In this document: positions 1 through 64,000 of the stretch, piece after piece | How positions within the stretch are numbered: the first letter of the stretch is position 1 | Layout of the letters: each line of letters begins with the position of its first letter | Assembly: GCF_900167375.1 (NCBI RefSeq) | Contig: NZ_FUWY01000003.1 | Span: 124,001 to 188,000, forward strand | Length of the DNA: 64,000 nucleotides | Reading direction: 5' to 3' | Source of the DNA: Anaerorhabdus furcosa | Lineage (GTDB): Bacteria; Bacillota_I; Bacilli_A; Erysipelotrichales; Erysipelotrichaceae | Translations under genes and position numbers: made by a program | The notes under the pieces: generated by a model | Told to the model about the DNA's origin: nothing | Seen by the model: the letters and a program-made list of their open reading frames with translations, nothing else | Database searches by the model: none

Positions 1-1768
1 AAATATTAAGCCAACTGATTGCACAATCAAGTTCACTCTCTACTATCGGCACATCCGCAATAGCATACATACTTTTTAATTCTTCCATAATTTCGAAATA
101 TAAATTCTTATCTTGATTTTGCAATGCCCATCTACCTTGAGTGAATAAAGAATTTATACAAATACTTATTTGTTGAAACTGCTTCGCTTCTTGATACGCA
201 GTTTTTGCAAGTGAAATTACATTTTGATAATCCCCTATTTCATAGTTTCGTTCAGCTTGAACCATAAATTCACTTCCAGCATTAACTCCATAGGCTATTT
301 GAATAAAATATTTTACTTCACTTTCAATTGTTTCTACTAAATCTTTCAAGCGGCCACTTTCGAAATGATACAAATAAAGTAAACTACAGGAACCGAATGT
401 TGCTACCATTTTAGGATATGCAATTTTAGATTTTTCACCTTTAAAATAATAGAATGCCATTTTGAACTCTTCCATCATCTTCGATATATCATTGAAATGA
501 CTGAATGCTTTTATAAAATGATATTCTCCTTCTAATTTATCTTTATCCCCCTTGAATCGATTTTCATCTAGATCTCGTTTAAATTCATTTAGTAACTTAA
601 GTCCTGTATAGACATCAATGTTTGTCATGCAATCACAAACATAACTAAGATAAACGTATGGGAATTGGTAACGTGTCGATGTAGGTAAACATTCAAATAC
701 TTTCTGTATAAGACAAGGATCAATGTCCATATAACTCATTGTGCCCTCTTCTAATATACGAATAATTTCATTGAAACACTTACCTTGAAAGAAATATTCA
801 ATTGCTACTAAAGGTTCTTTATTAACCAAATACCATTCACCTGCTTGTTTGAATATATTTTTTATTTGAAGTTCATTCTTATCAAGATAATTTCTAAAAG
901 CTTCCTTAACTATCTTTTGATATTTATAGTCTTTATAATTAACTTCACGCGTTATTAGACCTTTTTCTTGTAATTCTAATATTTCTTTAGGAATTCCTTT
1001 TACCTTACAAACAGAACGTACAAAATCCATTGTAAAATTCTCAAACAAAGATAATTTTGCAAGTTCATCAATTAACTCATGCGATTTATTTTTTAAAACC
1101 TGATCGAACAAGTATTCATTGATGTAGGTTAGATCATAAATATGTTCAGTTTTTTTGTATGAGTTGAACATTGCATATACTCCAGGTGGCCATCCTTGTG
1201 AAAGTTCAAATATTGTTTTCGCTAACTCGTAATAATTATGATATTTTTCATTTTTAAATAAATAGCCAATATCTTGTTCATTAAACCAAAAATCTTTATC
1301 AATCACTCTTTGTTTTCTATCCACTACAAGTGACAAAGATGAATCTTTCAATGATTCCTCACTAATAACTACAAACCGAATTTTATTTATTTTCTTGTTG
1401 ACTAGTATCTCTAGCATTCTCATCATTTCCTGAATTAAGTTTACACACAAATTATCAACAACAACATAAATATCTTCTGTAACGGAATCATTCTTCTTTA
1501 TCACTATCTCTAAACACTCTTCAGGAGTAGCTATTGCAGATAGCCTTTGTTCTGTCTTTTTATTTACATTGAATAGATGATTTACTATTTCTCTCCAAAG
1601 TAAATCAATTTCATTAATTGTAGTAGCATCTATCCATATAGATTTTAAATGATATGATTTTATGAACTCTAAAACATTTGTTGTCTTTCCATATCCAATT
1701 GGAGATGAAACAAGAAAGAAATTGGAGTTTTTCAGGGCTTGTAATTTTTGCTTAATTGATTTTTTCAC
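1..1768 (-). CDS. MalT-like ATP-dependent LuxR-family regulator (N-terminal part)
   Basis: A long reading frame runs off the left edge, so at least 589 residues are present and the C-terminus is missing. It starts with GTG at 1768, seven or so bases after a good ribosome site (GGGAG); the nearby ATG at 1770 reads straight into a stop. Residues 21-30 (SSPIGYGKTT) form a Walker A loop like that of MalT, and residues 100-106 (IYVVVDN) form a Walker B strand. The rest is helix-rich and resembles the TPR sensor part of the family. MalT proteins are about 900 residues and end in a LuxR helix-turn-helix, which would lie outside the window. Such STAND ATPases sense a small ligand and activate transcription; the ligand here is unknown. 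Sampled stretches of the frame are free of stops. Confidence 0.72.
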   Translation of the reverse strand, partial: MKKSIKQKLQALKNSNFFLVSSPIGYGKTTNVLEFIKSYHLKSIWIDATTINEIDLLWREIVNHLFNVNKKTEQRLSAIATPEECLEIVIKKNDSVTEDIYVVVDNLCVNLIQEMMRMLEILVNKKINKIRFVVISEESLKDSSLSLVVDRKQRVIDKDFWFNEQDIGYLFKNEKYHNYYELAKTIFELSQGWPPGVYAMFNSYKKTEHIYDLTYINEYLFDQVLKNKSHELIDELAKLSLFENFTMDFVRSVCKVKGIPKEILELQEKGLITREVNYKDYKYQKIVKEAFRNYLDKNELQIKNIFKQAGEWYLVNKEPLVAIEYFFQGKCFNEIIRILEEGTMSYMDIDPCLIQKVFECLPTSTRYQFPYVYLSYVCDCMTNIDVYTGLKLLNEFKRDLDENRFKGDKDKLEGEYHFIKAFSHFNDISKMMEEFKMAFYYFKGEKSKIAYPKMVATFGSCSLLYLYHFESGRLKDLVETIESEVKYFIQIAYGVNAGSEFMVQAERNYEIGDYQNVISLAKTAYQEAKQFQQISICINSLFTQGRWALQNQDKNLYFEIMEELKSMYAIADVPIVESELDCAISWLNI

Positions 1769-1834
1769 ATTTGCTCCCTTCTTTAATTACGGATACTTTT
1801 TAGAAACCTACTTATACACTATTTATCATATTCT

Positions 1835-2683
1835 TTATCTTAAATCAACATCTACCAAACCCATTTTGATAAATATATCTTCATAGTCATGTTTACTTGT
1901 TGTTGTATAAATGCGAGTTGTTTCAATGTTACTATGACCTAGAATATCCGCTAAATGTACTAAATCTTTCTCTATTAAATAATAGGTCAACGCAAACAAA
2001 TGTCTCAAATTGTGTGGAAAAACTTTTGCCTTACTTACTTTCGCTTCATCACATAATGACTTCATCATCTTCCATATATTGCATCGATTCAAGGGAATTC
2101 CCTTTTTAGAAATAAAGATAGGTCCTGATTCAATTTTATTCTTCAAAATAAATCTAGTTAAAACGATCGATAAAGTGGAAGGTATTAAGATTTCTCTTAC
2201 CTTTCCTTTATTTAATATTGTTACTCTGTTTTTTTCTAATGACTCCACCGTTACATACCTTAATTCACTTACGCGCATTCCTGTGCTACAGATTGTTTGC
2301 AATATCAAATATGTTTTAATGTTTTTTCTTAAGGCGACATTCAATAATCTTTTATAGTCATCTTTTGTAAGCTCAATATCTTCGTTGCCAAAAACTTTTC
2401 TTTGCACTTTCATAAGTTTGACTCTACATTCGGGTTTTTTAATATAGAGCAAATATAAATTCAGTGATACCAACATACTATTTACACTTGTTGCTTTATA
2501 CTTGATAATCAAGTTATTTTTGTAATCAATTACCCTCTCTTTACAAATATCATCATTACCAATAAAATTATAAAATCGTCTTACATCTCTTACATATTTT
2601 TCAATGGTAGCTTTACTTTTTTCCTCCTCAATTAAGTTTTGTTTGAATCGTTTTATTTTATTATTTACCTTTTTATTCTCCAT
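1835..2683 (-). CDS. Tyrosine recombinase (XerC/XerD/phage integrase family)
   Basis: A 282-residue protein with the layout of a tyrosine recombinase: an N-terminal SAM-like DNA-binding part (about 15-85) and a C-terminal catalytic domain (about 105-280). The catalytic set is visible: R137 in STGMRVSELR, K159 or K161 in the beta-hairpin, H224 and R227 in HNLRH, H250 in LGHSN, and nucleophile Y259 in TTRIYT. It cuts and rejoins DNA through a 3'-phosphotyrosine. It is shorter than XerC/XerD, lies alone between a MalT-like regulator and a Rieske oxygenase, and has no excisionase or phage genes nearby. It could be a stand-alone inversion or integration enzyme. I found no flanking inverted repeats or att duplication that would show its target. 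Confidence 0.9.
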   Translation of the reverse strand: MENKKVNNKIKRFKQNLIEEEKSKATIEKYVRDVRRFYNFIGNDDICKERVIDYKNNLIIKYKATSVNSMLVSLNLYLLYIKKPECRVKLMKVQRKVFGNEDIELTKDDYKRLLNVALRKNIKTYLILQTICSTGMRVSELRYVTVESLEKNRVTILNKGKVREILIPSTLSIVLTRFILKNKIESGPIFISKKGIPLNRCNIWKMMKSLCDEAKVSKAKVFPHNLRHLFALTYYLIEKDLVHLADILGHSNIETTRIYTTTSKHDYEDIFIKMGLVDVDLR

Positions 2684-2844
2684 GATTTGTCCTCTTTTCT
2701 ACCACAAGATTACATTAGTTTTTCTTACTTACAAAATAAAATCTCCTTTCATTTATAAAACTACTAATTAGTGAGAAAAATTGTTTTAAATGTCATCTTA
2801 TGGTCTTTCAAAATCCATCCTTATGATGAGTCTTGAAAAGAAAA

Positions 2845-2871
2845 AAAGTTATTCAGATGTAGAATAACTTT
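2845..2871 (-). terminator. Intrinsic terminator of the Rieske gene
   Basis: A perfect 10-bp stem (AAAGTTATTC with GAATAACTTT) around a 7-nt loop ends three bases before the Rieske stop codon. On the minus strand it is followed by a T-rich run (the A run at 2834-2847). Confidence 0.8.
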
Positions 2872-2873
2872 CA

Positions 2874-3851
2874 TCATGTTTCGTCCGCTTCTTTTTTTAA
2901 TGTATCTCGTATTTTGCGATACATTATAATTGGACTATCTCCGCGTAACAAGTGTTCACCACTTATCAAGGTAGACGCTTTTGGACGTTGGGTTTCTACT
3001 ACTCTTTTATCTTGTCTCTCAATTATTCGATTCATATATCTACCCACAAATGCTGTCAGTTGATTCAAAGTCTTCATTTTGAATTGATCTGTGTAAAAAC
3101 GAATGTAGAAAATTGTATGTTCATCGTCTACAGGCACGAAGAAAATTACTACTCTGATGTGGTCTGAAATATAGTTTTGCCATACATTTGGGAACATAAA
3201 ACGTAAATTCATATGAGGATTAATCGCTAGTTCACTTGCCTTTATTGGTTCTTGTCCTTCATCTACACTATTGTTTGCGGATAAGACTAAAAACTTATCT
3301 TTGACTTCCAAAGCGGGTCCATTCACTACCGTTTTATTTCCCCTACCAATTGTGTTGTAGTGTACAAATGGAACGTGTACTACATCCAATTGATTTTCAA
3401 TACATCTTGAGTAGTGTGCATTCCAACAATCACTCATTTCGCTATAAACTGTTCCCTCTTTAATAAGGTCATCAAAGAAGGGTAATTGTTCTGTTGCTTT
3501 TTCTTTATCTCCATACCACAAATAAATCATATCATGTGCTTCTTTAGCCAAATAACTTGTTACATTAAATCTTTCTTCTGCCTTTGCAACTTTTCCATTA
3601 GCGGGTACTAAGACTGTTTTGCCATCTTTATCAAAACGTATTCCATGAAATGGACATGCCACACAATTTCCATGATGAATACCCTTGCTTATTGCTGCAC
3701 CTCGATGACTACATTGATCAACCAAACACCCTACATCCCCATCATCATTTCGAAATAAACATAAATCTAATCCCATTCTTTTTACTGCTACTATTTTGTG
3801 TGCTTTGACCTCCTTAGAAGGAAGAATTGCATACCATTGGTTCTTTATCAT
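2874..3851 (-). CDS. Rieske non-heme iron oxygenase, alpha-subunit type
   Basis: A 325-residue protein with an N-terminal Rieske [2Fe-2S] domain: ligands C47 and H49 (QCSHR) and C66 and H69 (CPFHG). The catalytic domain has the mononuclear iron motif with N153, D156, H159 and H164 (ENQLDVVHVPFVH). This matches the VanA/PaO-like group of aromatic-ring or demethylating oxygenases. They take electrons from a reductase through the Rieske centre to activate O2 at the mononuclear iron. No ferredoxin or reductase gene is adjacent, so the partner must be elsewhere. It is a single-gene transcript with its own terminator. An O2-using enzyme is unexpected among otherwise fermentative genes. The substrate cannot be read from the sequence. 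Confidence 0.88.
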   Translation of the reverse strand: MIKNQWYAILPSKEVKAHKIVAVKRMGLDLCLFRNDDGDVGCLVDQCSHRGAAISKGIHHGNCVACPFHGIRFDKDGKTVLVPANGKVAKAEERFNVTSYLAKEAHDMIYLWYGDKEKATEQLPFFDDLIKEGTVYSEMSDCWNAHYSRCIENQLDVVHVPFVHYNTIGRGNKTVVNGPALEVKDKFLVLSANNSVDEGQEPIKASELAINPHMNLRFMFPNVWQNYISDHIRVVIFFVPVDDEHTIFYIRFYTDQFKMKTLNQLTAFVGRYMNRIIERQDKRVVETQRPKASTLISGEHLLRGDSPIIMYRKIRDTLKKEADET

Positions 3852-4174
3852 ACTTGCTCCTTTTAGTCATACTACTGTCTATAAAATGAGCATACCACAA
3901 ATTAAGGAAATTGCTTCAATTACATCTTTTTCAAATGCTCAAATTGCTATTTCCTTGTATCTCTATTTTCGTAAATAATTTCTTTTCTATTCTTTAGAGA
4001 ACACCCTATTATTGTTTGTTGCATTATGATATAAAAAAATATTCCTAGTCCATCCCCTTCAAGGTGAAGCGCTATGGGCCTGTTTGATACAATCCATGCT
4101 ATCATAGCATGTATAATTGTATATTATATTTGCAAATGGCTAGATAATCGTGGTGACTAGTAATTAGCATAAAT
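3852..4174. other. Non-coding stretch with an imperfect hairpin
   Basis: No credible gene. It holds the upstream region of the Rieske gene and a hairpin at 4088-4121: TACAAT pairs with ATTGTA and, inside it, CATGCTA pairs with TAGCATG around a TCA loop. A TATGGG..TGTTTGAT string at 4073-4087 recurs in a close form at 4213-4228, on the other side of the terminator. Confidence 0.5.
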
Positions 4175-4206
4175 GAAAAGGCAAGAGCGAGCACTCTTGC
4201 CTTTTC
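4175..4206 (-). terminator. Intrinsic terminator of the aldolase/PTS operon
   Basis: A 13-bp perfect stem (GAAAAGGCAAGAG with CTCTTGCCTTTTC) with a 6-nt loop lies 78 nt after the last gene of the minus-strand operon that ends at 4284. The T-rich side lies on the minus strand. A second downstream T run near 4250 could give a weaker early stop. Confidence 0.8.
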
Positions 4207-4283
4207 TCCCTTATGGGGTTGTTTGATCGAATATATTTTACAATATTTTTTTTCTATTTGCAACTCAACACCAACCAATGATT

Positions 4284-4913
4284 TTACTTTCGAAATCCTA
4301 AAATAATTTGTCTTATTGATTTAGCGTTCTTTGCGATTTCTTCTTTACTTCCAGTTGTGAGTAACCCACCAAAACCACATACATCTACACCCTGCATTAG
4401 CCACTCATTTAAATTATCTAATGTGATTCCACCACTTGCAAGTATAGGCATGTTGGGAAGAGGAGTTTTAAATACCTTGCATAGTTTTGGTCCATAGAAA
4501 TCAGAGATTGGAAATGCTTTGATAAAGGCAGCTCCCACACTTAGTGCATCAACTGCTTCTGATAGTGTAGTACAACCAGGAGCATATGGTATTTGGTAAC
4601 GATTGCATATCTTTGCAACACCTTCATCATAGTTTGGTGCAATGATAAACTTCGCTCCTTTTAGAATAGCATGGCGTGCAGTTTCACTATCTAACACCGT
4701 TCCTGCACCAACACATATTTTGTCATTAAACTTCTTATCAATTGCCTCAATAACATCACCAGCATTATTTAATGTATAACTAATTTCTAGTACATCAATA
4801 CCGCCCTCAAGACATCCTTCTGCAATTTCTAGTCCACGCTCAATAGTTTCTACACGTACAATTGCTAATGCACCTGTTTCATACATTCTTAACGTTGTCT
4901 TTGCCTTATTCAT
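4284..4913 (-). CDS. KDPG/KHG-type aldolase (Eda family)
   Basis: A 209-residue single-domain TIM barrel of the 2-keto-3-deoxy-6-phosphogluconate aldolase family. E43 in VLEISY and the Schiff-base lysine K132 in FIKAFP are in place. The family splits 2-keto-3-deoxy sugar acid phosphates into pyruvate and an aldehyde. The usual VKFFPAE string reads IKAFPIS and the usual EITLRT reads EISYTL, so its substrate may differ from that of classic Eda. It is the last gene of the ascorbate-type PTS operon and follows the DapA-like gene by about one base. A second, different KDPG aldolase in the hexuronate operon (29954-30907) makes a specialised role likely. Confidence 0.85.
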   Translation of the reverse strand: MNKAKTTLRMYETGALAIVRVETIERGLEIAEGCLEGGIDVLEISYTLNNAGDVIEAIDKKFNDKICVGAGTVLDSETARHAILKGAKFIIAPNYDEGVAKICNRYQIPYAPGCTTLSEAVDALSVGAAFIKAFPISDFYGPKLCKVFKTPLPNMPILASGGITLDNLNEWLMQGVDVCGFGGLLTTGSKEEIAKNAKSIRQIILGFRK

Positions 4914-5810
4914 TTAAATCACCAAGTTGTGATAGTATTCTACACACTCTTTCACTTGTTGAATTTGCTCTTGCGTTAATGGTTCTACAGGAAAACGTGC
5001 TGGACCTGCATTACAATCATCTCCATCCAGTGTAACACTCATTTTCATAGCTGCAGGGGTTGTTGCAAGTTTAAGTATTGCACGATAAGGTTCTATCGAC
5101 TCTTGATATTTTTTAGCGCGTTCCGTATCACCCGCTTTAAAACTATTATAAATACCTAGAATTTCTTTTGTAATGCAATTGCTAGTTCCCGCAACTGCAC
5201 CACTTGCGCCTAATTCTAATCCTTTTAAAATTGTTGAATCAGATCCAATTAATACATTTACATCCGTTCCTTTTACCGCATCAAGATAAGCTTCTAAATT
5301 ATCCATCTTTCCACTACTGTCTTTAATTGCTTTAATATTGGGTAATTTCGCTAATCGTTCTAATACAGATGGTGATAAATTCATTCCCGTGCATTTTGGA
5401 ATATTGTAAATAATAATTGGTAAATCAACTTGCTCTGTTATCATTTTATAATGATTGAATATTTCTTCATCGTTTGGAATCAAGAAATATGGTGTAACAA
5501 TGGACACTGCATCTGCACCTAACTCTTTCATTTTATTTGAAAGTTCGATGGTTTGCTTTGTACTATTGCATCCAGTTCCTACGTAAACTGGGACACGTTG
5601 ATTCGTTTCATCAATCACCACTTTTGCAAATTTTATTTTCTCTTCATCACTTAACATGTGAAATTCACCATTTGTTCCAAGTGGAAATAAACCATGCACA
5701 CCACGTTCTATTAAGCGATTAACTAGTGCACGTGTTGCTTCATAATCTATTTCTTGATTTCCTTCTTTAAAAGGAGTCACAATTGGTGTAATAATTCCTT
5801 CAATGCTCAT
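4914..5810 (-). CDS. DapA/NanA-family class I aldolase or dehydratase
   Basis: A dihydrodipicolinate-synthase/N-acetylneuraminate-lyase family TIM barrel of 298 residues. The start at 5810 is set by the AGGAGG site nine bases upstream and by the preceding gene's stop at 5812-5814; a longer frame to 5852 would overlap that gene. The GTNGE substrate-binding motif lies near residues 45-49, catalytic Tyr near 135 (IIIYNIP) and Schiff-base Lys near 163 (AIKDSSG). The family makes or breaks C-C bonds of pyruvate-derived acids, or dehydrates sugar acids. Inside a sugar-acid PTS operon, lysine synthesis is unlikely; cleavage or dehydration of a keto-deoxy acid is more probable. The exact reaction is unknown. 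Confidence 0.85.
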   Translation of the reverse strand: MSIEGIITPIVTPFKEGNQEIDYEATRALVNRLIERGVHGLFPLGTNGEFHMLSDEEKIKFAKVVIDETNQRVPVYVGTGCNSTKQTIELSNKMKELGADAVSIVTPYFLIPNDEEIFNHYKMITEQVDLPIIIYNIPKCTGMNLSPSVLERLAKLPNIKAIKDSSGKMDNLEAYLDAVKGTDVNVLIGSDSTILKGLELGASGAVAGTSNCITKEILGIYNSFKAGDTERAKKYQESIEPYRAILKLATTPAAMKMSVTLDGDDCNAGPARFPVEPLTQEQIQQVKECVEYYHNLVI

Positions 5811-5811
5811 T

Positions 5812-6420
5812 TTATTTCTCCTCCTTTTGAATCTCTCGTATACTTTGACCAAGGCTTCCTCCTGGATGCCATTTTACATATTGATTCAAATCTAATTTCT
5901 TTTCTTCTTGTAATAAAACACTTAATGATTGAAGTACTAAGATTTCAGAAATGATGGATGCACGTGGAGCTTTATTTAAATCATCACCTTCTTGATTTGC
6001 ATGAGCTACCAAACAAACTTCTGAATGTTTTGATAGCCATGAGTTTTCATTCCCTGTACAACTAATCACATGCGCACCATTTGCAATTAAAGTTTCTACT
6101 GTCGCTTTTAATTCACTTGTTTCACCACTATTTGAGATAGCGATAACAACATCTCCAGATCGTACTTGTCCACTAGATCCATGAACTGCTTCTGTGCCAT
6201 GTAATTCATAAGCAGGTGTTCCAGTACTTGAAAGAAGTGATGCAATATATCCTGCTACATGTCCTGGTTTTCCAATTCCTGTAATGTGAATTCTTCCACC
6301 TTGTTTTTCACTTTCTAATATAATAGAAACTGCTTTTTTTAGATTTTCTTTATTTATATTTTCTATATTTTGATCAACTTCATTTTTAATTGTTGATAGA
6401 AATTGTTCTAAATCTGCCAT
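5812..6420 (-). CDS. SIS-domain sugar-phosphate isomerase-like protein
   Basis: A 202-residue protein that is a single SIS domain, similar to the N-terminal half of arabinose-5-phosphate isomerases (KdsD/GutQ) but lacking the CBS pair. Visible motifs are the phosphate-binding ITGIGKPGHVAGYIAS near residue 45 and VIAISNSGETSELKAT near residue 93. SIS domains bind phosphosugars and catalyse aldose-ketose isomerisation or bind amino sugars. The gene overlaps the HpcH/HpaI aldolase gene upstream by one base, so they are co-translated. It probably isomerises the phosphorylated sugar acid brought in by the neighbouring PTS, or its aldolase product. Confidence 0.82.
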   Translation of the reverse strand: MADLEQFLSTIKNEVDQNIENINKENLKKAVSIILESEKQGGRIHITGIGKPGHVAGYIASLLSSTGTPAYELHGTEAVHGSSGQVRSGDVVIAISNSGETSELKATVETLIANGAHVISCTGNENSWLSKHSEVCLVAHANQEGDDLNKAPRASIISEILVLQSLSVLLQEEKKLDLNQYVKWHPGGSLGQSIREIQKEEK

Positions 6421-7187
6421 TATCCCTGTTTCCTTTCAATTCTTTTGTATTCATTTTTATATTTCTTTAAAGACTCATTAATAAGATTTAAATCAATAGC
6501 GGATACCATGATTTGCAAGTAATTATTAAATTCTTCTAGTAATTCTATACTTCCAATAATTCCAAAATATTTATTTGATTCAATACAGATTTTTTGTATC
6601 TTTCCAATTGCCTCTTTTAACTTACTAGGATCTTTATTATCAGCAATACCTAGTGAAATCGATAAATCTGCTGGTCCTACAATAACCGCATCAATTCCTG
6701 GGGTATTAATAATTTCTTCTGCATTCTCTAATCCCTTAAGTGTTTCTATCTGTGCAATGGTTAAGATATCTTCATTGCTTTGTTTCATATTGTTTTCATG
6801 ATTTCCGCTTGGTGCATAAAATGTGTTCGCACCACCTGCATAACCACGGCTTCCAATAGGTGGATATTTCGAATATTTTACTAGTTGCTCAGCATCATCT
6901 CTCGATTCAATCATGGGTACCATTACCGCAGACACACCCGCATCCAAAGCTTTAGAAATATTTCCTTTGGTATTATCTGATACACGTACAAATAATGGAA
7001 CTTCATTTGATTTACCAAGAAGACTAATATCATGTAATGTTTTAAAGTCAAACATTGCATGTTCCATATCATAAAATAGAAAATCAATCTCATTGTTTTT
7101 CGCAAGTAATACCATGGCTGGATTATCAATAATCTTCATAAAACAACCGTGAATTACTTTCTTATCTTTTAATAATTTCTTACTCAT
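6420..7187 (-). CDS. HpcH/HpaI-family class II (metal) aldolase
   Basis: A 255-residue protein of the 2-keto-3-deoxy acid aldolase family that includes GarL, RhmA and HpaI. The metal and pyruvate binding segments are seen: IAQIET with its metal-binding Glu, MVPMIES, and VIVGPADLS. These enzymes cleave 2-keto-3-deoxy sugar acids or 4-hydroxy-2-oxo acids to pyruvate or oxaloacetate plus an aldehyde. The start at 7187 (ATG) has AAGGTGG five bases upstream; a GTG nine bases earlier overlaps that site and is less likely. It is the first soluble enzyme gene after the transporter genes, separated from them by a hairpin. It is one of three unrelated aldolase types in this operon. Confidence 0.85.
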   Translation of the reverse strand: MSKKLLKDKKVIHGCFMKIIDNPAMVLLAKNNEIDFLFYDMEHAMFDFKTLHDISLLGKSNEVPLFVRVSDNTKGNISKALDAGVSAVMVPMIESRDDAEQLVKYSKYPPIGSRGYAGGANTFYAPSGNHENNMKQSNEDILTIAQIETLKGLENAEEIINTPGIDAVIVGPADLSISLGIADNKDPSKLKEAIGKIQKICIESNKYFGIIGSIELLEEFNNYLQIMVSAIDLNLINESLKKYKNEYKRIERKQG

Positions 7188-7207
7188 ACTTACCACCTTT
7201 ATAAATA

Positions 7208-7231
7208 AGAACAGGGATTTTTCCCTGTTCT
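7208..7231 (-). terminator. Intra-operon hairpin after the PTS IIC gene
   Basis: A perfect 10-bp stem (AGAACAGGGA with TCCCTGTTCT) with a 4-nt loop sits between the IIC stop and the aldolase start. The following minus-strand bases are only weakly T-rich, so it may act as a partial terminator or mRNA stabiliser that sets transporter and enzyme levels apart. Confidence 0.65.
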
Positions 7232-7244
7232 AATCATGTAATAA

Positions 7245-8531
7245 TTAATGAACGAATATTTTGATTACGTTATATAATCCTGCACCGATAATGTTGTAAT
7301 CAATATTAGGGAAACTTGCTCCTGATATACCTAGTTGAGCAAATGCTGGATATAACATTAATGGAAGAACTACTAGTCCGATACCTACGACAAACGAACC
7401 AACTAAAGCACCTTTCCAACCACCATATGCATTTCCAAATACACCACATGTTCCTCCTGAGAAGAAGCAAATACCCGCTGCTGGAATCATGATTACTGAA
7501 CTCTTGAATAGAATCATCATAAGCATTCCAAATAAACCGCCTAAGAATGAACCTACAAAACCAATAACAACTGCTGTTGGTGCAAATGGGAATATTGCTG
7601 GACAGTCAACTGCTGGTTTTGAATTAGGAATATATTTTTCAGAAATTGCAACGAACGCTGCAGTGATTTCTGCAATGAATTGACGAACCCCGTAAATCAA
7701 TACACTCATACCTGCTGCAAATTGTAAACCTTGTAATAATGGGTAGATGAACCATAAATCATTTCCTGACATTGTTTGTACAACTTCCATATTTCCTGTA
7801 GCTACACATGCAAATACTGCAATGTAGAATAACACAACCATGAAGATTGCAATTGAGAAAATGAAGTCACGGAATAATGAGAAGAATCCTGGTAATTTAA
7901 TACTGCTAGCATCACCTTTTTCTTTATTAGCTGATTTAGAAAATAATTTTCCTATAAATCCTGATAAAGCATAACCTATACAGTTAAAGTGACCCATCGC
8001 TAATTTGTCATCACCTGTAATTTTATTCATATAAGATTGACATAATGTTGGAAGTGCTGCACCACAGAAACCTAGGATTAACCCTCCACCAATGATTGTA
8101 ACAACTGCTGGTAAATCAAATGCGATAAATACTAATGCTAATACACATGCAAAGTATAAGAAGTGTTGTCCTGTTAAGAAAATTGCTTTAAATGGTGTGA
8201 ATTTTGCAAACAATAAGTTGGCTGCAAATCCCACAAGCAACACTAATGCTACTTCTGTTCCATAAGTATCCAATGCCATTGCAGTTGCAACTTCTACTTG
8301 AGTTGTAACTCCTGCAATTCCAAATCCCGTATTAAATAATGTTGTAAAATTTCCTACAATTGTTCCTAAGAAACTAGAACCAATATTGAAGATCATGAAT
8401 CCCATGATTGTTTTAGCTGTACCCGATATTACATCAGCAGCAGATTTCTTTTGAAGCAATAACCCAACTAATGCGATGATCCCTACAATTAATGCCGTAT
8501 TACGCGTTTGCGCTAAAATTGCATCTAACAT
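7245..8531 (-). CDS. PTS ascorbate-type EIIC permease (UlaA/SgaT family)
   Basis: A 428-residue, strongly hydrophobic protein with about eleven membrane segments and many Gly/Phe/Ala runs. Family marks include the early GTAKTIMGFMIFNIGS segment and FLTGQHFLYFACVLALV, matching the FLTGHHTLYMAC string of UlaA. It carries sugar acids across the membrane while they are phosphorylated by its IIB partner. Partners IIB (8551) and IIA (8847) lie just upstream with short gaps, giving the operon order IIA-IIB-IIC. The downstream genes are aldolases and a SIS isomerase rather than UlaD/E/F, so the substrate is probably not ascorbate itself but another acidic sugar. Confidence 0.9.
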   Translation of the reverse strand: MLDAILAQTRNTALIVGIIALVGLLLQKKSAADVISGTAKTIMGFMIFNIGSSFLGTIVGNFTTLFNTGFGIAGVTTQVEVATAMALDTYGTEVALVLLVGFAANLLFAKFTPFKAIFLTGQHFLYFACVLALVFIAFDLPAVVTIIGGGLILGFCGAALPTLCQSYMNKITGDDKLAMGHFNCIGYALSGFIGKLFSKSANKEKGDASSIKLPGFFSLFRDFIFSIAIFMVVLFYIAVFACVATGNMEVVQTMSGNDLWFIYPLLQGLQFAAGMSVLIYGVRQFIAEITAAFVAISEKYIPNSKPAVDCPAIFPFAPTAVVIGFVGSFLGGLFGMLMMILFKSSVIMIPAAGICFFSGGTCGVFGNAYGGWKGALVGSFVVGIGLVVLPLMLYPAFAQLGISGASFPNIDYNIIGAGLYNVIKIFVH

Positions 8532-8550
8532 TTTCTATCCTCCCTGTTTT

Positions 8551-8829
8551 CTATTGTTTTGTTGCTAAAAATTCATTTAGCTTTGTTTTAATTTCAACTT
8601 TATCCATGATGTTTCTAACTCCAATTACATATGGAGCTTTGTCTGCTATTTCATGAGCTACATCTTCCATCGTAATAACAACATCACCATTAAATCCAAT
8701 TAATGAATCTAGATTTCCATGTTCAACTTTAATGTCCATTCCTTCTTCACTAATTACTTGATCTACTTTTATTTTTAGTAACATACTAGATCCCATACCT
8801 GCTCGGCATGCAACTAATCCTTTATACAT
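8551..8829 (-). CDS. PTS ascorbate-type EIIB (UlaB/SgaB family)
   Basis: A 92-residue cytosolic phosphocarrier. The phosphorylated cysteine is C8 in CRAGMGSSM, which matches the CGNGQGSSM loop of UlaB. It takes phosphate from the IIA protein encoded 18 bases upstream and passes it to the sugar bound in the IIC permease. The length is normal for the family and a GGAG ribosome site precedes the ATG. Confidence 0.92.
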   Translation of the reverse strand: MYKGLVACRAGMGSSMLLKIKVDQVISEEGMDIKVEHGNLDSLIGFNGDVVITMEDVAHEIADKAPYVIGVRNIMDKVEIKTKLNEFLATKQ

Positions 8830-8846
8830 ATCTCTACTCCTTTCAA

Positions 8847-9290
8847 TTACATTGCATTGATGTAATTCATAACTTCTTCAGCACTTTTTGCTTTGTCTAA
8901 GAATTCATAGAATTCTTGCTGTTCCAATAAACCCGCTAGATCACTTAACGCAGATAAATGTGCGTTATTGTCTATTGCAGATAGTGTGAAAATGTATTTA
9001 ACTGGATCGTTATCTTCATTTCCAAATTCAATCGGTGTCTTAAGTGTTGCAATTCCTATAGCACCTTCGATAACACCATCTTCTGGTCTGGAATGAGCTA
9101 AAGCAACATGTTTTGTTAAAACGAAATAAGGTCCAATTTCGTGCACTGCACGAATAATCCCGTCGACATAAGATTCTTTTATTTTCCCTTGGTTAACTAA
9201 TGGGCAAGCTGCTTTACGTACAGCATCTTTCCAATCGCTCGCTTCAACATTAAGAACTATTAATTCTTCGCTGATCATGTTTTTAAGCAT
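8847..9290 (-). CDS. PTS EIIA of the ascorbate/fructose-mannitol type
   Basis: A 147-residue IIA protein whose phosphorylated histidine is H66 in HVALAHSRPEDG; the HSRPE context is typical of UlaC-like IIA proteins. It accepts phosphate from HPr and hands it to the IIB protein. It is the first gene of the operon, about 110 bases downstream of the regulator gene. It is clearly related to the C-terminal IIA-like domain of that regulator (shared strings near ASDW, GPY, LKTPI and DPVKYIF), which suggests that the regulator senses the load on this IIA by mimicry. Confidence 0.9.
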   Translation of the reverse strand: MLKNMISEELIVLNVEASDWKDAVRKAACPLVNQGKIKESYVDGIIRAVHEIGPYFVLTKHVALAHSRPEDGVIEGAIGIATLKTPIEFGNEDNDPVKYIFTLSAIDNNAHLSALSDLAGLLEQQEFYEFLDKAKSAEEVMNYINAM

Positions 9291-9390
9291 TAATTACCTC
9301 ACCCCTTTCCTCTACAACTACATCTTATTCTTTCAACTATTTCAAAACAATCTTTATTGGGTTTAATATTTGTTGTTATCTTGTACAAAA

Positions 9391-9420
9391 AATAAACTAT
9401 CATGATTTAGATAGTTTATT
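9391..9420 (-). terminator. Terminator overlapping the end of the BglG-type regulator gene
   Basis: An 11-bp stem (AATAAACTATC with GATAGTTTATT, 8-nt loop) begins inside the last codons of the regulator and is followed on the minus strand by TTTTTT. It separates the regulator transcript from the PTS operon. Confidence 0.75.
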
Positions 9421-11493
9421 TGCTTCAAATTTTATTATATATTCACTTACCTCTATACTTGTTTTTGCACTCGATAAACAATTGAAAAATTCTTTATCAT
9501 TAAATAAATCAACTAATATACTTAATGCATTTAAATGTGTCTCATTATCCAATGCTGTTAAGAAGAAAATATATTTAACTGGATCTAAATCAGCGTTACC
9601 AAAAACAATTGGTGTTTTTAATATACTAATTCCTAAGCCAATTTTAAGTGCTCCAAACATTGGTTTTACATGCGGTAGTGCAATGTTAGTCGTTATCACA
9701 TAATATGGTCCATTTATTTTTGTCGAATTAATTACTTCATCAATATAATTTGGTGTTGCATAATCATAGTCTACTAATTTTTGTCCAGACTTACGTATTG
9801 CATCTTCCCAATCACTAGCCTCCAATTGAATATTCATTAGTCGTGGATCTGCCATTTGCGAAAGCATTAATCCTTCTTTCTTCTCTTGCTCATTCAAAGA
9901 AAAATAACCAATTAAATCGTTCGCAAGTCCAGATTCATTTTCAATCGTTCCATATTTTTTGACAAGATTAATAATCTTTTCAATATCTGGTATATTACTA
10001 AATGAAGTTTTAAGTTTCATGCAAACTTCTCTTACTACTTGATATCGTTCTTGCATATTCATGACGGGTCGAACATACACAATAGGTTTATCTTGAAGAC
10101 TACTTTCATCCAAATAAGTTGTAGAAAAAATAATATCATAATCTTCTTCAATATGATTTATATTTGTACTCTCTAGTGGTTTTAAGAAATGAATTTCTGG
10201 GAAAAGATTTATTAATTCAGAATAAAGAATTGCAGAACTTCCTAACCCATTACTACATACAATAAGCCCTACTTTTTGTGAGTTTATTTTTACAATTTCT
10301 CTATTTGCATAGATAGCACCAAAATGCATGGTTAAATATGCAACTTCATCTTCTGGTATTTCATGTGTAAAGATAGCTTCTAATGGTTTTACTGTTTCAA
10401 GTACAATTCGATATAATTTGTTGTGTTCTTCTTTCACTTTATCTTTTAATGGATTAACTATAGGTAGATGATATAGCAAACGATAATATGTTGGTCTTAA
10501 ATGACAATATAATTTTCTAAATATATCTTCTGTATTTTTATATTGTACACCACTCAATATCTCAAAACGATACATCATTCGATCTACAATGTTCGCAATT
10601 GTTAAACAATCATCTGTATCTTCTTCTGGATTACCGATTGATAACCCTAATATCCATGCTGTTAAATATAGTTTCTCTTTCTCTGAAAAACAGAATCCTT
10701 GCTTATAATTTTTGATTAAATCATCCACAAAAGAATACTCTTTTGTTTTTTTCATGATTTCAACGTTTGTACTTTCTTGCATGATGGATACAAAGTCCGT
10801 TGAGATATCGATTTCCTTGTGATTCGCAATTCTTGCTTTTAAGAAAATAAAAATATAAATGAATTCGGCAATACGGTCTTCTACAAATTCAATGTGACGT
10901 AGATTGGATAATTCTTGTATAACTAATTTTGAATATTGAAAAATATCCAGATTATTTTCATTAATAAATAAATCAAAAAATTTATCGTTGTTTTCTTTCG
11001 AGAGCATATTGATAACTTCTAGCATCATAAAACGACGGATATCAATTTCGTTACCTTCTAACGAATACCCCTTATTACGATCATATTTAATTTCAATTAA
11101 ATTTGAATTACATATTTTTTCTAGTTCTTTTAGTTCATTTAGAACTGTTGATTTCGATACTTTTAAATTATCAATGAAATGATTTAGTGAAAGATAAGGA
11201 GCTCCAATAAACATCAAAAGATACATATACAATTGACGTTCCTTAGATGATAAAAAATAATCAGTTTCAGCATTTTCAACGATTAAATTTTTTAAATTAT
11301 TTTTTATATCCTCTGTAATTGTAATTGAACTTTTTATCACTTCAATTTTAGTCCCTGATAATTCTTGATTAATTTTCTCTATTCGATAATAGATTTGTCT
11401 TCGTGTAGATTGTGTTTCAGTTTCGATTTCTTTTAGTGTTAAAAATGAGTTTTTACTCAATAGACTAACTAGTGCATGTACTTTATTATCCAC
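9400..11493 (-). CDS. PRD-containing BglG/LicR-type transcription regulator with PTS domains
   Basis: A 697-residue regulator. N-terminal helix-turn-helix domains (about 1-150; one around TLKEIETETQSTRRQIYYRIE, a second around VSKSTVLNELKELEK) are followed by two PTS regulation domains (about 175-390, with His residues in YCHLRPTYYRLLYHLP and LTMHFGA), a IIB-like domain (about 400-490, VGLIVCSNGLGSSAILYSE) and a IIA-like domain (about 550-690, with NIALPHVKPM). The family activates PTS operons and is switched by phosphorylation from HPr and the cognate IIB. It starts with GTG behind a GGGGAG site. It lies directly upstream of the ascorbate-type PTS operon, its likely target. Confidence 0.88.
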   Translation of the reverse strand: MDNKVHALVSLLSKNSFLTLKEIETETQSTRRQIYYRIEKINQELSGTKIEVIKSSITITEDIKNNLKNLIVENAETDYFLSSKERQLYMYLLMFIGAPYLSLNHFIDNLKVSKSTVLNELKELEKICNSNLIEIKYDRNKGYSLEGNEIDIRRFMMLEVINMLSKENNDKFFDLFINENNLDIFQYSKLVIQELSNLRHIEFVEDRIAEFIYIFIFLKARIANHKEIDISTDFVSIMQESTNVEIMKKTKEYSFVDDLIKNYKQGFCFSEKEKLYLTAWILGLSIGNPEEDTDDCLTIANIVDRMMYRFEILSGVQYKNTEDIFRKLYCHLRPTYYRLLYHLPIVNPLKDKVKEEHNKLYRIVLETVKPLEAIFTHEIPEDEVAYLTMHFGAIYANREIVKINSQKVGLIVCSNGLGSSAILYSELINLFPEIHFLKPLESTNINHIEEDYDIIFSTTYLDESSLQDKPIVYVRPVMNMQERYQVVREVCMKLKTSFSNIPDIEKIINLVKKYGTIENESGLANDLIGYFSLNEQEKKEGLMLSQMADPRLMNIQLEASDWEDAIRKSGQKLVDYDYATPNYIDEVINSTKINGPYYVITTNIALPHVKPMFGALKIGLGISILKTPIVFGNADLDPVKYIFFLTALDNETHLNALSILVDLFNDKEFFNCLSSAKTSIEVSEYIIKFEANKLSKS

Positions 11494-11648
11494 CTTATTC
11501 TCCCCTATTCCACAAATTATATTTTAAATACTCTACTATAATCATATCCTATCTTGTTTATAATTTATTTCAAGTTTAACTTTTGTACATATAATCTACA
11601 CTTTTTACACTGTGATGAAAAGAGGATCTTTAGAAGTATTAAAAAGAA

Positions 11649-11673
11649 AAGCTCACAATTTCTTTGTGAGCTT
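11649..11673 (-). terminator. Intrinsic terminator of the transketolase pair
   Basis: A 10-bp perfect stem (AAGCTCACAA with TTGTGAGCTT, 5-nt loop) seven bases after the transketolase stop codon. On the minus strand it is followed by TTTCTTTTT. Confidence 0.88.
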
Positions 11674-11679
11674 CATCGC

Positions 11680-12603
11680 TTAGATATTTTCTTTTACTTT
11701 TTTTATTACTTCAGTTGAAGTTAAGCCATATTTTTCAAGTAAAGCATCTGATGTTCCGCTTTCTCCAAATGTATCTTTCGTTCCTATTCTTACTACTTTT
11801 TTAGGGCACTTTTCACTTGCTAATTCTGAAATAGCTCCTCCAAGACCACCAACTATACTATGTTCTTCAGCAGTAAGTATTACATCATGATTTTTCAATA
11901 CTTCTAAGATACCTTCTTCATCAAGTGGTTTAATACAACTCACATTGATAACTGTAGGATTAATTCCTTCTTTAACTAATTCATCTTTTGCTTTTAGAGC
12001 TTCTTGAACCATAAGTCCTGTTGCAAGAATTGCTACTTTGCTACCTTGATTTAATGTGGATATCTTACCAATTTTAAAATCAGTTCCTTCTGGATAAACA
12101 TCGCCTACTTTACCACGTCCAAGTCTTACATAACATGGTCCAACTTCCTTGGCTACATGGTTAATAATCGCGTAAGTTTCTTGTTCATCACATGGTTGAT
12201 AAACTTTCATACCTGGTATTACTCTCATAAGTGCAATATCTTCTAGTGCTTGATGGCTTGCTCCATCCTCACCTACACTGATTCCAGCATGTGTTCCGCA
12301 TACTTTTACATTTAAATGTGGATAACCAATACTATTTCTTACTTGTTCCCATGCTCTTCCTGTAGAAAAGATAGAGAAACTTGATGCAAATACCGTATAT
12401 CCACTAGCCGCAATACCTGCAGCCGTTGACATCATGTTTCCTTCTGCTATTCCCATATTGAAATGTCTTTCTGGGCATGCTTTTTTAGCATCTGCTGTTT
12501 TTGTAGATTTTGTTAAGTCGGCATCCAACACGATGATTTTGTCATTTTCTTCAATTAATTTCGCTAATGCGATTCCATAAGCTTCTCTAGTTGCTTTTGC
12601 CAT
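11680..12603 (-). CDS. Transketolase, C-terminal subunit
   Basis: A 307-residue protein equal to the pyrimidine-binding and C-terminal domains of transketolase. Family marks are the acidic LDADLTKSTKT region, GIAEGNMMSTAAGIA (with the Glu that activates thiamine diphosphate), and HAGISVGEDGASHQALEDIA. With the N-terminal subunit encoded four bases upstream it forms a complete transketolase, moving two-carbon units between ketose and aldose phosphates. Split transketolases are common in Bacillota and often sit in pentose or sugar-acid operons. Here the pair lies upstream of the ascorbate-type PTS regulator, suggesting a role in recycling the aldehyde or pentose phosphates made there. Confidence 0.93.
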   Translation of the reverse strand: MAKATREAYGIALAKLIEENDKIIVLDADLTKSTKTADAKKACPERHFNMGIAEGNMMSTAAGIAASGYTVFASSFSIFSTGRAWEQVRNSIGYPHLNVKVCGTHAGISVGEDGASHQALEDIALMRVIPGMKVYQPCDEQETYAIINHVAKEVGPCYVRLGRGKVGDVYPEGTDFKIGKISTLNQGSKVAILATGLMVQEALKAKDELVKEGINPTVINVSCIKPLDEEGILEVLKNHDVILTAEEHSIVGGLGGAISELASEKCPKKVVRIGTKDTFGESGTSDALLEKYGLTSTEVIKKVKENI

Positions 12604-12607
12604 TATC

Positions 12608-13411
12608 TTAACCCTCTCTTATTTCTTTCACTGCTGCTTCACATTCTTCTTGTGTTGGTGCTACTCCATGCCATGCAGCTTGGTTTTCCATAAAGCTTAC
12701 ACCTTTTCCTTTGATTGTCTTCGCAACAATCACTGTTGGTTTTCCTTTAACAGTTTTTGCTTCTTCAAAGGCTTTTCTAATTGCATCATAGTCATGTCCA
12801 TCGATTGAAATGACATGCCATCTAAATGCTTCAAATTTCTTATCAATTGGTGTAGGATCCATAACTTTATGAATGTCTCCATCAATTTGTAATCCATTAA
12901 AATCAACTACAGCACATAAATTATCAAGTTGATAATGAGCCGCAGCCATTGCTGCTTCCCACACTTGTCCTTCTTCACATTCTCCATCACCTAATAAAGC
13001 GTACACGCGATGATCATTCATGCTTACTTTATTTGCGATTGCCATCCCTACTGCTGCGGAGATTCCTTGTCCAAGCGATCCTGTAGACATATCTACTCCT
13101 TTAACATAGTTCATATTTGGATGTCCTTGTAGTTTAGAATCAATATGTCTAAATGTATTGATATCTTCTGTAAGAATTCCTTTTTCTTTTAATACGGCAT
13201 ATAACACGGGGCTAGCATGTCCTTTTGACAATACAAAACGATCGCGATTTGTAGTTCCCGCATTTTCCTGGTTGATATCCATGACTTCGAAATAAAGCAC
13301 TGATAGAATATCAGTTGCCGACAATGAGCCTCCTGGATGACCTGATTTTGCTGCAGTTACCATCTTTACGATGTCTTCTCTTATTTTCTTTGCATGTTCT
13401 TGTGTAGTCAT
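12608..13411 (-). CDS. Transketolase, N-terminal subunit
   Basis: A 267-residue thiamine-diphosphate-binding domain. It shows GHPGGSLSATDILS near residue 23, STGSLGQGISAAVGMA near residue 112, and the cofactor motif beginning LLGDGECEEGQVWEAA near residue 139 and ending in the Asn/Gly of DFNGLQ. It lacks the other two transketolase domains, which are encoded by the next gene. A strong AAGGAG site precedes its ATG. It reads away from the GGDEF gene, so the 222 bases upstream hold the two divergent promoters. Confidence 0.93.
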   Translation of the reverse strand: MTTQEHAKKIREDIVKMVTAAKSGHPGGSLSATDILSVLYFEVMDINQENAGTTNRDRFVLSKGHASPVLYAVLKEKGILTEDINTFRHIDSKLQGHPNMNYVKGVDMSTGSLGQGISAAVGMAIANKVSMNDHRVYALLGDGECEEGQVWEAAMAAAHYQLDNLCAVVDFNGLQIDGDIHKVMDPTPIDKKFEAFRWHVISIDGHDYDAIRKAFEEAKTVKGKPTVIVAKTIKGKGVSFMENQAAWHGVAPTQEECEAAVKEIREG

Positions 13412-13633
13412 AATTTATTCTCCTTGGTTTTTCTATTTTAACATGTTTTTCATCTTTTTATCTATCAAGGTGCTAATAATGATATTAAATCTTTTTAATC
13501 ACAAAGTAATAGTATATTCTTGTTATTTTTGCTAAACTTATTGTAATGGAAACAAATTAGATTCTCCCTATAATTTAGTTGACCTATTTTCATCCAATAT
13601 ATGATTGATCACAGATGAAGAGGGATATTTACT
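13412..13633. other. Divergent promoter region, transketolase and GGDEF genes
   Basis: AT-rich, no gene. A TTGACC string at 13580 lies upstream of a TATGAT at 13601 on the plus strand, but the 15-base spacer is short, so this promoter call is weak. No clear operator was found. Confidence 0.4.
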
Positions 13634-15976
13634 ATGAATTTAGAAGAAAAAGCACTGAATTTTTTCGCATTACTTGAAGAGAATTACTATATCAAAAGAA
13701 ACTTAAGTAATATACAGAATAGTCTAAGTGATAATATTACTTGGATAGGAACTGGTATAAACGAAGTCTGTTCAAGCCTCAGTGATGCCATCGAAGCTTT
13801 AACCGCTGAAGTAAAAGAATACAGCGGTACTTTTACTATATCTGACTCGGATGTAAACTATGTTGCGTTATCCGAAGATCTTTGCTATTTATTTGGATCG
13901 CTCATCGTAACACCAATTTCTAGTGAAATAGCTGAGGAGAATTTACGTTTCTCAGTCATTTTAAAAGATGCTGGCGATGAAATGAAGGTTGAACACGTAC
14001 ACTTTTCTCATCCCGACTTATTGCAAGATGAACACAGTTATTTTACACCTAAATCTCGTTTAGACAATCATTGTAACTTACAAGAACGGGTGGATTCTCG
14101 GCGGAGACAGCTGGAATTATTGACAAAAAATATTCCGGGTGGTGCTCATGAATGCAAAGATGATGCTGGTTTAACTTTAATTTCAATGAGCGATGGCTTT
14201 TTAAGTCTTGTTGGTTATTCTCGCGAGGAAATTAATACTTTATTTGATAATAAGTTTATAAATCTAATTTATCCTGAAGATAGAGCTTCTGTTATCGCAG
14301 CTATTCAAAAAAGTATTTGTAATGGTGATGATGATTCAGAAATTGAGTATCGCATCTATCATAAATCAGGTAAACCGATTTGGATACTAGACAAATGTCG
14401 CTATATCAAAACAGATCATTGTTCATCCTTTTATTGTATCCTTATCGAAATTACGGATCGCAAACAAGAGCAAGAAGATCTGCGATTATCATTAGAACGA
14501 TATCAAGTTGTTATTAATCAAACAACCGACATTATTTTTGAATGGGATGTATTGAGTGATACATTATCATTCTCTAATAATTTTTATAAAAAGTTTGGCT
14601 ATATCGCTATATCTAAAGATATCTCACAAAAGCTTGTTATGTCAGACAACATACATAATACAGATATACAAAGTTTAACAACTATTATGCGCCAATGCCT
14701 TGCAGGTATACCTTTTACAGAAACAGAGCTACGTCTCAAGAATAATAAGAATGAATATATATGGTGTAAAATACGAGCAACAACACAATTCAACAATTAC
14801 AAGCAACCCATAAAGGTTATTGGTATTATTGTTGATATCAATGACGATAAGAAACAAAAAGAAAAATTATTGAATCAAGCACAGCATGATCCACTCACTG
14901 GTATTTACAATAAAATTGCGATTAATTCAATTATTGATTCTTGTATCAAAGATAATAGCAACGGTGTTAATCAAGCTATGTTTATTCTCGACATCGATTT
15001 CTTTAAAAATATAAATGATACCTATGGTCACCTTACTGGGGATAGAGTTCTATCCGAAGTAGCAAGAGCATTAAAAAATTCTACTCGCTCTTCAGACTAC
15101 ATTGGACGTATTGGTGGTGATGAATTCGTTGTATTCTTGCCAGAAGTTATTTCTGAAAACGCAGCTGTTAAGAAAGCAGAAAAAATTTTAGAACAATTAA
15201 ATCAACTACGTCCTTTTAAAAATGAAATGAATTTAACCGCAAGTATAGGAATTGCGATGACATCTTCTAGTGATGATTCTTTTGTCAACCTTTATGAAAA
15301 TGCGGATAAAGCTTTATACGCTCAAAAGAATAATGGCAGAAATGGATATACACTATACAATGAAAACTTCCATAAAAATTCTTCGATTCAAGCATTTAAT
15401 ATCAAAAATTATACTGATGATAATTTTGCTGAGAATCATGTTGTTGATTTTGGATTAGCACAATATTGTTTTAGAACTTTATTTAATGCTGATAGTTTTG
15501 ATTCAGTTATTTCTGATTTACTTGAAATAATTGGAAGATCATTTGATGTAAGTAGAACATATATTTATGAAACCTTAGAAGATAACAAACACACTAGTAT
15601 GATTTATGAATGGTGTAATGACGGTATTGAACCTCAAGTAAACAAACTTCAAAATTTTGATTATGATGAAGATCTTGGTGGCTTTAGAGATAACTTTGAT
15701 AAAGACGGTTTATTCAAATGGTCTTTAAAAGACGAAACCAATAACAACCTTGAAGAAGTATTGTCCTATCAAGATATAAAATCCATGTTGCATTGTGCAA
15801 TTATGTACAAAGAAATTTTCTTAGGTGGCATTGGATTTGATGAATGTATCCATGATGATAGAGAATGGGCAAAAACACAAATCAGTACATTTAAGCTCAC
15901 AGCAAATGTTATTTCTACATTTTTTATTCAAGATCGATTAAACAAGAAAGTGGAAAAACTACTCAATAAAGTATAA
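13634..15976 (+). CDS. GGDEF diguanylate cyclase with NTF2-like, two PAS and GAF-like domains
   Basis: A 780-residue, apparently soluble signalling protein. Residues about 1-130 resemble a SnoaL/NTF2-like ligand-binding fold (WIGTGINEV). Two PAS domains follow (about 165-280 with DGFLSLVGYSREEI, and 290-405 with FSNNFYKKFGY). A GGDEF domain (about 410-570) carries an intact RIGGDEF active site near residue 495, so it should make cyclic di-GMP. A C-terminal GAF-like domain (about 600-770) is less certain. No EAL or HD-GYP domain or PilZ protein is in the window. It is a single-gene transcript, opposite in direction to its neighbours. Having sensor domains on both sides of the cyclase is uncommon. 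Confidence 0.85.
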   Translation: MNLEEKALNFFALLEENYYIKRNLSNIQNSLSDNITWIGTGINEVCSSLSDAIEALTAEVKEYSGTFTISDSDVNYVALSEDLCYLFGSLIVTPISSEIAEENLRFSVILKDAGDEMKVEHVHFSHPDLLQDEHSYFTPKSRLDNHCNLQERVDSRRRQLELLTKNIPGGAHECKDDAGLTLISMSDGFLSLVGYSREEINTLFDNKFINLIYPEDRASVIAAIQKSICNGDDDSEIEYRIYHKSGKPIWILDKCRYIKTDHCSSFYCILIEITDRKQEQEDLRLSLERYQVVINQTTDIIFEWDVLSDTLSFSNNFYKKFGYIAISKDISQKLVMSDNIHNTDIQSLTTIMRQCLAGIPFTETELRLKNNKNEYIWCKIRATTQFNNYKQPIKVIGIIVDINDDKKQKEKLLNQAQHDPLTGIYNKIAINSIIDSCIKDNSNGVNQAMFILDIDFFKNINDTYGHLTGDRVLSEVARALKNSTRSSDYIGRIGGDEFVVFLPEVISENAAVKKAEKILEQLNQLRPFKNEMNLTASIGIAMTSSSDDSFVNLYENADKALYAQKNNGRNGYTLYNENFHKNSSIQAFNIKNYTDDNFAENHVVDFGLAQYCFRTLFNADSFDSVISDLLEIIGRSFDVSRTYIYETLEDNKHTSMIYEWCNDGIEPQVNKLQNFDYDEDLGGFRDNFDKDGLFKWSLKDETNNNLEEVLSYQDIKSMLHCAIMYKEIFLGGIGFDECIHDDREWAKTQISTFKLTANVISTFFIQDRLNKKVEKLLNKV

Positions 15977-15982
15977 CTAAAT

Positions 15983-16019
15983 AAACCATGTGTTCATAAA
16001 CTTAATGCTCACATGGTTT
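15983..16019. terminator. Bidirectional terminator between the GGDEF and EamA genes
   Basis: A 10-bp stem (AAACCATGTG with CACATGGTTT, 17-nt loop) lies between convergent genes and covers the EamA stop codon. It is followed on the plus strand by TCTTTTT and is preceded by A-rich sequence for the minus direction. Confidence 0.7.
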
Positions 16020-16883
16020 TCTTTTTGGTTTCATTACTAATAAAGCCATTGCTGCAACAATAAATAGACATCCTAAAATTTTCATGATATCCACAGATTC
16101 ATTTAATAAGAAAAAACCAAAAATTACAGATGAGATAGGCTCAAACAAACAGAACATACTTGCTAGTGTGCTCCCTAATTCCTGTATTCCTATTTTCAAA
16201 AAGATAAGTGCAATAAATGAAGCTAATAATCCGATACATAACATTAACGCATAGTTAGACATTGGTTGAACAAACACAATTTGATTTGTAAAGATATTGA
16301 TTACAAGCAAAGAAACACTTACAGTTGCTGCTAGATAGAATGAAAGCTTGTAATTGTTCATCGTAGATAGTCCTGCTTTTTCAATACCAACCAAATACAC
16401 CGCAAAGGTAATGCCACTAAGAAGTGCCATTACAATTCCTTGTATTTTTGAAAAATCATTAAAATTAATAAAACATATAATTCCTATCATCGCTAATAAA
16501 AGAGAACTATATTGTTTTTTAGTAATGTGATCTTTATAAATGAAATGACATATGATTAAAACAAAAAGTGGATACATAAAATGCAAAGTAGTAGCTGTAC
16601 CAACACCAATGTATGTATAACTACTATAAAGTAGTAAAGTTGTGAATACCGCTCCAAATAAACCAATGATTACCATTTTTATAAACTCATCTTTGTTCAG
16701 TTTTAGTGATATTTTATTTTTAATCAACAATCCACCCAACACAGGTAGAACAAATAAACTTCTAAAGAATGTCAAAGAATAAGGAGTATTACCACCTGCA
16801 TAAGTTAATGAACATAACACAGGTGTAAATCCATAAATAAGTGCTGATACTATTGTTAAGATAATCGCTTTATTCTTTGTCAT
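16002..16883 (-). CDS. EamA/DMT-family transporter
   Basis: A membrane protein of about 293 residues with ten predicted helices in two EamA repeats (about 5-140 and 150-285). The start at 16883 has a GGAGAG site; an upstream extension to 17021 would run through the terminator hairpin and into gnd and lacks hydrophobic character. The family moves small metabolites, often amino acids or sugars, outward. It follows 6-phosphogluconate dehydrogenase in the mannose-family PTS region, but a hairpin at 16899-16925 separates them. Substrate unknown. Confidence 0.85.
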   Translation of the reverse strand: MTKNKAIILTIVSALIYGFTPVLCSLTYAGGNTPYSLTFFRSLFVLPVLGGLLIKNKISLKLNKDEFIKMVIIGLFGAVFTTLLLYSSYTYIGVGTATTLHFMYPLFVLIICHFIYKDHITKKQYSSLLLAMIGIICFINFNDFSKIQGIVMALLSGITFAVYLVGIEKAGLSTMNNYKLSFYLAATVSVSLLVINIFTNQIVFVQPMSNYALMLCIGLLASFIALIFLKIGIQELGSTLASMFCLFEPISSVIFGFFLLNESVDIMKILGCLFIVAAMALLVMKPKRKPCEH

Positions 16884-16898
16884 GTATTCTCTCCTATA

Positions 16899-16925
16899 AA
16901 AAGTACAAATTAAATTTGTACTTTT
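16899..16925 (-). terminator. Hairpin after gnd
   Basis: A 12-bp perfect stem (AAAAGTACAAAT with ATTTGTACTTTT) with a 3-nt loop directly after the gnd stop. Its T-run runs into the ribosome site of the EamA gene, so it may be a leaky terminator. Confidence 0.65.
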
Positions 16926-16926
16926 A

Positions 16927-18327
16927 TTATTCCCATATAGTATGAAACGTCCCTTGTCGATCAGTTCTTTGATAAGTATGTGCTCCAAAATAATCTCTTT
17001 GTGCTTGAAGTAAATTAGCACTTGTTATTTCTGCACGATACCCATCTAAATATTGCAATGCACTTGCGAATGCAGGCATATAGATTCCGCATTCAATCAT
17101 CTTAATAAGTGTTTCACGCATATCTGGGTAGTACTGTATTATCTTACCATAAAACTTTTTTGTTAAAATTAAATTATTGTCATTTTCTGAATCAAATGCT
17201 TCTTTTATCTCATTTAAGAAATTGGCACGAATGATGCAACCCTCTCTCCATACCATTGCAATCTTACCAAAATCAAGATTCCAATGATATAACATAGCAG
17301 CATCTTTTAGTAATTCAAATCCTTGAGCATAGCAACATATTTTGGCTGTATAAATTGCATTCTCAAGTGCATTTAAAACTTCTTCTTTATTATAATCTTG
17401 CGGAATACTCTCCATCGAAAGAATCTTACTTGCTTTCATGCGTTCATCTTTCTTTGAAGATAAATATCGAGCTTCAACTGCGGATACGATTGTAGGTATA
17501 GGAGTACCCAAATCAAATCCTTCAATAGCAGTCCATTTCCCTGTACCCTTTTGTTCGGCTTTATCCAAGATCATATCAATCAAGTAATTATCTGTAAATT
17601 CATCTTTTTTAGTAAGAATTTCAGAAGTTATTTTAATTAAATAAGACTGTAATTTACCTTTATTCCAATCACTAAATGTTTTTTGTATTTCCTCTGTTGT
17701 TAATTTTAATCCGTCTTTCATAAATGAATATGCTTCACATATAATTTGAATATCTGCATATTCGATTCCATTATGCACCATCTTAACATAATGTCCTGAT
17801 CCCGATTCTCCTACATAATTGCAACAAGGTTGTCCGTCATCTGCCTTTGCTGCAATATCTTCTAACACTGACTTTACTTTATCATAAATAAGTTTATCAC
17901 CTGATGGCATGATACTTGGACCATTTAATGCTCCTTGTTCACCACCCGATATTCCTACACCCAAATAATCAATTCCTTTATTCTTAAGATAATCGTAGCG
18001 CCTTATTGTATCTTTAAAATATGAGTTACCACCATCTAAAATAATGTCACCTTTACTTAAGTATGGAATCAATGTATCAATGACTTTATCTACTGCTTCT
18101 CCTGCAGTTACCATCAATAATATTTTTCTAGGTATTTCCAATGAATCTACAAACTGTTCAATATCATAGCAACATGTTACCTTTTTGCTTGAAGAAATGT
18201 CTTCAAAGTTTTTAGTTAACTCTGGTTCACGATTGTATACTGAGATTGAATATTCATGATTCGAGATATTCAACGCAATACTCTTCCCCATGACGCCTAG
18301 TCCAAAAATACCAATATCATTTTTCAT
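16927..18327 (-). CDS. gnd: 6-phosphogluconate dehydrogenase, decarboxylating
   Basis: A 466-residue protein of normal family length. The N-terminal Rossmann fold shows GLGVMGKSIALNISNH, the substrate region shows GGNSYF, GVGISGGEQGA and MVHNGIEYADIQ, and the C-terminus carries the family tail with FGAHTYQR and the substrate-contacting RTD. It oxidises 6-phosphogluconate to ribulose 5-phosphate, CO2 and NAD(P)H. It lies 21 bases after the M20 amidohydrolase gene in an operon that begins with a mannose-family PTS. This makes it likely that the PTS delivers 6-phosphogluconate or a precursor of it. Confidence 0.95.
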   Translation of the reverse strand: MKNDIGIFGLGVMGKSIALNISNHEYSISVYNREPELTKNFEDISSSKKVTCCYDIEQFVDSLEIPRKILLMVTAGEAVDKVIDTLIPYLSKGDIILDGGNSYFKDTIRRYDYLKNKGIDYLGVGISGGEQGALNGPSIMPSGDKLIYDKVKSVLEDIAAKADDGQPCCNYVGESGSGHYVKMVHNGIEYADIQIICEAYSFMKDGLKLTTEEIQKTFSDWNKGKLQSYLIKITSEILTKKDEFTDNYLIDMILDKAEQKGTGKWTAIEGFDLGTPIPTIVSAVEARYLSSKKDERMKASKILSMESIPQDYNKEEVLNALENAIYTAKICCYAQGFELLKDAAMLYHWNLDFGKIAMVWREGCIIRANFLNEIKEAFDSENDNNLILTKKFYGKIIQYYPDMRETLIKMIECGIYMPAFASALQYLDGYRAEITSANLLQAQRDYFGAHTYQRTDRQGTFHTIWE

Positions 18328-18347
18328 TATTTCCGTCTCCTACAAAC

Positions 18348-19529
18348 TTACTCGTGTTCCAAGCGTTCTTTTAATTCTTGTTTTGCTTCTTCAATAATTT
18401 TTGGATTAGCTAGTAGTTCAATTGCAGTTCTTGCCATTGATTTACTAGAAATTTCAATACATCTCTTCCCTGCTTCTGAAATTGATAAGTTTTTAAATTG
18501 TTCAGTGTGATTTGAAATCTTGTATTCTGGAAATATTGTAATGTATGGATTACAAATTGGAATAACTCTTGATATATTCCCAAGATCTTCTCCACCAAAA
18601 TCAATTGGCATACCATCCATTAGTGGTTCATTTAATGCCTTTAATTCTTCTTTACATACATCTGATAAAATTTTATTTGGAATTCTTCCTTGATACCCAT
18701 CTTCAATTTTTACAGTGCACTTACAACCCATTGCAACACTACAACCCTCTGCTGCATCTTTAATCATTTTTTCATAGCGATTCAAATCATTTAGATTGAA
18801 GCAACTCAATGAACCTCTAATTTCTGAGCGATCAGGTACCAATCCTGTTTGCTTACCACCATCTACAATGATTCCAGATAGTCTAGCATCACCTTTGAAA
18901 TGTTGACGTAACATACCAGTTGCTACAAAGTATAAATTTGCTGCGCTTAGTGCATTAATACCATTGTCAGGATGAGAACCCGCATGTGCTGATTGTCCTA
19001 AATACTCAATACTAATTTTCTTAGAAGATAAACACTCTCCTGCTAGACGTGATGTGAAACTTGTTGGATGCATCATAATAACCGCATCTACATCATCAAA
19101 GAATCCTTCCTTTAATAAGATTATTTTCCCACCACCACTTTCTTCAGCTGGTGTTCCAATCACTTTAAATGTTCCTGAGATCTTTTCTTCTTCTAATGCT
19201 TTTTTAACACCGAATGCTGCACCAATAGCTGATGTAGAGATAAGGTTATGCCCACAAGCATGACCAATGGATAAAGCATCATATTCAGATAAGATTGCAA
19301 CCACTGGTTTTCCTTCACCAATTGTTGCTTCAAAAGCAGTTGGTAAAGTTCCTAAACCTTCTTTTACATCAAATCCTTCATTTCGTAGAAAGTCACATTG
19401 CACTTTGCATGCTTTCTCTTCTTCAAAACACATTTCTGGATTTTCATGTATATATTTTGATATATTCCAAAGTTCATCCATCTTTTGGTCAATTTCAGAC
19501 ATGATCTTATTTTTTATTTCTTCTTTCAT
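18348..19529 (-). CDS. M20-family metal amidohydrolase (AbgB/IAA-amino-acid hydrolase type)
   Basis: A 393-residue peptidase-family M20 protein. It has the metal-binding SEYDALSIGHACGHNL motif near residue 85, GTPAEESGGGK with the catalytic Glu near 132, and a later dimerisation lid. The family removes an acyl group from amino-acid or amino-sugar amides and is cytosolic. Its place between a mannose-family PTS and gnd suggests that it frees a sugar acid from an amide conjugate after import. The first ATG at 19529 has no clear Shine-Dalgarno and lies eleven bases after a strong palindromic hairpin; the ATG at 19502 is another candidate start. Acting on the imported sugar is inference. Confidence 0.83.
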   Translation of the reverse strand: MKEEIKNKIMSEIDQKMDELWNISKYIHENPEMCFEEEKACKVQCDFLRNEGFDVKEGLGTLPTAFEATIGEGKPVVAILSEYDALSIGHACGHNLISTSAIGAAFGVKKALEEEKISGTFKVIGTPAEESGGGKIILLKEGFFDDVDAVIMMHPTSFTSRLAGECLSSKKISIEYLGQSAHAGSHPDNGINALSAANLYFVATGMLRQHFKGDARLSGIIVDGGKQTGLVPDRSEIRGSLSCFNLNDLNRYEKMIKDAAEGCSVAMGCKCTVKIEDGYQGRIPNKILSDVCKEELKALNEPLMDGMPIDFGGEDLGNISRVIPICNPYITIFPEYKISNHTEQFKNLSISEAGKRCIEISSKSMARTAIELLANPKIIEEAKQELKERLEHE

Positions 19530-19540
19530 TTCTATATTGC

Positions 19541-19562
19541 AGGGCGAAGAATTCTTCGCCCT
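19541..19562 (-). other. Perfect palindrome in the leader of the amidohydrolase gene
   Basis: A 22-base perfect palindrome (AGGGCGAAGAATTCTTCGCCCT, given here as its two 11-base halves joined at the centre) lies between the IID stop and the amidohydrolase start. There is no T run after it, so it is not a standard terminator. It may be a processing or stabilising hairpin. Confidence 0.55.
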
Positions 19563-19591
19563 ATCTCCCTTCTTCTTTTATTATTATTTTA

Positions 19592-20413
19592 TTATCCTAA
19601 AATTCCAAAGAATGCTGCAACGATAGAAATAAGTAAAATTGTTAATACTAATTTAATATAGTTTTGTCCTTTGTGTGTAAAGTACCAATAGATACCAAAG
19701 ATAGCTAGTAATTGAAGCATACCTGGTAAAATTGCATCTAAATTAGCTTGTAAGCCGATTGCTGCACCAGTTGATGAAATAACCCAGTTTAGCGGAGTTG
19801 CAACTTTAACATATGATGCAGATAAAGCACCCATCATGAATAAACCTAGTACTGATGCTGCAGTAATCAAAGTATTCATTGTTCCAGATTTTAATAATTT
19901 TGGAACTGCTTCACTTCCAAGTTTGTATCCTAAATTACATGTATAACGTCCTAAAACGAAAATCAAGATTGAGAACATTGGTGGAAAAATCAAAGCGATT
20001 GGACTTCCTTGTAATGCGAAAGTACATGCAAGTCCTAATAAGATTGCTTTTGACATTCCCCAAATTAATGTATCACCAATACCTGCAATAGGTCCCATTA
20101 ATCCAAGTTTAATCCCTGTGATAACATCACCTGTAAGATTACCTTTAGCTTTCTCTTCTTCCATTGCAAGAGCAATACCTACTACAACTGATCCAATAGT
20201 TCCTTCAGTATTATAGAACTCAAGGTGACGTTGTAGTGCTTCTTTATAATCTTCATCATTTGGATAAATTTTTCTTAAGTTGCGAGCCATAGCTGCACAG
20301 AACGATGGAGCTTGTAAACGTTCATATGAGTTATTCGTTTCTGCTGCTAAATACCAAATTAAGTGTGATTGATTAACTTCCTTCTTAGAAAGCAAACGTT
20401 TTTGTTCAGTCAT
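19592..20413 (-). CDS. PTS mannose/fructose/sorbose-family EIID
   Basis: A 273-residue IID membrane protein. It has the amphipathic N-terminal region with SHLIWYLAAETNNSYERLQA, the family motif GIGDTLIWG near residue 125, and C-terminal membrane helices. It pairs with IIC (20415) to make the permease; the two genes are almost contiguous. It is the last PTS gene before the amidohydrolase and gnd. The family transports mannose, sorbose, gluconate and glycated or N-acylated sugars, and IID helps set the specificity. Confidence 0.92.
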   Translation of the reverse strand: MTEQKRLLSKKEVNQSHLIWYLAAETNNSYERLQAPSFCAAMARNLRKIYPNDEDYKEALQRHLEFYNTEGTIGSVVVGIALAMEEEKAKGNLTGDVITGIKLGLMGPIAGIGDTLIWGMSKAILLGLACTFALQGSPIALIFPPMFSILIFVLGRYTCNLGYKLGSEAVPKLLKSGTMNTLITAASVLGLFMMGALSASYVKVATPLNWVISSTGAAIGLQANLDAILPGMLQLLAIFGIYWYFTHKGQNYIKLVLTILLISIVAAFFGILG

Positions 20414-20414
20414 C

Positions 20415-21164
20415 TTAAGCTACCTCCCCTTTTTTGTTACTCTTGAAATACATTAGTGCAGCAATACAAATTCCAAATACTGCACATGCCATTGTCCCAA
20501 CATTTAAATATTTAACTGCGAAGAATCCCATGAAGAAATATGGCAATAATTCTTTACGTCCAATTGACATGATAATTACAGCAAATCCAATAGCTGGTAA
20601 TATTCCTCCCGCTACTGATAAACCTGTAATAATAAACTGTGGTAAGTAAGTTAGAATTGTTTGAACTACATTTGCACCAAACATATTAATTACAAATACT
20701 GGGATAAAACGAATTGCGAATGCTACGATTGTAGGATAAATCATTGCACACCAATAAATGCCTTTTTGATCTCCTTTGGCCGCACAATCATCTGCTTTAT
20801 GTAACCAAATTAAGTTTGATGTTCTTCTGATTTGATCAATAAATGATCCTAAAATTCCAAATGGAACAGCGATTGTAACAGCTGTATCTACATCTAAGTT
20901 AAGTTGAAATGCTACTGGAATTGCAATACAAGCTGCCAAACATCCATCACTTGGAACATTCCCACCTGTGAAAACTACTCCTAAGTATAATAAGTTAATT
21001 GACGCCCCTAAAATTAAACCCTTTATTGGATCTCCAAACATTAAACCAAAAACAAACCCTAAAGTTACTGGTGCACCTATTGCACTAGATAATCCATAAC
21101 CAATACGTGATGTACCTAGAAAATATAGTAATCCACTAACTACTGCTATTAATAATACAGACAT
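20415..21164 (-). CDS. PTS mannose/fructose/sorbose-family EIIC
   Basis: A 249-residue integral membrane protein with several hydrophobic helices. It shows the GAPVTLGFVFGLMFGDP and GASINLLYLGVVFTGGNVPSD segments typical of IIC of this family. Together with IID it forms the sugar channel that is phosphorylation-coupled through IIB. The gene follows IIB by about 20 bases. Its substrate is not readable from sequence; neighbours point to gluconate or a gluconyl conjugate. Confidence 0.92.
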   Translation of the reverse strand: MSVLLIAVVSGLLYFLGTSRIGYGLSSAIGAPVTLGFVFGLMFGDPIKGLILGASINLLYLGVVFTGGNVPSDGCLAACIAIPVAFQLNLDVDTAVTIAVPFGILGSFIDQIRRTSNLIWLHKADDCAAKGDQKGIYWCAMIYPTIVAFAIRFIPVFVINMFGANVVQTILTYLPQFIITGLSVAGGILPAIGFAVIIMSIGRKELLPYFFMGFFAVKYLNVGTMACAVFGICIAALMYFKSNKKGEVA

Positions 21165-21185
21165 ATCTTCTTCTCCCTTTTTCTA

Positions 21186-21674
21186 TTATTTTAGTTTTTC
21201 TAATACTTTTGATAATTCTGCATAACCATCTTCAGGCACTTGGTGGAAATATACTCTCGCACCTTTATCGGAAATTTCTTTTAATTGGTCGCCATCTTTT
21301 TGATCAAGTGTAATAGGACCGAATACAATTTTACGCCCTGGTGCTGCACCTAATCCTCCAATCTGAAGCTCGTTAAAATCAAAACCATTCAAATAACATT
21401 TATGTGCTGCTTGAACACTTTTGAACAAAACAAGTACATTCCCTTCGCCGAATTGATTTTCTTTCCATTTCTCTACAGCTTCATCTTCAGCATAAATTTC
21501 AACATCTACACCTGGAGGAGCTGCCATTGTATAGACACTCTTCATAAAATCATTTGCAGCTAATGTATCATCAATTACAATAATCTTGTTTGATAAAGTT
21601 GTTTTTATCCACTTATTAACAACTTGACCATGAATAAGTCTAAAATCAATACGAACTAGTTTTAAATTTGCCAT
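21186..21674 (-). CDS. PTS mannose/fructose/sorbose-family EIIB
   Basis: A 162-residue IIB protein with the phosphorylated histidine H15 in RIDFRLIHGQVVNKW. It takes phosphate from the IIA protein and passes it to the sugar in IIC/IID. Other family marks are VIDDTLAANDFMKSVYTMAAPPGV and the QIGGLGAAPGRK segment. Length and motifs are normal. Confidence 0.93.
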   Translation of the reverse strand: MANLKLVRIDFRLIHGQVVNKWIKTTLSNKIIVIDDTLAANDFMKSVYTMAAPPGVDVEIYAEDEAVEKWKENQFGEGNVLVLFKSVQAAHKCYLNGFDFNELQIGGLGAAPGRKIVFGPITLDQKDGDQLKEISDKGARVYFHQVPEDGYAELSKVLEKLK

Positions 21675-21688
21675 CTCTTTTCCCCTTT

Positions 21689-22084
21689 CTAGTTACCTTT
21701 CAATTCTTTCGTAACATTTCTTGCACTCATTGATAATGTATCGATTGCACATTGTGATAATTCTTCTGTGCTGAGTGTATCTCTTTGCGAATAAACTTCA
21801 ATGAACATTGCTAAATTTAAACCTGTAATCACAATGTTGTTGTACTTTTGTGACAGGATTGTAAATGTTGTACTTGGTGTTCCCCCATATAAATCAACTA
21901 AACATATCGTATTTTCTGGTAAACCTGCTAATTGCTCTTCAATAAGGACCATATAATCCTCCATTGCCATTCCTGGAATTAGAGAGATTGCACTAGCATC
22001 CTCTACATTGCCGATAATCATTTCAGCTGATTTTAAGAGCTCTTCACCAAATTTTCCATGAGTTCCAATTAGTATTTTCCTCAT
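21689..22084 (-). CDS. PTS mannose-type EIIA
   Basis: A 131-residue IIA protein with the active histidine H9 in ILIGTHGKFGEELLKS. The LVDLYGGTPSTTF motif near residue 62 is typical. It accepts phosphate from HPr. It is the first gene of the PTS operon, with a promoter-like sequence upstream and the divergent RpiR-type regulator gene 150 bases away. Confidence 0.93.
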   Translation of the reverse strand: MRKILIGTHGKFGEELLKSAEMIIGNVEDASAISLIPGMAMEDYMVLIEEQLAGLPENTICLVDLYGGTPSTTFTILSQKYNNIVITGLNLAMFIEVYSQRDTLSTEELSQCAIDTLSMSARNVTKELKGN

Positions 22085-22106
22085 CTTGTAACCCCTTTCT
22101 ACAAAA

Positions 22107-22134
22107 ACAATAACACAAAATATTTTTTTGTAAA
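22107..22134 (-). promoter_or_regulatory. Candidate promoter of the mannose-family PTS operon
   Basis: On the minus strand, TTTACA (22134-22129) and TATTGT (22112-22107) are spaced by 16 bases. The spacer and the flank hold AT-only near-palindromes (AAATATTT types) that could bind the RpiR-type regulator. Confidence 0.45.
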
Positions 22135-22166
22135 TACGTTTGTTAAAAAAATATTTTTTTATTTAT

Positions 22167-22195
22167 TTTACACTTTTGCATTCTTGTGATATTCT
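22167..22195 (+). promoter_or_regulatory. Candidate promoter of the RpiR-type regulator gene
   Basis: TTTACA (22167-22172) and TATTCT (22190-22195) with a 17-base spacer, 38 bases before the ATG. Confidence 0.55.
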
Positions 22196-22232
22196 TAACT
22201 TAACAAAATATGACTATTAAGGGGCAATTATA

Positions 22233-23081
22233 ATGAAAAATTTAACTGTAAGAATGAGGATAAAATCGCTTTACAGAGACATGAGCTCAAAAGAGAAATT
22301 AATCGCAGATTACGTTTTAGATAACATTAAAAAAGTTTCACGTAGTTCGATTAGTGAAATTTCTAGTGAATTAGGTTTAGCCGATTCAACTTTTTTCCAG
22401 TTTTCTAGAAAACTAGGTTATAACGGTTTTAAAGATTTTAAGATTGCACTCCTTACGGAGGAATTTGATCCCGAAATATCCATACACGAAAAAATATCTT
22501 CAAGTGATTCAGAAGTAACAATTATCGAAAAAGTTTTCGATGCTTCTGTAAAAGCAATTGAAGATACTAAGAAAATTATTGATTTTGATACTTATAAAAG
22601 CGCTGTGAATCTAATGATTAATTCAAATAGAGTTACATTCTTTGGTTTAGGTGGATCAAACGCTGTTGCGTTAGATAGTTACCATAAATTCTTAAGATCA
22701 CCTATTCCAGTTAATTACGCTTCTGATTCTCATATTCAAATTATGAATGCTTCCCTGTTAACATCCAAAGATTGTGCCTTCGTCATTTCTCATACCGGAA
22801 CAAGTATCGAAGCATTAAAAATAGCAAATCTTGTAAAGGAAAATAAAGCGAAACTCATTGTTTTAACAAGTTACCCTTTGTCACCTCTTGCAAAACTTGC
22901 TGATGTCGTATTAATTTCCTGTTCAGAAGAAACTACGTATCGTTCCGAATCTTTATCTTCACGATTATCTCAACTCAGTGTCATTGATGCCTTGTTTGTT
23001 ACTATCATGTTTAAAAATGGCAAGAAATCAAATGAGTCACTGAAAAAGATTCGTAAAGCAATTTCGAATACAAAGGAATAA
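22233..23081 (+). CDS. RpiR-family transcription regulator
   Basis: A 282-residue protein with an N-terminal HTH_6 domain (about 1-77; ISEISSELGLADSTFFQFSRKLGYNGFKDFK) and a C-terminal SIS phosphosugar-binding domain (about 125-250; FFGLGGSNAVALDSYH and VISHTGTSIEALKIA). RpiR proteins respond to phosphosugars. It is divergent from the mannose-family PTS operon and probably controls it. The usual VS.ATV.RF recognition string is altered to LADSTFFQF. RpiR regulators are known beside gluconate PTS operons, which agrees with the gnd gene in this cluster. Confidence 0.9.
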   Translation: MKNLTVRMRIKSLYRDMSSKEKLIADYVLDNIKKVSRSSISEISSELGLADSTFFQFSRKLGYNGFKDFKIALLTEEFDPEISIHEKISSSDSEVTIIEKVFDASVKAIEDTKKIIDFDTYKSAVNLMINSNRVTFFGLGGSNAVALDSYHKFLRSPIPVNYASDSHIQIMNASLLTSKDCAFVISHTGTSIEALKIANLVKENKAKLIVLTSYPLSPLAKLADVVLISCSEETTYRSESLSSRLSQLSVIDALFVTIMFKNGKKSNESLKKIRKAISNTKE

Positions 23082-23474
23082 ATTAGACTCTCCTAGCTCA
23101 TTCATTACTTCAATCCCACGTCGTTGTAGTTACCTTAATAATATAAGTTTCAGTATGATGGACCCCCCCACTTTATTCAAAATTACTCTTATTAAAGATT
23201 ATTAAAATTTCATAAAATATAAAGTAAAGCGTTGAGTTCATCAACGCTTTAGTCATATATTCGAGAAAATCGATTACCAATAGATTTACGGGCACAAATT
23301 TAATATTAAGTATTTTTATATTTTTGTTAGAGACTTCGAACATAAACCAAAAATTATTTAACTATCTGTGCTATGTGCTAAAAATGAGATTCATTGAATA
23401 TTTATAATTATTTTGGCTTATATTGATTCTAACTTTAAAATTTCTATAATAGATATCACATTCTTCTAACTTTA
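23082..23474. other. Non-coding stretch between convergent genes
   Basis: About 390 AT-rich bases with no credible reading frame. It holds one hairpin (23225-23251), described separately, and a run of seven C bases at 23163-23169. No other structure or repeat was recognised. Confidence 0.5.
23225..23251. terminator. Probable bidirectional terminator
   Basis: An 11-bp perfect stem (TAAAGCGTTGA with TCAACGCTTTA) with a 5-nt loop between convergent genes. The minus-strand exit is T-rich; the plus-strand exit is not, so it acts mainly for the minus-strand genes. Confidence 0.6.
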
Positions 23475-23813
23475 TTATGCTTCATAATATTGCTTTATAG
23501 AATCTATAAACGGAATTAAATCACTTGTTGCATTTCTATTAAAATAAACCATAAAAGCGATTAATAAAATGGCTTCAATGATAATAAAATATACAAGAAA
23601 AACAGTAAACTCCGAAATCATACTAATTGATGCGCTCATTAATATAAGCGGCACACAATACATGAAGGTGAAAATGGTAGTGCAAACTATGATGCATTTC
23701 CCTTTTTTCTTAACTTCTAAGTTGTTAGGGAACTGTTTACAATAATGTTGGATCTTCCAATTGCCTAATGACAAAATAGTCATCAATTCTTTAAATGTGT
23801 ATCCTTTCAACAT
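23475..23813 (-). CDS. Small two-helix membrane protein, possible immunity partner
   Basis: A 112-residue protein with two hydrophobic segments (about residues 40-62, IIVCTTIFTFMYCVPLILM, and 70-95, FTVFLVYFIIIEAILLIAF) and short charged ends. The start at 23813 is chosen for the GAGGTG site nine bases upstream. I do not recognise the family. It follows the secreted protein gene by about 50 bases on the same strand, which is the usual place for an immunity protein of a bacteriocin. That role is inference only. Confidence 0.55.
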   Translation of the reverse strand: MLKGYTFKELMTILSLGNWKIQHYCKQFPNNLEVKKKGKCIIVCTTIFTFMYCVPLILMSASISMISEFTVFLVYFIIIEAILLIAFMVYFNRNATSDLIPFIDSIKQYYEA

Positions 23814-23862
23814 TTGCACACCTCTTTTCTGTGTCATCTATTTCCGAAGCTGCCAAAAATAT

Positions 23863-24582
23863 TCAATATGGGTAAGTGCCCACTAATTCGCGACAAGCTG
23901 ATGGTTGTGTATAATCATATGGATTTCCATCCCAATAATAATTTCCTTCTACCGAACCAATAAGACTTGTAAAATTTGAGTTTTTAAAAGTTTCAACTTT
24001 TCCCTTTGACAAAATATTACAAGTACTATACGACGAACCATAATACTTATTATAAACTCGTCGAGAATCATCTCCATAACTCTTAATTTCAGCTGCTATT
24101 GATAGTAGCGCCCCTGTAGTGATTCCAAATTTTTTTGGAAAACTTCCTAGAATTATACCTGCAATTACTGTAGCGGAAACACTAGTTATTTTGTTAATCA
24201 AAACATTATCTTGTCCAGTAAAATACCAACCACTCCAAGCAGCTCTTGGCTCAATTAGATATAGACTTTTTTCAATAAATGTTGCTTCTGTATGTGTCAC
24301 TTGAGCTCTCGCCAATTGATTTCCATTTTCATCATAAGCGATTATAATATCATTCTCCCTTTCTATTATAATATTCATTCCATCTTCTACAGAATAAAAC
24401 TTAATAGTTATTTCTATATCACCATCAATATAATTTGAAGAATCTTCTATAACGATATTCTTCATTTGACTATTATTTTCTAAAAATAACTCTTTATTAT
24501 TAATACTAGATTCGGCGTAGATTGGATTAAAACTTGATAGCAATATCATTGTCGTTACTACAAATAGCACTATTTTTTTCAT
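23863..24582 (-). CDS. Secreted protein, possibly bacteriocin-like
   Basis: A 239-residue protein with a clear Sec signal peptide (MKKIVLFVVTTMILLSSFNPIYAES, cut expected near residue 23). Residues 45-110 look beta-rich; residues 115-165 hold a Trp/Gly-rich segment and a hydrophobic, glycine-containing stretch (SATVIAGIILGSFPKKFGIT); the C-terminus is rich in Tyr, Ser and Gly. This layout resembles large unmodified secreted bacteriocins of the geobacillin-26 kind, but I am not certain of homology. Just upstream lies a wrecked GHKL sensor kinase and downstream a two-helix membrane protein, as in peptide-signalling loci. Other possibilities are a surface protein or secreted enzyme. Confidence 0.5.
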   Translation of the reverse strand: MKKIVLFVVTTMILLSSFNPIYAESSINNKELFLENNSQMKNIVIEDSSNYIDGDIEITIKFYSVEDGMNIIIERENDIIIAYDENGNQLARAQVTHTEATFIEKSLYLIEPRAAWSGWYFTGQDNVLINKITSVSATVIAGIILGSFPKKFGITTGALLSIAAEIKSYGDDSRRVYNKYYGSSYSTCNILSKGKVETFKNSNFTSLIGSVEGNYYWDGNPYDYTQPSACRELVGTYPY

Positions 24583-24720
24583 ATTTCTTCTCCTTTTTTA
24601 ATTTTATTTTTTTACTTTACTTTTTTATCTCCATTCTTGTATCTGCCCATTTTTTATCTCCTTTGTTAATTACATTTTACCATGTAACTCAAAGTTATTA
24701 TGTTCGAGATAAAATAAATA
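24583..24720. other. Leader region of the secreted protein gene
   Basis: Very AT-rich upstream region with a GGAG ribosome site at 24589-24595 for the secreted protein gene. No gene. Confidence 0.4.
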
Positions 24721-24960
24721 AAATGCAGTTAAAGTACCTTTTAAAAAAATATTCTCTAACGTTTTTAATTAAAAATATCAGATTCTATTTATAAAGAGGA
24801 CATAATTAATCAACTTTCCATCGATCAAAACGAATATCATGGTTTTAGAATTCAAGCGATTATAAATATCGCTAATAAATATAATGGTGAATGTCTTTCC
24901 GAAAGTAGAAATAAGATGTTTAATATTGTTCCTTACACCATTTCTCTCCACATAGGATAA
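24721..24960 (+). pseudogene. Remnant of a GHKL-domain (AgrC-like) sensor kinase, C-terminal end
   Basis: Plus-strand frame 1 from 24769 to the stop at 24958-24960 encodes the last part of a GHKL ATPase: it begins LKISDSIYKED, contains the signature region EYHGFRIQAIINIANKYNGE, and ends YTISLHIG. In AgrC-like kinases this is the HGxGlxnI...kYnGe end of the ATP lid. Just upstream, in another frame (about 24721-24775), KYSLTFLIKN looks like the preceding strand, which implies a frameshift near 24770. The histidine, most of the ATP-binding fold and all membrane segments are absent. It is therefore decayed. It points to an earlier peptide-sensing locus beside the secreted protein gene. Confidence 0.65.
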
Positions 24961-24976
24961 TTTTATCAATTTTCAA

Positions 24977-25003
24977 AAGCAGATGATTTTTATTCACCTG
25001 CTT
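24977..25003 (-). terminator. Intrinsic terminator of the sugar kinase/HAD operon
   Basis: On the minus strand AAGCAGGTGA pairs with TCATCTGCTT (one G-U pair) around a 7-nt loop and is followed by TTGAAAATTG. The G-U pair works only for minus-strand RNA. It lies about 65 bases after the stop of the 25069 gene. Confidence 0.65.
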
Positions 25004-25068
25004 CATATCTTTTATTCTTGTGTCCTTGACAAAGGGGATAGTTTATAAATCAATATTGAAATGTTTTT

Positions 25069-25995
25069 TTATTTCTTCTTCAGTACAACGCCCTTCATCA
25101 AACTTTTTACGCTTTTTGAATCTGCTGGTTTTGTACCATTTGTTGTAACTGCTCCTGTTGCTGCAGCCATTGATACTTTGATAATTTCTTCAAGTGTATA
25201 CTTTTGGTCATAGCCATATGCAATTCCTCCTACAAGTGCATCTCCTGCACCTACTGGAGATTTGATTTCAACATGAATTGGCATCGCTTGATAGACAACA
25301 TCTTTTGTTGCATAAATTGCACCTTCTTTACCTAGCGATACAACTACAAGCACTATCCCTTTTCTTACTAGTTCTTTTGCTTTTTCTATACACTCTGTAT
25401 TGGTTAAAGACTCAACACCACACAAATCACAGAGTTCTTTTTTATTTGGCTTAATAATTGTTGGTATACTCTTAACTCCTTGTTTTAATGCTTCACCTGA
25501 TGCATCTAAAATTACATAGGCACCTAGTTTCTTCATTTCAACAATCATTTTTTCATATGCATTGTCTGCAATTCCATTTGGAAGACTTCCAGATAACACT
25601 ACAACATCCATTGGCTTTACATTCGCTTTCAATGCATTCATAATTTCAATTACATTTTTCTTTTCGACTTTTGGTCCTTTTTCATTGAATTCTGTAAGAT
25701 GTCCTTTTTTATCAATTAGCTTTAAATTGATTCGTGTATTTTCTTCAACTGTTGATGAAAATAACGGAATATACCTTGATTCCATAACCTCTTTGATTGT
25801 CGTACCCACTGCGCCACCTAAAATTGTATATGCTGTAGACACACCATTCAAAGCTCTTACTGTTTTTGATACATTAATTCCTTTACCACCAATATCGTAG
25901 CTTACAACTTCAATTCGATTAAGCATCCCTTTTTCAAGTGATGCGCATTCTGCTGTTTTATCCAATGATGGATTTAATGTAACTGTATGAATCAT
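25069..25995 (-). CDS. 1-phosphofructokinase family sugar-phosphate kinase (PfkB)
   Basis: A 308-residue PfkB/ribokinase-fold kinase. It opens with HTVTLNPSLDKTAEC, has GGKGINVSKTVRALNG near residue 37, and the catalytic SPVGAGDALVGG motif near residue 247 with the base Asp. This is the fructose-1-phosphate/tagatose-6-phosphate kinase group. It phosphorylates a ketose phosphate to a bisphosphate, which a class II aldolase like that at 34804 could split. It lies 12 bases after the HAD phosphatase gene in a two-gene transcript. Confidence 0.85.
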   Translation of the reverse strand: MIHTVTLNPSLDKTAECASLEKGMLNRIEVVSYDIGGKGINVSKTVRALNGVSTAYTILGGAVGTTIKEVMESRYIPLFSSTVEENTRINLKLIDKKGHLTEFNEKGPKVEKKNVIEIMNALKANVKPMDVVVLSGSLPNGIADNAYEKMIVEMKKLGAYVILDASGEALKQGVKSIPTIIKPNKKELCDLCGVESLTNTECIEKAKELVRKGIVLVVVSLGKEGAIYATKDVVYQAMPIHVEIKSPVGAGDALVGGIAYGYDQKYTLEEIIKVSMAAATGAVTTNGTKPADSKSVKSLMKGVVLKKK

Positions 25996-26007
25996 TGCAA
26001 TTCCTCC

Positions 26008-26832
26008 TTATATTATTTCATAATGTTTTAATGCATTATAAATGCCGTCTTCAAGAATATCTGTAGTAATATAATCTGCTACTTCTTTTATATCAGCACT
26101 TCCATTACCCATTGCAATCCCAATACCGCAATCACGAATCATTTCGTAATCATTCGAACTGTCCCCAATACCTATTGCTTCCTCTAGTGAGGCACCAAAT
26201 GTTTCGCATACTAGTTTTGCAGCAGTTGATTTCGTTTCTGTTCTATAAGAGATTTCAACACAATGAGATCGTATTCTTGGATTTCTAAGTGTTGTTAACG
26301 CTTGAAATTCTGGTGGTAAATCTGTTTTCATTTGGTTGATGAACATTTCATCCTCACCATAGAAACAAATTTTAGCAACACGATCACTCTTATCCCGATA
26401 CTCTAATGGATAATAACAATTCGATTGCATGATTTCTTTTCCCTCTTCCATATTTTTTGCAGATTTGGAAAAATAATCAAATACATGTCTAAATGCTTTT
26501 TCATCGTAATAGGCGCCCGCATTCCCTTCCAGACAATAACCTAGATTATGCTTCTTTGCTATTTCTATAAGTTGCTCTATTTCTTTTTCACTCATTGATC
26601 GATCATGAATTCTTTTTCCTTGCACATAAACAACAGCACCCGCACTAAACACAAAACCATCTACATCTAAATTCAAAAATAATTTAGCTGCTGAAAGAGA
26701 TCTTCCCGTACACACAAACAGTTTATGACCATTTGCTTTTGCTTGCTTCATCGCTTCCATTGCAGAATATGGTACTGCATTAATTTGTGGACTGTATAAT
26801 GTTCCATCTATATCTAAAAAAATATAACTCAT
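26008..26832 (-). CDS. Cof-type HAD-IIB phosphatase
   Basis: A HAD-superfamily protein of 274 residues with a C2B cap. Motif I is FLDIDGTLYS at the N-terminus, motif II is VCTGRS, and the C-terminal motif is GIGDSSNDYEMI. The family dephosphorylates sugar phosphates or flavin-type substrates with Mg2+. The ATG at 26832, with GAGGG upstream, is preferred because the upstream ATG at 26856 overlaps a likely -10 box (TATAAT at 26859). It is the first gene of a pair with the PfkB kinase. Confidence 0.85.
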   Translation of the reverse strand: MSYIFLDIDGTLYSPQINAVPYSAMEAMKQAKANGHKLFVCTGRSLSAAKLFLNLDVDGFVFSAGAVVYVQGKRIHDRSMSEKEIEQLIEIAKKHNLGYCLEGNAGAYYDEKAFRHVFDYFSKSAKNMEEGKEIMQSNCYYPLEYRDKSDRVAKICFYGEDEMFINQMKTDLPPEFQALTTLRNPRIRSHCVEISYRTETKSTAAKLVCETFGASLEEAIGIGDSSNDYEMIRDCGIGIAMGNGSADIKEVADYITTDILEDGIYNALKHYEII

Positions 26833-26880
26833 AATCAACCCTCGCTTCTTTATCATTATACTATTTCTACTACAAAGAAA

Positions 26881-26902
26881 AAAGGCAAATCACTTTGCCT
26901 TT
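26881..26902 (-). terminator. Terminator following repeat element copy A
   Basis: A 9-bp stem (AAAGGCAAA with TTTGCCTTT, 4-nt loop) followed on the minus strand by TTTCTTTG. It is directly after element A and closes the transcript that ends with the SDR gene at 27044. Confidence 0.8.
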
Positions 26903-26912
26903 CTTCTTTTCA

Positions 26913-27043
26913 AATATATATAAGGGGATAGAATATATCTACACATCGATAGGGGTTCAATGTATAGGCAAGCTTTCTTGCAAGAGTATAGTAACAAATC
27001 ACTATCAAATAGTTGTGTTACTTCTATGTGATATTATGTGAAG
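26913..27043 (-). repeat. Structured 3'-UTR repeat element, copy A (divergent)
   Basis: The most divergent of four copies. On the plus strand it keeps TATATAAGGGGATAGAATA (26916-26934), the GATAGGGG core (26948-26955), and a TATTATGTG end (27032-27040). Hairpin 1 pairs 26939-26946 with 26960-26967; its one non-Watson-Crick pair becomes G-U only in minus-strand RNA. Hairpin 2 is GCAAG (26968-26972) with CTTGC (26977-26981). It starts about four bases after the stop codon of the SDR gene and ends in a terminator. Role unknown; see findings. Confidence 0.72.
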
Positions 27044-27886
27044 TTAAACTCCTGAATAAGCAGAGAAACCACCATCAACTGGAATAACTATTCCAGTTAC
27101 AAAACTACTTGCATCTTCACATAGTAAATAAAACAATGTACCAATTAATTCATCAATATTACCAAAACGATTCATCGGTGTATTGTTAAGAATTTTCTTT
27201 GTTCTTTCAGTAGGTTCACCCATTTGATTAAATAGCATTTTTTCATTTTGTTTTGTAACAAAGAAACCAGGTGCTATCGCATTGCAACGTATATTTTCGT
27301 TTTTAAAGTATACTGCTAGCCATTGCGTAAAATTACTTATCCCTGCTTTTGCTGCACTATATGCAGGTATCTTTGTTAAAGGAGTATAAGCATTCATACT
27401 AGAAATATTAATGATACTACATCCTTTTTTACCAATCATATCTTTAGAAAATATTTGTGTTGGTAGTAATGTACCCATAAAATTTAAATCAAAGACAAAT
27501 CGAATTCCTTCTTCATCTAAATCATAAAATGTTTTTATCTCATTAAGATTATTTCTATCATAATATTCATCATCTGTCGTTGCTTTTGAATTATTACCTC
27601 CAGCACCATTAATTAAAACATCACATGCACCTAAATCATTTTTTATTTTATCGTGAATATTTCTTAATGATTCTGAGGATAGAACATTGCATTTATACGC
27701 TTTCGCTATACCTTTCTCTTTAAGGATTTCATTTTCTAATTGCATGATTGCTTCTTCATTAATATCCAGTAGCGCAATTTTTGCACCTGTTTTTGCGATT
27801 GCTTTTGCAAATGCATTGCAAATAATTCCGCCTGCGCCTGTAATAACAACAACTTTGTTTTTTAAATCAATTTCAAAAGGAATCAT
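27044..27886 (-). CDS. SDR-family oxidoreductase, probable D-mannonate oxidoreductase
   Basis: A 280-residue short-chain dehydrogenase. The cofactor loop is TGAGGIICNAFAKAIAK near residue 17, followed by LLDINEE; NGAGGN is the structural motif. The catalytic Ser (INISSMNAY), Tyr and Lys (YSAAKAG) are in place. In many Bacillota an SDR of this kind next to uxuA reduces fructuronate to mannonate in place of the classic UxuB. Its stop codon borders repeat element A. It begins one base after the uxuA stop, so the two are translationally linked. Confidence 0.82.
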   Translation of the reverse strand: MIPFEIDLKNKVVVITGAGGIICNAFAKAIAKTGAKIALLDINEEAIMQLENEILKEKGIAKAYKCNVLSSESLRNIHDKIKNDLGACDVLINGAGGNNSKATTDDEYYDRNNLNEIKTFYDLDEEGIRFVFDLNFMGTLLPTQIFSKDMIGKKGCSIINISSMNAYTPLTKIPAYSAAKAGISNFTQWLAVYFKNENIRCNAIAPGFFVTKQNEKMLFNQMGEPTERTKKILNNTPMNRFGNIDELIGTLFYLLCEDASSFVTGIVIPVDGGFSAYSGV

Positions 27887-28927
27887 TTACTTACTTCCTT
27901 TCTCTAACGTTTCCCAAATCCCAGCAAGATACATCGCACCTAATGCGCGATCATACAAGCCATATCCAGGCTTCCCCGTTTCTTGCCAAATCATTCTGCC
28001 GTGATCTGGACGAATATACCCATCAAATCCATTGTCATAGTATGCCTTTAAGATATCCACCATATCCAAACTACCACATTTCGAATAATGCGCTGATTCT
28101 TCAAAGTCATGATTATCTAGTATTTTTACATTACGAACATGTGCGAAATGAATACGTTTCATTTTTGTATATTTCGCAATTAATTTAGGTATATCATTCT
28201 TTTTTGTACAACCAAGTGAGCCACTACATAATGTTAGACCGTGATGAATATCATCATAAAGTGCTAAGAATCTATCTAGATTTTCTTCATTTGTAATGAT
28301 TCTCGGTAGACCAAATATACTCCAAGGTGGATCATCAGGATGAATCGCCATCTTTACATCACACTCAACTGCTACTGGTAAAATTTCACCAATGAAATAC
28401 TCAAGGTTTTTCCACAAACCTTCTTCACCAATTGTTTTATATTCCTCTATAAGGGTTGACATCTCTTCTGGTGTATAACTAGCGTCCCAACCAGGTAATG
28501 ACATATTTTTAATATCTATATCATTTAATTGTTCTTGATAATAAACTAAGGCGTTACTACCATCTTGAAGTTGATGATTTAACTCACTGCGTGTCCAATC
28601 AAATACAGGCATGAAATTATAGCAAATACACTTTATCCCATGCTTTGCTAGTAAACGAATATTTGCTTTGTAGTTCTCAATGTATTCTTTGTATCTTCCT
28701 TTACCAAGTTTTATATCTTCATGTACAGGTACAGATTCAACAACTTCAAATTCTAATCCTGCATTCAAACATTTATTCTTAAGTTCAATAATTTCATCTT
28801 CTGGCCATACCTCACCCACTTGTACACTGTAGATAGCACTAACCACACCACTCATACATGGAATTTGCTTAATGTAACTAAGCGATACTTTATCTGTATC
28901 ACCAAACCATCTAAATGTCATTTTCAT
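27887..28927 (-). CDS. uxuA: Mannonate dehydratase
   Basis: A 346-residue protein matching UxuA from its start (KMTFRWFGDTDKVSL, IKQIPCMSGVVSAIY) to its end, with the metal-binding Cys/His residues in the barrel (for example MAIHPDDPPWSIFGLPRI, LCSGSLG, FAHVRN and RPDHGRMIW). It dehydrates D-mannonate to 2-keto-3-deoxygluconate. It overlaps the kdgK stop codon by one base (TAATG), so translation is coupled. Together with the SDR this gives the glucuronate branch of hexuronate breakdown. Confidence 0.95.
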   Translation of the reverse strand: MKMTFRWFGDTDKVSLSYIKQIPCMSGVVSAIYSVQVGEVWPEDEIIELKNKCLNAGLEFEVVESVPVHEDIKLGKGRYKEYIENYKANIRLLAKHGIKCICYNFMPVFDWTRSELNHQLQDGSNALVYYQEQLNDIDIKNMSLPGWDASYTPEEMSTLIEEYKTIGEEGLWKNLEYFIGEILPVAVECDVKMAIHPDDPPWSIFGLPRIITNEENLDRFLALYDDIHHGLTLCSGSLGCTKKNDIPKLIAKYTKMKRIHFAHVRNVKILDNHDFEESAHYSKCGSLDMVDILKAYYDNGFDGYIRPDHGRMIWQETGKPGYGLYDRALGAMYLAGIWETLEKGSK

Positions 28928-29946
28928 TATCTTTGTACTCTACCTGTTGTATCACCTTGACATAAGGCCTCAACCTCAGCTTCACTCACTAAATTGAAAT
29001 CCCCAGGAATCGTATGCTTCAATGCTGAGGCTGCTACCGCAAACTCCAACGCTTCTTGCTTACTTTCCTTTGTCAGTAATCCATGAATCATTCCTCCAGA
29101 GAAACTATCTCCTCCACCTACTCGATCGATAATTGGTTCGATATCATATCTCTTTGATTCGTAGAACCTTTCTCCATCATACAGTAAAGCTTTCCACCCA
29201 TTGTGGTTTGCACTATAACTTTCTCTTAGTGTTGAGGTTACAATCTTGAAGTTGAAGGTTTCTTTCATCTCTTTGAAGATTTCATAATATCCTTCTGCTC
29301 CTGTTTCTCCTTTTTCTACATTTGCTGTAGGTTTAAACCCTAAGCATAACTCTGCATCTTCCTCATTCCCTATACAAACATCCACATATGCCATTAAGGG
29401 TTTCATGATAGATTGTGCTTTCTCTTTACTCCATAATTTCTTTCTGAAGTTTAAATCAACTGAAACGGTGACCTTGTTCTTCTTTGCTGCAATACATGCC
29501 TTCTCTACAAGTTTTGCTGCTGTGTCGCTAATCGCTGGTGTTATTCCTGACCAGTGGAACCAGTCTGCATCTTTCATGATGGTATCAAAGTCAAAATCAT
29601 CTTCACTAGCTTCTGCTATGGCAGAGTGGGAGCGATCATAGATAACTTTACTAGCTCGCATACTTGCGCCTGTTTCTAAGAAGTAGATTCCAACACGTTC
29701 TCCACCTCTTGTAATGTAGTCAGTATGCACTCCGACTTGTCTTAGTGCATTGACTGCTGCTTGTCCTACTTCGTGTTGTGGTAGTTTGGTTACGAAGTAA
29801 GCATCATGTCCATAGTTCGCTAATGATACCGCTACATTTGCTTCTCCTCCTCCATACACCACATCAAACTCATTACTTTGTGTAATTCTACTATTTCCGG
29901 GGGTTGATAATCTCAACATGATTTCTCCCATAGTTATGATTTTCAT
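28927..29946 (-). CDS. kdgK: 2-keto-3-deoxygluconate kinase
   Basis: A 339-residue PfkB-family kinase. It has the N-terminal GGGEANVAVSLANYG region (here YGGGEANVAV near residue 31) and the catalytic motif RVGGGDSFSGGMIHG near residue 275. It phosphorylates KDG to KDPG, the shared step for the galacturonate and glucuronate branches encoded here. It lies eight bases after the kdgA gene. An AAGGAG site precedes the start. Confidence 0.9.
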   Translation of the reverse strand: MKIITMGEIMLRLSTPGNSRITQSNEFDVVYGGGEANVAVSLANYGHDAYFVTKLPQHEVGQAAVNALRQVGVHTDYITRGGERVGIYFLETGASMRASKVIYDRSHSAIAEASEDDFDFDTIMKDADWFHWSGITPAISDTAAKLVEKACIAAKKNKVTVSVDLNFRKKLWSKEKAQSIMKPLMAYVDVCIGNEEDAELCLGFKPTANVEKGETGAEGYYEIFKEMKETFNFKIVTSTLRESYSANHNGWKALLYDGERFYESKRYDIEPIIDRVGGGDSFSGGMIHGLLTKESKQEALEFAVAASALKHTIPGDFNLVSEAEVEALCQGDTTGRVQR

Positions 29947-29953
29947 ATAGATT

Positions 29954-30907
29954 TTATCTCCTTACTAAATGAACTTTGAATCCATTGATTTCTTCTTTGA
30001 TATAAATAAATTTCAATTCTCCACTTGCATCAAACTCCGCTGTTGATTCATCAAAACCAAATCCCTTGGTTTCAAAATATCGTTTTGCTCTTTCTACATT
30101 GTAAGTTCCCACCGCCAAATGACCATGAGTTCCTACACCATTGTTCATGATTTCAATAGATTCACTTCCAAAATATCCTTTTGTTGTTTCCCTTACATTT
30201 CCACCAAAAAGCGTTGCGAATTGTTTTGCTATATCACTTGATGTTGATGGACACGCATTTACTGCAACATGTTGTAGTTTTAATCCCAACATCGATTTAA
30301 CCGCTTCTTCAGTTAAGTTTTTTATTTTATTAAAATCTTTATCCTTCATTGCTTTTGCATCAACCATCCAAGTGCCCCCACATGCTACAATTTTTTCATA
30401 CTGCATGTAGTCTTTAATGTTGTCTGCATTAATGCCTCCAGTTGGCATAAAATTAACTTTTGTATATGGTGCTGATAAAGCCTTGATCATTTTCAAACCA
30501 CCCAACTGTTCAGCAGGAAAGAATTTTACTGTTGTTAACCCTAACTCTAAAGCACATTCGATATCGCTCGCACATGAGCAGCCTGGTAATACAGGAATAC
30601 TTTTTTCTTGGCAATATTTTACAATGTTCGGATTTAATCCTGGTGACACAATAAATTTTGCACCAGCTTCAATTGCATCATCTACTTGATTTTTAGTTAG
30701 CACCGTTCCTGCACCAACTAACATTTGTGGTAATTCTTTTGTGATGATTGTCATTGCATCCTTCGCTAAATCTGTACGGAATGTGATTTCTGCCACAGGC
30801 AAACCACCTTCACATAATGCCTTCGCAAGAGGCAATGCATCTTCTAAATTATCAATCTTTATTACAGGTACTAAACCTATTTTTTTAATTTCATTTATAA
30901 TTGTCAT
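29954..30907 (-). CDS. kdgA: KDPG aldolase fused to a C-terminal VOC-like domain
   Basis: A 317-residue protein, about 110 longer than plain KDPG aldolase. Residues 1-205 are the aldolase, with AEITFRT (Glu) near residue 40 and the Schiff-base Lys in VKFFPAEQLGG near residue 131. Residues 212-317 look like a vicinal-oxygen-chelate (glyoxalase) domain: LQHVAVNACPS, HGHLAVGTYNVERAKRYFE and a closing FKVHLVRR. The aldolase splits KDPG into pyruvate and glyceraldehyde 3-phosphate. The VOC part may bind metal or a keto acid; its job is unknown. This fusion is seen in gut Bacillota. Confidence 0.88.
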   Translation of the reverse strand: MTIINEIKKIGLVPVIKIDNLEDALPLAKALCEGGLPVAEITFRTDLAKDAMTIITKELPQMLVGAGTVLTKNQVDDAIEAGAKFIVSPGLNPNIVKYCQEKSIPVLPGCSCASDIECALELGLTTVKFFPAEQLGGLKMIKALSAPYTKVNFMPTGGINADNIKDYMQYEKIVACGGTWMVDAKAMKDKDFNKIKNLTEEAVKSMLGLKLQHVAVNACPSTSSDIAKQFATLFGGNVRETTKGYFGSESIEIMNNGVGTHGHLAVGTYNVERAKRYFETKGFGFDESTAEFDASGELKFIYIKEEINGFKVHLVRR

Positions 30908-30916
30908 TTTATTTAC

Positions 30917-31711
30917 CTACTTTGGTTGTTTTCCTAAATATGCCAAAATACCACCATCAACATACAATACATGACCGTTGACAAAGTCGGATGCTTCTGA
31001 TGCCAAGAATACAGCTGGTCCAACTAAATCTTCAGCTTCTCCCCAACGTTCTGCAGGTGTCTTCGATAGAATAAACTGATCAAATGGATGACGACTTCCA
31101 TCCGCTTGTTTTTCTCTTAATGGATTTGTCATTGGTGTTGCGATGTAGCCTGGTCCAATTCCGTTACATTGAATATTGTATTCACCATATTCTGATGCTA
31201 TGTTACGAGTTAACATTTTTAACCCACCTTTTGCAGCTGCATAGGCACTCACTGTTTCTCTTCCTAGCTCAGACATCATTGAGCAAACATTAATAATTTT
31301 TCCACTTCGTCGATTCATCATTCCCGGTAGCACTGCTTTAGAAACAATAAATGGAGCAGTCAAATCAACATCGATTACTTTTCTAAAATCATCACTTGCC
31401 ATTTCATGCATAGGAACACGCTTTATAATTCCTGCATTATTAATTAGAATATCAACTTTACCAAATTCTTTTTCAATCGAAGAAATCATTTCAATAACTT
31501 TTTCTTCATTCGTTACATCACATACATATCCTTTTGCTTCAATACCCTTCTTTTTATATTCTTCAATTCCTTTATCAACAACCTCTTGATTGATATCATT
31601 GAATATAACTTGTGCTCCTGCGTCACCTAATCCTTTTGCCAGTGCAAATCCAATCCCGCTTGATGCTCCTGTTACTAATGCTACTTTTCCTTCTAAACTA
31701 AACTTATTCAT
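30917..31711 (-). CDS. SDR-family oxidoreductase, gluconate 5-dehydrogenase/KduD type
   Basis: A 264-residue short-chain dehydrogenase. It has the TGASSGIGFALAKGLGDAG cofactor loop near residue 14, NNAGI, the Ser in INVCSMMSE, and YAAAKGG (Tyr/Lys). The group holds gluconate 5-dehydrogenase and 2-keto-3-deoxygluconate 5-dehydrogenase. In this operon, KduD-like reduction of 2,5-diketo-3-deoxygluconate to KDG would feed KdgK. An AGGAGG site precedes the start. Confidence 0.85.
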   Translation of the reverse strand: MNKFSLEGKVALVTGASSGIGFALAKGLGDAGAQVIFNDINQEVVDKGIEEYKKKGIEAKGYVCDVTNEEKVIEMISSIEKEFGKVDILINNAGIIKRVPMHEMASDDFRKVIDVDLTAPFIVSKAVLPGMMNRRSGKIINVCSMMSELGRETVSAYAAAKGGLKMLTRNIASEYGEYNIQCNGIGPGYIATPMTNPLREKQADGSRHPFDQFILSKTPAERWGEAEDLVGPAVFLASEASDFVNGHVLYVDGGILAYLGKQPK

Positions 31712-31722
31712 TTTCTCTCCTC

Positions 31723-33207
31723 CTAAAGGGTTACACCTTTTTTGAATATAGCCATATCGCGGTAACTAGCAGCTTCAGATTTTATTTTTTCTCCTGTTGC
31801 TACACTAATTACCTTTTCAAATAAATCATTACTGCACTCACTCAATGTTTTTTCATTTAGAGAAATTCCAGTATCAAAATCAATCCAATTATTTTTCTTA
31901 TGATAAAGAGATGTATTACTTGATATTTTTATCGTTGGTACAGGACATGCGAATGGAGTTCCTCTTCCCGTTGTAAATAACACAATCTGAGCTCCTGCTG
32001 CAGCTAATGCTGTTGATGCTACTAAATCATTCCCTGGTGATTCCAAAAGACTTAGACCTTGTTCTTTTATTTGTTCACCATAGTGCAAGACATCAACAAC
32101 TATGGCAGTTCCAGATTTTTGTGTACATCCTAAAGACTTATCTTCTAATGTTGTTATCCCTCCCTCTTTGTTACCTGGTGATGGATTTTCATATACTGGT
32201 GAATTATTTTGTACAAAGTAATCTTTAAATCCATTTATTAAACAAACAAGTTTATTGAATGTAATCTCATCTTTACAGCGATTCATTAAACTTTTTTCAG
32301 CACCAAACATTTCAGGAACTTCAGTTAGAATTGTAGTTCCTCCCTCTTTAATTAGTAAGTCTGAAAAAATTCCAACCGTTGGATTTGCAGTTATTCCTGA
32401 TAACCCATCTGATCCTCCACATTTCAAACCAACAATTAACTTGGAAAGAGGCTGTTGTGTCCTTTTACTTGTTTTTGCTACTTCAATTAATTCTTGAATA
32501 TACGCCAACCCTATTTCAATTTCATCTTCTTCATTTTGACAAATCAACGTCTTCATATTCAATTTCTCAATATCTTGAATTTGTTTTTTTATATCTTCAA
32601 CACCACTGTTCTCACATCCCAAACCAACAAGTAATACCCCCGCAGCATTTGGGTGTGATACTAAGTTAGCCAATATTCTCTGTGTGTTTATTTGATCTTC
32701 TCCTACTTGTGAGCAACCATATGGATGATTAAATGAAACGATTGCATCAATGTTATCTTGAATTAAATCTTGCGATTTTCTTTCTATCTCTTTAACAATA
32801 CCATTCACACACCCTACTGTTGGGATGATCCAAATTTCATTTCTAATTCCAACTTTTCCATTGTTTCTTAAATAACCACTAAATGATCTATTATTCTTTT
32901 TTGGTAAATCATTGAATATAGGATTATAAAAATAATCTTCGTGCTCATTCAATGAAGTTCTACAATTATGTGTATGAACCCATTCACCAATTTCAACATC
33001 TACCTGTGCTTGTCCAATGATTTCTCCATACTTTACTATACTTTCTTCCTTTGCAATATTTTGACATGCAACCTTATGTCCAAACAACGTATCTTGTAAA
33101 ATCACAATTGATTTATTGTCTACTTCAATTATTTCGCCTTTAGTCATATTCTCCAGCAAGACAACAACATTATCATTTTGATTAATCTTTAAGAATTTTT
33201 TATTCAT
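31723..33207 (-). CDS. uxaA: Altronate dehydratase
   Basis: A 494-residue UxaA-family protein. It has the short N-terminal SAF domain (about 1-100) and the large C-terminal domain with VGIRNEIWIIPTVGCVN, FNHPYGCSQ, GLGCENSG, KCGGSDGLSGITANP and ATALAAAGAQIVLFTTGRG. It dehydrates D-altronate to KDG. The ATG at 33207 is chosen because GAGG lies nine bases upstream; a TTG six codons earlier is the other in-frame choice. It overlaps the end of uxaB by eight bases. Confidence 0.93.
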   Translation of the reverse strand: MNKKFLKINQNDNVVVLLENMTKGEIIEVDNKSIVILQDTLFGHKVACQNIAKEESIVKYGEIIGQAQVDVEIGEWVHTHNCRTSLNEHEDYFYNPIFNDLPKKNNRSFSGYLRNNGKVGIRNEIWIIPTVGCVNGIVKEIERKSQDLIQDNIDAIVSFNHPYGCSQVGEDQINTQRILANLVSHPNAAGVLLVGLGCENSGVEDIKKQIQDIEKLNMKTLICQNEEDEIEIGLAYIQELIEVAKTSKRTQQPLSKLIVGLKCGGSDGLSGITANPTVGIFSDLLIKEGGTTILTEVPEMFGAEKSLMNRCKDEITFNKLVCLINGFKDYFVQNNSPVYENPSPGNKEGGITTLEDKSLGCTQKSGTAIVVDVLHYGEQIKEQGLSLLESPGNDLVASTALAAAGAQIVLFTTGRGTPFACPVPTIKISSNTSLYHKKNNWIDFDTGISLNEKTLSECSNDLFEKVISVATGEKIKSEAASYRDMAIFKKGVTL

Positions 33208-34681
33208 GGAGTTTTTCCTCTTCAATGCAATATCTAATACCTTTCTTTTTTATACATTCTACATAATCAGCTATTCTCATTAACCATTCATCTTTCACAT
33301 CAACATCGCTAAATAGTTTTGTTTTCATGATAAATTTATTTACTAACTCAAAAGAGGTTGCATCTTTATTATCAATAAAGAATTTTAGGATATCCTCGTC
33401 ATCTTGAATCTTGTATTCATCATTATTTCTTTTCCCAATTAAATATCCATTCTCTTCTCTTATTCCTTGGTAGAAACAAAGGAGTGCAGCCAGTGAAAAA
33501 CATAAGCGTTTGGGAATCGAATGATTTATTTCGATATACCGTTTAACACTTGGATAACATCTTGCTTTCCATTTCGATACTGAATTTAATGATATCGATA
33601 ATAACTCATGTCGAATAAATGGATTTCTAAATCTGCCTTCTACTTGATTTGCAAAATCAAGTAAATCTTCTTTTGGTAAATCTAGTGTTGGTATGATTTC
33701 TTGGTGAATTGTTTGATTCATATATTCAAAGATCAGCGAATCATTCATTGACTCCATCACTGTATCATTACCCGCTAAATAACTTGCTAGTGCAAATGAT
33801 GTATGAGCACCATTTAATATCCTCACTTTTCTTTGTTTGTACGGCTTATGATTATCTGTAAATATCACATCCATTCCTTTTTTTGTTTTCAATGCTTTAT
33901 CCAATGGTAATTCATCGCTGATTGGTCGATCACATTCAATAACCCATAGCGCAAATGGTTCAGCAGTCACCATTAATTCATCTTGTATTTGGGTGCTCTT
34001 CCATATTTCTTCAACTTCTTTTTTTGGATATCCCGTCACAATTCTATCTACCAATGTGTTCGCAAATACGCATGATTCCATTACCCATTTTTTAAACTTG
34101 ATATCCATATGCCATTTATCAATTGTTTCAATTACACATTTTTTTAACTCATCTCCATTATTATCAATCAATTCAACTGGCAGTATAATCAATCCTTTTG
34201 ACAAGTCATAATTAAATGTCTTTGCACGTTCAAATAAAAACTGTGTTAATTTTGCTGGATAACTTCTTGCAGGTTTTTCTTCAAACACATCATTTGCATC
34301 ACATTTAATTCCTGCTTCAGTTGTATTGGAAACAACAAATCTAACTGTTTCTATTCTAGCTAGTGAAAGGTATGAGTCATAATCCAATGTACAATCATAA
34401 ATTGAATCAATTGAAGTAATATTTCTTGTTTCAATATACTCCTGGTTTTCTACTAATCCTCGAAGTAATACTGAATATTGACACTCTTGTTTTTTAAAGA
34501 CTTCTATATCGCCATATGATATTGGTTTTACGATTGCAATGGACCCATAAAATAAATTTTCTTCATTAGCGATATCTACCATATAATCTACAAACGCACG
34601 TAAAAAGTTTCCTTCACCAAATTGAACAATCTTAATTGGTCTTTTCTTTGCGTGTGTAACTTTTCTATTCATTAAATTCAT
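33200..34681 (-). CDS. uxaB: Tagaturonate reductase (altronate oxidoreductase)
   Basis: A 493-residue member of the mannitol dehydrogenase family. It has the Rossmann motif QFGEGNFLRAFVDYM near residue 20 and DRIVTGYP, ILNGAHTSFA (substrate-binding NGAHT) further on. This matches UxaB, which reduces tagaturonate to altronate with NADH. It is the first gene of the hexuronate operon. Its Shine-Dalgarno (AGGAGG) is buried in a hairpin at 34689-34712, and a TTACCGGT-type box lies at 34749-34763. No uronate isomerase (uxaC) is in the window. Confidence 0.93.
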   Translation of the reverse strand: MNLMNRKVTHAKKRPIKIVQFGEGNFLRAFVDYMVDIANEENLFYGSIAIVKPISYGDIEVFKKQECQYSVLLRGLVENQEYIETRNITSIDSIYDCTLDYDSYLSLARIETVRFVVSNTTEAGIKCDANDVFEEKPARSYPAKLTQFLFERAKTFNYDLSKGLIILPVELIDNNGDELKKCVIETIDKWHMDIKFKKWVMESCVFANTLVDRIVTGYPKKEVEEIWKSTQIQDELMVTAEPFALWVIECDRPISDELPLDKALKTKKGMDVIFTDNHKPYKQRKVRILNGAHTSFALASYLAGNDTVMESMNDSLIFEYMNQTIHQEIIPTLDLPKEDLLDFANQVEGRFRNPFIRHELLSISLNSVSKWKARCYPSVKRYIEINHSIPKRLCFSLAALLCFYQGIREENGYLIGKRNNDEYKIQDDEDILKFFIDNKDATSFELVNKFIMKTKLFSDVDVKDEWLMRIADYVECIKKKGIRYCIEEEKLHE

Positions 34682-34688
34682 AGTAAAA

Positions 34689-34712
34689 CCCTCCTATAAA
34701 AAATTATAGGGG
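34689..34712 (-). promoter_or_regulatory. Hairpin that hides the uxaB ribosome site
   Basis: On the minus strand CCCCTATAA pairs with TTATAGG(A)GG; nine pairs with one bulged A and a 4-nt T loop. The AGGAGG ribosome site (34695-34690) lies wholly in the 3' arm. Confidence 0.6.
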
Positions 34713-34748
34713 TTTATCATGAATCATGCCTATCTTCCTAAGTCGTTT

Positions 34749-34763
34749 AAAACCGGTAATTTT
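34749..34763 (-). promoter_or_regulatory. TTACCGGT-type box upstream of uxaB
   Basis: AAAATTACCGGTTTT on the minus strand, 68 bases before the uxaB start. One of five related boxes at 34.7-47.5 kb; in the others the sequence runs into a -10-like TATAAT. Here it reads TTTTAAA. Confidence 0.5.
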
Positions 34764-34781
34764 ATCTTTATTAAACAAAAA

Positions 34782-34801
34782 AAACTGTCTTTCGACAGTT
34801 T
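34782..34801 (-). terminator. Terminator after the class II aldolase gene
   Basis: An 8-bp stem (AAACTGTC with GACAGTTT) closed by a GAAA tetraloop on the minus strand, followed by TTTTTTT. It lies two bases after the aldolase stop. Confidence 0.92.
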
Positions 34802-34803
34802 AA

Positions 34804-35688
34804 TTATTCGTGTCCTACTACCTTTGCTTCACCAAAGAAGTATCTATTGTCTGAACCAATAACCTTTATATAATCCTTAACAAATTCTTTCATTGCTTTC
34901 TCAGCTGTAATACATAATTCTAAGTAATCAGTTTTTGGATTTTCTTCAACTTTCTTCAGCATTGCTTCTTGAGCTACATTGAAAGCATCGGTACAAACAT
35001 TAATTTTATTGATTCCGCAAGCAACTGCTTTACGAATGTTTTCTTCACCTGAACCTGAACCACCATGCAATACTAGTGGCATATCAAGTGTTTTCTTTAA
35101 TAAAGATAATCTTTCAAAATCTAATGTAGGAACAAATCCTTTTGGATAATTCCCATGAGCTGTTCCTACTGCTACAGCTAGTGCATCGACTCCAGTTTCT
35201 TCTACAAATTTCTTAGCTTGTTGAGGATCTGTATATAAATCACCTTTGTCGTTATCACCATCTGCTGCTTGACCAACATGACCAAGTTCTGCTTCTACAC
35301 ATATATTATGTGGATGAGCTAACTTAACAATTGTTGATGTTCTTTTAACGTTTTCTTCATATGGAAATGAAGAAGCATCAATCATAACACTTGAGAAACC
35401 ATTTTGTATGCAGTCAATAATGAAATCTAAATCTTGACCATGGTCATGATTAAGAGCCACTGGTACTCTTGCTTCTTCAGCAAGTTTTTTAATTAACGGA
35501 ACCATAACATTAGCATGTGCGTGTTTTCTCATTTGTCCCATTCCAATATTTACAATAATTGGTGAACGCATTTCTTCAGCAGCACTAATTACTGCACGAG
35601 CCATTTCCATGTTAATGCTATTTACTGCCATTACAGCATAATTGTTTTTATGAGCATCCTGTAAGATGTCTTTCATTGATACATACAT
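34804..35688 (-). CDS. Class II fructose/tagatose-bisphosphate aldolase family protein
   Basis: A 294-residue zinc aldolase. Metal and catalytic segments are NHDHGQD near residue 82, SVMIDASS near 103, VEAELGHVGQ near 133, GTAHG near 178, LHGGSGS near 209 and NVCTDAF near 228. It splits ketose bisphosphates or ketose monophosphates to DHAP and an aldehyde. It is the last gene of the fructose-type PTS operon, so its substrate is likely the phosphate made by that PTS after one more phosphorylation. It may be GatY/KbaY-like rather than glycolytic Fba. Confidence 0.87.
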   Translation of the reverse strand: MYVSMKDILQDAHKNNYAVMAVNSINMEMARAVISAAEEMRSPIIVNIGMGQMRKHAHANVMVPLIKKLAEEARVPVALNHDHGQDLDFIIDCIQNGFSSVMIDASSFPYEENVKRTSTIVKLAHPHNICVEAELGHVGQAADGDNDKGDLYTDPQQAKKFVEETGVDALAVAVGTAHGNYPKGFVPTLDFERLSLLKKTLDMPLVLHGGSGSGEENIRKAVACGINKINVCTDAFNVAQEAMLKKVEENPKTDYLELCITAEKAMKEFVKDYIKVIGSDNRYFFGEAKVVGHE

Positions 35689-35711
35689 ATTTATTCCTCT
35701 TTCTATAACGA

Positions 35712-36803
35712 TTAGATATTAATATCTAAGTCTACAATTTCTTCTTCGATTTCAGCACCTTCTACAGAAGGTTTTTTAATTAGTGAGTAAACAACTCCTG
35801 TTGCTACTGAACCAACTACTAACGCAACAACTGCCCACATTGGATTAGCCATCATTGGGAATACGAATACACCTCCATGACCTGCCATTGATTCAACACC
35901 CATTGCTACTGCAATACCACCTGCTAAAGCAGAACCAATCATTGATGCTGGAATAAAACGAGCAGGATCTGCTGCAGCGAATGGAAGAACACCTTCAGTA
36001 ATGAAGCATAGTCCCATTGGGAATGCTGTTTTTGCTGTTTCTTTTTCTACATTCGAGAATTTTTTAGGAGTGATTAATGTTGAAATAAATACACCCACTG
36101 GAGGAGTCATCCCACCAATAATCTTCGCTGACATTGGTCCATAGATTCCATCAGCTCCTAAAGCGTTTGCTGCCATTGATGCTGTTTTATTAACTGGACC
36201 ACCCATGTCAAATCCCATACCTGCTCCAATTACTGCACCGATGATGAATTTAGATCCACCATTTAAACTCATTATCCATTGTTGTAATGCTGTCATTGCG
36301 ATTGAGAATGGTGTATTGATTACAACGAAGTAAATAACACCACACACAAGTGTTGCCACTACTGGAATGATCATAACTGGCATTAAGCCTACCATCCACT
36401 TAGGAAGTTTCCAAGTTTTCATCCAATTGATGAAATATCCAATAACAAACGCCATAACAAGTCCACCTAAGAAACCTGCTTTACCTGTGTTTGCTGCATA
36501 TCCAATTATGAATCCTGGAACAATACCTGGACGCTCAGCAATAGAGTATGCAACCCCTGCTGTCATGACTGCAACTGCAAACCCCATTGCTTGTGATGAT
36601 AACCAGTTCACTGCCCAAAAGAAATGATCTGGATTTAATAGATTTAAAGCTGAGAAAATTGTTGCCCCTGCTTCTGGTCCCATATTACCGATATCATAGT
36701 TATACGCTTTAGCGATAGCTCCCAATATTCCCCCAACTACTACCATTGGAATCATATAAGAGATACCAGTCATCATATGTTTTTTAAGATTTAAATTTTT
36801 CAT
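35712..36803 (-). CDS. PTS fructose-family EIIC
   Basis: A 363-residue membrane protein with about nine to ten helices. It opens with the family string LKKHMMTGISYMIPMVVVGG and has GFDMGGPVNKTA and GAAMTPP-like GGMTPPVGVF segments typical of fructose-type IIC. It transports and phosphorylates a sugar together with IIB (36826) and IIA (37256). The three domains are separate here, as in the mannosylglycerate and tagatose-like PTS systems. Substrate is not readable from the sequence. Confidence 0.92.
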   Translation of the reverse strand: MKNLNLKKHMMTGISYMIPMVVVGGILGAIAKAYNYDIGNMGPEAGATIFSALNLLNPDHFFWAVNWLSSQAMGFAVAVMTAGVAYSIAERPGIVPGFIIGYAANTGKAGFLGGLVMAFVIGYFINWMKTWKLPKWMVGLMPVMIIPVVATLVCGVIYFVVINTPFSIAMTALQQWIMSLNGGSKFIIGAVIGAGMGFDMGGPVNKTASMAANALGADGIYGPMSAKIIGGMTPPVGVFISTLITPKKFSNVEKETAKTAFPMGLCFITEGVLPFAAADPARFIPASMIGSALAGGIAVAMGVESMAGHGGVFVFPMMANPMWAVVALVVGSVATGVVYSLIKKPSVEGAEIEEEIVDLDINI

Positions 36804-36825
36804 AATAACTTACCCCTTTTCTTTT

Positions 36826-37140
36826 TTATTTGTTCTCTAATTTTTTTTCAATTGTTGCGATTAAGCTTTTTGGATTTTTCATAGCAACATGAATAGGAAT
36901 ATCCACAACTGGTTTTCCTTCAAAACGTTCCATGCCTCCAACAGCGATATCATGTGCAACGATAACAACATCCGCTTGACTAATTTCTTCTGGTGTTAAT
37001 TTGTTTTGTGCACCGATTGTTCCTTGTGTTTCAATTTTGCATTGGTGTCCCGCTTCAACCGCTGCATTTTGAATTTTTTCAGCAACAATATATGTATGTG
37101 CAATCCCCGCTGTACATGCTGTAATACCTACTATTTTCAT
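36826..37140 (-). CDS. PTS fructose-family EIIB
   Basis: A 104-residue IIB protein with the phosphorylated cysteine C9 in VGITACTAGIAHTYIVAEK, and the ETQGTIGAQNKLT segment typical of the family. It hands phosphate from IIA to the sugar at IIC. A promoter-like box (37232-37249) lies between this gene and IIA, so IIB, IIC and the aldolase may be made apart from IIA. Confidence 0.94.
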   Translation of the reverse strand: MKIVGITACTAGIAHTYIVAEKIQNAAVEAGHQCKIETQGTIGAQNKLTPEEISQADVVIVAHDIAVGGMERFEGKPVVDIPIHVAMKNPKSLIATIEKKLENK

Positions 37141-37231
37141 TCTCTCACCTCAACTTTCTTTTGTTTTTGTTAGCTAAGCTTGATAATAAATTATCATGGT
37201 TCCCTTGATTGACTCTAATAACTTAGGGAAT

Positions 37232-37249
37232 TATAAACCGGTAATTTTT
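37232..37249 (-). promoter_or_regulatory. TTACCGGT-type box with a -10-like end, before PTS IIB
   Basis: On the minus strand AAAAATTACCGGTTTATA runs into TATAAT (37235-37230). It lies in the 115-base gap between the IIA stop and the IIB start. No good -35 box precedes it. One of five related sites. Confidence 0.55.
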
Positions 37250-37255
37250 CATTAA

Positions 37256-37708
37256 TCACTGACAAAGTAGATTAATTAATTCCTCTTTCGATGAAACTGA
37301 TTGTAGTTTTTCTACGCGAGCATCATTTCCTAATTTTCCAGCTAATTCAGCTAAGAGCATCATATGGTTCTTTGCAAAATCATGATCGTTACTTACACAA
37401 AACAAGAAGAAAAGATTCACAGGTTCTTCATCATAACTTTCCCATTCTACATCATGATTTGTTCTTCCAATCGCAATACCAATTTTATTGACTGCATCAC
37501 TTTTTCCATGAGGTATAGCAATATGGTTTCCCATTCCTGTTACCCCTTCTGCTTCACGTACATAGATATCCTTAATAAATTGATTCATATCAGAAATATA
37601 TTTTTCTGCAAATAATTTTTCACTCAACTCTTTAAGAATTTCATCTTTTGTTGTTCCTTTTAAATCCAAATCAATGATGTTTTCATTTAGTATTTCTTTT
37701 AGTGCCAT
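37256..37708 (-). CDS. PTS fructose/mannitol-type EIIA
   Basis: A 150-residue IIA protein with the phosphorylated His in GMGNHIAIPHGKSDAV near residue 67. It takes phosphate from HPr. It directly follows the BglG-type regulator gene with a 16-base gap, so regulator and IIA are probably co-transcribed, while IIB-IIC-aldolase have their own promoter-like box. Confidence 0.93.
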   Translation of the reverse strand: MALKEILNENIIDLDLKGTTKDEILKELSEKLFAEKYISDMNQFIKDIYVREAEGVTGMGNHIAIPHGKSDAVNKIGIAIGRTNHDVEWESYDEEPVNLFFLFCVSNDHDFAKNHMMLLAELAGKLGNDARVEKLQSVSSKEELINLLCQ

Positions 37709-37724
37709 ATTTTTTCTCCTCTAT

Positions 37725-39698
37725 TTATTTAACTAAAAATTTATAAAATTCTAATGGTGAATCAAAACTTCTTAAGATATTTACTTCTTTGTCTGTATTC
37801 ACCAAATTTATGTATTGCTTATAGAACAATTGAGTTCTCTTTATTTCAAACTCATTCGTCATTTTTACTACAAGTAAGAAGATGACATCAACTTGTTCTG
37901 TATCCCATACAATCGGTTCTTTTAATGTTGCGATTACAATCTTCGCTTCATTAATTTCGTTTTGATCTCCATGTGGTATCGCAACCATGTTCCCGATAGA
38001 AGTCGGCGTTGCATACTCACGCTCCATAACTGTTTGATAGTATTTCTTTGTTACAAATCCTTTTTTTACCAAGTTATCACACAAGAATTTTAATAATTTT
38101 GTTTTATCACTTATATCTAAATGTGTGTAAATTAGTTCTGGATCAAACAACGAATGACATACTAAATCAAATTTACCTACAATTTGATTTTGATCTCTTT
38201 TTAGATTGTCAATTGCATACCTAATTTTCTTAATTGAATTATCAGATAATAACTCATCAATCTCTACCACACGATTATCTTTGTTTAATATAAATTGTGT
38301 AGTAATAATTAAATCTGTATTCCAATAATTTTCTATTTTAAAATCATGGACACTTACAACTTTTATTGTTGCGATTTGAACAAATGCTCTTTTTATTTTG
38401 TCACATAACATTTGATTAACACCCATTGATGTTCGTGTTACTAATACGATTTCTACTGGCTTTTCATTTCGTTCCAATGCAGATTGGATATACAAGGTAA
38501 TGTAACTTAACTCATCTTCTGTTACTCTTAAATCAAAATGTTCTTCAAATAAAACGGAAATCAACCAAGAAACTCTAAATGCATGTTTGAATTCATTTTT
38601 GATATAACCTTTCAAGGTATTCGATTGACTTCTTTCATATCGTAATCGAAAGATTGCTGGTTTAATATGCATGAGTAATCCGTGAAATAAAACATCATCA
38701 TGGGTTAAATCACGATTCAATACTTCCGATACAACTTTAATAATTTTCTTTACAAAATCTTGTAGAGTTTGATCATATCTTCGTATGATGTCTTCAGCTG
38801 CAACATTATATCCAGGATCAATCATTTTTGAACATAGTATCGGAATTGAAAGAAAACCAATTTCATATGCATTTATTTTTGAATTGAATTCTATTTCAGC
38901 TTTTTTTAGTATCGCCTCAGCAAAACTATACTCGTTATACGCTTGTAGCATCCGTAACTCATTGACTGGTATTTCAACATGGAATTTTTCATTCACACTT
39001 GGTCTAACAATGCTCATACACAAGAACGCATAGATTTCATTGAAAGATTCCTCAGCAAATTCAATGCCCCATTCTTTTTCTGTAACAAGAATGCATTTTT
39101 TTACTTTTTCTAAATCAAGTCCTGGCATGAAATATTTAAGGCGACTATCAATTGATTCATCCGATACTAATTTCAGTACAAAATGTTTTAATGCAATACG
39201 GTATTGTGACTCATTGCATTTAAGTTCAAACCCTTTGTTTCGAATAATTTTCAGTTGAATGTCAAATAGGTTTAACCAGTCTTTGCAATCATTAATAATT
39301 TTCAAAGTTGTTGGTATACTTAAAAACATTTCTTCTGACAGTTTGTTTGTTGTGAGTCGATTATTTTTTGAGAATGAAAGTATGTATTTCAATGCTGTGA
39401 ACATTCTGGATTGATCACTGTGTAAATGCTCAAATGAATTTTGGTTTATGAGCAATCGTTGAATTTGAAGTTTTTGTTCTTCGGTCGCTTCTAGCCAAAT
39501 TCCAATTCGCCTTTTTTTACAAATAATACCTAGATTATTTTCAATCAGTATATTATTTATACTTTCCACCTTTGTACGAATTGTTTTTTCAGATAAGCCC
39601 ACCTCTTCCGCTAGTTGCTCGGTTGTTACCATATCTGATGATTCAATCAAGCTTTTCAAAATCACTTGAGTATAATACATTGATTTCTTATCATTCAT
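37725..39698 (-). CDS. PRD-containing BglG/MtlR-type transcription regulator
   Basis: A 657-residue regulator. An N-terminal HTH (TEQLAEEVGLSEKTIRTKVES near residue 27) and a second HTH are followed by two PTS regulation domains (about 180-400, with His in VLFHGLLMHIKPAIFRLRY), a IIB-like part (VLVTRTSMGVNQMLCDKI) and a C-terminal IIA-like domain (TSIGNMVAIPHGDQ). It would switch on the fructose-type PTS operon downstream according to phosphate flow. The ATG at 39698 with AAGGA upstream is preferred to the one at 39740. Confidence 0.87.
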   Translation of the reverse strand: MNDKKSMYYTQVILKSLIESSDMVTTEQLAEEVGLSEKTIRTKVESINNILIENNLGIICKKRRIGIWLEATEEQKLQIQRLLINQNSFEHLHSDQSRMFTALKYILSFSKNNRLTTNKLSEEMFLSIPTTLKIINDCKDWLNLFDIQLKIIRNKGFELKCNESQYRIALKHFVLKLVSDESIDSRLKYFMPGLDLEKVKKCILVTEKEWGIEFAEESFNEIYAFLCMSIVRPSVNEKFHVEIPVNELRMLQAYNEYSFAEAILKKAEIEFNSKINAYEIGFLSIPILCSKMIDPGYNVAAEDIIRRYDQTLQDFVKKIIKVVSEVLNRDLTHDDVLFHGLLMHIKPAIFRLRYERSQSNTLKGYIKNEFKHAFRVSWLISVLFEEHFDLRVTEDELSYITLYIQSALERNEKPVEIVLVTRTSMGVNQMLCDKIKRAFVQIATIKVVSVHDFKIENYWNTDLIITTQFILNKDNRVVEIDELLSDNSIKKIRYAIDNLKRDQNQIVGKFDLVCHSLFDPELIYTHLDISDKTKLLKFLCDNLVKKGFVTKKYYQTVMEREYATPTSIGNMVAIPHGDQNEINEAKIVIATLKEPIVWDTEQVDVIFLLVVKMTNEFEIKRTQLFYKQYINLVNTDKEVNILRSFDSPLEFYKFLVK

Positions 39699-39767
39699 AG
39701 GTTTCTTCTTCCTTTCAAGTGTAGAATACCATTCTATCAAGTTGAGTATCGCAAATTAATTGTAAAT

Positions 39768-39784
39768 TATAAACGGTAAATATT
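39768..39784 (-). promoter_or_regulatory. TTACCG-type box with TATAAT, before the BglG-type regulator
   Basis: On the minus strand AATATTTACCGTTTATA continues into TATAAT, 70 bases before the regulator ATG. One of five related sites; single C-C-G core. Confidence 0.5.
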
Positions 39785-39912
39785 TATTTATTCAGAAATA
39801 AGTAAAAAATAATAGTTCAAAATATTATCAACATACTCAAAACATTATCATTTTTGTGTTGACAAAAGATCTTTTTATAGTAGATTAAAATTAAGTAATA
39901 AAAAAGCGTCCC

Positions 39913-40665
39913 TTACTCATAGTAAAGATGAACGCCTAATTTATTACATTGGTTTATGAATTTATCATTCGGTCTTTGATCTAAAACTATTCCCGATATG
40001 TTTTCTAGATCTGCAAAATGATAAAATCCTTTATTCATTAATTTTGAATGATCCGCTAGTACAATTACTTTTTCAGAAAGCTGAATCATGTGCTCCTTGA
40101 TTTTTCCTTCTTCGATATCTGTATTGGTTAGCCCTTCATTTGATAAGCCTACAGTTGCGATGAATGCAAGATTACAATGATAACTATTGTCTGTTATATC
40201 GATACCAAAGCTAAGCGTATCTGCCTTCAACAACCCGCCCAGACATATACATTTCAAATTCGGTAATTTTGCAACCATATTCACAACTAACAAGCTATGT
40301 GTTATCACTGTAACATTTTTATGATGTGCAAGATATGGAATAATTTGACATGCAGTTGTTCCTGAATCAACGAAGATAACTGAGTTATTTTCAATTAATC
40401 TAGTCGCAATCTGTGCAATATATTTTTTTTCTTTTAAATTTGATTGTTCTCGACTTTCAATAGCTTGGACGCTATTTAACAAAGAACGATCTTTATAAAT
40501 TACACCTCCATAGACTTTATCAATCTTGTCATTATCTTCAAGTATTTTTAAGTCTCTTCTTAAAGTTTGCAAAGAGATATTAAACTTAGCACACAATTCT
40601 TCATTACTAACTGTGCCAATAAGTTTAATGTAGTCTTCTAACTTTTTTAAACGATTAATTTTCAT
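39913..40665 (-). CDS. DeoR-family transcription regulator
   Basis: A 250-residue regulator with an N-terminal DeoR helix-turn-helix (VSNEELCAKFNISLQTLRRDLKIL near residue 20) and a DeoRC sugar-phosphate sensor (about 70-235) showing IFVDSGTTACQIIPYL and the KVIVLADHSKLMNKGF end. Such proteins repress sugar operons until a sugar phosphate binds. The ATG at 40665 has a GAGGTGA site; upstream ATGs do not. It is divergent from the transaldolase gene. It is a candidate binder of the repeated TTACCGGT-type boxes. Confidence 0.9.
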   Translation of the reverse strand: MKINRLKKLEDYIKLIGTVSNEELCAKFNISLQTLRRDLKILEDNDKIDKVYGGVIYKDRSLLNSVQAIESREQSNLKEKKYIAQIATRLIENNSVIFVDSGTTACQIIPYLAHHKNVTVITHSLLVVNMVAKLPNLKCICLGGLLKADTLSFGIDITDNSYHCNLAFIATVGLSNEGLTNTDIEEGKIKEHMIQLSEKVIVLADHSKLMNKGFYHFADLENISGIVLDQRPNDKFINQCNKLGVHLYYE

Positions 40666-40732
40666 AAGTATCACCTCTACCATTATAACAACTTTACACA
40701 TAAATATTTAATTATTTTAGAAAAGAGAGAAT

Positions 40733-41788
40733 ATGAATAAATTATTAGAAACAACAAAAAATTATCCAATGACTGAAATATGGAATGATTCCTGTTCAGT
40801 TCAAGAGTTAAAATACTGTATCGAAAATGGTGGTGTTGGAGCTACCACAAATCCTGTTATTGTTTTAAATGTATTAAAAAAAGAATTGCCCCTATGGGAA
40901 GAGCAATTAAAAGGCATAATTAAAGATAAACCTCATGCTACTGAAGATGAGATTGCTTGGGATATGATTAAGTTATTAGGAAAAACTGCGAGTAAAGAAT
41001 TATTACCTATCTTTAATCAAACAAACGGAAAACAAGGGCGTATTTCATTTCAAACAAATGCAAAATTCTATAGAAATAAAGATTTATTATTAAGCCATGC
41101 CATTGAACTTGCAAGTACTGTCGAGAATAGTCAAATTAAAGCTCCCACATCAAAAGCTGGTGTTGAAGCTTTTGAAGAGATGACTTATCAAGGTATTAGC
41201 ATCAATGCAACCGTTTCTTTTACTGTAGCACAAGCGATCGCAGTTGCCGAAGCAGTTGAACGCGGTTTAGCTCGACGTATTAAAGAAGGATTATCAATTG
41301 ATACAATGAATCCAGTTTGTACAATTATGGCTGGACGAGTTGATGATTATTTAAAGAAAGATTGCAAAGAAAAAGGAATTTTAATAGAACCCGAAATTCT
41401 TGAATGGGCTGGAGTTGCAGTTGTTAAAAATGCATATCGAATCTATCAAGAAAAGGGATATCGCACAACATTGCTTGTTGCAGCTTATCGTAATCCATAT
41501 CATTGGAATCAATTTATTGGTGGTAAAATCGTCTTAACAATCCCTTATGATTGGCAACTTAAATACAATTCTTCATGTTATGAAATAACTTCAACAATTG
41601 ATAGCCCCATTAACGCGGTCTATTTACAACAACTTAAACAACTCGAAGAATTTAATAGAGCTTACTTACCTAATGGTTTAACATTGGATGAATTTGAACA
41701 TTATGGCGCATTTTTAGATACGATGAATCAATTTTTAAACGGGTATGACGAATTGTGTAAATTGATTCGTAAGTATATGGTGATCTAG
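40733..41788 (+). CDS. Transaldolase-family protein
   Basis: A 351-residue class I aldolase of the transaldolase family. Catalytic Lys is K136 in NSQIKAPTSKAG; an Asp-containing N-terminal strand (EIWNDSCSVQELKY) and the ATTNPVIVLNVL motif match. At this length and with the SINATVSFTVAQAIAVAEA region it resembles the long transaldolase subgroup, whose members act in pentose phosphate recycling or in sugar-specific pathways. It is the first gene of a plus-strand pair with an alcohol dehydrogenase (0-base gap). Confidence 0.85.
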   Translation: MNKLLETTKNYPMTEIWNDSCSVQELKYCIENGGVGATTNPVIVLNVLKKELPLWEEQLKGIIKDKPHATEDEIAWDMIKLLGKTASKELLPIFNQTNGKQGRISFQTNAKFYRNKDLLLSHAIELASTVENSQIKAPTSKAGVEAFEEMTYQGISINATVSFTVAQAIAVAEAVERGLARRIKEGLSIDTMNPVCTIMAGRVDDYLKKDCKEKGILIEPEILEWAGVAVVKNAYRIYQEKGYRTTLLVAAYRNPYHWNQFIGGKIVLTIPYDWQLKYNSSCYEITSTIDSPINAVYLQQLKQLEEFNRAYLPNGLTLDEFEHYGAFLDTMNQFLNGYDELCKLIRKYMVI

Positions 41789-42940
41789 ATGAGCAATCAA
41801 TTCTTAATGCCATCAAAAGTATATGTAGGCATAAATGCTTTGGAAGATTGTTTCAATTCTATTCAATTTCCTGGTACTAATGCCCTGATTGTTACGGATG
41901 AATCCATGGTAAAACTGGGTTACATCAATACACTAACAACACTTCTAAAAAATAAAAATATAGCTTTCTTTATTTTTGACAAAGTGAATTTTGAACCAAC
42001 TGATACTTGTATCAATGAAGGAGTTATAACATATAAATCGAATGCTTGTGATTTCATAATTGCAATAGGTGGAGGATCCCCAATTGACGCAATGAAAGCT
42101 ATCGCAATGTCCGTTTCTAGTAATAGACCTTTATCCGATTATACAAGTCATGTTTTTGATCAAGCTAGACCTTTCATGATTGTTATACCCACTACTGCAG
42201 GTACTGGTTCAGAAACAACTCAATTCACTATTATTACCGATACATCACAAGATATAAAAATGTTATTGAAGGGTCCAAAATTATTACCTGATATCTCTAT
42301 TATCGATCCGTCATTCACATTATCTACTCCTAGCAAAGTAACAGCTTCAACAGGCATAGATGCTCTATGTCATGCAATTGAAGCCTATACATCAAAGAAG
42401 GCACAACCCTTATCATCTCTATATGCCTTGGATGCAATAAAGAAAATTTTCATTAACTTACCTTTATGCTTTAATGATCCAACGAATATTGACGCTAGAG
42501 AACAAATGTCTCTTGCTGCATTTGAAGCAGGATGCTCATTCAATAACGCTTCTGTAACATTGATTCATGGTATGTCTAGACCTATAGGCGCTAATTTTCA
42601 TATTCCTCACGGATTAAGTAATGCAGTTTTAATGTATGCATGCCTTGATTTTGTAAAAACAGATGCACAAGAAAAATTTGCGACTATCGCACGGGAAATC
42701 AAATGTACTTCTTCTAGTGACAATAAGGAAGCTTGTAGCGATTTCTTCTTAGCCTTAGATAATCTACTTAAAACACTTTGTATTCCAGCACTAAATGAAA
42801 TTATCGATGATAAACCTAATTTCAATTCTCTAATCGATAAAATGGCTAAAGATGCTTACGATAGTGGAAGTCCTGCGAATTCACTTCGCAAGATTACAGT
42901 TGAAGATATCAAATCAATTTATACACAATTAATCAACTAG
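41789..42940 (+). CDS. Iron-containing alcohol dehydrogenase
   Basis: A 383-residue family III dehydrogenase. The NAD-binding GGGSPIDAMKA motif lies near residue 92, TTAGTGSETT near 135, and the metal ligands in DALCHAIEAYTS, HGMSRPIGANFHIPHG near residues 190-270. It reduces small aldehydes such as lactaldehyde or 3-hydroxypropanal, or oxidises diols. Starting one base after the transaldolase stop, it may reduce the aldehyde that the transaldolase or aldolase releases. Confidence 0.92.
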   Translation: MSNQFLMPSKVYVGINALEDCFNSIQFPGTNALIVTDESMVKLGYINTLTTLLKNKNIAFFIFDKVNFEPTDTCINEGVITYKSNACDFIIAIGGGSPIDAMKAIAMSVSSNRPLSDYTSHVFDQARPFMIVIPTTAGTGSETTQFTIITDTSQDIKMLLKGPKLLPDISIIDPSFTLSTPSKVTASTGIDALCHAIEAYTSKKAQPLSSLYALDAIKKIFINLPLCFNDPTNIDAREQMSLAAFEAGCSFNNASVTLIHGMSRPIGANFHIPHGLSNAVLMYACLDFVKTDAQEKFATIAREIKCTSSSDNKEACSDFFLALDNLLKTLCIPALNEIIDDKPNFNSLIDKMAKDAYDSGSPANSLRKITVEDIKSIYTQLIN

Positions 42941-42959
42941 CTCTGTTTGAAACAGAGCT
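42939..42959 (+). terminator. Intrinsic terminator of the transaldolase/dehydrogenase operon
   Basis: A 9-bp stem (AGCTCTGTT with AACAGAGCT, 3-nt loop) that overlaps the stop codon and is followed by TTTTAT. Confidence 0.85.
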
Positions 42960-42970
42960 TTTATAATCTA

Positions 42971-42987
42971 ATAATTACCGTTTTAAT
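42971..42987 (+). promoter_or_regulatory. TTACCG-type box before the NERD/AKR/AEC gene group
   Basis: ATAATTACCGTTTTAAT on the plus strand, 62 bases before the next start. It is followed directly by TTGACA (42988-42993), which may be the -35 box of this transcript. One of five related sites. Confidence 0.5.
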
Positions 42988-43048
42988 TTGACATCATTAT
43001 ATCAACCCATTGTTCTATCTCTTATATACTATAGTCGAGGTGAAACTA

Positions 43049-43660
43049 ATGGATTGGATGCTCTTTACTGGATTTTGCGTTGTTCTATTTTCAATATTTC
43101 TTTATAAATCAATCGCTGTATATAAGATTTATAACAATACTTTTTACGAAGATCTTTATTCTAACTTTGTAGAATTCTATATTAAATTTAAATATAAAAA
43201 AAATCTAAGTCAAAGTTCTTGGATAAAGCAAGAAATAGGAACACACCGAATTTTATTCAATAGTTATTTAAATGAAGATAAAAAAATACAATACCAATTT
43301 GTTACTATATTTAGTAAATATGGCATTCATATTTTTAATATTAACAACATTCATGGTGCTGTCAGTGGTTTATCTTCCGATGCTTATTGGAAAAATGATA
43401 AATCAACCACATCTACACGTTTTCTAAATCCAACAAAAGCATGTGAATCACATAAGAAATACATTCACGATCTAACAAAAAGTAGTACACCTATAAGCAT
43501 CACTATTCTTTTTTCAAATGATACAGACATTAGTAAGATTAAAAGTAGTTACACGACCAATGTATTCAAAAATTTTATTGATTGTATAAAAAATGATACT
43601 GCATCTATTCCTGAAGAAACAATTATTTTAGAATTCAATAAATGTATAGGGAGAAAATAA
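43049..43660 (+). CDS. Membrane-anchored protein with a NERD-like domain
   Basis: A 203-residue protein with one N-terminal membrane helix (about 3-22, MLFTGFCVVLFSIFLYKSIA). The following part shows SWIKQEIGTHRILFN and GIHIFNINNIHGAVSGLSSD near residue 108, then a Trp, which resembles the NERD (nuclease-related) fold, where the region reads ..gi.vIE.KN..G.i.g...d..W. Several usual acidic catalytic residues are replaced (IFNINN), so it may be inactive as a nuclease. The ATG at 43049 has a GAGGTGA site. It precedes the aldo/keto reductase by one base. Function unknown. Confidence 0.6.
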   Translation: MDWMLFTGFCVVLFSIFLYKSIAVYKIYNNTFYEDLYSNFVEFYIKFKYKKNLSQSSWIKQEIGTHRILFNSYLNEDKKIQYQFVTIFSKYGIHIFNINNIHGAVSGLSSDAYWKNDKSTTSTRFLNPTKACESHKKYIHDLTKSSTPISITILFSNDTDISKIKSSYTTNVFKNFIDCIKNDTASIPEETIILEFNKCIGRK

Positions 43661-43661
43661 A

Positions 43662-44540
43662 ATGAAAACATTTAAGCTCTACAACGAAGTAGAAATTCCA
43701 TGCATTGGTTATGGTACATATCGAACTCCTAATAATGAAGAAGGTTACCTGACGATTCAAGAAGCAATACGTGCTGGTTATCGCCATATTGATACTGCAC
43801 AAGGTTATAACAATGAAGATTTAATTGGACGAGCTATAAAAGAGAGTGGGATACCCCGTTCAGATTTTTTTATTACTACAAAAATTGCGAATGTAAATCA
43901 AGGTTACCAATCTACTCTAGATTCTTTTGAAGAATCCTTAAAAAAACTTGGTTCAAATTATTTTGATCTTTTATTAATTCACTGGCCAATCCCTGTAGGG
44001 CATGATCACGACTGGAAAGAATTAAATATTCAAACATGGAAGGCAATGGAATGGCTATATAAAGAAAAGAAAGTACGTGCTATCGGTGTTAGCAACTTCT
44101 TAATTCATCATCTCGATAATCTATTAGAGAATATCAAAATTATCCCAATGGTTAATCAATTAGAATTTCATATGAAATATCAGCAACGTGATATTGTAGC
44201 CTATTGCAAAACAAAGAACATACTTGTTGAAAGTTGGGGCCCATTAATGAGAGGTGCTTCTAATGGCAATCAAATTCTTGAGGCTATCGCTAGAAATCAT
44301 AATAAAGATGTTGGTCAAATTTCGATTCAATATTGTTTGCAAAAAAATATATTACCCCTTCCCAAGACGAGTAATACATCACGTATGAAAACGAATCAAG
44401 AAGTATTTGACTTCACCCTAACTGATGGAGAAATAGCTCTTATGGATTCTTGCAATACATCCAATTGCTATGTGTTCCATCCAGATAGAAATCACGAGTG
44501 GCAAGAAACCATCAACAAAATGAATGAGGTGAGCAAATGA
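43662..44540 (+). CDS. Aldo/keto reductase
   Basis: A 292-residue NAD(P)H-dependent (beta/alpha)8 barrel. The catalytic tetrad is visible: Asp in HIDTAQGYNNE (D near 45, Tyr near 50), Lys in FITTKIAN near 75, and His in LLLIHWPIP near 108. The end has the cofactor-binding LPKTSNTSRMKTN. It reduces aldehydes or keto sugars to alcohols. It overlaps the next small gene by four bases (ATGA), so the group is one operon. Confidence 0.93.
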   Translation: MKTFKLYNEVEIPCIGYGTYRTPNNEEGYLTIQEAIRAGYRHIDTAQGYNNEDLIGRAIKESGIPRSDFFITTKIANVNQGYQSTLDSFEESLKKLGSNYFDLLLIHWPIPVGHDHDWKELNIQTWKAMEWLYKEKKVRAIGVSNFLIHHLDNLLENIKIIPMVNQLEFHMKYQQRDIVAYCKTKNILVESWGPLMRGASNGNQILEAIARNHNKDVGQISIQYCLQKNILPLPKTSNTSRMKTNQEVFDFTLTDGEIALMDSCNTSNCYVFHPDRNHEWQETINKMNEVSK

Positions 44541-44731
44541 CTTATATTAAATTCATCTTATTAGTAATTGGTTTAATTTTTATCATGTATGCTCGAGCAA
44601 CTTACACAAAGCGAATTAACTTAAGCAAAGAACACTTTGAATTAGCTTATAATCAAAAAGAAAAATATATTGCATGGGTTGGTTATATATTATTAGGACT
44701 TGCAGCTTTACTTGCCGCATTTAATATATAA
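44537..44731 (+). CDS. Small two-helix membrane protein
   Basis: A 64-residue protein with two hydrophobic segments (about 4-20, IKFILLVIGLIFIMYA, and 45-61, IAWVGYILLGLAALLAAF) joined by a charged loop. It overlaps the aldo/keto reductase by four bases (ATGA) and ends one base before the AEC transporter, so it is likely translated. I do not recognise the family. Confidence 0.65.
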   Translation: MTYIKFILLVIGLIFIMYARATYTKRINLSKEHFELAYNQKEKYIAWVGYILLGLAALLAAFNI

Positions 44732-44732
44732 T

Positions 44733-45644
44733 ATGAATGAGATATTTACTAAATCCATAACGTATTTACTACTTATTATTTGCGGTTATTGTCTTAAGAA
44801 AACAAAAGTCTTACACAGCAAAGACTTTCATGTACTTTCTACAATTAGTATAAATTTGACTCTACCTTGTGTTCTTATATCAATGTTTGAAACATTCTAT
44901 ATTTCATTCGATTGGATATATTGTATATTACTTGGATTAGTAATCAATGTTATTTTAATTTTTGCTGGATTATTTTTTACTAGATATCGTTCAAGAAATA
45001 CTCAAGCATTGTTTATGTTGAATACATCTAGTTTCAATATCGGTGGATTTGTACTACCTTTCTTTAATGGCATTTATCCTCCTTCTTCCATATTCTATGC
45101 AAGTATGTTTGATGTTGGTAACGCAATTATGTGTACTGGTTTAACTTATGCTTGTGCTGCTTCAAGACTTGATACATCTTCTAAATTTCAATTTAAAGAT
45201 TTCTTTAAAAGAATATTTTCATCTATACCTTTTGTCACTTATCTTGTGATGATTACATTAACTCTAGTTAATATAAAGTTGCCATCTGAACTCTTTCAAG
45301 TTACAAGCATTATTGGAAATGCAAATATTGTTCTAGTCATGATAATGCTTGGATTAATGGTAGAACTAAAAATTGGTAAAGATGATATCAAAGATGTTAT
45401 CCTTCATTTCTTTATCCGATATAGTATATTAATTTTCTGTGCAATTCTTATTTACTATTTCTTTCCTGCAAGTCTCATTGGTAAACAGATTTTAATCTTA
45501 TCAATATTTGCACCTATATCGAGTATCATGCCTGCATTCTCGGCAAAACTAAAATGTAAAACATCCGTATACGCTGCAATTAATTCACTATCGATGCCTA
45601 TAAGCATCATACTACTTTCTACACTAATGACCTTATGGCAATAA
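44733..45644 (+). CDS. AEC (auxin efflux carrier) family transporter
   Basis: A 303-residue membrane protein with about ten helices in two five-helix halves (about 1-150 and 160-300). It resembles the AEC/MleP family, which exports or exchanges organic acids and other small anions. The ATG at 44733, one base after the preceding stop, is chosen over an upstream in-frame start inside the small membrane protein gene. It ends the plus-strand operon at a shared terminator. Confidence 0.85.
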   Translation: MNEIFTKSITYLLLIICGYCLKKTKVLHSKDFHVLSTISINLTLPCVLISMFETFYISFDWIYCILLGLVINVILIFAGLFFTRYRSRNTQALFMLNTSSFNIGGFVLPFFNGIYPPSSIFYASMFDVGNAIMCTGLTYACAASRLDTSSKFQFKDFFKRIFSSIPFVTYLVMITLTLVNIKLPSELFQVTSIIGNANIVLVMIMLGLMVELKIGKDDIKDVILHFFIRYSILIFCAILIYYFFPASLIGKQILILSIFAPISSIMPAFSAKLKCKTSVYAAINSLSMPISIILLSTLMTLWQ

Positions 45645-45646
45645 AA

Positions 45647-45664
45647 AAACCTCTTACGAGGTTT
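45647..45664. terminator. Bidirectional terminator, AEC and glycerol-dehydrogenase-like genes
   Basis: AAACCTC pairs with GAGGTTT around TTAC, flanked by A runs on one side and T runs on the other; serves the convergent genes that end at 45644 and 45663. Confidence 0.88.
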
Positions 45665-46730
45665 ATTTTTTTGTTTCCAAATAATCAATTGCATCACGAA
45701 TCATTGCTTTTGTGATTGGATATGGAATATGATTTAATTCTTTATTTTGAATTGTTAACTCAAGAACATCCTCTAGTGGATCATCACAACTTATTCCTAA
45801 ATCATTTAAGCATACAGGTAATCCAATTGTTTTGTAGAATTCAATTGTCTTATTTAATTTAACAATTTGTTTGTCCACAATTAACTGTATTAGTACACCA
45901 TATGAAACAACTTCTCCATGAAAATGTTTCTCTTCAATTTCTTTTCTACAAGTTAGACCATAAAACAATGCATGAGCTAAGGCACTATTGTAATCTGCAT
46001 TAATAATTAAAGAAACAATTCCTGTAGACACTAGAATATTTTGTATCGTTGTTTCAAGTTCCTTCGATAAAACTTTAGCTTCTGCATCACGATAACCTTT
46101 TGTTGCATGAGCAACTATCGAATCATAGCATAGATTACTTACTTGAAGAGCTAATTCATCTGTATATTCTATTTCATCATTTCTACAAGAGAAATATGTT
46201 TCTACATTCTTTGCAACTGTATCACCAATACCTGCCCATAAATATTGCATGGGAGCATTCATAATCACTTCAGTATCAATCATGCAATAATTTGGTGCCT
46301 TTTTACAATGATAAATATCTTTAAAGACATGGTCCTCAGTATACATGATTGAAATCTTAGTTACCGCTGCACATGTTGACGCAATTGTAGGAATACTGAT
46401 TACTGGTATATTGCACTTGTCACCAATAACCTTACATGTATCAATACATTTACCTCCACCAATTGCAAAAATCATATTTGCATTTTTGATATCACCATCA
46501 TTGACAATTTTATCTACATTTTCATAAGTTGCATCCTTACCATATAGATAACTTTTTATAATTTTACAATCAAATTTTCTAATATAGCTATTTAATTTAT
46601 CCTGGCAAGCTTTGTATGCTTTTTCACCATGAATTAAAACAATTTTGTTGCCATATAATCTGCTAATTTTTCCAATTGCTTCAAAGCTATCCTTGCCTAT
46701 CGAATACGAAGGTAAAATAACTTCTTTCAT
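45663..46730 (-). CDS. Glycerol dehydrogenase-like iron/zinc alcohol dehydrogenase
   Basis: A 355-residue member of the GldA group. The NAD-binding motif is GGGKCIDTCK near residue 93; STCAAVTKISIMYTE follows; metal ligands are expected in the Asp of GIGDTVAKNVE near 169 and the His residues of SALAHALFYGL near 245 and HFHGEVVSYG near 262. It oxidises polyols or reduces hydroxy-ketones. It overlaps the RpiB-like gene by one base (TAATG), forming a two-gene operon. Polyol or pentulose use is inferred. Confidence 0.85.
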   Translation of the reverse strand: MKEVILPSYSIGKDSFEAIGKISRLYGNKIVLIHGEKAYKACQDKLNSYIRKFDCKIIKSYLYGKDATYENVDKIVNDGDIKNANMIFAIGGGKCIDTCKVIGDKCNIPVISIPTIASTCAAVTKISIMYTEDHVFKDIYHCKKAPNYCMIDTEVIMNAPMQYLWAGIGDTVAKNVETYFSCRNDEIEYTDELALQVSNLCYDSIVAHATKGYRDAEAKVLSKELETTIQNILVSTGIVSLIINADYNSALAHALFYGLTCRKEIEEKHFHGEVVSYGVLIQLIVDKQIVKLNKTIEFYKTIGLPVCLNDLGISCDDPLEDVLELTIQNKELNHIPYPITKAMIRDAIDYLETKK

Positions 46731-47401
46731 TATTTAGCTAAAACTTCCTTAACAAAGTTTAAATATTCTTCATCTTGGCAATTAGCAAAGAAACATTCTT
46801 GGAATTTTTTTGTTAATGATCCTTTTAATAATTCTGGATCAATTGAACTAAGTGCTTCTAAAACAGGTTTTCCTACTTGACGCTTAACTTCTGCAAGAAT
46901 TCTTACATTTCTATTTTGTGATTCTTTACGATCTTGAGGATAACCTTGACCTTTAGGAGAACCAAAAGCTTTTTCAAAAATTGTTTTGATGTTCAGTTCT
47001 GCTCCCCAACCAAATCCTTTTGCATATGGAATTGATAATGCATTCCCATCATTAATTTGCAAGAACAAATAAGCATCTGTTGGTTCAATGCAATACCCAC
47101 AATTTACTCCAGGAAACATATTACATGCCATTAAAGCTCCTTGGCCTGTTCCACAACCCGTAACAACAAAATCTACTGCTTTTGAATTTAGTAACAAAGC
47201 AGCTTGTACTGAAATATTCATATAAGTTAGACGTGGGTTTTCTTCAGAATAATCTGTAGGTAAATCTTGTGGATTATTCACATATTGCATTCCTGTATTG
47301 AATACTGTATGTCCCATTGGTTCTACAACTGATTTCAATTGTTCTAAAACGATTGCATTCTTTGATGCTTGTGAAAATTCGTTAATAAGTGCTATTTTCA
47401 T
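46730..47401 (-). CDS. RpiB/LacA/LacB-family sugar-phosphate isomerase
   Basis: A 223-residue protein. The first 150 residues match ribose-5-phosphate isomerase B: KIALINEFSQ at the start, the active-site Cys and loop in FVVTGCGTGQGALMACN near residue 86, and GYCIEPTDAYL. It is about 70 residues longer than RpiB, with a C-terminal helical extension (RKESQNRNVRILAEV...). The long form is known among Bacillota, where the substrate is unclear. It is first in an operon with the GldA-like gene and has a TTACCG-type box upstream. Confidence 0.87.
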   Translation of the reverse strand: MKIALINEFSQASKNAIVLEQLKSVVEPMGHTVFNTGMQYVNNPQDLPTDYSEENPRLTYMNISVQAALLLNSKAVDFVVTGCGTGQGALMACNMFPGVNCGYCIEPTDAYLFLQINDGNALSIPYAKGFGWGAELNIKTIFEKAFGSPKGQGYPQDRKESQNRNVRILAEVKRQVGKPVLEALSSIDPELLKGSLTKKFQECFFANCQDEEYLNFVKEVLAK

Positions 47402-47467
47402 ATTTTTTCCTCTTCTTTCAAATAAAAAATACCATTTTTAACTCTTTTAGAAAAACATTCTCCAAGA

Positions 47468-47488
47468 CTATAAAACGGTAATTTTTTT
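47468..47488 (-). promoter_or_regulatory. TTACCG-type box before the RpiB-like gene
   Basis: On the minus strand AAATTACCGTTTTATAG lies within the site; TATAGT acts as a -10 box. It is 67 bases before the RpiB-like ATG and 14 bases after the stop of the CpXC gene. One of five related sites. Confidence 0.55.
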
Positions 47489-47501
47489 GTTATTTGATAA
47501 T

Positions 47502-48158
47502 TTAACTGATATTCTTTACATATTCACGTGTTGCTCTTTCAAGCATCCAATCACGATTTATTCTTACAAAACGATTTGGCTCAATTTCATAACCATCTTC
47601 TTCTCTTAGGAAGATTTCCTCAAACTGTTCATAATTGAGTTGCATACGTACAGGTTCTTCTTTTAATACAGTAATAATTTCAACACTGTTATCTTTCTTC
47701 GTGTTATATACTGTGAATTCTATTTCTTCTAATGTTGCACGCTTCGAATCAACAATTTGTTTCTCACAAAACATCTTTGCCATTTCCACAATGCGATCAT
47801 CTAAACCTTCTTCTAAGATACGAACTTTTTCTACAAATTCCATAATCTTCTTACAATACCTGTAAGTATAGCCAGGTATTACTTCAAATGGTATCTTTGG
47901 ATTTGCTTCTAATTCTTTTTCTATTGCATCATCAACTAAATAAACCATAAGTTTATTTTCAGGATCGTGATACAAACAAGGATGAACTACTTGATACACA
48001 TCATGACAATGTGGACATTCTACCTTAAATATCTCATTATGAAATAATTTTTCTCTTAAATCTGGATCTAATGCTACGTTGATACTCTCCCAAATTTCAA
48101 TCTCATAATCTTTTCCACATTTAGGACACGTAAACATTCTTGTTGATGACTTACTCAT
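47502..48158 (-). CDS. CpXC zinc-ribbon domain protein
   Basis: A 218-residue protein. The N-terminal CpXC domain (about 1-110) has two Cys pairs, FTCPKCGKDYE (C10, C13) and VECPHCHDVY (C48, C51), around the conserved WESINVALDPDL segment. The family is known from many Bacillota but has no assigned reaction; zinc binding is expected. The gene follows a 233-residue unknown gene, with an 11-bp hairpin between them. It is cytosolic. Confidence 0.83.
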   Translation of the reverse strand: MSKSSTRMFTCPKCGKDYEIEIWESINVALDPDLREKLFHNEIFKVECPHCHDVYQVVHPCLYHDPENKLMVYLVDDAIEKELEANPKIPFEVIPGYTYRYCKKIMEFVEKVRILEEGLDDRIVEMAKMFCEKQIVDSKRATLEEIEFTVYNTKKDNSVEIITVLKEEPVRMQLNYEQFEEIFLREEDGYEIEPNRFVRINRDWMLERATREYVKNIS

Positions 48159-48173
48159 TTGTTTCCTCCAAAC

Positions 48174-48199
48174 TAAAATGGTATCGAAATACCATTTTA
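48174..48199 (-). terminator. Hairpin between the unknown gene and the CpXC gene
   Basis: A perfect 11-bp stem (TAAAATGGTAT with ATACCATTTTA) capped by a TTCG tetraloop on the minus strand; it overlaps the stop codon at 48197. Only a short T run follows, so partial read-through into the CpXC gene is likely. Confidence 0.65.
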
Positions 48200-48898
48200 T
48201 GATTTCTTTCCTTTTTCAATCTCTGGATATTCTTCTAAGATTTCATTCACAAAATCTCTTAGTTTCTCAAACGTCTCATCATTTACATGAACTGAACTAT
48301 TTGCAGAAACAAGTTGTATTTGGTTATTTAATAATACAGGTACAATATCAACTTTTTCATTTTGATGAATTCCAATATCTTTTTCAGGCTCTTTTAATAA
48401 TCTACCTTCAATGAACTTAGAATTATACTCTATAGATTCTACCAAATATCGATAAAATTTTCCATCACTTAAAAAATGTACATTTAATATATCAGGATAA
48501 TGAATATCTCTTTGCATATCTAATTCTTTGATGTGTCGTACTTGTGATAATTCTTGAGAAACATCCTCACTTTCAAATATCGAAGCTGCTTTTACTTGCA
48601 TTTTAAATGTAGGTTGTTCAACAATATCAAATTCATAAGATACTATATCAAACGAACTAAATGTAGCTAAAGGTTCTAGAATATCTAATCCCTTTTCACA
48701 GTTGTCATAAGCATTTCCTATAGCAAGAACTGGGAAAACTAAATTTCCAGCTTTATCAATCATGCAAGTGGTAAGCATAAAACAATCATCAACATTCACA
48801 TCTATCATATCTTTACATTCTTCTGTTAAGTCATCTACTTCAAATATTTGGTATTTGTGATAAAGTTCAGTAAATCTACTTTCTTCTAATATCATCAT
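48197..48898 (-). CDS. Unknown protein paired with the CpXC gene
   Basis: A 233-residue acidic, probably cytosolic protein with no signal peptide or membrane segment. I do not recognise a family. It begins with MMILEESRFTEL; a GGAGG site lies three bases before the first and six before the second of two adjacent ATGs, so the second (48895) may be the true start. Beta-strand-like stretches near 55-75 and 160-215 suggest two globular parts. It is transcribed with the CpXC gene 38 bases downstream, so the two may work together. Confidence 0.55.
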   Translation of the reverse strand: MMILEESRFTELYHKYQIFEVDDLTEECKDMIDVNVDDCFMLTTCMIDKAGNLVFPVLAIGNAYDNCEKGLDILEPLATFSSFDIVSYEFDIVEQPTFKMQVKAASIFESEDVSQELSQVRHIKELDMQRDIHYPDILNVHFLSDGKFYRYLVESIEYNSKFIEGRLLKEPEKDIGIHQNEKVDIVPVLLNNQIQLVSANSSVHVNDETFEKLRDFVNEILEEYPEIEKGKKS

Positions 48899-48991
48899 AT
48901 GCCTCCCTTCTTTGCCATATTATATCAAGGATGTAGTCAAAAGGAAACATAAAGGCTTAGACTTAAAAATAAGCTTGAAAATACAGATTAT

Positions 48992-50320
48992 CTACTTCAA
49001 ATTTAGTTTGCCAACTGATTGATTGTTTACACTATCATTAATAATAATTTCCAGTGGTTCCGTCATTTGCATAGTTATCACAACGCTTTGCTCATTGCTC
49101 GATATTAGTTGATACGGAACATCTTCACTTGATAAATTAATTACTTTTAACGTGTTTATATCAATACCAGATTCCATGTCATAAAGAATCACTTGAATAT
49201 ATCCCTCATTATATTCTAAAATTTTAATAGTTGGTGACTTGTCATCAATACTCTCAACAATTAATTCTTTAGTTATGATTTTTCCATTTTCACTCCTTGC
49301 TTCAATTGTATAGAGTCCATTTTTATACAAGATAATTTGTTCACCTGGTACAAATTCACTTGAATAAATACGATTAGCATTTTCATCAATTACAGTCAAT
49401 TCATTAATTAATGAACCTAATTTAGGCTCTATTTCAAAAACTTGATAATTTTCATTCGGATTCACCTTATTTACAGGATGAATATCAAAGTCAGAATTCA
49501 TCAATATGAATGCACTCAATCCTATTCCTGCTGTAGTAAGAAAACTAAATGCAAAATTTCTAAAGAATCGATTTTGAAATGATAATTTATTTAATGATCC
49601 AGCATAGTTATTTGCTAAATTTGCAACATCTTTTGTAGGGTATGCTATTGCCTTTGCAACAATATCATATGAATTAATGATTTGATTTTCACTCATACAA
49701 TTTCTCGCTATTTTACCAAGAATTTTTAAAGAAAAAGGAGTTAATATAAAAATGAATGAACTGGATGATCTTCGAATTTTATCACATTCTAATCTTAAAT
49801 TTTTAATTGCTTCTGCCAACAAACGGAAAACAGTTCTATCAGAAACTTTTAAATATTTAGCGATTTCTTTTACCTTCAGTTTATCTACATATCTCAACAT
49901 TATTACATTTTTAAGATTTGGTTCCAATTGATTTAGTGCCACGGAAACAATGTCTTCATTTTCAAAATCTTGTTTAAAGTATGAATTTGGATCCACTAAA
50001 TCATTTGCCATTTCTTGAATATCAACAGATATAATCTTTTTTGAGTCTTTAAGTAGATCCATCGAGATTGTGTAATTCATTTTATTTAAGTAAGCAACCA
50101 AGAGATTTGGATTCTCTATCTTATCTAGGAAACTATATAATTTTAAATACAATTCTTGAACAACATCTTCCGCAAGAATTTCATCATGGGTGTGTTTTAA
50201 CGCAGTATAAAACTGTATTGACACTGTGTTAAGGTATATTTCTTCAAACGCTTTTTTATCGCCTTGTTTCGCTTTTTCAACTAATTTGCCTAATTCTTTG
50301 TGTGACAATTTCTTTTGCAT
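48992..50320 (-). CDS. ECF-like sigma factor fused to a membrane segment and an outer Ig-like domain
   Basis: A 442-residue protein. Residues about 10-75 are sigma region 2 (EDVVQELYLKLYSFLDKIE), about 115-165 are sigma region 4 with a helix-turn-helix (LKVKEIAKYLKVSDRTVFRLLAE). A linker follows, then one membrane helix near 255-275 (FAFSFLTTAGIGLSAFILM). Residues 280-442 look like one or two beta-sandwich Ig-like units outside the membrane. ECF sigma factors are usually about 170-200 residues and are held by a separate anti-sigma factor. Here sigma and a membrane-bound sensor are one chain. The start at 50320 has an AGGAG site. No anti-sigma gene is adjacent. Confidence 0.78.
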   Translation of the reverse strand: MQKKLSHKELGKLVEKAKQGDKKAFEEIYLNTVSIQFYTALKHTHDEILAEDVVQELYLKLYSFLDKIENPNLLVAYLNKMNYTISMDLLKDSKKIISVDIQEMANDLVDPNSYFKQDFENEDIVSVALNQLEPNLKNVIMLRYVDKLKVKEIAKYLKVSDRTVFRLLAEAIKNLRLECDKIRRSSSSFIFILTPFSLKILGKIARNCMSENQIINSYDIVAKAIAYPTKDVANLANNYAGSLNKLSFQNRFFRNFAFSFLTTAGIGLSAFILMNSDFDIHPVNKVNPNENYQVFEIEPKLGSLINELTVIDENANRIYSSEFVPGEQIILYKNGLYTIEARSENGKIITKELIVESIDDKSPTIKILEYNEGYIQVILYDMESGIDINTLKVINLSSEDVPYQLISSNEQSVVITMQMTEPLEIIINDSVNNQSVGKLNLK

Positions 50321-50515
50321 AATATGCTCCTGTTGAAATATCAATAACCCTTTGAAATAAAAAAAGAAAAACCGACCTGATTCTTACAATTTTTCTTCAA
50401 CTTTTATCATTTAATTGTTAGATTACAAATAGGTCTTTAGCTTAAATCTAGGTTTATGTACTTCCAACTTATTTATAACAAACTTTTCAACATTACGCAA
50501 TGAAAATGGTTTCTA
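50321..50515. other. Intergenic region before the sigma-factor gene
   Basis: AT-rich, no gene. It holds the sigma gene's promoter region and the 3' end of tcdA. No strong terminator was recognised after tcdA. Confidence 0.35.
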
Positions 50516-51241
50516 TTACTTGCCTAAACCCAACAAATATCTTGTAACAATACTTGCACAAAGTAAACCCGAAGCAGCAGGAACGAAAACAATACTTGCT
50601 GGTGGGATTCTTTCTTTTCTTGTTTTACCATCAGGATTTATTTCTACATTTTGTTTTAAAGGAATCTCTTCTGAAAATGTAACATGAATTTTATACTTTA
50701 TATTCCTTTTTTTTGCTAAATCACGTAAAGCTTTAGCAAGTGGATCATATGTTGTTTTATCTAGTGTTGTTTGAATAACTTTACTTGGATTAAATCGATT
50801 TGCCATCCCTAGTGAACTAATACATGGAACCTTAAAACGATGACACATTTCTATTAAATCTAATTTTGCTGTTACTGTGTCAATTGCGTCAATTACATAG
50901 TCAATTTTTTGTGCAAAGATTGATTCGAGTTCGACACTGAAAAATTCATTAATACAAACTACTTCACAATCTAAGTTAAAAGAGTGAATTCGCTCTTTCA
51001 TACATTCAGTTTTTGGTTTTCCTATTGTTTCATAGGTGGCAAGAATTTGGCGATTCAAATTACTTGATGCAACAACATCATGATCAACGAGGATTAGTTT
51101 TCCAACACCACTTCTACTTAATGATTCTGCGGCGTATGATCCAACTCCACCCACACCGACAATCAAAACAGTTGCCTTTCTTAATGAATCAACTTTTTCT
51201 TTCCCTACTAATAATTCAACTCTTTCTAAAGGATTACTCAC
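50516..51241 (-). CDS. tcdA: tRNA threonylcarbamoyladenosine dehydratase (TcdA/CsdL)
   Basis: A ThiF/MoeB-fold protein of 241 residues. The ATP-binding GVGGVGSYAAESL motif near residue 30, SSNLNRQ near 55, and DAIDTVTAKLDLI near 110 match TcdA (YgdL). It cyclises t6A37 in tRNAs that read ANN codons, using ATP. The GTG at 51241 overlaps the miaA stop and has GGAG eight bases upstream; the earlier TTG at 51262 is inside miaA and less likely. It follows miaA, so two tRNA position-37 modifications are encoded together. Confidence 0.9.
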   Translation of the reverse strand: MSNPLERVELLVGKEKVDSLRKATVLIVGVGGVGSYAAESLSRSGVGKLILVDHDVVASSNLNRQILATYETIGKPKTECMKERIHSFNLDCEVVCINEFFSVELESIFAQKIDYVIDAIDTVTAKLDLIEMCHRFKVPCISSLGMANRFNPSKVIQTTLDKTTYDPLAKALRDLAKKRNIKYKIHVTFSEEIPLKQNVEINPDGKTRKERIPPASIVFVPAASGLLCASIVTRYLLGLGK

Positions 51242-52154
51242 TTCTATTTCTCCAATTTTCAATTAATTCTTTTGTTTTCTTAATTGCGTCCTCATCACTC
51301 ATATCTACCCAATGAATTGGTGTTTGGTTATTGAACCAAGTATATTGTCGTTTTGCAAATTGTCTTGAGTGTTTTTGAATCTCTGCAATAGTTTCATCTA
51401 AGGTCATTTCTTTACTCATATATTTTGACCATTCACGATAGCCAATTCCTTGCATCGCTTGATCATTAAATGTTACGCCTTTTTCTAATAAAGATTTGAT
51501 TTCATCAAGAAGTCCCAAATCAATCATTTTTAGTACTCTTTGATTAATTCTTTCATACAATAATTCTCTTGGCAATGTGCAACCAATAATCAATGCATCA
51601 TAAATCGGTTTGTGTTCTTGAGACTCGATAATCTCTGATTTTGTTATGTTTGTTGTATCATAGATCAAACATGCACGTATTAATCTTTTACGATTATTGG
51701 GATGAATTGCTTGTGCTTGTTCTGGGTCTATTGTTTGTAAGTAATCCAATAGTTCTTCATTATTCATGCTTTCGTATTTCTTGATGAGTTCTGGATATTC
51801 ATCAGGTTGCTTTTCAAAAGTATAATCATAGATGCAAGCTTTGATGTATAATCCAGTTCCTCCAACAATCATTGGAAGATGTTGATGGCTTAGTATCTCA
51901 TCAATTTTTTCTCTAGCATTAGCTTGAAAATCTGCAACACTATACTTATCTGTTGGTTCCAAAATATCGATACAAGAATGTGACACATCTTGCATCTCTT
52001 CTTTGCTAATTTTCCCTGAACCAATATCAAATCCACGATAGACTTGAATTGAGTCTCCACTTATTATTTCTCCATCAAATTGTTTAGCTAATTCAATTGA
52101 AAAATCTGTTTTACCAACAGCAGTTGGTCCTACAAGTACCAATACTTTTTTCAT
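51234..52154 (-). CDS. miaA: tRNA dimethylallyltransferase
   Basis: A 306-residue enzyme. The P-loop VGPTAVGKTDFSIELA near residue 6, the SGDSIQVYRGFDIGSGK region, MIVGGTGLYIKA near 92 and the NNRKRLIRACLIY segment are all typical. It puts a dimethylallyl group on A37 of tRNAs reading UNN codons. It overlaps mutL by four bases (ATGA), as in many Bacillota where mutS-mutL-miaA are clustered. The ATG at 52154 has AAAGGAG upstream; the frame can be extended to 52220 but lies then inside mutL. Confidence 0.95.
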   Translation of the reverse strand: MKKVLVLVGPTAVGKTDFSIELAKQFDGEIISGDSIQVYRGFDIGSGKISKEEMQDVSHSCIDILEPTDKYSVADFQANAREKIDEILSHQHLPMIVGGTGLYIKACIYDYTFEKQPDEYPELIKKYESMNNEELLDYLQTIDPEQAQAIHPNNRKRLIRACLIYDTTNITKSEIIESQEHKPIYDALIIGCTLPRELLYERINQRVLKMIDLGLLDEIKSLLEKGVTFNDQAMQGIGYREWSKYMSKEMTLDETIAEIQKHSRQFAKRQYTWFNNQTPIHWVDMSDEDAIKKTKELIENWRNRSE

Positions 52155-53950
52155 CGATAAAACTCCTTTTCTAATCTTGATGCGTCTAAACATATAAAGG
52201 TAGGTCTGCCATGTGGACAATGATATGGTTGTTCACATTTTTCAAGTTGTGATACAACTTCATTCATTTCTGTCTCATTTAAAATTCGATTGAATCGAAT
52301 TGAATGGTGACATGCCATAGTTGCTATTTTATGTTTATGAATTTTATTTTTTGTAATTTCTTTTTCATCTTTAAAACTATCGATTAAGTCTTGTAGAAAC
52401 ACACCTTCTTCGACTTCTTTCATCCAAATTGGTATTTCTCTTACAACAAAAGAGTCATCTCCAAACACTTCGAATTCTAATCCTAAATCTTTCACTGCTA
52501 AATTGATTTCATCTATTCTTCTTACTAAATCATTTGTTGAATGAATCATATGAGGAACTAAACATTCCGTCATTATATGTTTTAATTGATCCATTTCATT
52601 TAAGAACTTTTCATAATGAACTCTTTCCTGTGCGGCATGTTGATCGATAATATACAAACCTTCTACCCCTTCACACAAAATATACTTTCCATGCATCTGT
52701 CCAATTACTTTTAATACTGGAAATGATTTCTTTTGAAGAGGTTCTATTTTTTCTTCTTGCTGTTGCATTGGTGCTTGAACTATTTTCTCTTCAATCCCAA
52801 TTGAACTAGGCAAATCATTTTCTACTTCACTCATTACTCTTGGTGCAACATATTGTACTGGCTCTTCTTTAAATACTCTTTGAATTGGTTGATCATTGTT
52901 CTCAAATAAACTTTGAATTTCAATCTTTTCCTTTACAACTTTTTCCATATTTACAATTGGTGCTTGAATATGACTGTGAATTGCATTGGGAATAATTTCT
53001 CTTAAAAGATGTTCTAGTTGTTGTTCCTTCGATAAGCGAACTTCCCACTTACTTGGATGGACATTGACATCAACCAATTGAGAATCCATTGTGACATTTA
53101 AGATAACAATAGGATAACGATCACTTGGTATATAATTTGTATAACTATCAATGATAGCTTTTTGTATGCGATAAGGTCTAACCATTCTACCATTCAAAAA
53201 TACGCTAATAGCATTTCTTGTTGCTCGAGTAAATTGTGGATGTACACAAACTCCACGTACTTTATAATCAGTATCACCATCATCAATAAGAATAGAATTC
53301 TTTGCTACATCTTTTCCATATAATTGGAAGACAACTTCCAGTAAATCATTTGAACCTGATGTTTTAAAAGTTTGCTTGCTATCACTTGTAAATGAAAAGG
53401 CAATTTCTGGATGAGACAATGCAAATTTTTGCACAACATCACTAATTAATGAATTTTCATATGCAACCGTTTTTAAATGTTTCAAACGTGCTGGTGTCTT
53501 TTGAAATAAACCCGAGATATGAATCATTGTTCCTTGGTTACAAGGATAAGGTCTTGCGCTTATTAATTGACCGTATTGTATTTCTACTCTTGTACTTTCA
53601 CTTCCATTGTTAGTTTCAAGTTTAACCTCTGATACAGAGGCTATGGATGGTAAAGCTTCTCCTCTAAATCCCAATGTTTTAATTGACCACAAATCTTGTG
53701 TCTTTGATATTTTACTTGTTGCATGTCTTTCAAATGCCATGGTTGCATCTACACTGTCCATGCCTAGTCCATTATCCACGATTTGTATACTTTGTATGCC
53801 ACCTTGTTGAACAAGGATATCAATACGAGTTGCTTTTGCATCAATTGCATTCTCAACCAATTCTTTTACGATACCCATTGGTCTCTCCACTACTTCTCCA
53901 GCTGCAATCATATTTGTAAGTTGTATATCTAATGCTTGAATAACACCCAT
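52151..53950 (-). CDS. mutL: DNA mismatch repair protein MutL
   Basis: A 599-residue GHKL ATPase of DNA mismatch repair. N-terminal motifs are VKELVENAIDAKATRI, DNGLGMD and TLGFRGEALPSIAS. The C-terminal domain has the endonuclease motif IIDQHAAQERVHYE, then ACHHSIRFN and CPHGRPTF, so this MutL should nick DNA, as in organisms without MutH. A central linker (about 340-410) is rich in Glu and Gln. The ATG at 53950 with GAGG upstream is preferred to the GTG at 53962. Confidence 0.95.
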   Translation of the reverse strand: MGVIQALDIQLTNMIAAGEVVERPMGIVKELVENAIDAKATRIDILVQQGGIQSIQIVDNGLGMDSVDATMAFERHATSKISKTQDLWSIKTLGFRGEALPSIASVSEVKLETNNGSESTRVEIQYGQLISARPYPCNQGTMIHISGLFQKTPARLKHLKTVAYENSLISDVVQKFALSHPEIAFSFTSDSKQTFKTSGSNDLLEVVFQLYGKDVAKNSILIDDGDTDYKVRGVCVHPQFTRATRNAISVFLNGRMVRPYRIQKAIIDSYTNYIPSDRYPIVILNVTMDSQLVDVNVHPSKWEVRLSKEQQLEHLLREIIPNAIHSHIQAPIVNMEKVVKEKIEIQSLFENNDQPIQRVFKEEPVQYVAPRVMSEVENDLPSSIGIEEKIVQAPMQQQEEKIEPLQKKSFPVLKVIGQMHGKYILCEGVEGLYIIDQHAAQERVHYEKFLNEMDQLKHIMTECLVPHMIHSTNDLVRRIDEINLAVKDLGLEFEVFGDDSFVVREIPIWMKEVEEGVFLQDLIDSFKDEKEITKNKIHKHKIATMACHHSIRFNRILNETEMNEVVSQLEKCEQPYHCPHGRPTFICLDASRLEKEFYR

Positions 53951-54024
53951 GTTGTACCTCACTCATCTTCATGTACTAGTTTACCATTTTTATATCCTCT
54001 TTTGTAGGATTAGCTCATAAGAAA

Positions 54025-54043
54025 AAACTCCTCAAGGGAGTTT
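54025..54043 (-). terminator. Terminator following repeat element copy B
   Basis: AAACTCC pairs with GGAGTTT around a 5-nt loop; on the minus strand a T run follows. The hairpin and its flanks are identical to the one after copy C. Confidence 0.8.
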
Positions 54044-54050
54044 CTTCTTT

Positions 54051-54184
54051 TTTATATATAAGGGGATAGAATAACGATAACACAATAGGGGGTTGTGTTA
54101 ACCAAGCATATTATTGCTTGTGACTATACTATACCAACTTACTATCGTTATAATTTGGTAAGATTGTGTAAAATTATGTTATCT
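54051..54184 (-). repeat. Structured 3'-UTR repeat element, copy B
   Basis: Plus-strand landmarks: TATATAAGGGGATAGAATA at 54054-54072; hairpin 1 TAACACAA (54078-54085) and TTGTGTTA (54093-54100) with loop TAGGGGG; hairpin 2 CAAGCA (54103-54108) and TGCTTG (54115-54120); an outer stem ATAACGAT with ATCGTTAT; and a conserved AAATTATGTTAT end at 54171-54182. It lies between the stop of the DUF6440-like gene and its terminator. The 77 or so bases spanning terminator and first half are identical to copy C. Confidence 0.85.
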
Positions 54185-54192
54185 ATTAATTT

Positions 54193-54402
54193 TTAAATCC
54201 ATTCTTCTTTATGCATATTATGACCTGTTTTATTAATCATTGGTTTACCTTCTGCATCCAATAGAGGTGTAATAGCAAGACCTCCATCATGTCCACCTTT
54301 ATCGAAAAGGAGATATTGTACCCCTGTTACAGTATCTTCAATAATTGTATAATAACTTCCTAAACCATCACTATATACTTGTTTAAACCTCTTCATTGCC
54401 AT
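54193..54402 (-). CDS. DUF6440-like small protein
   Basis: A 69-residue protein. Its core FKQVYSDGLGSYYTIIEDT and TGVQYLLFDKGGHDGG, then TPLLDAEGKPMI, fits small Bacillota proteins of the DUF6440 type, which have no known function. The ATG at 54402 has GGAG six bases upstream; the longer frame to 54585 would run through non-coding DNA and repeat C. The gene is flanked on both sides by repeat elements B and C, which share nearly identical halves, so it may have arrived or been duplicated with them. Confidence 0.72.
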   Translation of the reverse strand: MAMKRFKQVYSDGLGSYYTIIEDTVTGVQYLLFDKGGHDGGLAITPLLDAEGKPMINKTGHNMHKEEWI

Positions 54403-54424
54403 ATTGCTCTCCATTCTGTCTATC

Positions 54425-54441
54425 AATAGAATGATTCTATT
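54425..54441 (-). promoter_or_regulatory. Perfect inverted repeat at the DUF6440-like gene promoter
   Basis: AATAGAAT-G-ATTCTATT, an 8-bp inverted repeat with a single central base, overlaps a TATAAT-like -10 box at 54444-54439 (minus strand). It could be an operator; the protein that binds is unknown. The rest of 54403-54523 shows nothing more. Confidence 0.45.
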
Positions 54442-54523
54442 ATATATTAAAATCAATTTAAAATTTATATTATCTTTTTTATCTACTTGATTTTTACTTA
54501 TAACTTTATTAGTCCATAAGAAA

Positions 54524-54542
54524 AAACTCCTCAAGGGAGTTT
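54524..54542 (-). terminator. Terminator following repeat element copy C
   Basis: Identical to the hairpin at 54025-54043 (AAACTCC with GGAGTTT), followed by a T run on the minus strand. It closes the proC transcript. Confidence 0.82.
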
Positions 54543-54550
54543 CTTCTTTT

Positions 54551-54682
54551 TTTATATATAAGGGGATAGAATAACGATAACACAATAGGGGTTTGTGTTA
54601 ACCAAGCATATTATTTGCTTGTATCTATACTATACCAACATACTAACGCTACAATTTGGCAAGATTATGTAAAATTATGTTA
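54551..54682 (-). repeat. Structured 3'-UTR repeat element, copy C
   Basis: Same order as copy B. Hairpin 1: TAACACAA (54578-54585) with TTGTGTTA (54593-54600), loop TAGGGGT. Hairpin 2: CAAGCA (54603-54608) with TGCTTG (54616-54621). In the outer stem the 3' arm has changed to AACGCTAC, which still pairs mostly through G-U in minus-strand RNA. The proC stop codon (54680-54682) lies inside the conserved ATGTTAT end, so the element begins within the coding sequence's last codon. Confidence 0.85.
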
Positions 54683-55489
54683 TTCCATTGATTTATTTTT
54701 TTCAGCAGCTGCAACCACAGCTTGGATGATTGCATTTCTAAATCCATTCTTTTCTAAAACAGATACAGCTTCAATTGTTGTCCCTTTTGGTGAACACACA
54801 TTGTCTTTTAAGCGACCTGGATGCTCCTGAGTTTCTAAAATCATTTTCGCAGAACCTAACATTGCTTGTGCTGCAAATTTATAAGCAATATCGCGAGGCA
54901 TACCTTCTAATACTGCACCATCAGCTATAGCTTCTATCATCATATAGAAATATGCTGGTGATGATCCACTTACACCAATAAATGCTGAAAAAAGCGATTC
55001 ATCAAGAATTTCACATTTTCCACAGTTTGAGAATAATTCTAAAATATCTTTTACTCTTGAGTCTTCTTGATTATGATTTCCAATACAAAGAGCTGTCATT
55101 CCCTCTTGTACTTGAGCTGGTGTATTTGGCATCGCTCTAAAAATATAGTGTTGATTTGGAAAATATTCATGTAATGTTAAAAGACTAACTCCCGCTGCAA
55201 TTGACACGATTGTTGATTCTGGATGTATCTTATCTTTCAGTTCTTGAGCTATTCTTTCTATCATGTGTGGTTTAACACATAACACAACAATATCTGCAAC
55301 TTCACACGCAAAACTATTATTCGTCGTGATATCGATTCCATATTCATTCTTTAGAGACTCAAGTTGATCAACCGTTCTTCTAGATGCAATTATATTTTGT
55401 GGATCTACCTTTGGGTTTTTACATAATCCTTTTATAATGGCACTTGCCATATTTCCACAACCTATAAACGCTATTTTCTTATCAAGCAT
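54680..55489 (-). CDS. proC: Pyrroline-5-carboxylate reductase
   Basis: A protein of about 269 residues. The NADPH-binding IAFIGCGNMASAIIKGL at the start, the VKPHMIERIAQEL segment, ITIVSIAAGVSLL-like IVSIAAGVSLL, the RAMPNTPAQVQEGMTAL motif near residue 120 and the GVSGSSPAYFYMMIEA substrate motif near 160 are typical. It makes proline from pyrroline-5-carboxylate. The ATG at 55489 or a GTG at 55498 could start it; AAGGA lies close to the GTG. Its stop codon is shared with repeat element C. Confidence 0.93.
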   Translation of the reverse strand: MLDKKIAFIGCGNMASAIIKGLCKNPKVDPQNIIASRRTVDQLESLKNEYGIDITTNNSFACEVADIVVLCVKPHMIERIAQELKDKIHPESTIVSIAAGVSLLTLHEYFPNQHYIFRAMPNTPAQVQEGMTALCIGNHNQEDSRVKDILELFSNCGKCEILDESLFSAFIGVSGSSPAYFYMMIEAIADGAVLEGMPRDIAYKFAAQAMLGSAKMILETQEHPGRLKDNVCSPKGTTIEAVSVLEKNGFRNAIIQAVVAAAEKNKSME

Positions 55490-55514
55490 AAATTTCACCC
55501 ATTCCTTGTAAATA

Positions 55515-56459
55515 CTATATCACACGAATCAACTCCTTTGAAAATGCAATGATGTTCTCTCTTTCCTCCGGTTTAGATGAGGCAATTAAAACAGTTAGTG
55601 TTGCAAGGGTTGTATTACTAATTCGTTGCTTATTATTAACGATGAGTTGCCTATTCTTCATTAGAAAATAAATAAAGATTGTTGCAGCTATTCTTTTGTT
55701 TCCATCATAGAAACTATGATTTTTAGTGATGAAGTACAGTAAGTTGACCGCTTTATCTTCTAAGGTAGGATAAAGTTCCACTCCTCCAAAACTTTGATAG
55801 ATTTGATTAATACTCGATTGAAAAGATTTATCTCTTTCTTTTCCAAATAAATCTTTTCTACCGTCAAAAGGTGATTGTTCAATAACCTCCATACATTCTT
55901 CGTAGTTCAATGCATAGATACATTCATTTTCTGTATTCTTTTTTTCAAGAAGTGATTGATGATCATAATCATCTAATAACGCTAATCCTTGAGAATAAAG
56001 ATTTAAAACATTAAGCACTTCTGATGCATCAAATCCTTTTACACCCTCCATCATATCGACTTGAATTTTCTGCATTCGCTCTAATTGTTTTAGTCTTTTG
56101 TCGTTATATACTATTCCTTTTAAAGTGTAATCTTTAAGAATTTTTGTTGCCCATTGCCTAAAAAGTATTCCTCTCTTCGATTTTACTCGGTATCCCACTG
56201 AGATAATCATATCTAAATTATAGAAGTCTATATTATAACTTTTATCATCTAAAGCAGTTTGGGCAAATTTTGCCCAAACTGAATTTTTATCTAATTCACC
56301 CTCAGCAAAGATTTTTCTAATATGTTTTCCTATTACACTTCTATCTCTATCAAATAAATCTGCAATTTGTTCCATGCTTAACCATACTGTTTCATTCTCT
56401 AAAGTCACTTTAACTGTAATCTCACCATCTTCAAAAACAACTATATTATTATCTTCCAT
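55515..56459 (-). CDS. RhuM-like domain fused to a Fic/Doc-type domain
   Basis: A 314-residue protein. The N-terminal part (about 1-160) is RhuM-like: VWLSMEQIADLFDRDRSVIGKHI, a KFAQTA segment, and NLDMIISVGYRVKSKRGILFRQWA. The C-terminal part (about 190-310) has the Fic/Doc motif NHSFYDGNKRIAATIF, with His, Asp, Asn and Arg. Doc-type enzymes transfer phosphate or AMP to a target protein. The HxFxDGNKR form is the Doc form, which phosphorylates EF-Tu in Doc. No antitoxin is visible beside it, although RhuM might hold the enzyme in check. The ATG at 56459 has AGGAGG. Confidence 0.85.
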   Translation of the reverse strand: MEDNNIVVFEDGEITVKVTLENETVWLSMEQIADLFDRDRSVIGKHIRKIFAEGELDKNSVWAKFAQTALDDKSYNIDFYNLDMIISVGYRVKSKRGILFRQWATKILKDYTLKGIVYNDKRLKQLERMQKIQVDMMEGVKGFDASEVLNVLNLYSQGLALLDDYDHQSLLEKKNTENECIYALNYEECMEVIEQSPFDGRKDLFGKERDKSFQSSINQIYQSFGGVELYPTLEDKAVNLLYFITKNHSFYDGNKRIAATIFIYFLMKNRQLIVNNKQRISNTTLATLTVLIASSKPEERENIIAFSKELIRVI

Positions 56460-56539
56460 TTTATTCCTCCTACTTGTATTTATGTAGGAAGAAATAGAAA
56501 TCCTAATTTTCTTCAAATAATTGTCTAAAGCAAAGAAAA

Positions 56540-56553
56540 AGTCCTCTCGGACT
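56540..56553 (-). terminator. Terminator following repeat element copy D
   Basis: On the minus strand AGTCC pairs with GGACT around a GAGA tetraloop, extended by A-T and G-U pairs, followed by TTTTTC. It closes the mutS transcript. Confidence 0.78.
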
Positions 56554-56561
56554 CTTCTTTT

Positions 56562-56698
56562 TATATTTATATAAGGGGATAGAATATTACTAACACAATA
56601 GGGGGTTGTGTTAATACACGCAAGATATTATCTCTTGCATATATAATATAACAATATTCTATAGTTATAATTTGTTAAGAATGTGTGAAATTATGTTA
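56562..56698 (-). repeat. Structured 3'-UTR repeat element, copy D
   Basis: Hairpin 1: TAACACAA (56591-56598) with TTGTGTTA (56606-56613), loop TAGGGGG. Hairpin 2: GCAAGA (56620-56625) with TCTTGC (56633-56638), different bases from copies B and C but still paired. Outer stem: ATTACTA with TAGTTAT (one mismatch), again changed but paired. The mutS stop codon (56696-56698) lies within the conserved ATGTTAT end. TATATAAGGGGATAGAATA (56570-56588) is shared with the other copies. Confidence 0.85.
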
Positions 56699-59212
56699 TT
56701 TAAGTTGATCTTTTAAGTCAATTACCATTTGTAACGCTTGAATTGGTGTTAATCCATTAGGATCTACTTGATTTAGCATATCAATAATCTTTGTTTCTTT
56801 TGTATCTTCTTTCTTCAATTCCACAATTTGATAAGATTGTTGCACAACTCTTTTCTTACTTTCCAATTCTTTTAATAAGTCTTTTGCTCGATCTAAAACA
56901 GAATCTGGTAATTTCGCTAGTTTCGCAACATTGATTCCATAAGAACGATCTGCTCTTCCTTTTTTAACACGATACATAAATGTTACGTGATCATCTTCTT
57001 CATGTACCTCTACATGAACATTTTTTACACAAGATATATTTTCTTCTAAAGCCGTTAACTCGTGATAGTGCGTTGAGAATAATGTTTTAGCATGAATACA
57101 TGATGCAATATATTCAATCATTGCTTGTGCTAAAGCCATACCATCATAGGTTGATGTTCCACGTCCAATTTCGTCAAATAAAATTAATGATTTTTCCGTT
57201 GCATATGTCAATGCATGATTGGCTTCTGCCATCTCAACCATAAATGTTGATTGACCTGATAGAATGTCATCACTTGCTCCAATACGCGTAAAGATTTTAT
57301 CAAAAATTGGCATCTCGCATGACTTACATGGAACGAAACATCCCATCTGTGCCATGACTACAATTAGTGCTATTTGTCGCATATATGTACTCTTACCGCC
57401 CATATTAGGCCCTGTAATGATAAGCACTTCATTTTCATCATTCATCACCAAATCATTTGCAACATATCGTTTTTCTTTCATCATCTTATCCAAAATAGGA
57501 TGACGTCCATCTTTTATACTTACATCTTTTTCAGTAAATACAGGACGAACATACCCTTGCTCACTACATAGATTACTTAGCGCATAAATGCAATCTACTT
57601 CTGATAAGACCATTGCCAATTTTTGCAGTTTTGGTAAATACCCTTTTATCTTTTCTAATAACTCTTGAAATAGTTGCAATTCCATACGGATAGATCTCTC
57701 TTCTGCATGAAGAATTGCATCTTCTTTCTCTTTCAATTCTTGCGTTACATATCGTTCACAATTGGTAAGTGTTTGTTTTCGTACATAGCCATGCTCATCT
57801 TTTATTTGAGATGATGCACCTTTACTTACTTCTATATAATATCCAAATACACGATTATATCCAATCTTTAATGTTTTAATTCCAGTCTTTTCTTTTTCAC
57901 TATTTTCTAATGCAAGTATCCAATCTTTCCCTTGTTTTTGTATACTTCTTATCTCATCTAACTCTTGACTATATCCTTCTTGAAACATTCCACCTTCTTT
58001 AGTAGTAAGAGGGGGATTTTCAACAAATGCATTTTCAAGTTGGTGGTGAAGGTCTTGAAGTTGATCACCTTTTTTTAATTCATCAAACATTGAATCTTGT
58101 AAGCAATCAAAAATAGCAGGAACAACTTTGAGTGTTTTTTGTAGACGTATGCAATCCATAGCATTTGCACTTCCCATTGCCACTCTTGCGATTAAGCGTT
58201 GAATATCATACATCTTTGATAAGTTTTCTTTTAACTCTTCACGAATCATGAAATTCTTCATGAGGTACTCAACACGATCTAAACGTAATTCAATCTTTCT
58301 CTTATCCACTAATGGTTTTTCAACCCATTTCTTTAATAAGCGTGAACCCATTGCACTTTGACAACGATCCATGAAACTCCACAAAGTCTCACTCTTGCTT
58401 TGAACTCTTAAAGGAATCACAAGCTCTAGGTTTTGTTGAGTAGAGAAATCCATATAGAGTACTTCATCTTCTTTTTCAATTTCAACAATTTGTAGATGTC
58501 CTAGCATTTTCTTTTGTGTTGCTTCAAGATAATGAATCATCAATCCATAAGCTTCTAGATTTCTTTCTTCTTTAATCTCTTCACACAAGTCTAAGTATTG
58601 CTCCGCTACACCCACTTCATCACAATACGAAATAACAACATTACCCAATTCACGTAAAATTTTGATTCCTTTTTCATCAAAGTTTGTATGTATTACAACC
58701 TCTTTTATATTATTTTTTAAAATCGTTTGCGTTAAAATAACCCAATTGCGATCTATGTTCTTGATGATTGTTTCCCCTGTAGACATTTCTATGATTGATA
58801 AAGCAAAACCGTATTGATAGTCAACAATACTCGCAAGATAGATACTATTTTTTTCATCGGTTATATCATCCATGATTGTTCCTGGAGTTACTACTTTAAC
58901 AACATCTCTTCTAACAATCCCTTGTGCTTCAGATGGATCTTCTAATTGTTCAACAATCGCAACTTTGTATCCTCGCTGAACCAACCTTTGCACATAGGAT
59001 GCAGCTGCATGATGAGGAACACCACACATTGGTATTTTTTCTTCAACCCCTGCATTTCTACCCGTTAATACTAAATCTAATTCAGATGAAGCAATTTTTG
59101 CATCATCAAAAAACATTTCATAAAAATCCCCTAAACGATAAAAAACAAGGGCATCCATATACCCCTTTTTTACATCTAGGTATTGTTCCATCATCGGTGT
59201 ATATTTTGTCAT
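56696..59212 (-). CDS. mutS: DNA mismatch repair protein MutS
   Basis: An 838-residue mismatch sensor. The N-terminal mismatch-reading motif is FYRLGDFYEMFFDDA (the GDFYE loop), and the C-terminal ATPase has GPNMGGKSTYMRQ, then LILFDEIGRGTSTYDG and LFSTHYHELT. The start at 59212 (MTKYTPMMEQYLDVKK) matches the family's N-terminus; its Shine-Dalgarno is weak, and the frame continues to 59272. The gene ends in repeat element D. mutL and miaA lie 3 kb further downstream, separated by the RhuM-Fic, proC and DUF6440-like genes. Confidence 0.95.
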   Translation of the reverse strand: MTKYTPMMEQYLDVKKGYMDALVFYRLGDFYEMFFDDAKIASSELDLVLTGRNAGVEEKIPMCGVPHHAAASYVQRLVQRGYKVAIVEQLEDPSEAQGIVRRDVVKVVTPGTIMDDITDEKNSIYLASIVDYQYGFALSIIEMSTGETIIKNIDRNWVILTQTILKNNIKEVVIHTNFDEKGIKILRELGNVVISYCDEVGVAEQYLDLCEEIKEERNLEAYGLMIHYLEATQKKMLGHLQIVEIEKEDEVLYMDFSTQQNLELVIPLRVQSKSETLWSFMDRCQSAMGSRLLKKWVEKPLVDKRKIELRLDRVEYLMKNFMIREELKENLSKMYDIQRLIARVAMGSANAMDCIRLQKTLKVVPAIFDCLQDSMFDELKKGDQLQDLHHQLENAFVENPPLTTKEGGMFQEGYSQELDEIRSIQKQGKDWILALENSEKEKTGIKTLKIGYNRVFGYYIEVSKGASSQIKDEHGYVRKQTLTNCERYVTQELKEKEDAILHAEERSIRMELQLFQELLEKIKGYLPKLQKLAMVLSEVDCIYALSNLCSEQGYVRPVFTEKDVSIKDGRHPILDKMMKEKRYVANDLVMNDENEVLIITGPNMGGKSTYMRQIALIVVMAQMGCFVPCKSCEMPIFDKIFTRIGASDDILSGQSTFMVEMAEANHALTYATEKSLILFDEIGRGTSTYDGMALAQAMIEYIASCIHAKTLFSTHYHELTALEENISCVKNVHVEVHEEDDHVTFMYRVKKGRADRSYGINVAKLAKLPDSVLDRAKDLLKELESKKRVVQQSYQIVELKKEDTKETKIIDMLNQVDPNGLTPIQALQMVIDLKDQLK

Positions 59213-59282
59213 TCGATCAACCACTTTCCATGTACTATTATACCTTTTTTTAAATCTTTTAAAAACCCACATAAAATAAAAA

Positions 59283-59305
59283 CTTAATCTCCATAAGAAA
59301 TTAAG
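59283..59305 (-). terminator. Terminator of the alcohol dehydrogenase/cupin operon
   Basis: On the minus strand CTTAATTTC pairs with GAGATTAAG (one G-U pair), 5-nt loop, followed by TTTTTATTTT. It lies 20 bases after the alcohol dehydrogenase stop. Confidence 0.85.
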
Positions 59306-59325
59306 CCTTTATCCTTTCATTTACT

Positions 59326-60492
59326 TTATAAACACATTTCGTAGATTTTCTTAATATCACTTTCATTGAGTGGTATAAATCCTTCAATTACACCCTCATC
59401 ACATGCTTTTTTAGCCATGAGTTCGAAATTAGAATCATCAATATTTAACTCAGTAAATGTACTCTTTAACTCAAGTTGGTTAAAGAAGAAGTCATTTAAT
59501 CGCTCAATACTTTCTTTTGCGATTTCCATAGGCGGTAATGTTGAATTAATACCAAATACATTGATGCCAAATTGTACATATTTACTAACTGTTTTTTCAT
59601 TTAGACAATACTCCATCCATCGTGGTGTAAGAATAGCTAAACCTAAGCCATGCGTAATATCATATATAGCAGATATTTCATGTTCAATTGGATGACAACT
59701 CCAAGCTTGTTGCTTACCACCTCTTATAAATCCATTAATTGCCCATGAAGATGCCCACATTAAGTTAGCACGTGCTTCATAGTTTGTTGGATTTTTCATC
59801 GCAATTGGTGCATATTTTATTACAGTTTTCATTAATCCTTCCATAAAACAATCCAACATATATAAATCTTGATTCAAATTAAAATACACTTCTAAAATAT
59901 GGGACATGATATCTGATGAACCACATGCTGTTTGATATGGACTCACTGTATAAGTAGTCGTTGGATCTAAGAATGAAACTGCTGGTAACATTGGTCTACC
60001 TTGTCTTCCCAATTTATCTTGAGTTTCAGGGTTACTAATCACCCCTCCTGTGTCCATTTCAGATCCTGTTGCTGATAAGGTTAAAATCGAAACAATTGGT
60101 AAAGCTTGAGTAATTGGCGCATCATTTACAAAGAAATCCCATGGATCATGTTCAACAAAAGCACCTGCAGCCATGAACTTTGTAGCATCAATTGTAGATC
60201 CTCCACCCACTGCTAACAAGACATCAATTTTTTCTTTCTTGCAGATTGCAATACCTTCTCTCACTGAATCAATTCTTGGATTTGGTTCAATACCAGATAA
60301 TTCAAAGAGTTCTAACCCTGCTTCTTTAATTTCTTTTACTACCTTGTCATATAGACCAATCTTTTTTATTGATCCTCCGCCATAAGTTAGTAAAACTTTA
60401 CTTCCAAATTTTTTTAATTCTTTTCCTAAATTCCCTAATTGATTTTCACCAAAATAAACCTTTGTAGGGATGTCATAAACAAAACTATTCAT
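59326..60492 (-). CDS. Iron-containing alcohol dehydrogenase (YqhD/BDH type)
   Basis: A 388-residue family III dehydrogenase. NAD(P)-binding GGGSTIDATKFMAAGA near residue 95, TLSATGSEMDTGGVIS near 140, and metal ligands in DIMSHILEVYF near 195 and HPIEHEISAIYDITHGLGLA near 270. It resembles the NADPH-dependent YqhD and butanol dehydrogenases, which reduce a broad range of aldehydes. It overlaps the cupin gene by eight bases, so they form one operon behind a MerR-type promoter. A role in removing reactive aldehydes is inferred from that promoter. Confidence 0.92.
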   Translation of the reverse strand: MNSFVYDIPTKVYFGENQLGNLGKELKKFGSKVLLTYGGGSIKKIGLYDKVVKEIKEAGLELFELSGIEPNPRIDSVREGIAICKKEKIDVLLAVGGGSTIDATKFMAAGAFVEHDPWDFFVNDAPITQALPIVSILTLSATGSEMDTGGVISNPETQDKLGRQGRPMLPAVSFLDPTTTYTVSPYQTACGSSDIMSHILEVYFNLNQDLYMLDCFMEGLMKTVIKYAPIAMKNPTNYEARANLMWASSWAINGFIRGGKQQAWSCHPIEHEISAIYDITHGLGLAILTPRWMEYCLNEKTVSKYVQFGINVFGINSTLPPMEIAKESIERLNDFFFNQLELKSTFTELNIDDSNFELMAKKACDEGVIEGFIPLNESDIKKIYEMCL

Positions 60493-60907
60493 TTGTAGTT
60501 CCTCCATTTATCTTTCTATATTCTTCTTCATTCACTTTTTCTAACCACTCTGTGTTATAACCACTTGCTGGAATTTCAATCGCAATATGACTTAGCCAAT
60601 CGGTAGTATTTGCACCATGCCAGTGTTTAACTTCACTTGGTATATGGATAACATCTCCTTTTTGAATTGAGATCGCTGTTTTACCTTCTTCTTGATAAAA
60701 TCCTTTGCCTGCAGTTACCATAAGTATTTGTCCACCATTGTGGTGAATGTGCCAATTATTAATACATCCTGGTTCAAATGTTACATTGCTTATTCTAATA
60801 TCTTTTTCATTTAAAGTACTCAAATACGCTTGTCCAGAAAAATATTGACCGTATATTTCCGGCATAATTTCTCCTAAATTAAAACAACTTAACTCTTTAT
60901 CTTCCAT
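60485..60907 (-). CDS. Cupin-domain protein
   Basis: A 140-residue protein with a single cupin fold. Motif 1 is NNWHIHHNGGQILMVTAGKG (His, His and Gln as metal ligands) near residue 52, motif 2 is GDVIHIPSEVKHWHGA near residue 88. Small cupins of this kind are often found with carboxymuconolactone-decarboxylase-like and alcohol dehydrogenase genes in MerR-controlled operons. Enzymatic role unknown. It is the first gene after the MerR-type promoter at 60931-60961. Confidence 0.87.
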   Translation of the reverse strand: MEDKELSCFNLGEIMPEIYGQYFSGQAYLSTLNEKDIRISNVTFEPGCINNWHIHHNGGQILMVTAGKGFYQEEGKTAISIQKGDVIHIPSEVKHWHGANTTDWLSHIAIEIPASGYNTEWLEKVNEEEYRKINGGTTNE

Positions 60908-60930
60908 TATTTGCCTCCTTTAGTAGTTTA

Positions 60931-60961
60931 AACATACACCCTAAAGTTGACTTTAGGTCAA
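60931..60961 (-). promoter_or_regulatory. MerR-type promoter with a palindromic operator and 19-bp spacer
   Basis: On the minus strand TTGACC (60961-60956) and TATGTT (60936-60931) are 19 bases apart, the long spacing typical of MerR-activated promoters. The spacer holds the perfect palindrome CCTAAAGT-CA-ACTTTAGG (60957-60940). Similar CCTAAAGTTAACTTTAGG operators are used by the AdhR/NmlR-like MerR regulators of aldehyde stress. No MerR gene is in the window. Confidence 0.82.
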
Positions 60962-60969
60962 GTCTTAAT

Positions 60970-61692
60970 TTAACTTTCTCGTATTTCTTCAATTAGTTTT
61001 ACTATTTCTTTTTCTTGATCTTGAGTTAATTTATACCATGTGACTTTATTGTTTGTACCTTGAGCATATTCATAACGTAATATAATCACATGATTCATTT
61101 GGTTTAAGGTAAATGAATGATACGTTTCCTCAAACATATGATTCTCCATATTAAAATATAGAATTGGCATCCCAATTACAAAATTAATTTGTGTTTCATT
61201 ATAAAAATTACTAAGGTCAATTGGTTCATCAATTTCTTCAAACGCAGCTAATATACTTAATATTCGATTTGTATCAAACTCCTCAAAACTATCGTTTTCA
61301 TTGTTTATAAATAAGGTATAGTTGTTGGTATCAATATAGTATTGGTGATTTGTATCCACAAGATAAACATTGCGCTTTCCTTCCCAACCATCTATTTCAA
61401 ATACGTGATATGGTTGTACAACTTCACCATTTGTTAGAATCGGTGTATCATCATAAAAAAATAGAACTTTCTGATTATCTTTTGATATAGCAGCATTTTC
61501 AAGTTTACCATCTACTCTCATTTCAATAAATTGGTTTGTACTTCCAAACTTTACATCATGACCATCAAATTCCAATTGATAGGCAACATCAAAAGGATTA
61601 AACACTTCATTAACTGAAAGAAAATATAAAACTGCAAAAACTGATAAAATTATTGTACCTAGAATAATTATAATTTTCGCTATTTTTTTCAT
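60970..61692 (-). CDS. Unknown membrane-anchored protein
   Basis: A 240-residue protein with one N-terminal hydrophobic helix (about 4-27, IAKIIIILGTIILSVFAVLYFL) and an outer part rich in Tyr, Asn and Glu. There is no lipobox Cys, so it is an anchored or secreted protein rather than a lipoprotein. The outer part alternates short beta-like strands (FEIDGWEGKRNVYLVDTNHQ). I do not recognise a family. It precedes the cupin operon, which has its own promoter. Confidence 0.6.
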   Translation of the reverse strand: MKKIAKIIIILGTIILSVFAVLYFLSVNEVFNPFDVAYQLEFDGHDVKFGSTNQFIEMRVDGKLENAAISKDNQKVLFFYDDTPILTNGEVVQPYHVFEIDGWEGKRNVYLVDTNHQYYIDTNNYTLFINNENDSFEEFDTNRILSILAAFEEIDEPIDLSNFYNETQINFVIGMPILYFNMENHMFEETYHSFTLNQMNHVIILRYEYAQGTNNKVTWYKLTQDQEKEIVKLIEEIRES

Positions 61693-61706
61693 TCAGTTTC
61701 TCCTCT

Positions 61707-62162
61707 TTATTTCTCGAATACTTTTTTAACCATAACTAATTCGGAGTTTATATCCTTTTCCCCATTAAACTCAAACCCATTCTTTTTGTAGAGTTGAATT
61801 GCTGGTAAGTTTGATTCATATACACTCAAATATATCTCACTTACAAGATAGGTATTCATTATTTTATCAATTAAGATTGGTAAAACTTCTTTAGCATATC
61901 CTCTTCCTTGATATCGTTCATCAATGAAAAATCGATCTAACCATACACGCCCATGCTCACCTTCTTCTTTCCACATACCATACATCGCAAAACCAACATT
62001 CTCTTTATCTAACTTGATTAATGTTGGTTTCCATAAAGATAGTTCTCTTGCCTCTTGAATACATTCTTCTACTGTTTCTATTGTATTTCTTTGATCATCT
62101 TTTACATGTAAATCTAAAACATCTTCAAGACAATTAAATGCATTTTCAAATTCTATCAACAT
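61707..62162 (-). CDS. GNAT-family N-acetyltransferase
   Basis: A 151-residue GNAT protein. The acetyl-CoA motif is RYQGRGYAKEVLPILI near residue 91, with GFAMYGMW before it and YKKNGFEF after it. It resembles the BltD/PaiA-like diamine acetyltransferases, but the substrate is uncertain. The ATG at 62162 is preferred for its spacing from AAAGG; an earlier ATG at 62171 abuts that site. Two direct repeats (TTGTCTAAGT) at 62228 and 62248 lie upstream. Confidence 0.85.
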   Translation of the reverse strand: MLIEFENAFNCLEDVLDLHVKDDQRNTIETVEECIQEARELSLWKPTLIKLDKENVGFAMYGMWKEEGEHGRVWLDRFFIDERYQGRGYAKEVLPILIDKIMNTYLVSEIYLSVYESNLPAIQLYKKNGFEFNGEKDINSELVMVKKVFEK

Positions 62163-62227
62163 ATATTTCATCCTTTAGCCGTAGTTATCAATATAGTACA
62201 ACTTTTGAATCTTTTATTCTACACCCG

Positions 62228-62257
62228 TTGTCTAAGTGGTCATTTTATTGTCTAAGT
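62228..62257 (-). promoter_or_regulatory. Two direct repeats upstream of the GNAT gene
   Basis: TTGTCTAAGT occurs at 62228-62237 and 62248-62257; the starts are 20 bases apart, about two helical turns. They lie between the trxB terminator and the GNAT start and could be an operator. Confidence 0.4.
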
Positions 62258-62267
62258 CGCATAAGAA

Positions 62268-62287
62268 AAACTACTCGAAAGTAGTTT
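62268..62287 (-). terminator. Intrinsic terminator of trxB
   Basis: AAACTACT pairs with AGTAGTTT around a 4-nt CGAA loop (TTCG on the minus strand), followed by TTTTTCTTA. It overlaps the trxB stop codon. Confidence 0.85.
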
Positions 62288-63203
62288 AACCTTTAATATA
62301 ATGGAATGCACTTTGAGCAGCTACCGCACCATCTCCACAAGCAGTAATTACTTGACGAAGTACTTTACTAATGCAATCTCCTGCCGCAAAAATACCTTTA
62401 ACACTTGTTTCCATATTTTCATCCACAAGGATATAACCTTGCTTATCCATAATTCCCAAATCTTTAGCGAATTCAGTATTTGGATCTGCACCAATATAAG
62501 GGAATACAGCTTTTGTTTCCACAGTCATTCTTTCTTTAGTATCAACATCCTCAAGAACGATTGCTCCAACTTTTCCATCTTGTTCAATGATTTCAACTGG
62601 AATGTGTTTTTTAATAAGATTAATTTTTGACTCTTGTTCAATCTTCGATTGAATGATTGGTTCCGCTCTAAATACATCGCGGCGAATAACAATATTTACT
62701 TGTGATGCAAATTGAGTTAAATAAAGTGATTCTTCCAATGCTGAATTTCCTCCACCAATGACTGTAACTACTTTATCTCTAAAGAAGGCTCCATCACAAA
62801 CTGCACAATAAGAAACCCCTTTACCTGTTAACTTATCTTCATTAGGTATATTTAGTAAACGCTCTTTTGTACCTGTTGCAATAATAATTGCGTGCGCTGT
62901 ATATTCAGTTCCATCTGCCGCAATTATTTTTTTGACCTCTCCGTCTTCAATTTTAGCTATATCGCCATACAAATACTCAGCACCAAAATGAGTTGAATGT
63001 TCAAACATCTGATACGCTAAGTCTGCACCATTCATTTCTTTAATACTTGGATAGTTTTGAATTTCAAATGTTTTAATTAGTTTTCCACCTGGTGCTTCTT
63101 TTTCTAACATCGCTACTTTAAGTCCTGCGCGACTTGCATAAATAGCTGCAGTCATCCCAGCTGGTCCACCACCGATTATTACTACATCATATTGTACGTC
63201 CAT
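62286..63203 (-). CDS. trxB: Thioredoxin reductase
   Basis: A 305-residue flavoprotein. FAD-binding VVIIGGGPAGMTAAIYASRAG at the start, the redox-active CAVC in SYCAVCDGAFF near residue 132, the NADPH motif GGGNSALEESLYL near 155, and FAAGDCISKVLRQV near 270 are typical. It reduces thioredoxin with NADPH. It overlaps the end of the Lgt-HAD gene by 22 bases and has a GGAGG site inside that gene, so the two are translated from one mRNA. Confidence 0.96.
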   Translation of the reverse strand: MDVQYDVVIIGGGPAGMTAAIYASRAGLKVAMLEKEAPGGKLIKTFEIQNYPSIKEMNGADLAYQMFEHSTHFGAEYLYGDIAKIEDGEVKKIIAADGTEYTAHAIIIATGTKERLLNIPNEDKLTGKGVSYCAVCDGAFFRDKVVTVIGGGNSALEESLYLTQFASQVNIVIRRDVFRAEPIIQSKIEQESKINLIKKHIPVEIIEQDGKVGAIVLEDVDTKERMTVETKAVFPYIGADPNTEFAKDLGIMDKQGYILVDENMETSVKGIFAAGDCISKVLRQVITACGDGAVAAQSAFHYIKG

Positions 63204-64000
63204 GGATGATCCTCCTTCACTATTTCTTTAATATCTTTTAAATCATGAATAATTACATTTGGTTTTGCATCTTTAAGAGCTTGAATACGATCCTCATTAA
63301 ATATATAACCAATTGAGTACACACCTGCATTGTGAGCAGCAACAATATCTGTTGCACTATCGCCAACATAAATGCATGAATCATGACCCTCGTTGAGCAT
63401 TTGACAAGCCTTGAAGATTCCTTCTGGATTAGGTTTGCCATGTTGCACATCATTTTGACCCACTATAACATCCACATATTGTGTTAAATTAAACAAATCT
63501 AAACCTAATTTAACACCATCATTAAATTTTGTAGATACGATACCTATTTTATATCCTTCTTCCTTTAATGATTTAAGTAAGTCTTCTGCATTCTCCATTG
63601 GTTTAACAAACTCAGGGTGAATTTTAAAATTGTATTCTCGATATTCATTAATTAATTCATCAACGTTTTTATCTGGAAAATATTTTGGGAACATCTTCGC
63701 GAGCGGAGGTCCTAACACTTCCAATTGTTTTTCTTTATCAAACTCATCTGCAGTACGATATTTTTCAAACAGATGACGATATGTTTCTAGTATTGCAGGT
63801 TCTGTATCCAGTAAAGTACCATCCAAATCAAATAACATTAATGGTTTTGACTCTTTCATAAATTTCCTAAATAAACCTAAATAACCAAGGACTCCTACAA
63901 AAATGAAAACTACCGATATAAGTTGTGCCATACGAATTGGTCCAAACATTAAACTATCTGTTCTCATTCCCTCTACAATGAAACGACTCCATCCATACCA
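63182..64000 (-). CDS. lgt: Prolipoprotein diacylglyceryl transferase fused to a HAD phosphatase (partial)
   Basis: The frame runs off the right edge. The visible first residues WYGWSRFIVEGMRTDSLM and the helix up to GYLGLFRKF are the C-terminus of Lgt, the membrane enzyme that lipidates prolipoproteins. Without a stop, a full HAD phosphatase follows: motif I LMLFDLDGTLLDTEP, motif II IVSTK, HGKPNPEG (Lys), and motif IV YVGDSATDIVAAHNAG. This half resembles PpaX/Gph-like phosphatases. In many Bacillota lgt and ppaX are neighbouring genes; here they share one frame. An internal ATG at 63856 with AGGA upstream could also yield the HAD part alone. Confidence 0.85.
   Translation of the reverse strand, partial: WYGWSRFIVEGMRTDSLMFGPIRMAQLISVVFIFVGVLGYLGLFRKFMKESKPLMLFDLDGTLLDTEPAILETYRHLFEKYRTADEFDKEKQLEVLGPPLAKMFPKYFPDKNVDELINEYREYNFKIHPEFVKPMENAEDLLKSLKEEGYKIGIVSTKFNDGVKLGLDLFNLTQYVDVIVGQNDVQHGKPNPEGIFKACQMLNEGHDSCIYVGDSATDIVAAHNAGVYSIGYIFNEDRIQALKDAKPNVIIHDLKDIKEIVKEDHPWTYNMM

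Follow-up and report, generated by a model that had tools for sequence, protein, structure and literature searches.

Sigma factors of the ECF type usually depend on a separate anti-sigma factor, and the locus described here raises the question of how such a factor can be controlled when its sigma domains and a transmembrane sensor are carried by one polypeptide. The gene lies on the minus strand of the window, i.e. the whole stretch of 64,000 nucleotides that was analysed, at 48992..50320, stop codon included. It codes for 442 residues, and its 442 codons are open from the ATG at position 50320 with no stop in frame. A ribosome-binding site, AGGAG (50327..50331, minus strand), can be read directly from the sequence, and an alternative TTG start located 24 nt earlier is less likely than the ATG. 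The neighbouring genes code for a ThiF-type protein, an unclassified 233-aa protein and a CpXC protein, which bears out the preliminary description in its statement that no anti-sigma or protease gene lies alongside; nor was a TonB-type receptor gene or a surface-protein gene found beside the fused sigma gene. The 233-aa protein, which belongs to no Pfam family, is encoded at 48197-48898 on the same (minus) strand, 94 nt downstream of the fused sigma gene, and is followed by the CpXC zinc protein; both are possibly part of one transcript with the sigma gene. In other respects, the window contains a 333-aa ORF (55515-56516, minus strand) that, by eye, resembles a RhuM-type N-terminal part joined to a Fic/Doc-like part (motif HSFYDGNKR).

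The N-terminal part of the protein has the composition of an ECF (group IV) sigma factor, with regions 2 and 4, no region 3, and the RNA-polymerase-binding residues of the sigma domains kept. Region 2 (residues 8-92; 50045..50299, minus strand) is aligned throughout by NCBIfam TIGR02937 and by the SigY model; TIGR02937 matches the protein with 67 bits (E 1.3e-18, cut-off 42.9), and Pfam Sigma70_r2 falls short of its cut-off (16 against 24 bits). Region 4 (residues 125-178; 49787..49948, minus strand) is matched by Pfam Sigma70_r4_2 with 39 bits (E 5e-10, cut-off 25.7). Both domains reach a pLDDT of about 90 in an AlphaFold2 model of the full chain, built from an alignment of 11 related sigma rows, and the best PDB matches of the modelled domains include SigW, AlgU and E. 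coli sigmaE, with E-values down to 7e-7. The recognition helix of the window copy diverges from the form seen in the family.

The sigma domains are followed by a cytoplasmic linker of about 70 residues (179-247; 49580..49786, minus strand), which may act as an inhibitory segment. It is helical in the full-chain model with low confidence (pLDDT about 36-56), its arrangement being undefined (pTM 0.32), and a profile search matched neither a known anti-sigma domain nor any other profile in it. Residues 256-274 (49499..49555, minus strand) form the best 19-residue hydrophobic window of the protein and coincide with a model helix at 248-274. Across 66 fused proteins, the net charge averages +1.4 on the N-terminal side of the transmembrane helix and -2.1 on its C-terminal side, and 58 of the 66 are biased in that sense, so that the tail (residues 275-442; 48995..49498, minus strand) is predicted to lie outside the cell. 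Its delimitation draws on a leave-one-out profile, a single-sequence model and homology to a separate gene product of genus g18. When folded alone from its single sequence, the 168-residue tail is all beta (mean pLDDT 69, with 84-91 in the membrane-proximal half), comprising 14 strands, those of the helix-proximal part included. The fold matches of this model are Ig/FnIII sandwiches, the best with a Z of 6.7, a weak resemblance that may hold at least for the membrane-proximal half. Pfam and PDB profile searches returned no known family for the tail, the best weak PDB match being an adhesin repeat protein. Overall, the layout agrees with the preliminary description, which had proposed N-terminal sigma regions 2 and 4, one membrane helix near 255-275 and some 165 outer residues with beta-sandwich features.

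Judged by sequence, the proposed joining of both functions in one chain is real, and the window protein belongs to a conserved family of one-piece sigma/transmembrane sensor proteins and is not an isolated oddity. Among 145 genomes searched from the same bacterial family as the window, several genera proved to contain fused relatives. The window's own genome encodes, on contig C1, another such fused protein, which is 441 aa long. The existence of full-length homologues in other genera argues that the fusion is more than chance. One 4.3-Mb genome (G127) contains at least 57 verified fused genes, each coding for at least 400 residues (loci L081-L130), and another (G110) gives 26 matches of 324-586 aa, the tail of which is mostly shorter. 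A tail profile trained on 78 fused relatives, the window protein being left out, recognises residues 275-442 with 24.7 bits (E 5.6e-6), compared with 7.3 bits for the best of 200 shuffles. Three tail residues, N334, D359 and P363, are invariant in a 16-row alignment, and all are kept in the window copy. Named plasmid records of Paraclostridium bifermentans contain homologues that match 88-98% of the protein at 25-28% identity, their tails giving E-values between 1e-21 and 1e-26 (A2 profile), and plasmid records of P. sordellii also yield homologues. One P. bifermentans plasmid copy (L237:1614-2977, CP124688.1) is split into two overlapping frames by a frameshift, compared with the near-identical intact L233 and L236. 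Scanning genome contigs with the window protein returned Bacteroidetes sigma domains only, viral contigs contained no homologue, and a literature search turned up no relevant work on fused ECF sigmas from bacteria of the Erysipelotrichia type. Other fused sigmas of 586-674 aa (L030, L035 and L074) carry larger, unrelated outside domains after the helix, so that several different sensor types have become joined to ECF sigmas within this family.

A view of how the chain may be regulated comes from genus g18 (G017, G065 and G093), where the two functions are encoded separately. There, a second gene either overlaps the sigma gene or directly adjoins it; the membrane protein that this second gene encodes starts with about 60-90 residues including a membrane segment and continues with the same sensor domain as the fused tail. 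By analogy with sigma/anti-sigma operons, this second gene most likely encodes an anti-sigma factor. Since the g18 counterpart of the tail is a separate gene, with that likely function, the window chain can be viewed as a sigma factor with its regulator built in, and its 'missing' anti-sigma is probably part of the chain. The preliminary description overlooked that the tail corresponds to a membrane-protein gene of its own in g18, located beside the sigma gene. In the sigma tree, the split g18 sigmas and the fused sigmas of Paraclostridium fall into one group (95/86), which indicates that the joined or split state has changed within the family.

The genes downstream of the fused relatives point to what these factors may control. 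In G127, the downstream product is signal-peptide-like in 51 of 54 same-strand cases, against 36% of the other ORFs at the same loci; 49 of the 54 genes lie no more than 60 nt from the fused sigma gene, and 39 of 43 complete downstream proteins carry a C-terminal membrane anchor. Those sampled have leucine-rich, MucBP, lectin or Listeria-Bacteroides repeats. Sigma similarity and downstream-protein similarity are correlated (Mantel r 0.49, reached in 0 of 999 permutations), as expected for units that are inherited jointly. A secreted-type protein also follows all 23 fused genes of G110 (genus g50) that have a downstream ORF; the gap between the two genes tends to measure 125-414 nt, a layout unlike that of G127. 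On the P. bifermentans plasmids, the downstream gene encodes either a class B sortase or a surface protein with DUF5011, and in the window's genome the second fused copy (L076:1715-13661) precedes a secreted Listeria-Bacteroides-repeat protein of 2209 aa. Upstream of this second copy lies a cluster that includes a pair of GHKL kinases along with a V4R protein and a LytTR response regulator. The fused sigma probably switches on the neighbouring surface-protein gene in the relatives, and G127 would hold a large repertoire of surface proteins that are each switched on their own.

With regard to promoters, an exact TGAAC-N17-CGAC site is present in 33 of the 57 upstream regions of G127, the spacer always measuring 17 bases in a search that allowed 14-19, compared with 0.09 exact sites on average, and 2 at most, in shuffled upstream sequences. 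A trained matrix places a TGAAC-N17-CNNC-TAAT site upstream of 48 of the 57 fused genes, at a threshold reached by 0.09% of shuffled sequences and within an upstream limit of 300 nt; two further sites sit just past this limit. Across the G127 genome, TGAAC-N17-CNNCTAA occurs 64 times, compared with 18 for the reversed control. As these are classic ECF promoter elements, the G127 relatives likely autoregulate. The bases of the -10 element covary with a region 2 column aligned with T84 of the window protein (z 5.5), which is suggestive only, kinship being uncontrolled and other columns equally high. In genus g50, many fused sigma genes (G110 loci L131-L155) have sigma-A-like promoters, and no shared motif was found in the intergenic gaps. 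The window's own genome shows no enrichment of TGAAC-type promoters (2 sites compared with 10 for the control), and no recognisable family promoter precedes the window gene. A candidate TGAAG-N17-GGTC about 80 nt upstream of it is a weak match, and we do not claim it. The regulatory evidence, i.e. promoter and surface-gene linkage, is a property of the relatives, and the window copy is a divergent orphan.

Several known systems resemble this family. IutY of Pseudomonas putida, classified as ECF243, is a sigma/anti-sigma hybrid of cell-surface signalling (PMC5411451, PMC8999054), and this fused protein is cut by Prc and RseP (PMC5411451). It shares with the window protein an N-terminal ECF sigma, a single membrane helix and a C-terminal outside domain in one chain, and regulated intramembrane proteolysis is likely the principle behind both. 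However, IutY requires an outer-membrane receptor and a FecR-type domain, whereas the tail of the window protein is Ig-like and its host looks Gram-positive; Pfam scans of the full window protein and of 19 tails gave no FecR match. ECF48, ECF52 (SCO4117) and ECF53 of Actinobacteria are likewise ECF sigmas fused to a membrane helix and an outside domain, for which autoregulation has been proposed (PMC8999054, PMC5826349), but they harbour an anti-sigma domain of the zinc-finger type, which in ECF52 is accompanied by a carbohydrate-binding module. The HxxxCxxC zinc-binding motif is absent from all 66 proteins of the window family, and the only Cys of the window protein are Cys179 and Cys208. Given the lack of both this motif and a FecR domain, the family, while similar in layout, is set apart from IutY and ECF48/52/53, and the 2021 ECF reclassification may already list it. 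The SigI/RsgI systems of Clostridium thermocellum also comprise many paralogous sigmas with outside sensors, devoted to surface or extracellular machinery, and RseP cuts their membrane part (PMC12203970, PMC4711584). They differ in consisting of two separate proteins, in that sigma-I is not an ECF factor, and in numbering about nine copies compared with about sixty; the window protein is one chain with an ECF region 4, and a Pfam scan found no RsgI domain in it. Also close are the sigma-70 family proteins of P. bifermentans plasmids (such as WP_247014192.1 and WGX77599.1), full-length homologues with the same tail domain; these are annotated only as sigma factors and, unlike the window copy, have a sortase B or DUF5011 surface gene next to them.

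From the computed architecture, predicted topology and tail homology, the ECF-type promoter and surface-gene linkage of the relatives and the presence of RseP, we consider it fairly probable that the window protein is an ECF sigma which carries its own sensor, is kept at the membrane and is released through regulated intramembrane proteolysis. In the resting state, the linker and the helix would keep the sigma domains at the inner membrane face, while the Ig-like tail would sample the outside of the cell. A cell-surface signal, in the relatives probably tied to the next-door surface protein, would change the tail and lead to a cut by an outer protease, followed by a second cut by the intramembrane protease RseP. 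The freed sigma domain could then bind RNA polymerase and start transcription, its target in the relatives being presumably its own operon, including the surface-protein gene. An RseP/S2P homologue is present in the window's genome and, together with the precedent of IutY (PMC5411451), makes release of the window sigma by cleavage plausible.

It is less likely that the sigma acts while tethered, recruiting RNA polymerase to its operon at the membrane so that the surface protein is made and exported where its gene is transcribed; the tail would then only tune the activity through a change of shape, and the chain would stay uncut. The joining of sigma and anchor in more than 60 relatives, the usually secreted downstream product and the lack of an adjoining protease gene would all suit such a mode of action. 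However, the g18 sigma is a separate protein, so that tethering is not essential there, RseP is present in the genome, and the one fused sigma of like layout that has been studied is cut (PMC5411451).

We regard it as rather improbable that the window copy is a decaying orphan with no target operon or useful function left. The missing surface gene alongside, the long branch of this copy in both trees, the absence of the family promoter from its genome and its divergent recognition helix are what decay would predict, but the frame of 442 codons is intact and has a good ribosome site, and the core sigma residues are kept along with the invariant N334, D359 and P363 of the tail. That two genes were joined by a sequencing or assembly error, an idea invited by the two-gene form in g18 and the frameshift-split Paraclostridium copy with near-identical fused counterparts, is effectively refuted by the spread of more than 60 fused relatives over several genera and finished plasmids and by a window frame without a stop.

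Fused sigma/sensor proteins represent a little-studied exception to the sigma/anti-sigma pair, and IutY is the only one that a 2022 review lists as having been tested for activation by proteolysis (PMC8999054). We can tentatively propose, as a possibility rather than an expectation, that the family constitutes an undescribed class in Gram-positive-type bacteria, in which about sixty one-piece surface-signalling sigmas per genome, each with one neighbouring surface protein and a near-common promoter, and possibly membrane-held when active, would switch surface-coat genes one by one. The family offers a two-gene counterpart in a related genus, dozens of natural variants within one genome, a promoter that can be read and a likely target in the adjacent gene, and thereby makes two questions testable, namely, whether a fused sigma works only once it has been cut free, and by what means a bacterium regulates many surface proteins singly.
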